DNA of 43,187 nucleotides, from contig JAFDYG010000438.1 of the NCBI GenBank assembly GCA_018267545.1, positions 1-43,187 on the forward strand. The letters run 5' to 3'. The position numbers and the translations under genes are program-made. Below are positions 1 to 43,187 of the stretch, in pieces. The notes beneath the pieces were generated by a model. It worked only from the letters and a program-made list of their open reading frames with translations, ran no database searches and was not told where the DNA came from. The DNA is from Bacteroidota bacterium (GTDB taxonomy: Bacteria > Bacteroidota > Bacteroidia > Chitinophagales > Chitinophagaceae). Within the stretch, counting starts at the first letter, position 1. Each line of letters begins with the position of its first letter.

Positions 1-432
1 ACTTACCTGCCTCAATATCTTCGCCGGATTACCCGCAATAACACTCCGTGCAGGAACCTTTTCTCCCGCCTTTATAAAGCTAAGCGCACCTACGATACAC
101 TCATCCCCGATCTCCACTCCATCCATGATGACGCTGTTCATCCCAATCAGACAGTTGCGGCCGATAGTAGCGCCATGCACGATCGAACCATGACCCATAT
201 GCGCGCCCTCCCGAAGCCTGACCGTCACGCCAGGAAACTGATGTATCGTACAATTCTCCTGCACATTACACCCATCTTCGATGATTATCTGCCCCCAATC
301 CCCCCGGATCGAAGCCCCTGGCCCAACATATACGTCTTTCCCAATGATGACATTCCCTGTTACAGCCGCTTGCGGATGCACAAATGCTGAAGGATCGACC
401 ACTGGCCTGTATCCTTTGAATTCGTAAAACAT
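1..432 (-). CDS. paaY: PaaY-like hexapeptide-repeat protein (partial)
   Basis: The reading frame runs from an ATG at 432 off the window edge, giving the first 144 residues; the C-terminus is missing. It shows the left-handed beta-helix pattern of gamma-carbonic-anhydrase-like proteins, with repeated hexapeptides such as VIIGKD, ATIGRN and VEIGDE. Histidines lie where the metal-binding family has them (the IHQF segment and HGSIVH). PaaY is known as a hexapeptide thioesterase that removes dead-end CoA thioesters during phenylacetate breakdown. Its place as last gene of a paa operon supports that role here. A generic gamma-carbonic-anhydrase-like protein is the alternative. The 58-base gap to paaG contains no obvious terminator or promoter. 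Confidence 0.82.
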   Translation of the reverse strand, partial: MFYEFKGYRPVVDPSAFVHPQAAVTGNVIIGKDVYVGPGASIRGDWGQIIIEDGCNVQENCTIHQFPGVTVRLREGAHMGHGSIVHGATIGRNCLIGMNSVIMDGVEIGDECIVGALSFIKAGEKVPARSVIAGNPAKILRQVS

Positions 433-490
433 AAAGAAATTAATTTAAAGGAACTTATTCCCTTTCTGAAACGCCCTATGCTAAGGGAAC

Positions 491-1273
491 CTATTCCCCC
501 TTGAATTTTGCTGGTCGTTTCTCGAGAAACGCCTGGACTCCCTCTGCAAAATCCTTTGTTTTCCCGGCCTTTTGCTGCAGATCGTCTTCCAGCAGCAACT
601 GCTCTTCAAGCGTATTGTGCGCAGAATAATTGAATGCGTGCTTGGTCAATGCAAGTCCCTTCGTCGCCATTCCCCCTAAAGTTACGACCATTTTCCTGGA
701 ATTCTCCACAAATCTCCCATCCTCCTCCACCCGATAAATCATCCCCATTCTCTCGGCCTCGGCCGCACTGACTTTATCGCCCAGCATCGCGATTCCTGCC
801 GCTTTCTGCCAGCCCACCAGCCTCGGCAGAATCCAGGTACCGCCGCTGTCCGGGATCAGCCCGATCTTCGAAAAGGCCTGTATAAAACTGGCGCTTTCCG
901 CTGCGACTACGATATCGCAGCAGAGCGCGATATTCGCCCCCGCTCCTGCCGCGACCCCATTTACCGCTGCCACCACCGGCTTGGGCAGGTTGCGGATGCG
1001 CGTAATAATGGGATTATACTGTTCGCTAAGAATCTTTTCCAAACCCGAACCCTTCGGGTCGATGGCTTCCGCCAGGTCCTGTCCGGCCGAGAAGGCCTTG
1101 CCCGCCCCCGTAATATAGACTGCCCTGATCTCATGCAGACTCGCACATTCGTCGAGCCTGTTTTGTAACAAGAGCGCCATCTCCCGGTTAAAGGAGTTCA
1201 GCTTGTCCGGCCGGTTCAACGTGATGTAGCCAACGTTGTTCTGGATTTCGAATAAGACAGAAGACATGGACAT
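491..1273 (-). CDS. paaG: 2-(1,2-epoxy-1,2-dihydrophenyl)acetyl-CoA isomerase (PaaG)
   Basis: A 260-residue crotonase-fold protein. PaaG converts ring-1,2-epoxyphenylacetyl-CoA into the oxepin-CoA before ring cleavage. The sequence has the crotonase oxyanion-hole regions (GAGKAFSAGQDL and GVAAGAGAN) and the PDSGGTW segment that distinguishes PaaG-type isomerases from ordinary enoyl-CoA hydratases. The frame stays open to 1351, but the ATG at 1273 gives the usual N-terminus (SSVLFEIQNNVGYITLNRPD) and starts just beyond the paaD stop at 1275, so I chose it; a second ATG at 1267 is equally possible. It is co-directional with and immediately downstream of paaD, so translation is probably coupled. 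Confidence 0.88.
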   Translation of the reverse strand: MSMSSVLFEIQNNVGYITLNRPDKLNSFNREMALLLQNRLDECASLHEIRAVYITGAGKAFSAGQDLAEAIDPKGSGLEKILSEQYNPIITRIRNLPKPVVAAVNGVAAGAGANIALCCDIVVAAESASFIQAFSKIGLIPDSGGTWILPRLVGWQKAAGIAMLGDKVSAAEAERMGMIYRVEEDGRFVENSRKMVVTLGGMATKGLALTKHAFNYSAHNTLEEQLLLEDDLQQKAGKTKDFAEGVQAFLEKRPAKFKGE

Positions 1274-1274
1274 A

Positions 1275-1763
1275 TTAATGACATTTAAAGTAATCGAAGG
1301 GTTCCCTGCAGTCCTCACAACGATATAACGACTTACACGCCGTACTCCCAAACTCGCTGATCAGGCTGGTATGATAGGAACCGCAGTGCGGACAAGCGAC
1401 CGCCTCTTCCCGGTGAAACAGCCCCGGCGTACACACCTGCTGCAAGGGTAGGGGAGGCGCAATCCCATATACTTTTAGCTTTTCTTTCCCCCTTTCGCTC
1501 ATCCATTCCGTCGTCCAGGCCGGCGAAAGAACCGTCGTCAGCTGGATGTCTTTATACCCGTTTTGCAGAAGCACCATCCGGATATTCATCCGTATCGCAT
1601 CCATCGCCGGACATCCGCTATAGGTTGGCGTTAGAATGACTTCTATTTCGTCTCCCCTGGTCCGCACATCCCGTATAACGCCCAGGTCAACCACCGATAA
1701 AACTGGAACTTCCGGATCATTGACCTGCTCCAACAAAGACCATATTTCTTTCGTGTTTACCAT
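1275..1763 (-). CDS. paaD: Phenylacetyl-CoA epoxidase assembly protein PaaD (MIP18/DUF59 family)
   Basis: A 162-residue protein with an N-terminal DUF59/MIP18 domain (VNDPEVPVLSVVDLGVI, then a SGCPAMD loop with the conserved Cys). The C-terminal zinc-ribbon-like cysteines are CPHC and CEDC, with a final Cys-His. PaaD is known as a non-catalytic factor needed for maturation or integrity of the PaaABCE multicomponent epoxidase, probably through metal or iron-sulfur handling. The start at 1763 overlaps the end of paaC by seven bases, typical of coupled translation in this operon. The two-part layout and position leave little doubt about identity. Confidence 0.9.
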   Translation of the reverse strand: MVNTKEIWSLLEQVNDPEVPVLSVVDLGVIRDVRTRGDEIEVILTPTYSGCPAMDAIRMNIRMVLLQNGYKDIQLTTVLSPAWTTEWMSERGKEKLKVYGIAPPLPLQQVCTPGLFHREEAVACPHCGSYHTSLISEFGSTACKSLYRCEDCREPFDYFKCH

Positions 1764-2494
1764 TCATTTCCCGGATACGCCCGTTGTAAAAATTGCATCT
1801 CCGCCAGCAGATAACCCAGCTCTTCCGTATGCCGACCTTCTTTCCCTCCCGTCTGTCCCCAGCCGGCGGCCGGCTTCTCCAACCGCGCCTGAAGCAGAAC
1901 TTCACTCACTCGTTCCTCCCAAAGCGGCTTGATGCTCGAAAGATCGACCGCCGCGGCTATCTTTTCATATGATGCCGGTATAAACAATTCCCCCGTAAAC
2001 TTCCAAAGCTGATCCATCGCTGCTCTCATCCGCCTGTTACTCTCCTCCGTTCCATCTCCCAACCGGATAGTCCACTCACTGCTCCAGCGCAGATGATAGG
2101 TGACTTCTTTCAACGACTTCTCGGCAATCGCCGCCAGCTCATTATCCGTACTGTGCTGCAGCCGTTCGTAAAAGAAAAACTGATAAGCGCTGAAGAAGAA
2201 CTGCCGCAGGATGGTCTTACCCCAGTCCCCGTTGGCTTGCTCCACGAGCAGACAGTTACGGTAGTCCCAGGCATCCCTGAGAAAGGCCAGGCTGTCCTCG
2301 GTGACCTCGGGCTTCCCCGTCTGCCGGGCGGCGTACTGGTATAGATACCTGGCCTGACCGATTAGATCGAGGGCTATGTTCGACAGCGCTATATCTTGTT
2401 CCAGGATGGGCCCATGACCGGTCCATTCGCTGTTGCGGTGACCGAGTATCAGGGCATTGTCGGCGAGATGCAGGGTATAATCGATAGAAGACAT
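1757..2494 (-). CDS. paaC: 1,2-phenylacetyl-CoA epoxidase subunit PaaC
   Basis: A 245-residue protein, the usual length for PaaC, the structural ferritin-like partner of the catalytic subunit PaaA. It begins with LADNALILGHRNSEW and continues with a helical ferritin-like region. PaaC lacks a working di-iron site but forms the stable PaaA-PaaC heterodimer. The gene starts two bases after the paaB stop and overlaps paaD, so paaB-C-D are tightly packed. Assignment rests on family resemblance, length and gene order (A-B-C-D), which matches known paa operons. Confidence 0.92.
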   Translation of the reverse strand: MSSIDYTLHLADNALILGHRNSEWTGHGPILEQDIALSNIALDLIGQARYLYQYAARQTGKPEVTEDSLAFLRDAWDYRNCLLVEQANGDWGKTILRQFFFSAYQFFFYERLQHSTDNELAAIAEKSLKEVTYHLRWSSEWTIRLGDGTEESNRRMRAAMDQLWKFTGELFIPASYEKIAAAVDLSSIKPLWEERVSEVLLQARLEKPAAGWGQTGGKEGRHTEELGYLLAEMQFLQRAYPGNEW

Positions 2495-2495
2495 C

Positions 2496-2780
2496 TTACA
2501 TATGCTTTAATTCGTCAGGAAGATCATAAAAGGTCGGATGACGATAGACCTTGTCATTGGCCGGATCATAGAACGCACCCGCGTCGTCCGGATTCGACGC
2601 ATGAACATATTTACTCTCTACCACCCAGATACTCACTCCTTCCATCCGGCGCGTATAGACATCCCGGGCATTCTCGATAGCCATCTCCGCATCTGCGGCG
2701 TGCAGACTGCCGACGTGCTTGTGGTCCAATCCCTGTTTGCTCCGGATAAAAATCTCCCAAAGCGGCCAATTATGCTGCAT
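2496..2780 (-). CDS. paaB: 1,2-phenylacetyl-CoA epoxidase subunit PaaB
   Basis: A small protein of 94 residues. PaaB is a known structural subunit that bridges PaaAC heterodimers in the epoxidase complex. The sequence [20 protein letters not shown] near the N-terminus is characteristic of the family. An in-frame ATG at 2807 would add nine residues (MQKRKTKKK), but these lie inside the paaA coding region and are not family-like, so the ATG at 2780 is preferred; it still overlaps paaA by 11 bases. The C-terminus with [16 protein letters not shown] is also typical. Confidence 0.92.
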
Positions 2781-3702
2781 TTTTTTCTTTGTTTTTCTTT
2801 TCTGCATGCGCCATCGCGGCCTCCCTTACCCATGCACCTTCTTCATGCGCCTGAACCCGCGCCGCCAGCCGTTCTTTATTACAAGGACCATTTCCGCTGA
2901 TGACGTTCTTGAACTCTTCCCAGTCGATCGGACCAAAATCATAGTGCTGCTTCTCCTCGTTCCATTTCAGGTCGGGATCGGGCAAGGTCATTCCAAGGAG
3001 CTTCACCTGTTCTACACAGACGTCGATAAATTTCTGACGGAGCTCATCGTTTGAAAAACGCTTTATCTTCCATCGCATGCTCAATTCGGAATTGGGGGAA
3101 GCGTCGTCGTTCGGTCCAAACATCATCACCGAAGGCCACCACCAGCGATCGATAGCATCCTGACACATCCGCCGCTGCGCTTCGCTGCCCTTGCTCAGCA
3201 CCAGCAGGATCTCGAAACCCTGCCGCTGGTGAAAGCTTTCCTCCTTGCAAATCCGGACCATTGCCCGTGCATAAGGTCCAAAGGAGGCACGGCACAAAGG
3301 CACCTGGTTCATAATGGCAGCGCCATCCACCAGCCAGCCGATTGCGCCCATGTCGGCCCATGTTATCGTGGGATAGTTGAAGATCGACGAATATTTTGTC
3401 TTCCCGCTGTGCAGCTGACCAAGCATCTCGTCCCGGCTGATCCCCAATGTTTCCGCCGCGGAATAAAGATACAGGCCATGACCCGCCTCGTCCTGCACCT
3501 TGGCGATCAGCGTCGCCTTACGTTTCAACGAAGGCGCCCGCGTGATCCAATTGGCTTCCGGCAGCATACCCACGATTTCACTATGCGCGTGCTGGGAGAT
3601 CTGCCGGATCAAGGTCTTGCGATAAGCATCAGGCATCCAGTCCTTTGGTTCGATACGGATGTCCTGATCGACCTTATCCTGGAATGTTTTTTCAAAAGAC
3701 AT
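2770..3702 (-). CDS. paaA: 1,2-phenylacetyl-CoA epoxidase catalytic subunit PaaA
   Basis: A 310-residue ferritin-like di-iron monooxygenase. It adds one oxygen atom to the aromatic ring of phenylacetyl-CoA to make the 1,2-epoxide, the first committed step of aerobic phenylacetate breakdown. Two di-iron carboxylate/histidine motifs are visible: [14 protein letters not shown] (about residues 83-96) and [12 protein letters not shown] (about residues 154-165). The lysine-rich C-terminus is typical. It is the first gene of the paaA-B-C-D-G-Y unit; a promoter and inverted repeat lie in the 72-base gap upstream. Electrons come from PaaE, encoded just upstream from a different promoter. Confidence 0.95.
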
Positions 3703-3722
3703 ACAGCTATATTTTGCGTAGG

Positions 3723-3753
3723 TAAAGGTACTTCATTTATGAAGAGCTAACAA
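3723..3753 (-). promoter_or_regulatory. Predicted promoter of paaA operon
   Basis: On the minus strand a -7 box TACCTTTA (3730-3723, one mismatch to TAnnTTTG) lies 20 bases from a -33 TTG (3753-3751). The expected start is about 17 bases before paaA. The -33 TTG lies inside the inverted repeat at 3747-3760, so a bound repressor would cover it. Confidence 0.55.
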
Positions 3754-3760
3754 CTGTTAG
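3747..3760. promoter_or_regulatory. Predicted TetR-type operator upstream of paaA
   Basis: Inverted repeat CTAAC-AACT-GTTAG. The same CTAAC-N4-GTTAG core recurs at the regulator's own promoter (5498-5513). It overlaps the -33 element of the paaA promoter. Two copies at the two promoters of one pathway make binding by the neighbouring TetR-family protein the simplest reading. Confidence 0.6.
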
Positions 3761-3774
3761 TTTTCCGTCGTAAG

Positions 3775-4881
3775 CTATTTAGAATCAAAGTCAACGACGA
3801 TCTTTTCGCTCCGTGGGTGCGCCTGGCAGGTGAGGATGAATCCCGCCTCGATCTCGTCCGCTTCCAGGGCGTAATTGACGTCCATTTCTACCTTCCCTTC
3901 AATCAGCTTCGCCCTGCAGGTACAGCAAACACCCCCCTTGCAGGCGAAGGGAAGGTCGGCTCCTTCCATCAACGCAGCATCGAGTATCGATTCCCCTTCA
4001 AAGGGCAGGTTGAATTCATGACTGACTCCATCGAGACGGACCGTCACCCGGCTCGTCGCATCTCCCAGGCCCTCGGTCCCTTCTCTCCGGCCCCGCGCAC
4101 CGCCAAGACCCGGCATCGCCCCCTGGCTCGGCGTACCCTGCGTCTGAAACAATTCGAAGTGTATTTTCTTCCGTTCCATCCCTTGCTGCTCCAGCCAGTC
4201 CTTGACCGCAAAGATCATCTCTCCCGGTCCGCAAAGAAACACCTCGTCCATCGACGCGACGTCGATGAGCCTTTCACAGAGCTCGCCGCACTTCCCGGCA
4301 TCGATACGACCCTGGTTCAGCGGAATATCCATTTGTTCCCGGCTCAGGATATGATGCAGGGAAAACCGGTTGATATAGCGGTTCTTCAATGCCTCCAGCT
4401 CCTCCCGGAAGAGGATCGCAAGACGGTTTCGGTTGCCGTAAACCAGGGTGAAATGACTATTCGGCTCCACCGCCAGCGTGGTCTTGATCAGAGAGATCAC
4501 CGGCGTGATACCGCTTCCCGCCGCAAACGCCAGATAGCGTTTCCGCGCCTCCGGCCTCAGCTCCGTATAGAACTTCCCCGTAGGCGGCAGCACGTCTATC
4601 TTCTGCCCCTTCTGCAGCTGCTCGTTGGCATAGGTCGAAAAGACGCCGTGCGGCACCTTCTTGATGGCGATACGAAGCTCGTTATCGAGAGGGCTGCTGC
4701 AGATCGAATAGGACCGACGCACTTCTGCCCCCCCGATCTGTAAACGGAGGGTCACATTTTGACCCTGCTGAAAACGGAACTCTTCCTTTAACTCCGGAGG
4801 GATGGCAAAAGCGATGGAAACACAGTCTGCGGTTTCTTTCCGGATATCGTCGATTGCTAATGTTCTGAAATGGCTAGCCAC
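3775..4881 (-). CDS. paaE: 1,2-phenylacetyl-CoA epoxidase reductase subunit PaaE
   Basis: A 368-residue ferredoxin-NADP-reductase-type protein that passes electrons from NADPH to PaaA. Domains in order: flavin-binding barrel (about 1-105, with RRSYSICSSP), a nucleotide-binding domain (about 110-235, with GSGITPVISL and CGPGEM), then a C-terminal plant-type [2Fe-2S] domain (about 275-368). The cluster cysteines are seen in CKGGVCCTC with the last in LTCQAHP. A Gly/Arg-rich linker (about 245-275) joins the last two domains and is longer than in many homologues. The start at 4881 lies directly after the TetR stop at 4883, so paaE is co-transcribed with the regulator and not with paaA, unlike the common paaABCDE order. 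Confidence 0.93.
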   Translation of the reverse strand: MASHFRTLAIDDIRKETADCVSIAFAIPPELKEEFRFQQGQNVTLRLQIGGAEVRRSYSICSSPLDNELRIAIKKVPHGVFSTYANEQLQKGQKIDVLPPTGKFYTELRPEARKRYLAFAAGSGITPVISLIKTTLAVEPNSHFTLVYGNRNRLAILFREELEALKNRYINRFSLHHILSREQMDIPLNQGRIDAGKCGELCERLIDVASMDEVFLCGPGEMIFAVKDWLEQQGMERKKIHFELFQTQGTPSQGAMPGLGGARGRREGTEGLGDATSRVTVRLDGVSHEFNLPFEGESILDAALMEGADLPFACKGGVCCTCRAKLIEGKVEMDVNYALEADEIEAGFILTCQAHPRSEKIVVDFDSK

Positions 4882-4882
4882 G

Positions 4883-5473
4883 TTATTTCTTTAGTCCTTC
4901 GATTAGATATTTTACCATGTTCGACTCGAGCGCTTCGGCGCTTGTGGTCTTTCTGCTCCGCTGCCAGGAGTCGATGCCGCTGATGGCCGACAGGATCACC
5001 AGCACGGCCGTATAGGGATCGATGACCTTGATCTCGCCCTTGTTGATCCCATCTTCGATGATATCGCCCAGCCGTTTACGATAGCTCCGGCGCTGATTGA
5101 GGAAGTTGGATAGATACGGTTCGGGCAGGTGCCGCCACTCGTGGTCGGCTATATAGACGAACTCGTACTGCTCCAGCATCATCCGGATATGCAAGCGGAT
5201 AATGGCCTCCATCTTCTTCAGGGTAGGCTGCGAGCTGTTCTCCACCGCTTCAAGATTGGTCATGAATTCATTGGCCACCTTGAAACAAATGGTCTGTAAA
5301 ATCTCCGACTTCGACTGGATATGATTGTACAGACTAGCCGCTTCCACCCCCACGTGCTCCGCCAGATCGCGCATGGAAGCGGCCCCGAACCCCTTTTCCC
5401 GGAACAAACGGGAGGCTTTTTCGATGATCACCTCTTTCTTGGTGCTATTCCTCTTACTTTGGATTTTCGCCAT
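4883..5473 (-). CDS. TetR/AcrR-family regulator, probably of the paa genes
   Basis: A 196-residue protein with an N-terminal TetR helix-turn-helix (about residues 18-60; GFGAASMRDLAEHVGVEAASLYNHI) and an all-helical ligand domain. In several bacteria TetR-type PaaR proteins repress paa genes and release DNA when phenylacetyl-CoA is present; that role is inferred here from position. The gene is first in a unit with paaE. An inverted repeat with the same core lies in its own promoter and in the paaA promoter, which fits autoregulation plus control of the paaA operon. The ligand is not shown by the sequence. Confidence 0.85.
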   Translation of the reverse strand: MAKIQSKRNSTKKEVIIEKASRLFREKGFGAASMRDLAEHVGVEAASLYNHIQSKSEILQTICFKVANEFMTNLEAVENSSQPTLKKMEAIIRLHIRMMLEQYEFVYIADHEWRHLPEPYLSNFLNQRRSYRKRLGDIIEDGINKGEIKVIDPYTAVLVILSAISGIDSWQRSRKTTSAEALESNMVKYLIEGLKK

Positions 5474-5481
5474 GGTAAGGA

Positions 5482-5489
5482 CAAAGATA
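5482..5489 (-). promoter_or_regulatory. Predicted -7 box of the tetR-paaE unit
   Basis: Exact TAnnTTTG match (TATCTTTG on the minus strand), only eight bases from the ATG at 5473, so the mRNA leader would be about five bases. No clear TTG -33 box is seen; the 20-base palindrome occupies that space. Confidence 0.5.
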
Positions 5490-5495
5490 ATAAAA

Positions 5496-5515
5496 ACACT
5501 AACGAGTGTTAGTGT
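5496..5515. promoter_or_regulatory. Predicted TetR-type operator at tetR-pfkB divergent region
   Basis: A perfect 20-base inverted repeat, ACACTAAC-GAGT-GTTAGTGT, with eight-base arms. It sits immediately upstream of the predicted tetR -7 box, where bound protein would block RNA polymerase. It shares the core CTAAC-N4-GTTAG with the site at 3747-3760. It also lies upstream of the divergent kinase gene, so an effect on that gene is possible. Confidence 0.65.
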
Positions 5516-5560
5516 GAAATATAGAGGGAATTGTGTAGGTTGCAGCCCAAATAATAGAGA

Positions 5561-6484
5561 ATGTCATTAATTGTAGTAGGATCCATGGCCTATGACGCCA
5601 TAGAAACGCCCTTCGGAAAGACGGATTGGATTGTAGGCGGCGCCGCCACCTATGCAGCTTATGCAGCCAGTAACTTTATAAAGCCCATCAACCAGGTCTC
5701 GATCGTGGGCAACGACTTCGAACAGAAAGAAATGGACCTGTTGAAGGCCCGCGGCGTAAACCTGGAAGGCGTCGAAGTGGTAAAGGACAAGAAATCCTTC
5801 TTTTGGAGCGGTAAGTATCACATGGACATGAATACCCGCGATACCCTCGTCACCGACTTGAACGTACTGCTGGATTTCAACCCCGTTATCCCCGAAAGCT
5901 ACCAGGGCAGCGAGTTCCTGATGCTTGGCAACGTCAATCCCAGCCTTCAGATCAGCGTAGTTCAGCAGCTCAAGCAGCGCCCGAAGCTGATCGCCATGGA
6001 TACCATGAACTTTTGGATGGACAGCGCCCTGGACGATCTGAAAAAACTCCTTACCATGGTGGACCTGCTGATGGTTAACGACAGCGAAGCCCGCCAGCTG
6101 AGCGGAGAATATTCCCTGGTCAAGGCCGCCCGCGCGATCATGAAGATGGGCCCCAAATACCTGATCATTAAGAAAGGTGAACACGGCGCCCTGCTCTTCC
6201 ACGGCGACAAGGTCTTCGTAGCACCCGCCCTTCCCCTCGAAGAAGTATTCGACCCCACCGGCGCCGGCGATACTTTTGCCGGAGGCTTTATGGGCTATAT
6301 CGCCAGCACTCGCGACGTCTCCTTCGAAAACATGAAGACCGCCATCATCGTCGGTTCGGCAATGGCCTCTTTCTGCGTAGAAAAGTTCGGCCCCAACAGA
6401 CTGAAGGAAATCACCCGCGCCGATATCGACAACCGTATCCGGCAGTTCGTCGACCTGGTGAATTTCGACATCCAGCTCGTTTAA
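5561..6484 (+). CDS. PfkB-family carbohydrate/nucleoside kinase
   Basis: A 307-residue ribokinase-fold protein that phosphorylates a sugar or nucleoside with ATP. The C-terminal PfkB signature DPTGAGDTFAGGF is intact, with the catalytic base at Asp237, and an NDSEARQL segment precedes the nucleotide-binding half. The N-terminal signature region is less typical (GGAATYAAYAASNF). The substrate cannot be told from sequence; adenosine-kinase-like and ribokinase-like proteins both fit. It is divergent from the tetR-paaE unit and ends in a bidirectional terminator, so it is probably a single-gene transcript. No Shine-Dalgarno is seen, only an A-rich stretch before the ATG. Confidence 0.88.
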   Translation: MSLIVVGSMAYDAIETPFGKTDWIVGGAATYAAYAASNFIKPINQVSIVGNDFEQKEMDLLKARGVNLEGVEVVKDKKSFFWSGKYHMDMNTRDTLVTDLNVLLDFNPVIPESYQGSEFLMLGNVNPSLQISVVQQLKQRPKLIAMDTMNFWMDSALDDLKKLLTMVDLLMVNDSEARQLSGEYSLVKAARAIMKMGPKYLIIKKGEHGALLFHGDKVFVAPALPLEEVFDPTGAGDTFAGGFMGYIASTRDVSFENMKTAIIVGSAMASFCVEKFGPNRLKEITRADIDNRIRQFVDLVNFDIQLV

Positions 6485-6500
6485 AAAAACTCTTCCATAA

Positions 6501-6531
6501 AAAAAGCCTCGCGATTAGCGAGGCTTTTTTA
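6501..6531. terminator. Bidirectional intrinsic terminator
   Basis: Stem GCCTCGC (6506-6512) with GCGAGGC (6518-6524), loop GATTA, flanked by A5 on the left and T6 on the right. It lies between convergent genes and can serve both. Confidence 0.92.
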
Positions 6532-6533
6532 GT

Positions 6534-7067
6534 TTATTTTAGCTCGACAGGGATGCTTACCCGCGTCTGTTCATGGAACAGGTTCAGCATCTTCGGCTTT
6601 GTTCCAGGAGGTATTTTATAGGTTATACCCTTCAGCTCCTTGGTAGACTCGGCATCGACACCTTCCGCAGCCCCATTGTCTTGTGTAATATTGTTGTTAT
6701 TGTCCAGGGTCATCCTGAAGTTATCGGTCCGGAAGAAGATACTGTTTCCTCCCACCTGGTTCTTATTGGTAACATCCAGGTCAAAGGTGAGCTCGATCCC
6801 TTCGTCTTTGCCGTCAGGATTTACCAGGGCTACGGCTTTTGCATTTTTGATCTTGACAAAAACTTCTTTGTTCTTACCCATCAGGAGAGTATCCGGAGTG
6901 AAGGATACGGCATAGGTCTTGGGTTCGGTAGCGCTTGAAGGAGTTGTAGCCGGTTGCGTGGTGGTGGTTGTGGCAGAGTCTGTTCCCGTTTCTTTGGGTT
7001 TGCTTTTGCAGGAATAAATGAAAACGAACGAAGCTAAGGCAGCGATAGGGATAAGTCTCCTTTTCAT
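6534..7067 (-). CDS. Predicted lipoprotein of unknown function
   Basis: A 177-residue protein with a lipoprotein signal peptide: MKRR, a hydrophobic stretch, then a lipobox ending in FIYSC (Cys20). A Thr/Ser/Pro-rich linker (about residues 28-48) follows, as in many Bacteroidota surface or periplasmic lipoproteins. The rest (about 50-177) looks like a beta-rich domain with KTYAVSFTPDTLLMGKNKEVFV and a Gly-poor C-terminal part; I do not recognise the family. It is transcribed toward pfkB and shares its terminator. No partner gene is adjacent, so no function can be suggested. Confidence 0.8.
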   Translation of the reverse strand: MKRRLIPIAALASFVFIYSCKSKPKETGTDSATTTTTQPATTPSSATEPKTYAVSFTPDTLLMGKNKEVFVKIKNAKAVALVNPDGKDEGIELTFDLDVTNKNQVGGNSIFFRTDNFRMTLDNNNNITQDNGAAEGVDAESTKELKGITYKIPPGTKPKMLNLFHEQTRVSIPVELK

Positions 7068-7144
7068 TAAATGTGTTTTAGGTTGTTAGAAAGCTCAAAA
7101 CATAACAAAAACCGTGCTTGGACCGCAGCCAAACAAGAAAAAAT

Positions 7145-7175
7145 TTGGATATAAAAAGGTTCGTTATTACTTTTG
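7145..7175 (+). promoter_or_regulatory. Predicted promoter of the asd leader
   Basis: TTG (7145-7147), a 20-base spacer, then TACTTTTG (7168-7175), an exact TAnnTTTG match. It predicts a start near 7179, a few bases before the leader peptide. No other exact promoter is seen between here and asd, so asd transcription probably starts here. Confidence 0.6.
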
Positions 7176-7183
7176 GCCCCGTT

Positions 7184-7249
7184 ATGACAATCAGCATGAA
7201 ACATACGAAGCAAATTAAGAAGCAGGTCCTGCAGCGGGATACGCTTTGA
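7184..7249 (+). CDS. Candidate asd leader peptide (21 residues)
   Basis: A short frame starts at ATG 7184 (MTIS) or the in-frame ATG at 7196 (MKHTKQIKKQVLQRDTL) and ends with TGA at 7247-7249. In the longer version eleven of 21 residues are Lys (4), Thr (3), Met (2) or Ile (2), all products of the aspartate pathway in which asd acts, and there is a tandem Lys-Lys. It starts a few bases after a predicted transcription start and is followed 25 bases later by an intrinsic terminator. This is the layout of amino-acid attenuators such as thrL. Whether it is translated is inference. Confidence 0.5.
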   Translation: MTISMKHTKQIKKQVLQRDTL

Positions 7250-7273
7250 TTGTTTTGTATGACAAGATAATAA

Positions 7274-7306
7274 AGGCCCTCCCGCAACTCGGGAGGGTTT
7301 TTTTTT
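7274..7306 (+). terminator. Intrinsic terminator in the asd leader (candidate attenuator)
   Basis: Stem CCCTCCCG (7277-7284) with CGGGAGGG (7290-7297), loop CAACT, then nine T. A competing six-base pairing is possible: GCGGGA (7234-7239, inside the leader ORF) with TCCCGC (7280-7285), which would break the terminator stem. Confidence 0.85.
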
Positions 7307-7435
7307 CAGGATTGGGCTATTGGAAAACTTAGCCCATCCTGAAAAACATTAAATAAATTGGCCTTCGGCCAGTGGGCCACGGGCCCACTTTTTACGGCCC
7401 CCGGGCCACTAAACTTTAAAACAAAAGAAAACACA
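7306..7435 (+). promoter_or_regulatory. Structured 5' leader of asd
   Basis: This stretch has no gene but dense inverted repeats. A 13-base-pair stem with one bulge joins TCAGGATTGGGCTA (7306-7319) and TAGCCCATCCTGA (7330-7342). TGGCC/GGCCA follows (7359-7371). AGTGGGCC/GGCCCACT (7371-7378 with 7382-7389) is followed by T-rich bases, so it resembles a second terminator. GGCC/GGCC lies at 7396-7407. AGTGG (7371-7375) can instead pair with CCACT (7406-7410), so alternative folds exist. No ribosome-binding site is seen; an A-rich run precedes the asd ATG. Confidence 0.5.
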
Positions 7436-8425
7436 ATGAAAGTTGCAGTCGTAGGCGCCACCGGCCTGGTAGGTACCAAAATGTTACAAGTCCTGGCAGA
7501 AAGGAATTTCCCCATTACCGAGCTCATCCCCGTTGCGTCCGAAAAGTCCATTGGAAAGGAAGTCGAATTTAAGGGGAAGAAATTCAAGATTGTCAGCGCC
7601 AACGATGCAATCGCCGCTAAGCCCGACCTCGCCCTCTTCTCGGCCGGAGGCAGCACCTCCCTGGAATGGGCGCCCAAGTTCGCGGCAGCCGGCATCACCG
7701 TCGTCGACAATTCCTCCGCCTGGCGCATGGACCCGACCAAGAAGCTGGTCGTCCCCGAGCTAAACGCCGACGCCCTTACCCGCGAAGACAAGATCATCGC
7801 CAACCCCAACTGCTCCACGATCCAAATGGTCGTAGCCCTCAATCCCCTCCATAAGAAATACAGGGTGAAGAGAATCGTCGTCTCCACCTACCAGAGCGTA
7901 ACCGGTACCGGCGTCAAGGCTGTAACCCAGCTGCTCAACGAAAGAAAGGGTGTACAGGGTGAAATGGCCTATAAATACCCCATCGACCTGAACGTCATTC
8001 CGCAGATCGACGTCTTCCTGGATAACGGCTACACGAAGGAAGAGATGAAGATGGTCAATGAAACCAAGAAGATCATGCGCGACGACTCCATCCGCGTAAC
8101 GGCGACTACCGTCCGTATCCCGGTAATGGGCGGTCATAGCGAGGCGGTCAACGTAGAATTCGAAAACGAATTCGACCTCAACGAAGTCAAGGCCCTGCTC
8201 AATAACGCTCCCGGCGTTGTCCTCGTCGACGACCCCGCAACGCAGCAATACCCGATGCCCAAGGACGCCCACGAACGGGACGAGGTCTTTGTAGGCCGGC
8301 TGAGAAGGGACGAGACCCAGCCCAAAACACTCAATATGTGGGTAGTAAGTGATAACCTCCGGAAAGGTGCGGCTACTAACGCGGTTCAAATAGCCGAATA
8401 CCTCAGCGGACAGAATTTGCTCTAA
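7436..8425 (+). CDS. asd: Aspartate-semialdehyde dehydrogenase
   Basis: A 329-residue protein, normal for the family. It reduces aspartyl phosphate to aspartate semialdehyde with NADPH, the branch-point step toward lysine/diaminopimelate, threonine, methionine and isoleucine. The N-terminal Rossmann motif is GATGLVGTKMLQVL; the catalytic cysteine is Cys126 in NPNCSTIQ; the substrate-binding region GGHSEAVNVEFE carries the conserved His. The frame is open upstream to 7358, but that stretch translates a GC-rich hairpin region and is not family-like, so the ATG at 7436 is used. Upstream lies a candidate attenuator; downstream is a clear terminator, so asd is probably transcribed alone. Confidence 0.96.
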   Translation: MKVAVVGATGLVGTKMLQVLAERNFPITELIPVASEKSIGKEVEFKGKKFKIVSANDAIAAKPDLALFSAGGSTSLEWAPKFAAAGITVVDNSSAWRMDPTKKLVVPELNADALTREDKIIANPNCSTIQMVVALNPLHKKYRVKRIVVSTYQSVTGTGVKAVTQLLNERKGVQGEMAYKYPIDLNVIPQIDVFLDNGYTKEEMKMVNETKKIMRDDSIRVTATTVRIPVMGGHSEAVNVEFENEFDLNEVKALLNNAPGVVLVDDPATQQYPMPKDAHERDEVFVGRLRRDETQPKTLNMWVVSDNLRKGAATNAVQIAEYLSGQNLL

Positions 8426-8437
8426 AAGCAAACGAGA

Positions 8438-8465
8438 AGAGGCCCCCGAAAAGGGGGCCTCTTTC
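8438..8465. terminator. Intrinsic terminator between asd and the DUF2461 gene
   Basis: Stem AGAGGCCCCC (8438-8447) with GGGGGCCTCT (8453-8462), loop GAAAA, followed by TTT. The convergent neighbour may use it too, although the opposite strand has only a weak T run. Confidence 0.85.
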
Positions 8466-8489
8466 AATATCATATATAAGGCTTTAGCG

Positions 8490-9152
8490 TTACTCCATGG
8501 CGCGATTGAGGAAATGTACAAAATCACCCATGGCTTCGAATGTCTTCAAGACTTCTTTTACAAAGGATTTGGCTTGCACTTCAGCATCCGTAAAGGATCG
8601 GATGACGACAAAGCTCTTCAGCTTCAGGAACTCGATCGCGGGATTCTCATCGTCGTAGCCCTTGGGCGGTCTCGATAAGACGTCGAACTGTTCAAATCCA
8701 TCCGGGAACAGCTTCTTGAAATTACGATCCCCGACAATCTTCGACCACTCGTCGAAACTATAATCGATCTCCTGCCGGACCTTGTTAAGCTCCGGTGCCA
8801 TCGGCATCCATAGCCCGCCGCCAGCTATATTGCGGCCGTTTTCGCACTGCACATAGTAGCCGGCTGTTGGCATTTTTTTGCCTCCTTTGTTGAGGTAAGC
8901 GCCCATGTTGGTCTTGTATGGCGTTTTGTCCTTGGAGAAACGGACATCGCGGTAGATGCGGTAAGTAGTGTCTTTTGGATGTAGGGGTTTTATATCTGCG
9001 TCGATCTTTCCCATTCCCTCGATAACCTGCTCTACAAAAAGTTCGAAGTCTTCTTTTGCATCCAGATAAACAGACTTATTTTTCTCAAACCAGGGCTTAT
9101 TGTTGTTCTTTTTTAGGTCTCTTAAGAACTTGACAGTGGAGGCCTGAAGCAT
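8490..9152 (-). CDS. DUF2461 family protein
   Basis: A 220-residue protein matching the DUF2461/TIGR02453 family: FLRDLKKNNNKPWFEKNKSVY at the N-terminus, the central RIYRDVRFSKDKTPYKTN motif and a GGGLWMP segment. The biochemical function of the family is unknown; it is widespread in Bacteroidota. No signal peptide or membrane segment is seen, so it is likely cytoplasmic. It lies 24 bases downstream of the NUMOD4/HNH gene on the same strand and could share its transcript, but no functional link is evident. Confidence 0.85.
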   Translation of the reverse strand: MLQASTVKFLRDLKKNNNKPWFEKNKSVYLDAKEDFELFVEQVIEGMGKIDADIKPLHPKDTTYRIYRDVRFSKDKTPYKTNMGAYLNKGGKKMPTAGYYVQCENGRNIAGGGLWMPMAPELNKVRQEIDYSFDEWSKIVGDRNFKKLFPDGFEQFDVLSRPPKGYDDENPAIEFLKLKSFVVIRSFTDAEVQAKSFVKEVLKTFEAMGDFVHFLNRAME

Positions 9153-9176
9153 AGTTGTTTTGGTCTTCTAATGGTC

Positions 9177-9740
9177 TTATTTGATCCTTCCCCAATTCTC
9201 TCCGCTCTTGATTCGATACATCGTCATTTCACTGACGTTGTACTTTTCGGCCAGCTTCTTGATGGTCAGCTGTCTGTTCTTGCTGGAAAGCGTTTTCTTG
9301 ATGGTCTTCACCTGAGACGCCGTTAGCTTCAGCCCCACGGTACGATTAGCCTGTACTTTCTTGTAGGCAATCTTCGCAGGACTTTTTTGCTGGTGATCGA
9401 TCATTTCTTCGAGAGTAGCCCATTTCAAATTCTTCGAGGCATTGTCCAGCTTGTTGTGATTCACATGGATCACATACTTGTGCTTGGGAGATGCCTTGCC
9501 AAGAAATAAACGGGCAATCTCACGATGAATGTAGAGAGTGCCATTGTTGCCGGGCCGGTGCAAATTCAGGGTCTTGTAACCGGTTGTAAGGCTGCCGTTC
9601 AGCAACTTGCCGTCGGCAAGCACATCTTCCGAGTAGCTGGCAACACGCCCCAGGGAAGATAGTGCATATTTTTTTCGGAGTTGTTTCCAGCCGGGAAACT
9701 GCAAAGGTTTCCACACTTCGCCGGTGAGTTTTCTAATCAT
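9177..9740 (-). CDS. NUMOD4/HNH homing-endonuclease-like protein with HTH tail
   Basis: A 187-residue protein with three parts. NUMOD4 (about 5-50) has EVWKPL, PGW and SSLGRVASYS. An HNH-type nuclease core (about 68-115) has IHREIARLF, VNHNKLDN and NLKWAT, with the histidine and asparagine residues of the family present. A C-terminal helix-turn-helix (about 135-185) contains LTIKKLAEKYNVSEMTMYRI. Such proteins resemble intron or phage homing endonucleases but often occur as lone chromosomal genes in Bacteroidota. The ATG at 9740 is chosen over a TTG three codons upstream. No intron or split gene is visible around it. Confidence 0.8.
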   Translation of the reverse strand: MIRKLTGEVWKPLQFPGWKQLRKKYALSSLGRVASYSEDVLADGKLLNGSLTTGYKTLNLHRPGNNGTLYIHREIARLFLGKASPKHKYVIHVNHNKLDNASKNLKWATLEEMIDHQQKSPAKIAYKKVQANRTVGLKLTASQVKTIKKTLSSKNRQLTIKKLAEKYNVSEMTMYRIKSGENWGRIK

Positions 9741-9837
9741 GCCTATCAATTTTCTTAAAGTTACGAAAAAGAATTTCGAATTACCAGTAACGTAAGAAAA
9801 TATTCTTATATGTTTTTTACGCGCGGGGAACCTCTTA

Positions 9838-11985
9838 CTAAGAGATTAGCTTTATGAACTCGTCTTCTGTGAGTATTTGAATAGAGGTGATCTTTTTGGC
9901 CTTTTCCAGCTTGCTGCCTGCGTCTTCCCCTACCACCAGATAGTTCAGTTTACTGCTGACGCCGCTTAGCAGTTTACCCCCATTCTTTTCGACCATCTCC
10001 TCCGCATCCGATCGCTTTAACCGGCTAAGGGTCCCGGTGAATAAGAACGTTTGCCCATCCAGGTTGCCTCCCGCACTGGCCGTCGACTTCTGGCTTTTCA
10101 GATTTAACCCCAACCCCTCCAGCTCGTCCAGCAGGTGCAGGTTGTCGGGGTTGTGAAAGAACTGATAGACACTGGCGCCCACCTTGGGTCCTACGTCCTC
10201 GAGATTTTGAAGATCTTCTAAAGAAAATCCCGCAAAATCCCGCAGATGGCTCACCGCCGCAGCCAGTGTCTTGGCCGTGGTTTCCCCGACATAACGGATG
10301 CCCAGACCGAAGATAAGCCGGTGCAAAGGCTGCTGTCTGGAAGTCTCGATCGCCGCCTGCAGGTTGCCGACACTCTTTTCTCCAAAGCCCTCCAGCTCCC
10401 TGATCTTGTCATACGGCAGACGGTAGATGCCCGGGACGTCTTTTAAAAAGCCCAGCTCATAAAACTTGCGGACATTGGCGTCCCCAAAACTGCGGATATC
10501 CATCGCGTCCTTGCTGGCGAAATGTATGATACGCTCCACTACCTGGGCCGGGCAGTTGATATTGACACAACGCCATACGGCTTCCCCCTCCGGCTTCTCG
10601 AGCTTATGACTGCAAACCGGACATTCTGTAGGAAATATGATCGGCGTCTCCTTTCCAGTCCTGACTTCGGCCAGCGGCTTGACGATATACGGTATCACAT
10701 CCCCCGCCCGCTCCACCAATACCTGGTCGCCGATCTTCAGATCTTTTTCCCGGACCACGTCTTCATTAAATAAGGAGATGGAGCTAACCGTGACCCCGCT
10801 GAGAGGAACCGGGTCGATCTTTGCCACCGGGGTGACGCTCCCTGTACGGCCCACCTGAAATTCCACTCTGCGCAGCGTGCTGGTAGCCTGACGGGCCTTG
10901 AATTTAAAGGCAATGGCCCAGCGCGGATGGTGGGTGGTCATCCCCATCTTGTCCTGCAAGGCAAAGTCATTGACCTTGATGACCATCCCGTCGATCTCAT
11001 AGGGCAGGTCGTCTCTGCCCTTCTCGAACTCATGACAATAGTCGATAACGGCCTGGATACCCTTGACCACTCTTTTTTCTTTCTGAGGGCTGCGGAATCC
11101 CAAATCCCAAAGCATCTGCAGACTGCCGCTATGGGTCTTCAACGCCTTGTTGATGTGCAGGTCGGCCGTCGTCTCGTCCGTGCCTTCCACATGGCCATCC
11201 GTAACCTGCGCCCCATCCAGCGTAGTAAAATAAGCAACGTGGTAGAGAAAGGCCTCCAGGTTGCGCCGGCTCACCTCCTTCGGATCCTTGATCCGGAGAG
11301 AACCCGCCGCCGCATTCCGGGGATTGGCCAGGGGCGGAAGATTCTGCTCGGCCAGCTGCTCGTTATATTTTTTAAAACTATTCTTATTCATCAATACTTC
11401 CCCGCGGATTTCGACCAGCTGAAGGCCATAGCGGGAAATATTCGCAGACAGGGGCACCGACCGGATCTGCTTGATATTGGTCGTGATCTCGTCACCCGCA
11501 ACCCCGTCTCCCCTGGTAACGCCCCTCAGTAGCCGGTCGTTCTCATAGGTGAGCGAAATACTGGCCCCGTCGAACTTTGGCTCGATACAGTACTCCAGCT
11601 CCTCCAGCCCGGACAGCTCCCTTGCCTTCCGGTCCCAGTCCAGCAGGTCTTCTTCGTTATAAGAATTCTCCAGCGATAGCATCGGCACCAGGTGCTGGAC
11701 CGTAGGGAATTCCTTGGTCAGGCCGCTGGCCACGCGCTGGGTAGGGGAGTCCGGCGTTACCATATCCGGCCTCGCCGCCTCGATCTTCTCCAGGGCCTTG
11801 TATAAGGTATCGTATTCGAAGTCCGAAATCAGCGGGTCGTTCAGGATGGCATAGCGATACTCGTTAAAACGCAGCACATCCCTTAGCTCCTCGAGCCTGT
11901 CGTCCAGGGGCGTAGATTTGGAAACCAGGGAAAGCAAGCTTGTGGAGAGCTTTTGAAGACGCTGGACTTGGTCGGAAGAATACAT
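9838..11985 (-). CDS. ligA: NAD-dependent DNA ligase
   Basis: A 715-residue replicative ligase that seals nicks using NAD+. Domains in order: Ia (about 20-80, YRYAILNDPLISDFEYD), adenylation domain with active-site Lys137 in IEPKFDG, OB fold, a four-cysteine zinc finger (CPVC with CVNINC), helix-hairpin-helix repeats, and a C-terminal BRCT domain (about 640-715). It is about 45 residues longer than E. coli LigA. The extra sequence lies mainly in the adenylation domain around residues 255-285 (an Asp/Thr/Gly-rich stretch with DGAQVTDGHVEGTDETTADL), which looks like a surface loop. A TAACTTTA box (12010-12003, one mismatch) lies about 17 bases upstream and may be its promoter. Confidence 0.96.
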   Translation of the reverse strand: MYSSDQVQRLQKLSTSLLSLVSKSTPLDDRLEELRDVLRFNEYRYAILNDPLISDFEYDTLYKALEKIEAARPDMVTPDSPTQRVASGLTKEFPTVQHLVPMLSLENSYNEEDLLDWDRKARELSGLEELEYCIEPKFDGASISLTYENDRLLRGVTRGDGVAGDEITTNIKQIRSVPLSANISRYGLQLVEIRGEVLMNKNSFKKYNEQLAEQNLPPLANPRNAAAGSLRIKDPKEVSRRNLEAFLYHVAYFTTLDGAQVTDGHVEGTDETTADLHINKALKTHSGSLQMLWDLGFRSPQKEKRVVKGIQAVIDYCHEFEKGRDDLPYEIDGMVIKVNDFALQDKMGMTTHHPRWAIAFKFKARQATSTLRRVEFQVGRTGSVTPVAKIDPVPLSGVTVSSISLFNEDVVREKDLKIGDQVLVERAGDVIPYIVKPLAEVRTGKETPIIFPTECPVCSHKLEKPEGEAVWRCVNINCPAQVVERIIHFASKDAMDIRSFGDANVRKFYELGFLKDVPGIYRLPYDKIRELEGFGEKSVGNLQAAIETSRQQPLHRLIFGLGIRYVGETTAKTLAAAVSHLRDFAGFSLEDLQNLEDVGPKVGASVYQFFHNPDNLHLLDELEGLGLNLKSQKSTASAGGNLDGQTFLFTGTLSRLKRSDAEEMVEKNGGKLLSGVSSKLNYLVVGEDAGSKLEKAKKITSIQILTEDEFIKLIS

Positions 11986-12038
11986 AGCGAGAATTTATGG
12001 CATAAAGTTAAGCGTCTAATGCCTAAATTCGTCATTGA

Positions 12039-12812
12039 ATGAACCCTGAAATAATACCTAACGAAGATCCGTCATCCACGGATAATGCTGCCGCATCGAC
12101 CGGTCAGAAAAATGTTAAGACCATCATCAAACAAATCGAAAGTGATGGCACCATCGGCATTTCTGTCGACTGTGTCATCTTTGGTTTTGATGACAACGAG
12201 CTAAAAGTGCTGCTCATCAAATCCGACTTCGAAAAGTATCAGAACAAATGGTCCCTGCTTGGAGATCTCGTCAATAACCACGAAGACCTCGACGAGGCGG
12301 CCTACCGCATCCTCCGCGAACGCACAGGCATGGACGATGTCTACCTGGAGCAGGTAAAGGCCTTCGGTGAAGTATCCCGCCACCCGGCCGCCCGCGTCGT
12401 TACCATCGCCTATTGCTCTCTCATCAATATCGAACACCACCAGCTAAAGATCCTGGACAACGAGCTGCACTGGCACCGCGTGACCACCCTCTCCGAAATG
12501 GCCTTCGACCACCAGAAGATCCTGGACGTCTGCTACGAATGGCTGCAGAAAAGAATACAGGAACACCCCCTCGGCTTCAGCCTCCTGCCCAAGAAGTTCT
12601 CACTGCGCGAGCTGCAGAACCTCTACGAAGCCATCCTCGACGTCAAGCTGGACCGGCGCAACTTCCGGAAGAAGTTCTTTTCGATGGAGCTGCTCGAAGA
12701 CACGGGTGAGCTGGAGACAGACGTGCCGCACCGCCCGGGCAAACTCTATAAATTCAACTACGACAAATATCAGAAGAAGGAAAGGAAGAAGTGGTTCGGA
12801 ATCGACTTCTGA
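12039..12812 (+). CDS. Degenerate-Nudix transcriptional regulator (NrtR/AraR-like)
   Basis: A 257-residue protein with a Nudix fold (about 38-170) and a C-terminal winged helix (about 185-257, FSLRELQNLYEAILDVKLDRRNFRKKF). This matches the Nudix-regulator class that includes NrtR and the arabinose regulator AraR of Bacteroides. The Nudix box reads GDLVNNHEDLDEAAYRILRE then RTGM. Compared with Gx5Ex7REUxEExGU, the Glu of RE is replaced by Ile and one Glu of EE by Arg, so hydrolysis is unlikely and the domain is probably a ligand sensor. The ligand is unknown; no sugar or NAD genes are adjacent. The first 35 residues are low-complexity. Confidence 0.85.
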   Translation: MNPEIIPNEDPSSTDNAAASTGQKNVKTIIKQIESDGTIGISVDCVIFGFDDNELKVLLIKSDFEKYQNKWSLLGDLVNNHEDLDEAAYRILRERTGMDDVYLEQVKAFGEVSRHPAARVVTIAYCSLINIEHHQLKILDNELHWHRVTTLSEMAFDHQKILDVCYEWLQKRIQEHPLGFSLLPKKFSLRELQNLYEAILDVKLDRRNFRKKFFSMELLEDTGELETDVPHRPGKLYKFNYDKYQKKERKKWFGIDF

Positions 12813-12867
12813 CATCCGGCGCAACGCTCTGCCCGAATCCATTGTCATATCGGCAAATGCTTTAGCC

Positions 12868-13278
12868 ATGAACCGTCTCTTATGGATAGCGCTGCTCGGC
12901 GTATGCACGCTGGCCAGCTGTCATAAACACAACACACCGGCTAGCTCCGGCCTGACGGGTACCTGGATGACTACCGTTATCTACGATGGAGGATTTGCCG
13001 GTACGATACATAATGTATATCCCGATTCGCTATTCCTGCTGACGCTAAATAAGGATTCTACTTTTGAATACCTCCGCAATGGCCGGCTATATAGCAGCGG
13101 CACCTATAAGGTCGTTCCCTATGGATACTTCCAGGTGATGGACACAACGGCTATTGTCTTCTCCAACGATACGCTCCATCACCTGTCCATCCGGCTAGAC
13201 AAAAACAACCTCAACCTCAAGCTCACCTGCTACGAGATCGAGGCGGCTCCTTCTTCCACCTTTATCCGGGCGAAGTAA
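12868..13278 (+). CDS. Small lipocalin-like lipoprotein
   Basis: A 136-residue protein with a lipoprotein signal peptide MNRLLWIALLGVCTLASC, Cys18 being the lipidation site. The mature part starts with LTGTWMTTVIYDGG and has alternating strands (SLFLLTLNKDSTFEYLRNG, SSGTYKV), as in the lipocalin-like DUF families of Bacteroidota. The frame is open back to 12706 within the preceding gene, but only the ATG at 12868 gives a signal peptide. It follows the Nudix regulator by 55 bases and could be co-transcribed. Function unknown. It ends four bases before the convergent HD-domain gene with no terminator between. Confidence 0.75.
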   Translation: MNRLLWIALLGVCTLASCHKHNTPASSGLTGTWMTTVIYDGGFAGTIHNVYPDSLFLLTLNKDSTFEYLRNGRLYSSGTYKVVPYGYFQVMDTTAIVFSNDTLHHLSIRLDKNNLNLKLTCYEIEAAPSSTFIRAK

Positions 13279-13282
13279 ATGT

Positions 13283-13891
13283 CTATTGTACGTCCTTTTG
13301 ATGATCGATGATAAATTGAATGATTTCCTCCAGGGGAGTGTTAATCCGGCTGATCGCATCGCTGATATCGTCCCGGCTCACCTGCGCCGCAAAGGACGGC
13401 GTCTTTAATTTCTTGAGGATCCCCTTTACATCCATCCCCTCATACCGCATAGGACGTATCAACGCTGCCGCATGGATAAAGCCCGACAGCTCGTCGAACA
13501 CATAGATCATCTTGTCCATGGTATTCTCCGGCTCTACCCCAAAGTACTTGGGGCCATGAGAGGCAATACAGTGAATAACCTCCGGGTCGACGTTGAGCTC
13601 TTCGAGCTTCTCTATTATAATCCGGCAGTGCGAATCCGGATATTTCTCCCAGTCGGCGTCGTGCAGCAATCCCGCCTGCTCCCATTTCCGGGCCGTCAGC
13701 TCGTCGGCTCCTTCCCGCTCCAGCGCCCAGGCCTTCATGACCGCCCCCACCTGCTTCATATGCAACCGGAGCCGTTCGTTTGGAACCCATTCATTAAGAA
13801 GGGCTTGTGCGTCTTCGTTGGACAAAAGGTGACCTTTGTTGGCAGGGTTTCCAAAACTGCTGCGGCCGAGCGCCAGGATGTGAGTGGACAT
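13283..13891 (-). CDS. HD-domain protein (predicted metal-dependent phosphohydrolase)
   Basis: A 202-residue protein. The HD signature is seen in AGLLHDADWEKYPDSH (about residues 70-85), with an upstream helical His in RLRLHMKQVG and a downstream CIASHGPKYFG, together forming the usual metal-binding set. Such HD proteins hydrolyse phosphate esters or nucleotides, but the substrate is not evident. The ATG at 13891 is used in place of the longer frame to 13957, whose extra residues are Arg-rich and not family-like. Transcribed away from the ribosomal operon. Confidence 0.8.
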   Translation of the reverse strand: MSTHILALGRSSFGNPANKGHLLSNEDAQALLNEWVPNERLRLHMKQVGAVMKAWALEREGADELTARKWEQAGLLHDADWEKYPDSHCRIIIEKLEELNVDPEVIHCIASHGPKYFGVEPENTMDKMIYVFDELSGFIHAAALIRPMRYEGMDVKGILKKLKTPSFAAQVSRDDISDAISRINTPLEEIIQFIIDHQKDVQ

Positions 13892-14016
13892 TTTTCGAAT
13901 TATTTTTTCATGAAGATATTGGGTTTTTCTTCCCCGACCTCGATTTCTGATGGGCAAAATTTTTATTGTAAATCAATTGGTTGCAAAAGGGTCATTCAAA
14001 ATAGACCTCTTTTTTC

Positions 14017-14048
14017 TTGGAACATCGCCCTAAAACCAAGTACCTTTG
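14017..14048 (+). promoter_or_regulatory. Predicted promoter of the rplM-rpsI-rpsB-tsf operon
   Basis: TTG (14017-14019), 21-base spacer, exact TACCTTTG (14041-14048). Predicted start near 14052, leaving a 58-base leader with a GCCGT/ACGGC hairpin (14069-14073 with 14084-14088, ten-base loop). The hairpin could take part in ribosomal-protein autoregulation, but it matches no leader class I can name. Confidence 0.65.
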
Positions 14049-14109
14049 CACTCCATTTCCATAATTATGCCGTTGGGATAGCGACGGCTTCATGTAAAAC
14101 TTAAAGAAA

Positions 14110-14553
14110 ATGAGCAAATTACATTTCACAACCAAACACGCGAACGAGGCTACCGTAAAACGCGACTGGTATGTCGTGGACGGTACTAATCAAACCGTAG
14201 GTCGCATGTGTTCCAAGATTGCCGCAATCCTGCGTGGCAAAAACAAGGCTTACTACACCCCTCACGTTGACTGCGGTGATTTCATCGTAGTGATCAACGC
14301 CGACAAGGTCGTTTTCACAGGAAACAAGCCTGAAGACAAGATCTACATCAATTTCTCCGGCTACCCCGGTGGTAAGAAAGAAGAAGCTGCAAAGAACCTG
14401 CTGAAGCGTCGTCCGGATGCAGTTATCGAAAGAGCAGTTAAAGGTATGCTGCCGAAGAATCGTCTGGGCCGCAAGATGTACAAGAAATTGTTCGTGTATG
14501 CCGGTGCTCAGCATCCTCATACCGCACAGCAACCCAAAACTTTAACTTTCTAA
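14110..14553 (+). CDS. rplM: 50S ribosomal protein L13 (uL13)
   Basis: A 147-residue large-subunit ribosomal protein, normal length. Recognisable segments are [35 protein letters not shown] and [19 protein letters not shown]. It starts at ATG 14110 after AACTTAAAGAAA, with no Shine-Dalgarno, as usual in this phylum. It is first gene of the L13-S9-S2-EF-Ts operon, the order common in Bacteroidota. Gap to rpsI is 11 bases. Confidence 0.98.
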
Positions 14554-14564
14554 TTTTTAGATAA

Positions 14565-14954
14565 ATGGAAAAGCAAAAAAACGCAGTTGGTCGTCGTAAA
14601 GAAGCAGTAACCCGCGTGTTCCTGAGCAGGGGTGAAGGTAAGATCACGATCAATGATAAGGACTACAAAAACTATTTCTCTCTCGTATATCTTCAGAACC
14701 AGGTAGAATTACCCCTGAAGACGGTTGAAGGTCTGGACAAATATGACGTCAAGATCAATGCCGCCGGCGGTGGTATGAAAGGACAGGCTGAAGCTGCAAA
14801 GCTGGGTATTGCCCGTGCGCTGCTCGAAGTAAACGCTGAATTCCGTCCTGCGCTGAAAGCAGCCGGTCTCCTGCGTCGCGATCCGAGATCTGTTGAACGT
14901 AAGAAACCGGGTCGTAAGAAAGCTAGAAGGAGCTACCAGTTCAGCAAACGTTAA
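14565..14954 (+). CDS. rpsI: 30S ribosomal protein S9 (uS9)
   Basis: A 129-residue small-subunit protein with the family pattern NAVGRRKEAVTRVFLSRGEGKITIND (in part), GGGMKGQAEAAKLGIARAL and the basic C-terminal tail ending KARRSYQFSKR. The final Lys-Arg is the conserved end that reaches the P-site tRNA. It follows rplM closely and is surely co-transcribed. Confidence 0.98.
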   Translation: MEKQKNAVGRRKEAVTRVFLSRGEGKITINDKDYKNYFSLVYLQNQVELPLKTVEGLDKYDVKINAAGGGMKGQAEAAKLGIARALLEVNAEFRPALKAAGLLRRDPRSVERKKPGRKKARRSYQFSKR

Positions 14955-14961
14955 CGAGCCT

Positions 14962-14977
14962 GGACCTTTATTGGTCC
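14962..14977 (+). promoter_or_regulatory. Hairpin in the rpsI-rpsB gap
   Basis: GGACC (14962-14966) pairs with GGTCC (14973-14977) around TTTATT. No T tract follows, so it is not an intrinsic terminator. It may be a processing or regulatory element before rpsB, or chance. Confidence 0.3.
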
Positions 14978-15011
14978 GCTTAATCATTGAAACAACTTAT
15001 AAAAAAATACA

Positions 15012-15887
15012 ATGGAAAATAACACTTCATTACAACAACAACTCCTCGAAGCAGGTGTACACTTCGGACACTTGCGTAAGAAGTGGAACCCCAAGATGCT
15101 GCCTTACATCTTCGCCGAGAAGAAAGGTATCCATATCATCGATCTGAACAAAACCACCGAGAGCCTGCAGGAAGCTGCAGCTGCTCTGAAGCAGATCGCC
15201 AAGAGCGGTAAGAAGGTAATGTTTGTAGGTACGAAGAAGCAGGCAAAGGAAATCGTTACCGAAAGCGCCCGCAAAGTAAACATGCCCTTCGTAACCGAGC
15301 GTTGGCTGGGTGGTATGCTCACCAACTTCAACACCGTTCGCAAGAGCGTAAAGCAAATGCAGAGCATCGAAAAGATGCTGAACGACGGTACTTTCGATAG
15401 CATCACCAAGAAGGAACGCCTCACCCTCACCCGTGAGAAGGATAAGAAGGAAAAGGTACTGGGCGGTATCGCTCAGCTGGGTCGTGTTCCCGCCGCCTTG
15501 TTCATCGTCGACATCGGTCACGAGCACATCGCACTTGCAGAAGCCAAGCGCCTGGGTATCACTACCTTTGGCATGGTAGATACCAACTGCGATCCCAACA
15601 AGGTGGACTTCGCAATCCCCGCCAACGACGACGCTACAAAGTCCATCGCTATCATCGTAAACTACGTTACCGCAGCGATTGCTGAAGGCCTGGCCGAAAG
15701 ACAAGCCGCTAAGGAAGAAGACGTAGAAGACGCAGGCAGCGACGAGAACGAAAAGAAAGCCGCTCGCATTCAGGCAGAAGCCGAAAGCGAAACCGGTCGT
15801 GGCCGTGGCGAGAAGGTTCGTGGTACGAGCCAGCCCAAACGCAGGGTTCCGAACTCCGGTCCCCGTCGTACAGGCGCTCCCCGCTAA
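15012..15887 (+). CDS. rpsB: 30S ribosomal protein S2 (uS2)
   Basis: A 291-residue S2. The core (about 1-225) is normal, starting [22 protein letters not shown] and including [11 protein letters not shown] and [17 protein letters not shown]. It is about 50 residues longer than E. coli S2 (241): a C-terminal tail from about residue 236 is first acidic ([15 protein letters not shown]) and then Arg/Gly/Pro-rich ([17 protein letters not shown]). Such tails occur in Bacteroidota S2, but the role is unknown. The start at 15012 follows an A-rich stretch with no Shine-Dalgarno. Confidence 0.97.
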
Positions 15888-15899
15888 CAAATTAGACCT

Positions 15900-15918
15900 G
15901 ATGAACCGCAGGTTCATC
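15900..15918 (+). promoter_or_regulatory. Perfect hairpin in the rpsB-tsf gap
   Basis: GATGAACC (15900-15907) pairs perfectly with GGTTCATC (15911-15918) around GCA, followed by TAAAAAAATATAAAT. An A tract, not a T tract, follows on the coding strand, so it is not a forward terminator. On the other strand it would precede only antisense. Probable roles are mRNA processing or control of the S2 to EF-Ts ratio. Confidence 0.45.
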
Positions 15919-15942
15919 TAAAAAAATATAAATCAAACGTAT

Positions 15943-16791
15943 ATGTCAACTGCAACTATAACAGCAGCCGATATCAACAAACTGCGTCAGACAACTGGCG
16001 CTGGTATGATGGACTGCCGCAAGGCACTGGTAGAGAGTGATGGTGATTTCGAAAAAGCAATCGACTATCTGCGTAAGAAAGGTCAGAAAGTTGCTGCCCT
16101 GCGTAGCGACCGTGAAGCAAAAGAAGGCGTGATCATCGCTACGACGACTGCCGACAACAAAACCGGCTTTATCGTTACCGTAGCCTGCGAAACCGACTTC
16201 GTTGCAAAGAACGCAGACTTCGTTGCTTTCGCCCAGGCTATCACCGACGTCGCACTGAAGAACAACGTAAAGACCCTGGAGGAACTCCTCGCCGCTCAAC
16301 TCGACGGCGCTACGGTTTCCGACAAGATCAACGATCAGGTTGCCCGTATCGGTGAGAAGATCCAGCTGGCCCGTTTCGAAAGAATCGACGCCGAAGGTGT
16401 TGCCGCCTATATTCACGGTGCATACCGCATGGGCGTACTGGTAGGTCTCTCCACCAATGCCCCCGCCGTCCTCGAAGCCGGTAAGGACATTGCCATGCAG
16501 ATCGCCGCTATGAACCCCGTTGCCGTCGACCCGGACTCCGTTCCTGCCGAAGTAGTAGCTCGCGAAAAAGCGATCGTTACCGAGCAGATCAAGAACGATC
16601 CCAAGATGGCCGGCAAACCGGACGAAATGATCGACAAGATCGCCGTTGGTAAGCTGAACGCCTTCTTCAAAGAAAATACCCTCACTGCCCAGGCCTTCGT
16701 AAAGGACGCCTCCAAGACAGTAGGAGACTATCTGAAGGGAGTCGACGCTTCTGCCAAGGTCACTCAGTTCAAGAGAGTTCAATTAGGATAA
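15943..16791 (+). CDS. tsf: Elongation factor Ts
   Basis: A 282-residue protein that recycles EF-Tu from GDP to GTP. The N-terminal UBA-like domain and signature (INKLRQTTGAGMMDCRKAL) and the EF-Tu contact motif (TDFVAKNADF) are clear. Length is close to the E. coli protein (283). Last gene of the ribosomal operon, followed by a strong terminator. Confidence 0.97.
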   Translation: MSTATITAADINKLRQTTGAGMMDCRKALVESDGDFEKAIDYLRKKGQKVAALRSDREAKEGVIIATTTADNKTGFIVTVACETDFVAKNADFVAFAQAITDVALKNNVKTLEELLAAQLDGATVSDKINDQVARIGEKIQLARFERIDAEGVAAYIHGAYRMGVLVGLSTNAPAVLEAGKDIAMQIAAMNPVAVDPDSVPAEVVAREKAIVTEQIKNDPKMAGKPDEMIDKIAVGKLNAFFKENTLTAQAFVKDASKTVGDYLKGVDASAKVTQFKRVQLG

Positions 16792-16800
16792 ACTAATAAA

Positions 16801-16836
16801 AAAAAAGCAGGTGGACCATCCACCTGCTTTTTTTTA
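16801..16836. terminator. Intrinsic terminator after tsf
   Basis: Stem GCAGGTGGA (16807-16815) with TCCACCTGC (16819-16827), loop CCA, preceded by A6 and followed by T8. Confidence 0.95.
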
Positions 16837-16844
16837 TGTCCAAA

Positions 16845-16876
16845 TTGGGCGGAGCCGCCGCCACATATTATCTTCG
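16845..16876 (+). promoter_or_regulatory. Predicted promoter of pyrH
   Basis: TTG (16845-16847), 21-base spacer, TATCTTCG (16869-16876, one mismatch to TAnnTTTG). It lies after the tsf terminator and 22 bases before the pyrH ATG, so pyrH is probably a separate transcript. Confidence 0.45.
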
Positions 16877-16898
16877 CGCAATTAATCTACATTCCACC

Positions 16899-17612
16899 AT
16901 GGTGCCCAAGTATAAGCGAATTCTGCTAAAATTATCCGGCGAAGCCCTTATGGGTGACAAGAGTTTTGGTTTTGATAACGCAGTCATCGCTCAATACGCA
17001 AAGGATATAAAAGGTATCGTGGAGCTGGGCGTTCAGGTCGCCATCGTCATCGGCGGCGGTAACATCTACCGCGGCATGAACGAAGCAGAGACCGGAATCG
17101 AAAGAGCCCACGGCGACTACATGGGTATGCTCGCCACCGTCATCAACGGCATGGCCCTGCAGGCCGGCCTCGAAAAAATCGGCGTATATACCCGTCTTCA
17201 AAGCGCCATCAAAATGGAGCAGATCGCCGAGCCCTATATCCGGCGCCGTGCTATCCGCCACGTAGAGAAAGGCCGTGTAGTAATCTTCGGAGCCGGAACC
17301 GGAAACCCGTATTTTACTACCGATACCGCCGGCTCACTGCGCGCTATCGAGATCAATTCCGAAGTCATCCTCAAAGGCACCCGTGTCGACGGTATTTATA
17401 CCGCAGACCCGGAAAAAGTACCCACCGCTGAAAAATTCGAAACAATTACCTTCCAGGAGTGCATCTCCAGAAACCTGAAGGTAATGGACATGACTGCTTT
17501 TACCCTCTGTATGGAAAACCAGCTTCCCATCATCGTATTCGACATGAACAAACCGGGTAACCTGATGCGCGTAGTCCGTGGCGAAAGAGTTGGAACGCTA
17601 GTAAAAGATTGA
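16899..17612 (+). CDS. pyrH: UMP kinase
   Basis: A 237-residue amino-acid-kinase-fold enzyme that phosphorylates UMP to UDP in pyrimidine synthesis. Motifs: [15 protein letters not shown] at the N-terminus, [10 protein letters not shown], and [19 protein letters not shown], all typical of bacterial UMP kinases. An open frame from 16836 would add 21 residues, but it spans a predicted promoter and starts in the terminator T tract, so the ATG at 16899 is used. Placement directly after tsf is widely conserved. Confidence 0.96.
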
Positions 17613-17850
17613 TTTTTATAGAGTTGAATCTTGCTTACCATTGATTTGCTTATCTATTTGCATATCTGGGCAAAGGATAGTAATTTCAACATCTTGTTTG
17701 TATCCGCTAATCTACAGGGACAGTAGTTCTCTGATCATCTCCCCTGGCAATATCCCCTGAAAAACTCTGCTGTTGTTTATCGATGTATTCCCGAGAAATC
17801 ATATTGTATTTTTATTGAGTTAGTTTGGCAAATTTTTGTTCCGAACCATT

Positions 17851-18957
17851 ATGAATAGTCTATTTAGCACCTTGAGCATTATATTGGGATTCCAGCTGAC
17901 CATGGGTCTGCCGGAAATTATCATCTGCGAGCTGGGAGCCCTGATCCTCGGCTTTACCATTCACTTCTTCTGGAATTCAAAGAAGAGTCTCCGCATTGGC
18001 GAACCCGCCCAGAATAGCGGTATCGACGAGAACGATAACTGGAAGCTGAAGTATTATAATGACATGGACATGCAGGAGCGTGCCCAGCAGCAACTGCGCG
18101 AACGGCTCAACCAGGCTCAGGAATCCGAGCAAATCCTCACTATAGAAATAGAAGAAAACCGGAAGGAACTGGATGAGCTCCGCAGCGAACTCGACAGCGT
18201 TCGTGCACAGCTGGAAGAGGCTGAACTAAAGCTGGCTCCCCCCCCCGTCGAAGAGACAGCCGAAACAGCATCCGCATCTGCCGAACCCGACTACACACAC
18301 GACTACCTGTATCAATTGAAGATAGCGCAGGAGAAGCTGATTGAACATAACAATAGCATCCACCGCCTCCTGGAGCAAACCCGCCTCGTGGAAGAGTCGG
18401 AGAGAAAGAACCAGGACCTCCAACGCCATAACGAAGAGCTGCAGGAACAGCTGCGAGTCTACGGTCAGCAGCTCGTCGAGAAGGAATCCGAGGTTAGCCA
18501 TCTTCGTCACCACCAGAAATTGTCCGAAGAGATGGGACAGCGCCTGGATAAGGTATACGAAGAATATGCTACCCTCCAGGAGAAGCTGCAAAAGCTCCAG
18601 GCCTATCTCACTCAGCCCTACAATCGCGGTACCGACTACGATGAGCTGAAAGAAGCCTATTTCAAGATGGGTAAAGAGCACGACGAGATGAAGCTCCGCT
18701 ACATTTCGCTGCGGGAAGAAAACCAGCGCCTGAACCGCATTCTCAGCGATACAGAAGAGAAATTAAAAGAAGCTAATTTCCAGCGGCAGCAGTTCCAAAA
18801 GCGCTCGGCCTTTCTCGAAGAGCTAAACCACGACCTGCAAGAAATCTCCGAACATAATAAAAAGATCGAAAGCCAGCTGCGCCGCGTCAGCGATATGGAA
18901 AGCCTCCTGGCTAAAATCACCAGCCAGGCGAACGACGATCTGAACCAAAATCACTAG
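17851..18957 (+). CDS. Membrane-anchored coiled-coil protein of unknown function
   Basis: A 368-residue protein. One or two N-terminal membrane segments (about 4-45, SLFSTLSIILGF and GALILGFTIHFFW) are followed by a long, highly charged coiled coil (about 75-365) rich in Glu, Gln, Leu and Arg with heptad spacing, broken by a Pro/Ala linker near residue 135-150 (APPPVEETAETASASAEP). No enzyme motif is visible. A structural, scaffolding or cell-envelope role is possible but unproven. The ATG at 17851 is used; a TTG five codons upstream is the only longer option. The 238 bases before it contain no gene, exact promoter or clear repeat that I can see. Confidence 0.75.
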   Translation: MNSLFSTLSIILGFQLTMGLPEIIICELGALILGFTIHFFWNSKKSLRIGEPAQNSGIDENDNWKLKYYNDMDMQERAQQQLRERLNQAQESEQILTIEIEENRKELDELRSELDSVRAQLEEAELKLAPPPVEETAETASASAEPDYTHDYLYQLKIAQEKLIEHNNSIHRLLEQTRLVEESERKNQDLQRHNEELQEQLRVYGQQLVEKESEVSHLRHHQKLSEEMGQRLDKVYEEYATLQEKLQKLQAYLTQPYNRGTDYDELKEAYFKMGKEHDEMKLRYISLREENQRLNRILSDTEEKLKEANFQRQQFQKRSAFLEELNHDLQEISEHNKKIESQLRRVSDMESLLAKITSQANDDLNQNH

Positions 18958-19019
18958 GCCAAAATCGACGCGGGCCCAATGACTCGACAAACGTTCTACC
19001 CGACGTTGACGTAAATCAT

Positions 19020-19048
19020 TTGACACTTCTGTGGAATCCCTAACTTTG
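19020..19048 (+). promoter_or_regulatory. Predicted promoter of pdxH (leaderless)
   Basis: TTG (19020-19022), 18-base spacer, exact TAACTTTG (19041-19048). Only four bases separate the box from the GTG start at 19053, so the mRNA probably begins at or one base before the start codon. Confidence 0.65.
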
Positions 19049-19052
19049 CACC

Positions 19053-19697
19053 GTGTCAAACAATATCGCCGATATCCGTAAGGATTACAAATTACAAACC
19101 CTTTCCGAAGAGGACGTATCGAAAGACCCCATTGCTCAATTCGACAAATGGTGGCAGGAAGCCGTCCACTCCGGCATAGATGAAGTCAACGCCATGACCC
19201 TCGCCACCGCCTCGGCCGATGGCATGCCCGACGCCCGTATCGTCCTGCTAAAAGGATTCGACACGATGGGCTTTACCTTCTTTACCAACTATAATAGCGC
19301 TAAAGGGATGCAGCTGCTGGAAAACCCAAGGGCAACCGTGGTTTTCTTCTGGAAAGAGCTAGAGCGTCAGGTTCGCATCAGCGGCCTCGTATCCATTGCC
19401 AGCGGTAAGACGAGCGACGACTATTTCAATAGCCGGCCCGAAGGGAGTCGCCTTGGCGCCTGGGCCTCTCCGCAAAGCGAAGTCATCGAAAGCCGCGAAT
19501 GGTTGGAAAACAACGAAAAAAAGATGAAAGAAGACTGGGGCAACAACCCGGTGACAAGACCACCGCATTGGGGCGGATATATGCTAAAACCCATCAAGAT
19601 AGAATTCTGGCAGGGTAGACCCAGCCGTCTGCACGACCGGATACGCTATAGCTTAGAGAGAAACGGACAGTGGAAAATTGAACGACTCGCGCCTTAA
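19053..19697 (+). CDS. pdxH: Pyridoxamine 5'-phosphate oxidase
   Basis: A 214-residue FMN enzyme that oxidises pyridoxamine or pyridoxine phosphate to pyridoxal phosphate, the last step of vitamin B6 synthesis or salvage. Family segments: IADIRKDY at the N-terminus, PDARIVLLKGFD, FFTNYNSAKGMQL, RVRISG-like QVRISGLV and the C-terminal FWQGRPSRLHDR. The start is GTG: IADIRKDY is conserved and no ATG lies between it and the promoter. The start codon lies about where transcription should begin, so the mRNA is probably leaderless. Ends convergently with the bTHX gene. Confidence 0.96.
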   Translation: MSNNIADIRKDYKLQTLSEEDVSKDPIAQFDKWWQEAVHSGIDEVNAMTLATASADGMPDARIVLLKGFDTMGFTFFTNYNSAKGMQLLENPRATVVFFWKELERQVRISGLVSIASGKTSDDYFNSRPEGSRLGAWASPQSEVIESREWLENNEKKMKEDWGNNPVTRPPHWGGYMLKPIKIEFWQGRPSRLHDRIRYSLERNGQWKIERLAP

Positions 19698-19731
19698 CGG
19701 GAGCATTGCCCTACTACAAAGACGCGAGTCG
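19683..19731. repeat. Inverted repeat across the pdxH end
   Basis: CGACTCGCG (19683-19691) and CGCGAGTCG (19723-19731) are perfect complements separated by 31 bases. The left arm lies in the last pdxH codons. No T tract follows on either strand, but it could still serve as a barrier between convergent genes. Confidence 0.5.
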
Positions 19732-19740
19732 CAAATTCAT

Positions 19741-19857
19741 TTATTTACCTTTTGCAGCAGCAGGCGCAGACTTCTTGGCCGGCTTAGCAGGACGGCTCTT
19801 TCCAAAAGAACCCTTGAAGATCTTTCCTTTCTTCGTTTTTTTATCTCCTCTTCCCAT
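19741..19857 (-). CDS. 30S ribosomal protein bTHX
   Basis: A 38-residue, very basic protein starting GRGDKKTKKGKIFKGSFGK and ending in an Ala/Lys/Pro tail. This is the bTHX (THX/PSRP-31) signature known from Thermus and Bacteroidota small subunits, where it lies in the head of the 30S. The open frame extends to 19959, but only the ATG at 19857 gives the family start, and an exact promoter box lies about 57 bases upstream. Its own promoter suggests independent expression from the HU gene. Confidence 0.9.
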   Translation of the reverse strand: MGRGDKKTKKGKIFKGSFGKSRPAKPAKKSAPAAAKGK

Positions 19858-19888
19858 TGTTAATTTTTTTAAGCTTGTTAATAATCGC

Positions 19889-19904
19889 TCTGGTCGAAAC
19901 CAGA
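19889..19904 (-). promoter_or_regulatory. Hairpin in the bTHX leader
   Basis: On the minus strand TCTGGT and ACCAGA form a six-base stem closed by a TTCG tetraloop, an especially stable loop. It lies within the predicted 52-base leader of the bTHX mRNA. Confidence 0.4.
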
Positions 19905-19913
19905 AGCTGTTTG

Positions 19914-19940
19914 CAAAGTTACGAAAAGCTACAGTTACAA
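19914..19940 (-). promoter_or_regulatory. Predicted promoter of the bTHX gene
   Basis: Exact TAACTTTG on the minus strand (19921-19914) with a TTG at 19940-19938; the spacer is 16 bases, slightly short. The TTG overlaps the T tract of the upstream HU terminator. Confidence 0.55.
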
Positions 19941-19983
19941 AAAGCCCCGGTACCTGCATTTACGCCCGGTAGCGGAGCTTTTT
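19939..19983. terminator. Intrinsic terminator of the HU gene
   Basis: Arms of 16 bases (19939-19954 and 19968-19983) pair at 15 positions around a 13-base loop. The arms end in A5 and T5, so it can act on both strands; on the minus strand it lies 50 bases after the HU stop. Confidence 0.88.
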
Positions 19984-20032
19984 ACTGAAATGCCTTTCGG
20001 CCAATGACAGCATTATCGTCCGACAGGACGGA

Positions 20033-20302
20033 TTATAATTTGGCGGAAAGTTCCTTACCAGCTTTGAACTTAGCTACTTTCTTCGCCTTGATCTTGATGA
20101 CAGCACCAGTCTGAGGATTGCGGCCGTTACGGGCAGCTCTCTTAGAAACGGAGAAAGTACCGAAACCAACGAGGGTTACTTTTCCATTACCTTTCAGCGT
20201 CTTGGTAACTGCTTCAACAAAAGAATCCAGGGAAGCGTTTGCCTGCGTTTTTGTAATGCCTGCATCATCGGCAATCTTTGCGATTAATTCAGCTTTGTTC
20301 AT
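20033..20302 (-). CDS. HU-family DNA-binding protein
   Basis: An 89-residue histone-like protein with typical HU features: NKAELIAKIADDAGITKTQA at the N-terminus, GFGTFSVSKRAARNGRNPQTG (in the arm region) and the C-terminal AKKVAKFKAGKELSAKL. HU dimers bend and compact DNA. It has its own promoter and terminator. Bacteroidota often carry several HU copies; which one this is cannot be said. Confidence 0.94.
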   Translation of the reverse strand: MNKAELIAKIADDAGITKTQANASLDSFVEAVTKTLKGNGKVTLVGFGTFSVSKRAARNGRNPQTGAVIKIKAKKVAKFKAGKELSAKL

Positions 20303-20331
20303 AGTGTAATTTTTTATTTAATTAGCAGCAA

Positions 20332-20360
20332 CAAATATACCCGCTTTTTGAATCCAACAA
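20332..20360 (-). promoter_or_regulatory. Predicted promoter of the HU gene
   Basis: Exact TATATTTG on the minus strand (20339-20332), 18-base spacer, TTG at 20360-20358. Leader about 26 bases. Confidence 0.65.
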
Positions 20361-20593
20361 AATTTTTTTACATTTTCCAAGCAACCGCTGCACCCCGCTC
20401 GAAACCGCATTGGGCAAGGATTAGAGGATAACAGGCAACGTAAATATCCGATGGCAAACTTACGTCAATTCGCTGAAATGCAGTGCTGTAGCGAGTTTCA
20501 CGGAGAGGCGGCTGAAATCCTTGCCAGCTAAGGATTTGAAAGAATTTACAACATTTTTTAATTCGAAGATCTTTTTTTAATTCTTTTCCACAA

Positions 20594-20899
20594 TTAGTGC
20601 ACAAGCTCCATTAACGTCCGAAAAGAGATGAACCGATCCCCCCATTTCTCCCACCCAGCCTGCTGTAGCGCAGGCGCAAACTCGATGACGAATTGCTGAT
20701 AACTATCCAGGGAACTGGTGAAAAACTGGATTACGAAGGTCGGTCCTTCCTCTTCATCCTGCTCGAGGAGACGGTACAATTGATGTTTGTCAAACATTCC
20801 GGTTGCTAAAATGGCCGGTATCTGCTCTTCCAATTGCCATTCCAGCCAGGCTTCCAGGATTTCCCAACGGACCTTTGTAGTGATATTATAGACGATCAT
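20594..20899 (-). CDS. DUF4286 family protein
   Basis: A 101-residue protein resembling DUF4286: IVYNITTKVRWEILEAWLEW at the start, then a central PTFVIQFF and a C-terminal RFISFRTLMELVH. The fold is probably ferredoxin-like; the function is unknown. The ATG at 20899 (MIVYNITT) is family-like and overlaps the preceding gene by 14 bases, so it is translated in the same unit. Downstream, 20361-20593 has no gene; the only structure seen is an AAATCCTT/AAGGATTT inverted repeat (20515-20537). Confidence 0.8.
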   Translation of the reverse strand: MIVYNITTKVRWEILEAWLEWQLEEQIPAILATGMFDKHQLYRLLEQDEEEGPTFVIQFFTSSLDSYQQFVIEFAPALQQAGWEKWGDRFISFRTLMELVH

Positions 20900-21797
20900 C
20901 GATTTCTTTTTTAGCAATGGCCTTGACCATTTTGACGCTAATATAGATCAATAGCAGCAGCACCAGCACGATAACCGACCAAAGCAGGATACCCGATCGC
21001 GTATTTCCCGAAGCCGAGTCTTTGATCTTAGCCGCCGCATCGTCGAGGCTTCTTGCCGGACCTACTGCCGCCTTTTTATAATAAATAGTCTTTGCCGCAA
21101 TAGAATAAGGAGGCATTTTGAAGCTGTCTGTAAAGTAATGCAGGTCGTAGTCGGGCTTTACCGCAGACCAATCACCCGCCTCCAGCTCGTATTCCTTACC
21201 CTTTTCCAGAATCGTCAGGATATAGACCGGCACTTGAAAGCTCGAAACCCTGTCGATGATCAGGGGCTCATTGTCCGCATTGCTGATGTCGATCAGCAGC
21301 CGCTTCGCCTTGACTGGCGGTATTCGAAAGACCGTATCGCGCGGGTCGATGTCGGTAATGGCTTCCAGCGGCGTTCCGCTCGAGTCATCAGGGTTGGAGA
21401 TTCTTACCTTTCTTTTGTAAAGCGCAGGATGGCTGATGATAAAGGATAGTTTGTCGATCCTGTAAGTGTCAGCATACTGCAGGGAAATATAGGAGTGCTT
21501 GTTGCTGCTATCCCTCTGCTTGATTTGAGGGTCTGGAACCGGCAGATAGAGCGGGTCCGCCATGCCCTCCTTCAATACATAAGGAACAAATCCATGGTTA
21601 AACCGGTACAGCCGCAGATCCGAAAAATCCGCCTTGCATCGGGCTATCAGATCCGGCGGTAAAATAACCCGGTAGAAACCATTTTCACGGACCGTATCCA
21701 GGGGCGCTCCTACGATAGGCGTCTGCGCCCTACAAACCAGCGAAGCCAGCACAGCCCCCAGACATACGCCTCTTTTAAACAGTCGGTTTCTCCTCAT
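20886..21797 (-). CDS. DUF3999-like membrane-anchored protein
   Basis: A 303-residue protein with an N-terminal signal sequence (about 1-24, ending CRAQ), a beta-rich periplasmic region containing YRVILPPDLIARCKADFSDLRLY, and a C-terminal membrane helix (about 270-292, ILLWSVIVLVLLLLIYISV) with a short basic tail. Features and its partner (DUF2339) match the DUF3999 family, which is usually next to DUF2339 genes. Role unknown; probably an envelope protein acting with the DUF2339 membrane protein. It overlaps the DUF2339 gene by 23 bases. Confidence 0.75.
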   Translation of the reverse strand: MRRNRLFKRGVCLGAVLASLVCRAQTPIVGAPLDTVRENGFYRVILPPDLIARCKADFSDLRLYRFNHGFVPYVLKEGMADPLYLPVPDPQIKQRDSSNKHSYISLQYADTYRIDKLSFIISHPALYKRKVRISNPDDSSGTPLEAITDIDPRDTVFRIPPVKAKRLLIDISNADNEPLIIDRVSSFQVPVYILTILEKGKEYELEAGDWSAVKPDYDLHYFTDSFKMPPYSIAAKTIYYKKAAVGPARSLDDAAAKIKDSASGNTRSGILLWSVIVLVLLLLIYISVKMVKAIAKKEIDDRL

Positions 21798-24045
21798 CTT
21801 CGATAATGATTTTTTTCAGTCGTTGATACATAAATGAAACTACCAGCAGCAGCACACCCAGACAGAAGAACGCCGCAATCTTGCCCGCAATGGGAATGTT
21901 CTGGATATCAAAGAGGAACAATTTAAGGAGGGTAATGGAAAAAAGGACCAGGGAAATGATCCGCAGCGGCTTGAACTTATTCCGCATCCCCTGCCACATA
22001 AATGCAAACGAGCAAAGCCCCCACAATATCGGAAGCCCCGTCTTGTCATAGACCCGTGCCAATTCAGAAAGCGAATATTTTGGAGAGTAATAGATCATAT
22101 TAACCAGTAGCTGGCCCTCCGCGCTTAAAAAGATCACCACCATTCCGCAAACGACCCAGGTGAAGATTTCCGTTGGCGCTTTTAACAATTCCTTCCGCTG
22201 CTGCCCGATCATCCAAAACAGCCCCCCTGCAATCACCACAGCGGCTGCCCAATGAGCAAGGAAATGCACCTGATAACGGCCCTGCTGCAGCATTCGACTC
22301 TGAATATCGAAAGCCATCGGCAACGAAAAAAGATACACCGCTATAATGACGCTTGCCAGAACCCATCCAACCATAAAAAAATTCAAGCGGCGCGTATAAG
22401 TTACAAAGACTGCCCCAAGCAGGCACACATAAAGCAGGGTATATAATGATCCGGCATGAATCGGGTGATCGAAAGAGTCGAATCGATCGAATTGATAATT
22501 GATCTCCAATATCCCTCCGATAAGTAATAAAATTCCTGCTGTAATCAGTGTTATCCTCGACATAACCGTCTGCTGATTCAACCGGAACAATACCCAGCAA
22601 GCAATAGCCGAATACAATCCCGTCAGATACGCCTTATTGAAGATGATGGGCAGCGAGTATGCGTCGATATAAATTTTGACCCAATCCATCGCCAGACTGA
22701 TCAGCATTGCCCCCCAAACCAGCCTTGAAGCCAGCCGGATCAACCGTATCTGCGATTTGAGAAAAAGCCAGTACAGCAACACCGCCTCCGATGCCCAGAA
22801 AAGCGTGATATAGTGTCCATGAAGCTGTAACGGAGCGGTTAGCGACACAAACGACATCGTAATCCCGATAAATAGATAAAGGATATTCTTGTCCACCCGG
22901 TTCCGCCTAAACAGGAACCAGGACGTCGCCAGGTGAAAGACACCCATGACAGCGGAAAACAGCCCTTTATAACGGTCCAGCCCGAGCTGGGTAAGCATGT
23001 ATAACACTGCTCCCGCAAATAAACAGGTATTGATCAGCAGGATGCCAAAATCCGAAGCGATAAATTTCTTATTCGCCCTGATCGTATAAGCGATATTGAT
23101 GGCAAAAAATAAAAGGTAGAAGGCCGTCGCAAAACCGAGCCCCGCCTGGTAGGTAGCCCCCCGCTCGTCATACGGCAGACTTAGCATCCAGCTCCCGAAC
23201 AAGATCACCGTAAATCCGAACGCCAATATATTCAGTATCCGCCAGGCTTTATTATAGGCAATCACCAACAGCCCGGCATTCAGGATCAAAAGATAAGTAA
23301 ACAAGACCCTGAAATTGCCATTTCCAGTGCTGACGAGAAAGGGTGTTATAAAGCCGCCGACCAGCGCAATGATCGCCAGCTCCTGCCGGTCATAGAGCAG
23401 AGATAGCAAGACCGAAAAGGCCGTGATAACCAGCATGATGACAAAAGCAACGGTCTGGCCAAAGAGATGGTATTGATGAAACGCCAGCGCAATGGTAAAA
23501 TAGAGCGCTGCAAGACCGCCGCCCACCAGCACGCTGCTAAACGCGTGATAGCTCTTCCGCAGCCAGTGCGCCACCCCGATCAGAATCCCCCCGCAAAGAA
23601 CCCCTACGCCAACGCGGCCTACCGGCCCAATCCAGTCGTTATCGATCGCATATTTAACAAAGAAGCCAATGGCTAAAACCAATATCGCAATCCCAATCTT
23701 GCTGACGAGGTTCTCGCCGATGAATTTCTCCCAGTCTGTTTGCTCCTTCACCTTTGCCGGTTCCTCTTGCTTCACAACCACCGGCGCAGGCATCGGTCGT
23801 TGTATCGGCTTATAAGGTTCAGTCTCCACAGGCGGCGCCTTTGGCGGCGGCGGTGGCGCAATCCTCTCAACGGGTGCCACAGGCACCGGTTTCTCTACAG
23901 GCGCCGGAGGCGCTTTCTCCAAACTCTCCCGCAGCCGCACAATCTCCTGCTCCAACCGATCCATTCTCTGTAATATACTGCTGCGCATAGCCAACAGTAC
24001 CGTAATCAAGACAATGAAAAAGAATATGACAAGTAGTGCCTCCAT
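21775..24045 (-). CDS. DUF2339 multi-pass membrane protein
   Basis: A 756-residue protein. It has one N-terminal membrane segment, a short coiled coil (about 20-45, MDRLEQEIVRLRESLEKA), a Pro-rich linker (about 46-95), then about 18-20 membrane helices from residue 110 to the end, with the family motif WEKFIGENLVSKIGIAILVLAIGFF at their start. DUF2339 proteins are predicted inner-membrane proteins of unknown function. It is first gene of a three-gene unit with DUF3999 and DUF4286 genes, so the three products may act together at the envelope. Confidence 0.88.
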   Translation of the reverse strand: MEALLVIFFFIVLITVLLAMRSSILQRMDRLEQEIVRLRESLEKAPPAPVEKPVPVAPVERIAPPPPPKAPPVETEPYKPIQRPMPAPVVVKQEEPAKVKEQTDWEKFIGENLVSKIGIAILVLAIGFFVKYAIDNDWIGPVGRVGVGVLCGGILIGVAHWLRKSYHAFSSVLVGGGLAALYFTIALAFHQYHLFGQTVAFVIMLVITAFSVLLSLLYDRQELAIIALVGGFITPFLVSTGNGNFRVLFTYLLILNAGLLVIAYNKAWRILNILAFGFTVILFGSWMLSLPYDERGATYQAGLGFATAFYLLFFAINIAYTIRANKKFIASDFGILLINTCLFAGAVLYMLTQLGLDRYKGLFSAVMGVFHLATSWFLFRRNRVDKNILYLFIGITMSFVSLTAPLQLHGHYITLFWASEAVLLYWLFLKSQIRLIRLASRLVWGAMLISLAMDWVKIYIDAYSLPIIFNKAYLTGLYSAIACWVLFRLNQQTVMSRITLITAGILLLIGGILEINYQFDRFDSFDHPIHAGSLYTLLYVCLLGAVFVTYTRRLNFFMVGWVLASVIIAVYLFSLPMAFDIQSRMLQQGRYQVHFLAHWAAAVVIAGGLFWMIGQQRKELLKAPTEIFTWVVCGMVVIFLSAEGQLLVNMIYYSPKYSLSELARVYDKTGLPILWGLCSFAFMWQGMRNKFKPLRIISLVLFSITLLKLFLFDIQNIPIAGKIAAFFCLGVLLLVVSFMYQRLKKIIIEDEEKPTV

Positions 24046-24068
24046 ATTGACATGGGATGGTTCACTAC

Positions 24069-24099
24069 TAAAGATAATCGCGAAAACTCACAACCCCAA
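24069..24099 (-). promoter_or_regulatory. Predicted promoter of the DUF2339 unit
   Basis: TATCTTTA on the minus strand (24076-24069, one mismatch), 20-base spacer, TTG at 24099-24097. Leader about 20 bases. Confidence 0.5.
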
Positions 24100-24123
24100 G
24101 CCCTATTTCGCAGCGCGCATACC

Positions 24124-24903
24124 CTATTTCGCCGCCAACTTCAGGTAGATAGGACAGTGATCACTCTGCTTTACATCCGGATAGATCTCCGCATCCTCCA
24201 AACGCTCCCGAAGCGCCTCAGTTACACTGATATAGTCGATCCGCCAGCCCTTGTTCTGCAGCCGGACGCTTGGAAAACGCTGACTCCACCAGGTATAACG
24301 GTGAGCCTCAGCATGGAACACCCTGAACCCATCCACCCATCCGCTGCCATAGAATTTGTCCATCCAGGCTTTCTCCTCCGGCAGAAATCCCGAAGAATTC
24401 TTATTTCCCTTTGGGTCGTGTATATCAATATCCTTATGCGCAATATTATAGTCGCCGCAAAGCACCATCCTCGGATATTTCTTTTTCAGCTCTTCCAGGT
24501 ATGCATGAAATTCATCCAGCCACTGGTATTTGTAGACCTGCCGCTCATCCCCCGAAGTACCCGAAGGGAAATAGGCATTGATAACCCGTATGTCGCCAAC
24601 ATCCAATTGGATGACCCTACCCTCGTCATCACTCACCTTATGTCCCGTACCATATTCTACGTGGTCCGCCTTTATCTTGCTAAATACAGCCACACCACTA
24701 TACCCCTTCTTCTGTGCAGGGAACCAATAGTCGTGGAAACCCATCTCCGAAAACAAGTGATGCGCCACATTATCCTTGTGCGCCTTTATTTCTTGTACGC
24801 AAACAATATCGGCGGGGTCTGTCTTCAACCAATCGATCAGTCCCTTGTTCATGGCAGCACGGAGTCCGTTAACATTATAGCTGACGATGCGTAATGATGA
24901 CAT
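24124..24903 (-). CDS. xth: Exodeoxyribonuclease III
   Basis: A 259-residue AP endonuclease/3' exonuclease of the exonuclease III family, acting in base-excision repair. Motifs: IVSYNVNGLRAA, the metal-binding Glu in VCVQEIKA, GDYNIAHKDIDIHDP, and the C-terminal WRIDYISV and QSDHCPIYL with catalytic Asp-His. Length matches the family. It stands alone and is transcribed away from the LOG-family gene. Confidence 0.95.
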   Translation of the reverse strand: MSSLRIVSYNVNGLRAAMNKGLIDWLKTDPADIVCVQEIKAHKDNVAHHLFSEMGFHDYWFPAQKKGYSGVAVFSKIKADHVEYGTGHKVSDDEGRVIQLDVGDIRVINAYFPSGTSGDERQVYKYQWLDEFHAYLEELKKKYPRMVLCGDYNIAHKDIDIHDPKGNKNSSGFLPEEKAWMDKFYGSGWVDGFRVFHAEAHRYTWWSQRFPSVRLQNKGWRIDYISVTEALRERLEDAEIYPDVKQSDHCPIYLKLAAK

Positions 24904-24957
24904 AATTTAATAAATTAGGGCTCCAAATTACCAATAAGTCACCACAAGCGTGTCAAT

Positions 24958-25713
24958 ATGGAAAAATTAGACCGGATTATACCAGCAGACTCCAAAGAAG
25001 CCCAATTCCTCGAAGGCCCCAAGAGCCGCATGTACGAGCTCAGCTTCGCCCTGAAAGTCTTTCGTGAATTTATCAAAGGCTTCCGCACCCTTCACTTCGT
25101 CGGGCCCTGCGTGACCGTCTTTGGCTCGGCCCGCTTCAAGGAAGACCACGAGTATTACCAAGCGGCGCGCGAGATGGGCCGCCAGATCGCCGCCCTCGGC
25201 CTCACCACCATGACCGGCGGCGGCCCCGGGACCATGGAAGCCGCCAACCGCGGCGCCTTCGAGCAAGGCGGCGCCTCCGTCGGTTGTAATATCAAGCTCC
25301 CCTTCGAGCAAAAACCCAATCCATACGTCCAGACTTCCATCACCTTCGAACACTTCTTCACTCGAAAGGTGATGCTGGTTAAGTATTCATACGCCTTTGT
25401 TATCATGCCTGGCGGTTTCGGCACCATGGACGAGTTCTTCGAGACGCTGACCCTGGTACAAACCAAGACCCTCGTTCGCTTCCCGATCGTCCTGTTCGGC
25501 AAGGAATACTATCAGCCCCTCTTTGACTATATGGAATACATGGCGAAGGAAGGAACCATTTCAAAGGAAGACATGGCCCTCGTCCTGCTTACCGACAGCA
25601 TCGCCGAAGCGGCCAATCACATCGATAAATTTATAAAAACGAATTACAAGCACGCGCCTCGCAAACGCATGTGGTGGTTGTTTGAAAAATACAAAAGAGT
25701 AAAAACGGCCTAA
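24958..25713 (+). CDS. LOG/TIGR00730-family Rossmann protein
   Basis: A 251-residue protein of the lysine-decarboxylase-like LOG family. Both signature motifs are present: GGGPGTMEAAN (about residues 84-94) and PGGFGTMDE (151-159). Family members with these motifs cleave cytokinin-type nucleoside 5'-monophosphates to a base and ribose phosphate; bacterial members often have broader nucleotide-phosphoribohydrolase activity. Substrate here is unknown. It has a longer N-terminus (about 50 residues) than the shortest LOG proteins. Confidence 0.88.
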   Translation: MEKLDRIIPADSKEAQFLEGPKSRMYELSFALKVFREFIKGFRTLHFVGPCVTVFGSARFKEDHEYYQAAREMGRQIAALGLTTMTGGGPGTMEAANRGAFEQGGASVGCNIKLPFEQKPNPYVQTSITFEHFFTRKVMLVKYSYAFVIMPGGFGTMDEFFETLTLVQTKTLVRFPIVLFGKEYYQPLFDYMEYMAKEGTISKEDMALVLLTDSIAEAANHIDKFIKTNYKHAPRKRMWWLFEKYKRVKTA

Positions 25714-25729
25714 AGACCGCGCGGCCTAA

Positions 25730-26575
25730 CTATTTCTTCCACCAGCAGGAAGTCGGAATCACAACCCCGAGGTTCAAAATCATCTCATAGGTGCCAAAAG
25801 CCTGGCGAGCCTTTCCCTGATAGACTTTCAGACCGGAATAGCGCGCATAGTCAAGCTTATTGCAATATTCCAGATAGACGACATGGAAGAACGTCGCACG
25901 CAGCGCCCCTTCGAAACCCGTATTCCAACCGCCAAGCTGGAAGCCCGGCTTGGGATTCTCATCCCCAAACAGCTTATTCTGTACGTGTGGAATGACCGGC
26001 CCTACGCCAAACTTACCCAGGAAGTCTACCTTGACCTTTTCGTCCTTGGTCTTCAGCAGGTGCCAGCGCTTGGTGACGTTGAAGAGCAGGAAGTTTGCCC
26101 CGTTATTGAGATAGTAATAAAAACCGTTTGCTTCATTAAAGGCAACAGCCGTATCTACTGCATGGTTGTTCAACCGGCCTTTTACCCGAGCTGTTTGATC
26201 TTCGATGATATACTTGGTATGGTCGAAGTTGATTTCGAATCCCCAGCCATGCTCCTCATCCAGCAAAAAGCCAAGCCGGTAATTGTATTGAGGAATGCTC
26301 AGGGCCTTGCTAAACAGCCCTTCATCCCAGCCCGGGTGGTCATGGGCTTTTACGCCCTTCATGACATAGTCGTTTCCAAGTGAAGGCTGAGAGACGTGTA
26401 GGTTGCTATGGGTATACCACTCTTTGTTATACCCCCAGGAGAGATAGACTTCCTTTATAAACTTCTTCTTCTTTTTAGGAGTTTCCTGCTTAGGCGCTTC
26501 TTGGGCGTTAACAAAAAAAGGAATGCTAAATGTTAATGCTAAAGCCGAACAAAGGCCGATCAATTTTTTTCTCAT
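25730..26575 (-). CDS. Predicted secreted/outer-membrane beta-barrel protein
   Basis: A 281-residue protein with a Sec signal peptide (MRKKLIGLCSALALTFSI to VNAQ, about 1-24), then a Lys-rich stretch (PKKKKKF) and alternating hydrophobic strands rich in aromatic residues (EVYLSWGYNKEWYTHSNLHV, GFYYYLNNGANFLLFNVTKRW), as in small outer-membrane barrels. I do not recognise the family. The frame is open to 26671, overlapping metH, but the ATG at 26575 gives a signal peptide and lies after an exact promoter box. The C-terminus ends in VIPTSCWWKK and lacks the usual terminal aromatic. Confidence 0.75.
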   Translation of the reverse strand: MRKKLIGLCSALALTFSIPFFVNAQEAPKQETPKKKKKFIKEVYLSWGYNKEWYTHSNLHVSQPSLGNDYVMKGVKAHDHPGWDEGLFSKALSIPQYNYRLGFLLDEEHGWGFEINFDHTKYIIEDQTARVKGRLNNHAVDTAVAFNEANGFYYYLNNGANFLLFNVTKRWHLLKTKDEKVKVDFLGKFGVGPVIPHVQNKLFGDENPKPGFQLGGWNTGFEGALRATFFHVVYLEYCNKLDYARYSGLKVYQGKARQAFGTYEMILNLGVVIPTSCWWKK

Positions 26576-26584
26576 AATTCTGGT

Positions 26585-26626
26585 CCGTTGCATGTCAAAT
26601 AAAGCCTGTTTGCAACGGCAAAAATA
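26585..26626 (-). promoter_or_regulatory. Predicted -7 box and 5'-end hairpin of the barrel gene
   Basis: Exact TATTTTTG on the minus strand (26626-26619), without a clear TTG -33. Just after it, CCGTTGCA and TGCAACGG (26618-26611 and 26592-26585) form a perfect eight-base stem with an 18-base loop, so the mRNA would begin with a hairpin. Confidence 0.5.
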
Positions 26627-26637
26627 CCTAAAAATCA

Positions 26638-29346
<2,709 letters not shown>

Positions 29347-29370
29347 TTTAGTATCGGGTATCTTTTAGTT

Positions 29371-30396
29371 TTAAACAAGTTCCGTTTCAACGACGGGCAG
29401 CGGCCTCGGCTTGATGGAAGCCACGTGCTCGGCGATATGTTTGATATGGTCGGGCGTCGTGCCGCAGCATCCGCCTACGATATTGACAAATCCCTTCTCG
29501 GCCCATTCTTCGATAAAGTGAGCCGTCTGTTCGGGAAGCTCGTCGTATTCACCCATAGCATTGGGAAGACCCGCGTTCGGATATGCCGAGGTGAAACAAG
29601 CCGAGATCTGGCTCAGCTCTTCGATATGCGGCCGCATTTCCGCGGCGCCAAGTGCGCAGTTGAGGCCGATACTAAGCGGCTTGGCGTGCATGACGGAAAC
29701 GTAGAAGGCTTCAAGCGTTTGTCCGCTAAGCGTTCTGCCGCTGGCGTCGGTGATCGTCCCACTGATCAAAATGGGAAGCTCGGTCTGCTTCGTATCCCGG
29801 AAATATTTCTTGATGGCGAAGATGGCCGCCTTTGCATTCAGTGTGTCGAAGATCGTCTCGACCAGGAGCAGATCGGCGCCCCCATCGACAAGGCCCTTTA
29901 CCTGTTCATAATAAGCATCACTCACCTCGTCGAAGGTAACCGACCGGAAACCGGGGTTGTTGACATCCGGAGACAAAGACAACGTCTTGCTCATCGGGCC
30001 GATGGCGCCGGCGACAAAACGGGGCTTTTCCGGATTGCGGGAGGTATAATCCAGAGCCGCCTTCTTAGCCAGACGCGCAGCAGCCACGTTTAGCTCATAG
30101 GAAAGCTCCTCCATCTGATAATCCGCGAGGCTCACCCGCTGGGAGTTAAAAGTATTCGTTTCGATAATGTCGGCTCCTGCTTCCAGGTACTCTCTGTGAA
30201 TACCCTCTATAACATCGGGTCGTGTAAGTACTAACAGGTCGTTATTACCCTTTACGTCTATATGCCAATCCTTAAAGCGCTCACCGCGATAGTCCGCTTC
30301 TTCCAGCTTATGCCGCTGGATCATGGTTCCCATCGCTCCATCGATGATGAGTATGCTTTTTTTCAGCCGGTCTTCGATGACTTTACGTACGTCCAT
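29371..30396 (-). CDS. metH: Methionine synthase, homocysteine-binding part (split MetH)
   Basis: A 341-residue protein equal to the N-terminal homocysteine S-methyltransferase domain of MetH. Zinc-binding cysteines are intact: Cys247 in LNCALG and Cys310-Cys311 in GGCCGTTP. It begins [13 protein letters not shown] after a short lead and ends at the point where the pterin domain would begin in full-length MetH. The ATG at 30396 is chosen because AAGGAG lies five bases upstream, an unusually good Shine-Dalgarno for this genome; a longer TTG-initiated frame to 30441 would translate through the regulatory hairpin. The second metH gene follows after 24 bases, so the two are co-transcribed. Confidence 0.94.
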
Positions 30397-30607
30397 AGTT
30401 ACTCCTTTTTCCTCCCCGCAAGGAGGCTTTTGATTTTTCAAAATCCCGGAAACAATAACGCGATTTCGCCCAATAAATTTTCTGAACTGTTGATAACGAG
30501 GGAAATAACCAGGTAAGAATAGAATTATTTCAGACGTTTATTAGTTCAGTTTTTCGCGCCGGTCTCGGCCGCACAGGCTGAACAATAAACAAATCCGCCT
30601 GTACAGA
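30397..30607 (-). promoter_or_regulatory. Structured metH leader, candidate riboswitch
   Basis: A leader of about 211 bases without any ATG. On the minus strand, GTTTATTGTTCAG (30590-30578) pairs with CTGAACTAATAAAC (30549-30536) through 13 base pairs with one bulge. It encloses a GCCG-AGAC-CGGC hairpin (30569-30558). Alternatives exist: GTACAGGC (30604-30597) with GCCTGTGC, whose loop would hold the first arm, and a second GTTCAG (30487-30482) that competes for the CTGAAC arm. At the 3' end CCTCCTT (30426-30420) can pair with GGGGAGG or with the Shine-Dalgarno AAGGAG (30407-30402). It matches no S-box, SAM-II or cobalamin consensus that I can recall. Confidence 0.5.
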
Positions 30608-30610
30608 GTG

Positions 30611-30640
30611 CAAATTTACAGAAAAATTCTCTACAAACAA
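30611..30640 (-). promoter_or_regulatory. Predicted promoter of the metH operon
   Basis: Exact TAAATTTG on the minus strand (30618-30611), 19-base spacer, TTG at 30640-30638, directly after the recR stop. Confidence 0.65.
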
Positions 30641-30654
30641 GGTCGTATAGCTGA

Positions 30655-31275
30655 CTAGCCCCCCGTCCGATAGCTTTCTACCGGCAGCCGGTTCGTTATG
30701 CTCCTCGCCAAAGTCATCTCATCCGCATACTCCAGCTCCCCGCCAAAGGCAATCCCTCTGGCGATCGTCGTAATCTTCACCGGAGTATCCTGCAGCTTCT
30801 TTTGAATATAGTAGATCGTCGTATCCCCTTGAATCGTCGGATTCAATGCAAAGATCAGCTCCTGCGTGTGCTCCTTCCGGACCCGGTTGACTAATGACTC
30901 CACGTTCAGCTGGTCCGGCCCGACTCCATCCAACGGAGAGATAATCCCCCCTAGCACGTGATAGGTCCCGCTGTATTGCTGGGTACTTTCGATGGCAATG
31001 ACTTCCCGAAGGCTCTCTACCACACAGATCAGCTCTTGTTTACGAAGGGAATTGGCGCAGATGGAACAGATATCGCCATCCGCCACATTGTGACAGCGCT
31101 GGCAGAATTTTATCTCCTGCCGCATCCTGATCAACGCCTCGCCGAAGCCTTGCACATTTCCGGCGTCCATCTTCAGCATGTGCAGGACCAGCCGGAGGGC
31201 TGTCTTCTTCCCGATACCCGGTAATTTGGCAAATTCGCTGACCGCGCTCTCAAGTAAACTGGAGGAAAATTGCAT
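30655..31275 (-). CDS. recR: Recombination protein RecR
   Basis: A 206-residue protein, normal for RecR, which acts with RecF and RecO to load RecA at gaps. Features in order: helix-hairpin-helix (FAKLPGIGKKTALRLVLHML), a four-cysteine zinc finger (CQRC with CSIC), and a Toprim domain (about 75-170, ICVVESLREVIAIE) with the RIARGIAFGGELEYAD-like C-terminal motif (ARGIAFGGELEYADE). Its start lies four bases after an exact -7 box, predicting a leaderless mRNA. Confidence 0.96.
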   Translation of the reverse strand: MQFSSSLLESAVSEFAKLPGIGKKTALRLVLHMLKMDAGNVQGFGEALIRMRQEIKFCQRCHNVADGDICSICANSLRKQELICVVESLREVIAIESTQQYSGTYHVLGGIISPLDGVGPDQLNVESLVNRVRKEHTQELIFALNPTIQGDTTIYYIQKKLQDTPVKITTIARGIAFGGELEYADEMTLARSITNRLPVESYRTGG

Positions 31276-31279
31276 TCTG

Positions 31280-31287
31280 CAAAGGTA
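31280..31287 (-). promoter_or_regulatory. Predicted -7 box of recR (leaderless)
   Basis: Exact TACCTTTG on the minus strand, four bases before the recR ATG at 31275, the same spacing as at pdxH and the helicase gene. A TTG at the usual -33 distance is not clear. Confidence 0.5.
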
Positions 31288-31291
31288 CGCC

Positions 31292-32734
31292 CTATAGACT
31301 AAAATCTAGATCATTGTCCCAATTTGCCTTCACCGTCAGCTTACGCGAAACGGGCGCCACGACCTCCGGCTGCCGCTTTTTCTCGAAGAATTGCCCGGTA
31401 TCCCAGGTCAGGTTTCCATTGGTGTCGTAAAGGATACGCATTTCATATTCTCCTGGCGGAAACAACAGCTTCCTTACTTCCCGCCGGGCATTGAAAGGAA
31501 ATGAGAATTTTACCACGTCCGACTGTACGAGCTGCAGGACCGGATGGCGGGATAGATTGATATTCAAGACCCTAACCCGGATTTCGCCATAGTCGATGTC
31601 CTTCTTTGTGCGGAAGCTGACGGTATCGTCCTTCAACAGCTTCCTGCCGGCCGAATCCTGACCAAAAGTCTTGGGTATAATAAGGTTAAACTTGGTGTCG
31701 GTAGGCCAGGCGTATACCAGCGAGACGATTTTATTGGTGGTATCCCGGGCGTAGCGGTATCTCCGCACGTCGATATCCCGGAAATACTCGTCGGTAAATC
31801 TCAACTGGGTAGAGTCGAAGACCTTCAGCCCCGTCGCAAAAGTGATCCGGAAGGTATCCAGCACGTCGAACTGATTATTCGCGACATTCGTCTGAAGCTG
31901 CAGCCGCCGATCCCTCTCTCGGTCCCTGGCCGTAGTCCTCCGGTTGGCAGGAGCCGGTGCCGCGGTTGTAGTGGTCTTGGGCTTGCTATCCGCCGCCTCC
32001 GTATAGGCATAAAGGGTAATTGGATTGGTGCTTTCTTTGATATCTACCGGCGCATCCGCAAAGGCAAAGAGCTGTGCCTTGGACAGGTACTTATGCGTGC
32101 CTCCTTCGTCCTTCATGGCATAGACGGCATAAGACCCCGGCTGGATATTCCGGAAAGCAAACTGGCCGGTGCTGTCCACCCGGGCCATATAACGCGGCCG
32201 GTCCTTGGCCACGGTCGAATCCTCGAATTTGGTATGCAGCACGACGATCAGGGTGCTGTCCGCCTTACCCGTAACCGCAATCAATACCTTTCCGGTGAAT
32301 GTCCCCTGGTCGATATGATCGCCCGTGGAGAAGGTATAGGAAAAATCACGCAGGATATTCCCCTCGTTATAATCCCGTATCGACTTGCCGAAATTCAGCG
32401 TATAGGTAGTATTGGGCTGGAGCGTATCCTTCATCTTCACCGTCAGCACCCGCAGCTTCGAATCCACGATGGGGTCTATTTTCTGAACAGGAGAGACGAT
32501 CAGCTCCGTCCGGATATCCTTCGGGTCGATGTATTCGTCGAAGGTAAAGACGATCTTATTGGTGGTAACCCGCTTGGCCGTATCGTTCGGGGTCACGAAC
32601 AGCAGCCTGGGAGGCAGGGTATCCCTCGGGCCGCCCGTCGGGGGGATGATATTGGCACAGCCGGTATGACCGATGGCGCCGATGACCAGAAGAGCATAAA
32701 GGGAAAAAAACAATAGACCGTTTCGAAGCTTCAT
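31292..32734 (-). CDS. Ig-like (Big_5) domain lipoprotein
   Basis: A 480-residue lipoprotein: signal peptide with lipobox ending GHTGC (Cys26), then PPTGGPRDTLPPRL, the usual opening of Big_5-type proteins of Bacteroidota. The first Ig-like domain (about 35-140) has the motif TNKIVFTFDEYIDPKD; later regions hold beta-sandwich-like strands (FRNIQPGSYAVYAMKDEGG) and a low-complexity Arg/Ala/Thr linker (about 255-275). The ending GEYEMRILYDTNGNLTWDTG is also typical. Probably anchored in the outer membrane or surface; function unknown. A TATTTTTA box (32746-32739, one mismatch) lies four bases before the ATG. Confidence 0.85.
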   Translation of the reverse strand: MKLRNGLLFFSLYALLVIGAIGHTGCANIIPPTGGPRDTLPPRLLFVTPNDTAKRVTTNKIVFTFDEYIDPKDIRTELIVSPVQKIDPIVDSKLRVLTVKMKDTLQPNTTYTLNFGKSIRDYNEGNILRDFSYTFSTGDHIDQGTFTGKVLIAVTGKADSTLIVVLHTKFEDSTVAKDRPRYMARVDSTGQFAFRNIQPGSYAVYAMKDEGGTHKYLSKAQLFAFADAPVDIKESTNPITLYAYTEAADSKPKTTTTAAPAPANRRTTARDRERDRRLQLQTNVANNQFDVLDTFRITFATGLKVFDSTQLRFTDEYFRDIDVRRYRYARDTTNKIVSLVYAWPTDTKFNLIIPKTFGQDSAGRKLLKDDTVSFRTKKDIDYGEIRVRVLNINLSRHPVLQLVQSDVVKFSFPFNARREVRKLLFPPGEYEMRILYDTNGNLTWDTGQFFEKKRQPEVVAPVSRKLTVKANWDNDLDFSL

Positions 32735-32781
32735 TTTGTAAAAATAAATTGTTTCAGCGGATAGCCCTTCCTAATAATCCC

Positions 32782-35700
32782 TTAAATCTCCTCGCCCTCC
32801 TCCTCGCTCACCTCATGCAATGCAATAGCCAGGTTATTGGTCTTGACGAAATTACACCAATGACAGTCAGCGTCACCGCAGCCCGTATAGAACTCACGGT
32901 TTTGAATCTTCTGCCAGGTGTCGATGATCTGCTGCGTCACCGTCGTAATATCCTCCGGCGTGATCACGATCTTTATTTTCCGGTATTCTTTCTTCTTATC
33001 GGGCTCCACAAAGTCGAACTCGGTGCTCGTCACCTTCCAGTCCTTCTGCTCGTAGCTATCCACGAGAACCTTATAGAAAACAGCCTGCCGCCAGTAGTCC
33101 CCGCCGTTAGGATGCTTGCCATTGGGCGGTACGAGCTTGTCCCTGGCCTTGTCGACATCCCCGGTCTTGTAGTCCACGACATTGACCTCCTTACCCTGGA
33201 ACTCTAGCTTGTCCAGCTTCCCCTTGAGTGGAACGCCCCGGACCACGACGTTACGGATATTCCTTTCTACCGTGACAATCTTATTCCATTGATGGATGTA
33301 TTTGTCGTAGTAGTTGGCCAGAACCTCCAGTCCATACTCCATCCTCCTCGCGAAAGCTTCCCGGGTAAATATCTCCCGGTGTCTCCGCATATACCACTGG
33401 AAGTCGCTCAGCATCTCCTCCTTGGAAGGAAACTCTTCCGCGGCGTGTGCCTTCATCTTCTCAAAAAGACGCTGCAGGGCGAAATGCACGGCGCTTCCGA
33501 ATTCCGTATTCTCGTTCTTGGGCGAAGGAATCCGCACCAGGTTGCGATAATAAAATTCCAGCGGGCACTTGAGATAGTTGTTCAGGGCCGTGACGTTCAT
33601 TACGAACTTCTCCAGCATCCGGCTGATAAAGTCTTCTTCCGCTGCTTGTATCTCGGGAGCGACGCTATCGCTGAAAGGCAGGGCGTCGAATTCTGCCTGT
33701 TCCTCCGCTGGGATCGTGATCTTCTCGACGGGCAGCGTATGCTCTTCCTGGATCTCGGCGATAAAAACCGAGGGTTCCAGCTCCTTCCCATCGTCACGAT
33801 ACCTCGACCAGGAGATAAACAGGTGTTGTTCCACCCGCGTCAGGGCTACATAGAATAACCGGCGCAGCTCCTCTTCTTCCCGGGCTCCGGTGTCACCCGC
33901 TTCGGTCCGGCTAAACAAGGTATCCGGATATTTATAACCGCCGCCGGGCTTCCGTTTCTTCTCCCAGGTAGCGGCATTACAGCCGGCGAAGAAAACATAT
34001 TCGAACTCGAGCCCCTTGGAACCATGGGCTGTGAGGAGATTGACCGCCTTATCGCTTCCCGATACCTGTACCAATGGAAGAGAGATGCTATTGTCCTTCA
34101 TCAGGTCGGTCATCTGTATAAGCTGTTCCAGATTCAGGTCGGGATTGCGCCGCGACTCTTCCTTGACGAAGTCGAAGAGGGCTGTCAGCACCTGCATCAG
34201 CCAGATCTTGTCGGGACTTTGCATGATATAGGCGAGGATGCCAGCCTCTCGTATACAGTTCTCGAAGAGGGCCTGCAGGGTAGTATTGGGGACGTCGCCG
34301 ATCAGTTTTTCCAGCGCCTTGCCGGCCTTCTTCAGTCCTTCGGGCAGACCCGCGTCGAAGAGGTCCCTGGCCGGCCTTGTAGCTTTCTCGTATAGGAGAC
34401 GGCGGATCGAAGTCTTTTGGTCGCTGAACTGCTTGTCCGCCACTTCGACGGACAGCTTGGCGATTTCTATCGGAGCGATGCCGAAGAACCCGAAGTGCAC
34501 GATCTCCAACAGCAACTCGTCTCCACCATATGGGGCGTCGTGCTCTCGCGCCAGGTAACGCAGCAGCAGCAGGATCTTGTGGGCGAGCGGAATGTCGAAC
34601 AGATCCAGGTTACGTTTGCTGTATGCGGATATCCGCTTCAGCTGGAGGAACCTCGCCAGCTCCTCGCCGTACTTGTTCTCTTTGTAAATGATGGCGATTC
34701 GGCCCGGCGTGACGCCATTCGCCAATAGCTGCTCGATCTGCAGCGTAATATTGGTCATCTCCTGTCTGGGACTCAGGTACTCCATTAATCGGGGAGGGTA
34801 GTGGAGCTTGCTGATCAGTGGATGACTGGACAAGAGATTTTTGGAAAGACCCGGGATCTGTTTGACTAATCGTTCCTGATTCCGGTCGATCAATGTCCTG
34901 GATATATCCAGGACCGGCTGCGTGGACCGGTAGTTGTTGGTCAGGACGACCGTAAGCAGGTCCTTTTGATACTGATGGGCGAACTCCAGCATATTCTCTA
35001 CGTTGGCGCCCTGGAAACGATAGATACTCTGGTCGTCGTCGCCCACGACAAATACGTTGGGCTGCTCCCAGTAGGTAATAAGGAGACTGACCAGCTTATT
35101 CTGGGTCCCGCTGGTATCCTGGTATTCGTCTACCAGGATATATTGATACCGCTCCTGATAGGACGAGAGCAGCGCCTTATTGCTTTCAAACGCCCGGATC
35201 ACCCAGTTGATCATGTCGTCGAAATCATAGCGGTTGTTTTTTCGCATGAGGGCCTGAAAGGGCTCGAATTCATTTACCGCCGCCCTGAGCTTCTCCATCC
35301 GCTCCTGCTCCTCCGCGATCTTATCCGTCCGCACGTCCCCTTTCTTGAATTCCTTGGTGGCGCGCTTGGCGATAAATTCCTCCCGGTTTGGCAGATCGGC
35401 AAGAAATTGGTCGATCTTCTGGTTGATAAAGGCCGGGCTCCAGTCTTCCCGCTTCATCGTCGAGAAGAGACTTTGGAGGTTACGCATCTCGAAATAAACG
35501 TCCCCCCGGTACCGCTTCAACGGATGGTTCTTGGGGAAGCTATCGATCAGATTTTTAAAGAGTTGTATCCGCTCCAGGTCCGATATGGGGTCCAGGGCGG
35601 TCGTTTCGAAAAGGGGCAGGTTCTCCTGGATGATATCGTTACAAAAGCCGTGGAAAGTAGAGACATTGACCTTATACGCATCGGGTCCGATAAAGGAAAG

Positions 35701-35949
35701 AAGCCGGCGCCGCATGGCGATGGTCCCGGCGTCGGTATAGGTAAGACAGAGGATATTCTGGGGAAGGACGTCGGTTTCCAGGAGTATCTTCCCGATCCGG
35801 GCGGCCAGGATCTGTGTCTTACCCGTCCCCGGGCCGGCAATGACCATCACGGGTCCCTCGATCGTATCGACGGCCAGGCGCTGCTGTGCATTCAGTTTTT
35901 GATACTCATGCTCGAAGTGCGCACGGAGCTTTTCCCGGTTGATTGACAT
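32782..35949 (-). CDS. UvrD-like helicase fused to a PD-(D/E)XK nuclease with Fe-S cysteines
   Basis: A 1055-residue superfamily 1A helicase-nuclease. The N-terminal half has Walker A (GPGTGKT, Lys44), VDEYQDTSGTQ (motif II), GDDDQSIYRFQGA (motif III) and a C-terminal helicase motif with LLTAHGSKGLEFEYVF. The last ~260 residues are a RecB/AddB-type nuclease: FGSAVHFAL, then VVDYKTG (Asp926, Lys928). Four cysteines (Cys795, then Cys1024, Cys1029, Cys1032) frame it as in Fe-S-stapled AddB and Cas4 nucleases. Likely role: processing of broken DNA ends or replication forks in an AddAB/RecBCD-like way. No addB-like partner is in the window. Confidence 0.88.
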   Translation of the reverse strand: MSINREKLRAHFEHEYQKLNAQQRLAVDTIEGPVMVIAGPGTGKTQILAARIGKILLETDVLPQNILCLTYTDAGTIAMRRRLLSFIGPDAYKVNVSTFHGFCNDIIQENLPLFETTALDPISDLERIQLFKNLIDSFPKNHPLKRYRGDVYFEMRNLQSLFSTMKREDWSPAFINQKIDQFLADLPNREEFIAKRATKEFKKGDVRTDKIAEEQERMEKLRAAVNEFEPFQALMRKNNRYDFDDMINWVIRAFESNKALLSSYQERYQYILVDEYQDTSGTQNKLVSLLITYWEQPNVFVVGDDDQSIYRFQGANVENMLEFAHQYQKDLLTVVLTNNYRSTQPVLDISRTLIDRNQERLVKQIPGLSKNLLSSHPLISKLHYPPRLMEYLSPRQEMTNITLQIEQLLANGVTPGRIAIIYKENKYGEELARFLQLKRISAYSKRNLDLFDIPLAHKILLLLRYLAREHDAPYGGDELLLEIVHFGFFGIAPIEIAKLSVEVADKQFSDQKTSIRRLLYEKATRPARDLFDAGLPEGLKKAGKALEKLIGDVPNTTLQALFENCIREAGILAYIMQSPDKIWLMQVLTALFDFVKEESRRNPDLNLEQLIQMTDLMKDNSISLPLVQVSGSDKAVNLLTAHGSKGLEFEYVFFAGCNAATWEKKRKPGGGYKYPDTLFSRTEAGDTGAREEEELRRLFYVALTRVEQHLFISWSRYRDDGKELEPSVFIAEIQEEHTLPVEKITIPAEEQAEFDALPFSDSVAPEIQAAEEDFISRMLEKFVMNVTALNNYLKCPLEFYYRNLVRIPSPKNENTEFGSAVHFALQRLFEKMKAHAAEEFPSKEEMLSDFQWYMRRHREIFTREAFARRMEYGLEVLANYYDKYIHQWNKIVTVERNIRNVVVRGVPLKGKLDKLEFQGKEVNVVDYKTGDVDKARDKLVPPNGKHPNGGDYWRQAVFYKVLVDSYEQKDWKVTSTEFDFVEPDKKKEYRKIKIVITPEDITTVTQQIIDTWQKIQNREFYTGCGDADCHWCNFVKTNNLAIALHEVSEEEGEEI

Positions 35950-35953
35950 GGCC

Positions 35954-35961
35954 CAAAGATA
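35954..35961 (-). promoter_or_regulatory. Predicted -7 box of the helicase-nuclease gene (leaderless)
   Basis: Exact TATCTTTG on the minus strand, four bases before the ATG at 35949. The nearest TTG is too far for a normal -33. Confidence 0.5.
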
Positions 35962-36156
35962 AGACTTTGCCCTTCCGGGACTCTTTCCAAAAAAGGCCGT
36001 TTCCGCACTAATTTTACCCCGCTTTCCCCGCGTTTTTCACCCCTGAGACAGCCTTCCCAGTACCCAGTTCCCACCACAAAAAACGCTGGTTTTTAAGGGT
36101 AAACACCTATTTTTGTCTTATATAGCCCATTAATAAAGAAAAAAACGGCAAGGCGA

Positions 36157-36188
36157 TTGGAAAATGTCTTAATATGGGAATAATTTTG
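36157..36188 (+). promoter_or_regulatory. Predicted promoter of the sigma-54 activator gene
   Basis: TTG (36157-36159), 21-base spacer, exact TAATTTTG (36181-36188). Leader about 37 bases. The rest of the 35962-36156 gap is gene-free and no repeat was noticed. Confidence 0.6.
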
Positions 36189-36228
36189 TCCTTTAGACGT
36201 TAAATTCTTATCCTATATAAACGCAGAT

Positions 36229-37590
36229 ATGAAAAACCATCAATCCTTTAAAGTATTCATCGTTGAAGACGATGTCTGGTATGGCTCAATGCTCCAGCAC
36301 TATCTGTCCCTCAACCCCGAGTATGAGGTAAAACGATTCGAATCGCCCCGTGATTTCTTCGCAGCCCTGCACGAGAATCCTGACGTCGTCACGCTCGACT
36401 ATTCCCTCCCTGATTGTGATGGAGCAGAAGTCCTAAAGAAAATAAAGGAGCACAACCCCGATATCCGGGTTATCGTCATTTCCGGCCAGGAAGACGTAGC
36501 CACGGCGATCAATCTCCTCAAGAATGGCGCGTTCGATTACATCGTAAAGGATGACGACACGAAAGACCGGCTCTGGAACAGCATCCTGCACCTCCGGGAA
36601 ATCAGCAACCTGAAGCAGGAAGTAGAGACGTTGAAGAGCCAGGTGAGCAAGAAATATGACTTCTCCCAGATGATCCTGGGGAAGAGCGAACAAATTCTAA
36701 AAGTATTCTCCCTTATAGAAAAGGCCGCCAAGACCAATATCACGGTCTCCGTCACCGGTGAGACGGGGTCGGGTAAAGAGATGATTGCGAAAGCGATCCA
36801 TTACAACTCCGACCGGCACAAACAGCCCTTTGTCGCGGTAAACGTGGCAGCCATACCACGGGAGCTCATCGAAAGCGAGCTCTTCGGGCACGAGAAGGGC
36901 GCCTTCACGGGCGCCGTTACCCGCCGTATCGGAAAATTCGAAGAAGCGGATAAGGGTACGTTATTCCTGGATGAGATCGGCGAACTGGACATCAACCTCC
37001 AGGCCAAGCTCCTTCGAGTCCTCCAGGAGCGTGAAATCACCCGCATCGGCAGCAATACGGTTACTAAAATCGACGTTCGTATTGTCGTAGCTACGCATAA
37101 GAACCTGCTGGAAGAGGTAAAGAACAAGACCTTCCGCGAAGACTTGTACTATCGCCTTATCGGTCTGCCGATTCTTCTGCCGCCGCTGCGGGAAAGAGGG
37201 AATGACATCCTGATCCTTTCCAAGTTCTTTATCGATGGCTTCTGCCGTGAGAATAAGATCGATAAAAAGTCGCTGTCGCCCGAGGCCCAGCAAAAGCTCC
37301 TGCAATATCCTTTCCCTGGCAACGTCCGGGAATTGAAATCGGTAGTGGAACTGGCCGTCGTCATGGCGGATGAAGAATTCATCCAACCGGAGCACATCAC
37401 CCTCAACACTTCGGCCAGCATCGCCGATTTGTTGAACAAAGAAATGACCCTTAAAGAGTTCGAAATACAAATCCTGCAGCACTACTTGGACAAGTACGAC
37501 AAAGATGTCCTGCTCGTCGCGAAGAAACTGGACGTTGGTAAGTCCACGCTCTATCGCATGATTCAAAATGGCGAGTTGAAGATCAAGTAA
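36229..37590 (+). CDS. NtrC-family sigma-54-dependent response regulator
   Basis: A 453-residue response regulator. Receiver domain about 8-125, with phosphoacceptor Asp57 (TLDYSLPD); AAA+ domain about 145-380, with Walker A GETGSGKE (177-184) and the sigma-54 contact loop GAFTGA (224-229); C-terminal Fis-type helix-turn-helix about 405-453 (LLVAKKLDVGKSTLYRMI). It should drive open-complex formation at sigma-54 promoters when phosphorylated. Target genes are unknown. The hybrid kinase gene follows after 38 bases on the same strand, so the two are almost certainly partners. Confidence 0.94.
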   Translation: MKNHQSFKVFIVEDDVWYGSMLQHYLSLNPEYEVKRFESPRDFFAALHENPDVVTLDYSLPDCDGAEVLKKIKEHNPDIRVIVISGQEDVATAINLLKNGAFDYIVKDDDTKDRLWNSILHLREISNLKQEVETLKSQVSKKYDFSQMILGKSEQILKVFSLIEKAAKTNITVSVTGETGSGKEMIAKAIHYNSDRHKQPFVAVNVAAIPRELIESELFGHEKGAFTGAVTRRIGKFEEADKGTLFLDEIGELDINLQAKLLRVLQEREITRIGSNTVTKIDVRIVVATHKNLLEEVKNKTFREDLYYRLIGLPILLPPLRERGNDILILSKFFIDGFCRENKIDKKSLSPEAQQKLLQYPFPGNVRELKSVVELAVVMADEEFIQPEHITLNTSASIADLLNKEMTLKEFEIQILQHYLDKYDKDVLLVAKKLDVGKSTLYRMIQNGELKIK

Positions 37591-37628
37591 CCGGGCCAAA
37601 AAACCTCTGGCCGCAAATCTCGCTTGCA

Positions 37629-40025
37629 ATGCATTTACAGAGTATTTTCTTTGAGGAGATCCTGAATAAGGCCCCTGCAGAGGTCATAGTGGCGGATGCA
37701 GAATACCGATACTTGTACGTGAATCCCAACGCTGTGCCGGATGCCTCTTTAAGGGCGTGGATGATAGGAAAGACTAACGAAGAATTTTGCCAATATGCCG
37801 GACGTCCCGCAGAAATCTGCAGGGCGAGACGGGAGGTCTTTGAAAAAGTACGACAGACGAAGCAGATGGTGGAGTGGAGTGAAGCACACCGTGACCAGGC
37901 GGGAGTGCTGCAGCACTATATGCATAGTGTCCACCCCATGCTGGATGAGACGGGCGAGCTGAAGATGGTGATCATTTATGTCGTCAAGACTACCGAGAAG
38001 AAAGAATATGAGGAGAAGCTTCGACGGAGTGAAAAGAAGTACCGCGACCTTTATAATCATAGCCAGGCGCTCATCTGCACCCACGACATGAACGGTAAAT
38101 TGCTGGCCGTCAATCCAGCCATCTGTCGGGTGCTGGGTTATACGCAGGAAGAGATGCTGGGTCACAACATCCAGGATTTTATCCCTCCGAAACATAAGGA
38201 AAGATTCGAAGAAGAATATATCCAGGCCATCCATCGTTGTGACAATGCCGTAAGCGGCGAATTTTGTGTGTTGGATAAGGATGGGGCGGAGATCTTTCTC
38301 TTATATAAGAACTTTCGCATGGAAGAGCCCGGAGAAGACCCTTATGTGATCGGCTTCTCCCAGGACATTACCGACCGGGTGAAGATGGAGAAGGAGCTCC
38401 GGCTGACGAAACAGCTAACCGATGAAGTGGCAAGGGCAAAAGAATCTTTCCTTGCCCATATGAGTCACGAGATCAGGACTCCCATGAACGGGATCCTGGG
38501 GATTGCCAGCCTATTGAACAAGACACGATTGGACGTACAGCAGCGCAACTATCTGCAATTGATTCAGGAGTCTGCAAATAACCTGCTGGTCATCGTCAAC
38601 GACATTCTCGATCTGGAGAAGATCGTAGCCGGGAAATTGCAGCTTGAAAGCATTCCTTTCAAGATTGTCGATAAGGTGGCGACGATCATCCAGTCGTTTA
38701 TCTATAGAGCGGAAGAAAAGGAACTGGGCCTGGTTTTCCAGAACTCGATTCCTGCCGACCTGGTTGTAAAAGGCGATCCGTATCGTCTGAGCCAGGTCTT
38801 GAATAATTTATTGGGAAATGCCTTGAAGTTCACCAACGAAGGGAATATCAAGGTCATGACGAGCATCACGGAGCGTGATGAAGACGCCGTAGTCGTGGAG
38901 ATCACAGTCATCGACACGGGCATCGGCATCAGCAAAGAGCAGCTCCGGACCATATTTGAACCGTTCGAGCAGGCAGACGCTACCATCTCGCGCAAGTACG
39001 GCGGGACGGGGCTGGGTCTGGCGATCTGTAAGAATATGGTGGAAATGCAGAACGGTGAGCTATCCGTGAGGAGCGAACAAGGCAAGGGCTCGGCCTTTAC
39101 AATACGAGTCCCTTATCACTTAAGCATTGAAGCTATGCAGGAAAACGAAATAAGTCAGGAAACGGATTACAAGAGCTTGGGACATAGAAAGATCCTGGTG
39201 GCGGAAGACGTAGAGCTCAACCAATACCTGGCCAGACATATCCTGGAATCCTGGGACTTCGAGGTCGTCATCGTCAACAATGGACGGGAAGCCATTCAGG
39301 CGCTGGAAACCGCTGCTTTCGACTGTATCCTGATGGATGTCCAGATGCCGGAAATGGATGGCATCGAGGCCACCCAACATATTCGCCGCCTGCCCGACCC
39401 CGTGAAATCGCAAATTCCCATTATTGCGCTGACTGCAAATGCGTTGAAAGGGGATAGCGAAAAATATCTGGCGGCCGGAATGACAGATTATTTGGCCAAG
39501 CCCTTTGACGAAGAAAGATTGTTCCAGGTGATCTACCGCAACCTTGCCTATTACAAGACTCCCGTAGCCGCAGCCCACGAATCCTCATCCGGCGCAGCCG
39601 CTCCTTCCGGCACAGTCCTTGCCGGCAACACCGAAATTCCCTTTAAAAACAACCATAATTCCACCAGTATGACACCCGTGAATTCCAAGTTGTATGATCT
39701 TTCAATGGTTCAGTCCGTTTCAGGCGGTGACGAAGGTTTCATCAAGAAGATGGTATCCCTCTTCATCGAGACCGTTCCCCAAAACGTCCAGGACTTAAAG
39801 AAGGCGCTGCATGAAGAGAATTGGGATCAGGTAGGCAAAACGGCCCACAAGCTGAAATCTACCATTGATTCTATGGGCATCAAAACCATCCGTCAGGACA
39901 TCCGTACCGTCGAAGCCAACGCCAAACAAAAGGAACACCTCGAAGCCGTCCCCGGTCTAATAGGAACCATTGATACGGTTATAAAGGAATGTATTGTACA
40001 ATTGCAAACAGAGGTATTGGCCTAA
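37629..40025 (+). CDS. PAS-PAS hybrid histidine kinase with receiver and HPt domains
   Basis: A 798-residue hybrid kinase. Domains in order: PAS (about 8-125), second PAS (about 133-255), HisKA with His280 (HMSHEIRTPMNG), HATPase (N box NLLGNALKF, G boxes DTGIGIS and GGTGLGLAI, to about 500), receiver domain (about 518-640) with Asp570 (LMDVQMPEMDG), and a C-terminal HPt domain with His740 (AHKLKS). No membrane segment is seen, so it senses an internal signal. The full His-Asp-His relay ends in an HPt that can pass phosphate to the neighbouring NtrC-type regulator and/or the stand-alone receiver downstream. Confidence 0.94.
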   Translation: MHLQSIFFEEILNKAPAEVIVADAEYRYLYVNPNAVPDASLRAWMIGKTNEEFCQYAGRPAEICRARREVFEKVRQTKQMVEWSEAHRDQAGVLQHYMHSVHPMLDETGELKMVIIYVVKTTEKKEYEEKLRRSEKKYRDLYNHSQALICTHDMNGKLLAVNPAICRVLGYTQEEMLGHNIQDFIPPKHKERFEEEYIQAIHRCDNAVSGEFCVLDKDGAEIFLLYKNFRMEEPGEDPYVIGFSQDITDRVKMEKELRLTKQLTDEVARAKESFLAHMSHEIRTPMNGILGIASLLNKTRLDVQQRNYLQLIQESANNLLVIVNDILDLEKIVAGKLQLESIPFKIVDKVATIIQSFIYRAEEKELGLVFQNSIPADLVVKGDPYRLSQVLNNLLGNALKFTNEGNIKVMTSITERDEDAVVVEITVIDTGIGISKEQLRTIFEPFEQADATISRKYGGTGLGLAICKNMVEMQNGELSVRSEQGKGSAFTIRVPYHLSIEAMQENEISQETDYKSLGHRKILVAEDVELNQYLARHILESWDFEVVIVNNGREAIQALETAAFDCILMDVQMPEMDGIEATQHIRRLPDPVKSQIPIIALTANALKGDSEKYLAAGMTDYLAKPFDEERLFQVIYRNLAYYKTPVAAAHESSSGAAAPSGTVLAGNTEIPFKNNHNSTSMTPVNSKLYDLSMVQSVSGGDEGFIKKMVSLFIETVPQNVQDLKKALHEENWDQVGKTAHKLKSTIDSMGIKTIRQDIRTVEANAKQKEHLEAVPGLIGTIDTVIKECIVQLQTEVLA

Positions 40026-40333
40026 ATCCGGGCTTTCCTTTGTTTCGTATCTCTCTCTGTCAGGGTCTTCTGCCACATAGGCCGCAGACCAGCGTTCCGT
40101 CTCCATAGCCTGGCCAGCCAATGACCCTTGCCTTCGCAATCTTTTTGCGCCCTTTTCCGCGCCACGACTGCATTTCTATAGACCCTGCGGTCCCCCAAAA
40201 TTCCCACCGCGCCGAAAATATTCCCAAACAGAGAGCTGTAAATGTGGAAATATGCCTGTAGGTACTGATAATCAAGCACCTTTTTTCTGGCACCATTTTC
40301 CTTACCTCTATACTGCACTACTGTTAAAACACA
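40026..40333 (+). other. Gap between hybrid kinase and receiver genes
   Basis: About 308 bases without a recognised gene. Open frames of 60-98 residues exist on the minus strand (for example 40022-40318), but three overlap in different frames and none looks like a known family. A TGGCAC at 40288-40293 resembles a sigma-54 -24 element, but the -12 part is poor. No exact -7 promoter box is seen. Confidence 0.4.
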
Positions 40334-40732
40334 ATGGAATTAACTCAACAACCCGTTATTTTCGTGGTAGAAGATAACGTCATCTATCAAAGCCTTATCG
40401 CGAAGGAGCTCGAGTCGCTAAGCAGTAACATTCACTTCTACACTACTGGTGAATCTTGTATTTCCGAGCTGGATAAGCACCCCTCCGTCATCGTCCTCGA
40501 CTACAATCTGGACGGCAAAATGAACGGCCTGGACACCCTCCAAAAAGTAAGAGACATCGACCCCAGCGTTTACGTCATCTTGTTCTCTAGCCAGAAAGGC
40601 CTGAATACCAAAGAAATATTCTTGCAATACGGCAGCTTTGACTTCCTGGAAAAGAACAGCCTTTCGCTGCGCACCCTCCGCCACATGGTAGACTGTGTAA
40701 CTTCTTCCGGCAAACAGCCCGTCCAAAATTAA
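40334..40732 (+). CDS. Stand-alone receiver-domain response regulator
   Basis: A 132-residue protein consisting only of a receiver domain: acidic pocket VVEDNVIYQS, phosphoacceptor Asp56 (VLDYNLDG), conserved Ser/Thr in ILFSSQKG and Lys in FLEKNSLS. There is no output domain. Such proteins pass or drain phosphate in phosphorelays or work through protein contacts. It is 308 bases after the hybrid kinase and may have its own promoter, but its partner is most likely that kinase or its HPt domain. Confidence 0.9.
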   Translation: MELTQQPVIFVVEDNVIYQSLIAKELESLSSNIHFYTTGESCISELDKHPSVIVLDYNLDGKMNGLDTLQKVRDIDPSVYVILFSSQKGLNTKEIFLQYGSFDFLEKNSLSLRTLRHMVDCVTSSGKQPVQN

Positions 40733-40774
40733 ACAGGACAATAACGTCCCAACTGCCAGACCTATTTTGCGTCA

Positions 40775-41281
40775 ATGGCAGTTGTTTCGTTTAAAAAACT
40801 CCAAAAGATACCCGGAGAATCAGACAAGGTCTGGTCTTTTTTCGCCGACCCGGCCAATTTGCCCCTGATCACCCCGCCCTACATGCGGTTCGAGATCCTC
40901 TCCGTCCAAGATCGTAGCCCGCTTCCCAGCGATTGTCCCCGCCCCGCCATTTACCCCGGTCAGGTTATAGAATACAAGCTCTATCCCTTCCCCTGGTTCC
41001 GCGTCCACTGGATAACCGAAATCTCCCAGGTCTGCGAAGGCCAATACTTTGTCGACGAGCAGCGCCGCGGCCCCTACCGCCTCTGGCACCACCAGCACCA
41101 CTTCCGCCCCATCTCCGGCGGAGTCGAAATGACCGATATTGTTCACTATGAAGTAGGCTATGGCCCGATAGGAAACCTGGCCAACAAACTCTTTGTAAAG
41201 CGGCAGCTGGAGGGTATCTTTCAATACCGCCGCAAACGCGTGGAGGAACTGTTTGGAGTATACGTAATCCCGCCGGCCTAG
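40775..41281 (+). CDS. SRPBCC-family protein
   Basis: A 168-residue START/Bet v 1-like protein. The usual opening pattern is visible (KIPGESDKVWSFFADPANLPLITPPYMRFEI, in part), followed by the strand WFRVHWITEI and ending with a C-terminal helix after HYEVGYGPIGNLANKLF. Family members bind or act on hydrophobic ligands; this type is often annotated as a cell-division-inhibitor-like or cyclase/dehydrase protein without proof. The ATG follows TATTTTG by five bases, a near match to the -7 box, so its leader may be very short. Confidence 0.82.
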   Translation: MAVVSFKKLQKIPGESDKVWSFFADPANLPLITPPYMRFEILSVQDRSPLPSDCPRPAIYPGQVIEYKLYPFPWFRVHWITEISQVCEGQYFVDEQRRGPYRLWHHQHHFRPISGGVEMTDIVHYEVGYGPIGNLANKLFVKRQLEGIFQYRRKRVEELFGVYVIPPA

Positions 41282-41337
41282 CCGGGGTCCCGCCATACGC
41301 GTGCTCACCTCGCCTTCCTACATGGATTGCGCTCCCC

Positions 41338-41988
41338 CTAACCGGGAATCCGCGAGATATACTTTTCGATTTGCTTGATCTGATCGACGATCTGAGGCGT
41401 CGTCGGCTTCAGCGCCTTAGCCTTCCGGAAGAAATCCTTGGCCGCACGAAACTCCCTCTTCGTCATCATGATAGAACACAGCTGCAAGAAAGCGGCAGCC
41501 TGATTTTCCTTATCTGGAAGACCCTTCCGAAGGGCCTGACGAATATAGCTTTCAGCCTGGCGAATGTCATTCTTTTGCATGGCCAGCATCCCCATCTGCA
41601 GCAGGCTGGCGCCCTCCGCTTCCTTCATCGGCATCCCCAAATCCAGCCCCTTCTTCATATTCGTCTCAGCCCCCTCGAAGTCCTGCTTCATCATGGCGAT
41701 ATTGCCCTTCAGCGTATAATAAACCGAACGGATCGGCTTGTACAGCAGCCTTGGAAACTTCACCGAATTGAGCACCTTTTCCGCCGCTTCCATGTTCCCG
41801 CTCTCCATATGCTCCTGGATAAGCCGCAGCGGCCCAATAAAAAAGTACCCGAAAATCAGGATCGCAGCTATCAGGTACAGCAAGAAAGCTGGCCAAAAAC
41901 CGGCATAAATATTAGCGACTATAGCAATGGCCAAAATTGCGAGAGCCAGCTGGGGGCGATACTTGATAACGAAATTATAAAACTTCAT
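41338..41988 (-). CDS. TPR-repeat membrane protein
   Basis: A 216-residue protein. Two membrane segments at about 15-55 (LALAILAIAIVANIYAGFWPAFLLYLIAAILIFGYFF in part) precede tetratricopeptide-like helical pairs from about 65 to 210 (GNMEAAEKVL, GNIAMMKQDFEGAE, NDIRQAESYIRQAL, REFRAAKDFFRKA). TPRs usually bind other proteins; no partner is suggested by neighbours. An upstream ATG at 42027 would overlap the promoter box, so 41988 is used. Function unknown. Confidence 0.82.
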   Translation of the reverse strand: MKFYNFVIKYRPQLALAILAIAIVANIYAGFWPAFLLYLIAAILIFGYFFIGPLRLIQEHMESGNMEAAEKVLNSVKFPRLLYKPIRSVYYTLKGNIAMMKQDFEGAETNMKKGLDLGMPMKEAEGASLLQMGMLAMQKNDIRQAESYIRQALRKGLPDKENQAAAFLQLCSIMMTKREFRAAKDFFRKAKALKPTTPQIVDQIKQIEKYISRIPG

Positions 41989-42008
41989 AATCCTGCTTTT
42001 GAGGAGTG

Positions 42009-42016
42009 CAAAGATA
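42009..42016 (-). promoter_or_regulatory. Predicted -7 box of the TPR gene
   Basis: Exact TATCTTTG on the minus strand; leader about 17 bases. It excludes the longer start at 42027. Confidence 0.5.
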
Positions 42017-42077
42017 GGGGATTTCACCCCTCCCCGCCCTGCCTTCTCGCCGCCAGCCGCCCGATTTTCGCTCCAGC

Positions 42078-42545
42078 CTAAAACTTATCGTCATTCACCT
42101 CAATCCAATACCCATCCGGGTCCTGCAAATAGATCTGCTTCACCTTGTCCGGCCTCACCTGCGGCTCCTTGCTGCTCTGGGCCCAATTCCCATATTTCAC
42201 CCCCATTGCATCCAAATGCTTGGTAAACGCCTCCATCGAAGCCACGCTAAACGCCAAATGGATATTGATGTCATGCGCCACATCCTCCTTCGCCCCCGAA
42301 ACCACGTGCAGCTGCCCGTGCTCCGAAACCCTAAACCAGATGTGCTTCCCGTCATGAAACGGCTCCGCTATCTTTTTGAGCTGCAGCGCCTTCTCATAAA
42401 AATCCGCTGCCCTATTCAAATCCGTCACATAAATAGTCTGGTGGCTAAAATGCGGGCCTTGTGCGCGGGCCGAAACAACCATCATCATCATACCTACCAA
42501 TACCCCCCAGGCGCGACGCCCCTGCGGCAGAGTCAATCGATTCAT
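42078..42545 (-). CDS. Secreted VOC-family (glyoxalase-like) protein
   Basis: A 155-residue protein with a signal peptide (about 1-29, GVLVGMMMMVVSARAQ) followed by one vicinal-oxygen-chelate domain. Beginning HFSHQTIYVTDLNRAADFYEKAL and ending IYLQDPDGYWIEVND, it keeps the first His and final Glu that bind metal in the family. VOC domains dimerise; substrates range from methylglyoxal adducts to antibiotics, so none is proposed. Export is unusual for VOC enzymes but common among Bacteroidota. The ATG at 42545 is chosen because the longer frame lacks a proper signal sequence. Confidence 0.82.
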   Translation of the reverse strand: MNRLTLPQGRRAWGVLVGMMMMVVSARAQGPHFSHQTIYVTDLNRAADFYEKALQLKKIAEPFHDGKHIWFRVSEHGQLHVVSGAKEDVAHDINIHLAFSVASMEAFTKHLDAMGVKYGNWAQSSKEPQVRPDKVKQIYLQDPDGYWIEVNDDKF

Positions 42546-42607
42546 AATTAAAATTTTATTTGAAGCAATCAAAGTAAGGAATTCCTGCCTGCTAAAAAAA
42601 AATGCCT

Positions 42608-42615
42608 TATTTTTG
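42608..42615 (+). promoter_or_regulatory. Predicted -7 box of tRNA-Arg
   Basis: Exact TATTTTTG, 42 bases before the tRNA. No clear TTG at -33. Confidence 0.45.
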
Positions 42616-42657
42616 CGGCCCTCACTATCTCGTGGCCCTCCCGCCCGGATCGTGAAT

Positions 42658-42729
42658 GGTCCCGTAGTTCAATGGATAGAATAGAAGTTTCCTAAACTTT
42701 TGATACAGGTTCGATTCCTGTCGGGACTA
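42658..42729 (+). tRNA. tRNA-Arg (anticodon CCT)
   Basis: Full cloverleaf by eye: acceptor GGTCCCG with CGGGACT (one G-T pair), D stem GTTC with GAAT, anticodon stem GAAGT with ACTTT around loop TTCCTAA (anticodon CCT, codon AGG), T stem ACAGG with CCTGT around TTCGATT, and discriminator A. CCA is not encoded. Several G-T pairs are present but every stem closes. Confidence 0.93.
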
Positions 42730-42766
42730 CATCTTTCTCCAACCCACCTATAACCAGTGGCTTTTC

Positions 42767-43063
42767 TCAGCCATTTGTCTTCCAATTGAAATTTAATGCG
42801 CCACATTTAGGACAGTGAATATATTCTTTATCGAGGCGGTTAAAAATGCAATTGTTGCAATGCCCATAATCTACATTAATACGGGTTGTTATATATTTTG
42901 CCTCTAAATGACTAACCTTAAAATTATCGATGATGTGCTTGAAAGCATAAATTGGGAATTCTGATTTTAATTTAATCAGGACATTCTTTTCAGATTGAGT
43001 AAATTCCGGGACCTCTATCCCTTCCTTTGGCAGGCAATTTTTACATTGAACTTTCATTTTCAA
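42767..43063 (-). CDS. AT-rich cysteine-rich hypothetical protein
   Basis: A 98-residue frame with three CxxC-type pairs: CKNC near the N-terminus, CNNC at about residue 69 and CPKC at about residue 85, suggesting a zinc ribbon. Starts MKMKVQ at 43063 (or two codons later). Base composition is clearly more AT-rich than the rest of the window, and it lies just after a tRNA gene, as expected for acquired DNA. I do not recognise the family. It could also be part of a larger unit cut off by the window edge. Confidence 0.6.
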   Translation of the reverse strand: MKMKVQCKNCLPKEGIEVPEFTQSEKNVLIKLKSEFPIYAFKHIIDNFKVSHLEAKYITTRINVDYGHCNNCIFNRLDKEYIHCPKCGALNFNWKTNG

Positions 43064-43187
43064 ATAATGGGGTTTCTATTGTCGCAAAAACTTCTGCATC
43101 AAATTTGTAAAGAAATCGCCGTAATACCCCCTCCAATAGGGAAATTCTCCAATCCCGAATAAACCACAAAACGCTTATCCGGTTTTA

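Follow-up and report, generated by a model that had tools for sequence, protein, structure and literature searches.

How a bacterium of the family Chitinophagaceae might match expression of asd, the aspartate-semialdehyde dehydrogenase gene, to its supply of lysine and threonine is the question raised by a short stretch of DNA ahead of this gene. The stretch lies in the window (the whole 43,187 nucleotides analysed here, from a source genome of 7.3 Mb in 553 contigs). What computation established is the frame within it and how it is conserved, the alternative helices and how they covary, how the parts are spaced and which genes lie downstream. Taken together, these findings suggest that the element is probably a classical ribosome-mediated transcription attenuator of asd, which would sense charged Lys-tRNA and, at asd, Thr-tRNA. 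Most likely, such a switch would let the cell raise asd when lysine or threonine is short.

Organisation of the asd leader

An earlier note, made from the sequence alone, had described a promoter, a short frame and an eight-pair terminator with nine T before asd, and direct reading bears out its coordinates and counts (Table 1). The promoter (TTG at 7145-7147, a 20-nt spacer and TACTTTTG at 7168-7175) is one that we take to be of the Bacteroidota type, and the leader ATG at 7184 sits 8 nt past its -7 box. The window holds three matches to the pattern TTTG-N18-22-TANNTTTG, against a shuffle mean of 0.57 (three of 100 shuffles reach three). The only strict promoter near asd is the one at 7144, so that no second strict one lies between the terminator and asd (7307-7435), as had been claimed, looser promoters being possible there. 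The leader, MTISMKHTKQIKKQVLQRDTL, holds two Met, three Thr, two Ile and four Lys; the recount thus agrees with the claim that 11 of its 21 residues are end products of the aspartate pathway. Similarly, the proposed pairing of GCGGGA in the frame with TCCCGC of the terminator's left arm is confirmed by the perfect complementarity of 7234-7239 to 7280-7285.

The terminator arms, CCCTCCCG (7277-7284) and CGGGAGGG (7290-7297), form eight pairs ahead of the T run at 7298-7306, and this exact pattern occurs once in the window and in none of 100 shuffles. A generic terminator scan reported the hairpin at 7277-7306 on the minus strand only and left it out of the plus-strand list, which we attribute to pairing of the A run before the stem with the T run, in violation of the tail rule of the scan. 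Between the terminator and asd, positions 7355-7412 carry G+C-rich, GGGCC-type words (GGCCTTCGGCC, GGGCCACGGGCCCAC, CCCGGGCCAC), and similar intergenic stretches were seen by eye in two other loci, L013 and L017. The sole Rfam match of the window at gathering score is a tRNA gene at 42658-42729.

Table 1. Features of the asd leader region, in positions of the window
Feature	Position	Strand	Detail and evidence
Promoter, presumed Bacteroidota type	7144..7175	+	TTTG 7144-7147, 20 nt, TACTTTTG 7168-7175; sequence and pattern scan
Leader peptide frame, MTISMKHTKQIKKQVLQRDTL and stop	7184..7249	+	ATG 7184 to TGA 7249, 21 codons; sequence and relatives
Putative regulatory codons, K H T K Q I K K	7199..7222	+	Conserved Lys columns with free third positions
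Segment 1	7202..7213	+	Partner of segment 2 (7250-7261); MFE and centroid fold, swap test
Antiterminator 5' arm, GCGGGA	7234..7239	+	Within the leader frame, before the stop; swap test and covariation
Segment 2, TTGTTTTGTATG	7250..7261	+	Alternative partner of segment 1; 7250-7257 also of 7263-7270
CAAGATAA, antiterminator inner helix with 7250-7257	7263..7270	+	RNAalifold consensus and family alignment
Intrinsic terminator	7277..7306	+	8-pair G+C-rich stem and nine T; left arm common to the antiterminator
asd, aspartate-semialdehyde dehydrogenase, putative regulated gene	7436..8425	+	NCBIfam NF011456 and TIGR01296, both over cut-off

Conservation and distribution of the element

An Asd protein search found asd in 54 of 58 genomes. 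The best 30 of the 54 loci, chosen by Asd similarity only, are that of the window, a further 28 from its genus and one from a different genus. Each of these best 30 has a promoter, a frame, a complementary box and a terminator ahead of asd, and 27 of the 30 have a leader start 6-9 nt beyond the second box of the promoter, so that the leader mRNA would probably be near-leaderless. In two members of the genus (L022 and L026), the leader start lies 74 and 40 nt past the promoter box, distances at which the leader is not near-leaderless. In the wider set of 96 family elements, a promoter-like pattern was found upstream of the leader in 69 and not in the other 27, and in 53 of the 69 with a box, this lies 7-10 nt before the ATG. 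Several relatives have a gap of merely 19-25 nt between terminator and asd, which leaves little room for a promoter belonging to asd itself.

Two covariance models were used for searching. The first (R1), built from the 30 asd-locus sequences, matches 152 of 244 family genomes and 67 of 101 genera; the second (R2) matches 159 of the 244 and 73 of the 101, having been built from 96 elements, many out of the same genomes as those searched. These 96 aligned elements consist of 86 plus ten genus loci. The 86 are 26 of the 30 loci returned by the R1 family search (four same-genus repeats omitted) together with 60 stretches hand-picked for second copies and for spread over genera; six opposite-strand matches overlapping elements were removed from the 92 found on these 86 stretches. 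Eighty-five of the 244 family genomes gave no R2 match, among them G033, whose asd upstream region was read. The window's own genome holds no second copy, the next matches having E values of 4.8 or worse.

Beyond the family, matches thin out. The order search matched 32 of 198 genomes, two of them outside the family (L148 in genome G334, and genome G362 at E 0.009), and the phylum search matched 13 of 296, five of them outside the family and weakly (E 0.0015-0.009). When 300 bases of each of these five were read by eye, four had no such leader and the remaining one (L153) had a leader of the thr type. Among 80 named asd loci, which partly overlap genomes already in the family counts, 23 match upstream of asd at E 0.001 or better. 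The matched records include Niastella, Flavihumibacter, Limnovirga, Filimonas and Parafilimonas; a Sediminibacterium record reaches E 0.72 only, and the Mucilaginibacter, Pedobacter, Sphingobacterium, Hymenobacter, Dyadobacter and Flavobacterium records among the 80 gave no match upstream of asd. An ancient asd attenuator is unsupported: the stretches upstream of asd in 20 loci, one in the family member G033 and 19 in other families of the order, gave no model match at E up to 1. Judged from these searches, the element is rare or absent outside the family at this sensitivity, and with so few matches there, the asd element would best be seen as an innovation of this family.

Evidence for a translated leader rich in lysine and threonine

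All 96 elements contain a leader frame with at least three Lys, and 84 contain at least four, in a collection made with R1, whose model includes the leader and which leaderless elements could therefore escape. Seven of these leaders failed a cruder leader test and two (L113 and L120) an anchoring step, and all of them are counted among the 96. Lys and Thr together make up 37.7% of residues in the leader frame; the two alternative frames of this DNA reach 12.9% and 20.8%. A cruder test of openness over 12 codons found 85 of 96 open in the leader frame, compared with 46 and 53 in the others.

Furthermore, conservation acts at the level of codons. In the genus-level alignment, insertions and deletions within the leader are multiples of three, and the start, stop and Lys codons are kept. 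Across the 96 sequences, less gapped rows, one conserved column has 88 Lys (66 AAG and 22 AAA) and a second has 89 (46 AAA and 43 AAG); mean column entropy at codon positions 1, 2 and 3 is 0.62, 0.89 and 1.25. This indirect evidence from sequence comparison suggests that the leader frame is translated.

Alternative RNA structures and their predicted switching

The leader RNA (7177-7310, 134 nt) folds at -46.3 kcal/mol (z -4.85), and none of 200 shuffles is as good. Two helices absent from the earlier note emerge from the folds: hairpin 1:2, whose 12 pairs join the Lys/Thr codons at 7202-7213 to the stretch past the stop at 7250-7261, and a second antiterminator helix between 7250-7257 and 7263-7270. 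Six pairs of 7263-7270 appear in the RNAalifold consensus of the 30 genus-level sequences, in which CAAGATAA and some other stretches are nearly invariant, and the inner helix of the antiterminator is paired in 80.0% of cells in the family alignment.

Covariation is weak in the genus-level alignment because the element is too conserved there. At family level, GAGAAG occurs together with CUUCUC in 11 elements with one and two exceptions (several being from the same genera), and GGAAAGG goes with CCUUUCC in three of three, the window's own element falling into the 'other' class of this contingency table. Among 65 non-redundant elements, the native antiterminator arms beat all of 500 swaps (-12.1 vs -11.2 kcal/mol), as does the native hairpin 1:2 (-12.0 vs -8.9 kcal/mol); in control pairings with the terminator arm, 58 of 500 swaps were as good for segment 1 and 187 of 500 for the first 30 nt. 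Two-sided changes occur in all 16 antiterminator pairs, in 161 cells against 46.5 in shuffled and 9-43 in slid versions, a count favoured by the fitting of the family alignment (A3) to the antiterminator. The swap and contingency tests are independent of this fit, with kinship only partly accounted for.

The spacing of the parts is also that which classical attenuation would need. The last conserved Lys codon ends a median of 12 nt short of the antiterminator arm (10th-90th percentile 10-13). In 94 of 96 elements, this arm would be overlapped by a ribosome at the stop, taken to cover 12 nt in either direction. Constrained folding was used to predict how much of the left arm is held by upstream RNA at a point when the right arm has yet to be transcribed: on average, a stalled ribosome gives a share of 0.80, a ribosome at the stop 0.07 and the absence of a ribosome 0.56. 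The predicted share with a stalled ribosome exceeds that at the stop by more than 0.1 in 96 of 96 elements, and that without a ribosome by the same amount in 47 of 96. In the window element, the corresponding shares are 0.74, 0.002 and 0.73; the nearness of 0.73 to 0.74 indicates that hairpin 1:2 gives no clear off-state protection there. The full-length RNA at equilibrium favours the terminator, with means of 0.91 (no ribosome), 0.83 (stalled) and 0.97 (at stop), and of 0.96, 0.95 and 0.96 in the window. Since the terminator wins at equilibrium in every state, the switch must act kinetically, during transcription.

Three features of a classical attenuator are found together: end-product codons in a short leader of predicted translation, a terminator and an antiterminator made mutually exclusive by a common arm (by sequence, covariation and swaps), and a spacing at which a stalled ribosome would free the antiterminator arm and one at the stop would cover it.

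Downstream genes: asd and dapA

Among the 86 elements read, 74 are followed by asd and 12 by dapA, and in 21 of the 74 asd cases the first possible start codon lies no more than 40 nt downstream. The 12 dapA elements come from five genera, and 11 of the 12 genomes also have an asd copy among the elements read. Four of these dapA genes were confirmed by NCBIfam (L050 and L078 directly; L050, L068 and L072 by place), and the remaining eight were named by eye from their first residues. Their leaders contain KKHTKQVKK, KKHTKRVKK, KKHTKQSKK, QKHTKQVKT, KKNTKRSKK, KKYSSKKN, KKYACKKN or KKYNKVSKK.

The asd gene serves both the lysine and the threonine/methionine/isoleucine branches, and dapA serves lysine only. 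The composition of the leaders (84 before asd and 12 before dapA) differs in the same sense: before asd, Thr accounts for 12.0% of residues and Lys for 25.3%, and before dapA the two account for 5.8% and 24.0% (Fisher P 0.004 for Thr, with no correction for kinship). The leader codons would in this way follow the branch that the gene feeds. That the second gene carrying the element belongs to the lysine branch, and that its leader keeps Lys with Thr reduced, supports the attenuator reading.

In the window's genus, dapA follows what is presumably an accA reading frame, and the genus loci read by eye show no such leader before it, unlike genomes G034, G139 and G156. In one further locus (L271, on contig C8 of genome G011), a dapA-like gene (TIGR00674 over cut-off) starts within about 40 nt after asd, so that the attenuator may control an asd-dapA operon there.

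Proposed mechanism and alternative explanations

In the model proposed, transcription would start just before the leader ATG. With lysine and threonine plentiful, the ribosome would reach the stop codon (7247-7249) and cover GCGGGA at 7234-7239; the left arm (7277-7284), thereby left free, would close with 7290-7297, and RNA polymerase would stop at about 7306. With lysine or threonine short, the ribosome would stall within 7199-7222 and mask segment 1, upon which GCGGGA could pair with 7280-7285 and 7250-7257 with 7263-7270. The terminator would then form too late, and asd would be read. The earlier note had proposed such leader-peptide attenuation for asd, in which a ribosome stalled at the Lys codons would leave GCGGGA free and one at the stop codon would cover it. 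The relatives, the spacing (12 nt in the median, overlap in 94 of 96), the covariation and the dapA copies all lend support to it, and the frame that the note expected related genomes to keep is present in 30 of the 30 asd loci (best 30 of 54) and in 96 of 96 family elements.

What exactly would be sensed is the point at which an alternative comes closest. An attenuator might sense lysine only, its Thr and His codons being kept because CATACAAAG must pair with CTTTGTATG. The best-kept Thr column and the His column indeed fall inside helix 1:2, so that the conservation of Thr and His in the first block may be structural; the second Thr column is mixed (Thr 46, Ile 24, Ser 10 and Val 8 in 96 sequences less gaps), and Lys density is alike before asd and dapA. 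We nevertheless consider a lysine-only sensor unlikely, as Thr is twice as frequent in asd as in dapA leaders, in keeping with the two branches of asd, and the second Thr column varies freely at the third position.

Three further alternatives carry less weight. A 5' RNA acting as a ligand- or protein-binding switch, with translation of the frame incidental, would account for an RNA that is strongly structured and for CAAGATAA being among the nearly invariant stretches at genus level. It would leave the synonymous Lys columns, the in-frame indels, the frame in 96 of 96 elements and the spacing of codons, arm and stop without a reason, and no Rfam family matches at gathering score, the permissive scan being weak on the element; a binding switch is thus very unlikely, and a riboswitch was rejected on the codon-level conservation and the absence of an Rfam match. 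The terminated RNA of about 125 nt could also be a separate trans-acting sRNA or small-protein gene with asd as a mere neighbour, given that it has its own promoter and a strong terminator and that the trp attenuator RNA of Sinorhizobium is described as a dual-function sRNA (PMC10117765). A mere neighbour is hard to reconcile with asd or dapA, both genes of the lysine pathway, next to each of 86 elements, and with the scant room for a promoter where a start codon follows within 40 nt (21 of 74 asd cases), and its probability is accordingly slight; a trans role in addition to attenuation is possible. Finally, A-rich DNA yields Lys codons readily, and the other two frames are open in 46 and 53 of 96 elements, as would be expected of a chance A-rich frame before an ordinary terminator. 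The leader frame, by comparison, is open in 85 of 96 in the same crude test and runs from start to stop in all 96, and with conservation and covariation across the family, chance is barely credible. A classical attenuator of asd, responsive to lysine and threonine, remains the preferred reading.

Other leader-like elements in the aspartate pathway

Apart from the asd and dapA copies, other candidate leaders came to light. In the window's own genome, a Thr/Ile-rich frame with a GTG start, ending in ITTIITITTR and a stop codon, lies upstream of a thrA-like gene (L315; G000:C189:13700-14700), in which a homoserine dehydrogenase domain is found in an 816-residue frame. The leader stop falls inside the hairpin ACAACCCGTTAAGGGTTGT, followed by CCATATTACC..TGGGC, and the stretch read has no T run; this looks like leader-peptide control without an intrinsic terminator, as judged from sequence. 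A script recovered the hairpin with a Thr/Ile-type frame in 13 of 16 loci (L315 and its relatives L316-L330).

In another family of the order (G334), a Lys-rich frame, MMIYKHKSSKRFLPKW and stop, with a terminator lies 5' of lysA (L148, about 1501-1614; lysA by TIGR01048 over cut-off; R2 match at E 3.7e-4). In another family of the class (G438), a Thr/Ile leader, MYNSTIIITIIITTGRNLAEE and stop, with a terminator (L153, about 1486-1615) stands ahead of a gene for which bifunctional aspartate kinase/homoserine dehydrogenase I is the best NCBIfam model. The gene falls below the NCBIfam cut-off because it is cut short by the end of the locus, and a homoserine dehydrogenase domain is present in the same 849-residue frame; the leader has a sub-threshold Rfam Thr_leader match (36.5 bits vs 55, E 0.0019). 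With the thrA-like, L153 and L148 leaders, control by leader peptides seems to recur in the aspartate pathway of these bacteria.

A broader proposal, about as likely as not, is that the family uses a lysine leader-peptide attenuator in place of the lysine riboswitch, copied between pathway genes with its codons retuned (Lys and Thr before asd; Lys with less or no Thr before dapA), and that another family of the order may have the same solution before lysA (L148).

Comparison with known systems

The lysine riboswitch binds lysine directly. In other bacteria, lysine genes are under the control of such an element (L-box) at the RNA level (PMC1262725). The corresponding family, RF00168, was absent from the window at gathering score and from all of 117 family genomes under stricter filters, as against matches in four of 14 control genomes. 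A scan of the window with Rfam 15 placed no family, Thr_leader (RF00506) included, on the element at gathering score, and a permissive scan of 15 loci (eight with the element) gave only Phe_leader as own-strand matches on the element, at 28-29 bits against 55. The attenuation mechanism is textbook, and the element itself is without a matching Rfam 15 family. The literature covered, which included few subscription papers, gave no account of asd or dapA in Bacteroidota being preceded by a leader-peptide attenuator for lysine.

If the proposal holds, leader-peptide attenuation would extend to lysine, for which the example in the papers searched is limited to a suggestion from Sinorhizobium. It would also offer a testable answer to how these Bacteroidota, with no lysine riboswitch detected, might adjust flux through the aspartate pathway to their supply of lysine and threonine. 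The asd and dapA copies amount to a natural experiment in which the codons, and not the RNA switch, track the branch of the pathway, and the element, at about 120 nt and with two covariance models to hand, is a candidate for curation as an RNA family.

Within the same phylum, strong clues for leader-peptide attenuation before amino-acid operons are reported in Flavobacterium psychrophilum (PMC9723704), and, in Bacteroides thetaiotaomicron, short ORFs resembling leader peptides within long 5' UTRs (PMC7366714); the passages available leave the amino-acid operons unnamed. The nearest precedent found is SEP5 of Sinorhizobium, a small ORF rich in Thr and Lys that lies in the 5' UTR of what the paper names an aspartate dehydrogenase gene. 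Towards its 3' end SEP5 has six Thr codons and three Lys codons; it is proposed as a possible leader peptide of the Thr/Lys pathway and described as conserved in Sinorhizobium only (PMC10117765). SEP5 differs in being alphaproteobacterial.

Among Proteobacteria, attenuators of this kind govern the amino-acid operons trp, his, thr, phe, leu and ilv. The present element resembles these classical examples in its leader of product codons, a stop at the antiterminator arm, mutually exclusive hairpins, a terminator and a biosynthetic gene downstream. It is unlike them in belonging to Bacteroidota, in having Lys and Thr codons before asd and Lys-rich leaders before dapA, and, in 53 of the 69 elements with a promoter box found, in a leader that begins 7-10 nt after it.
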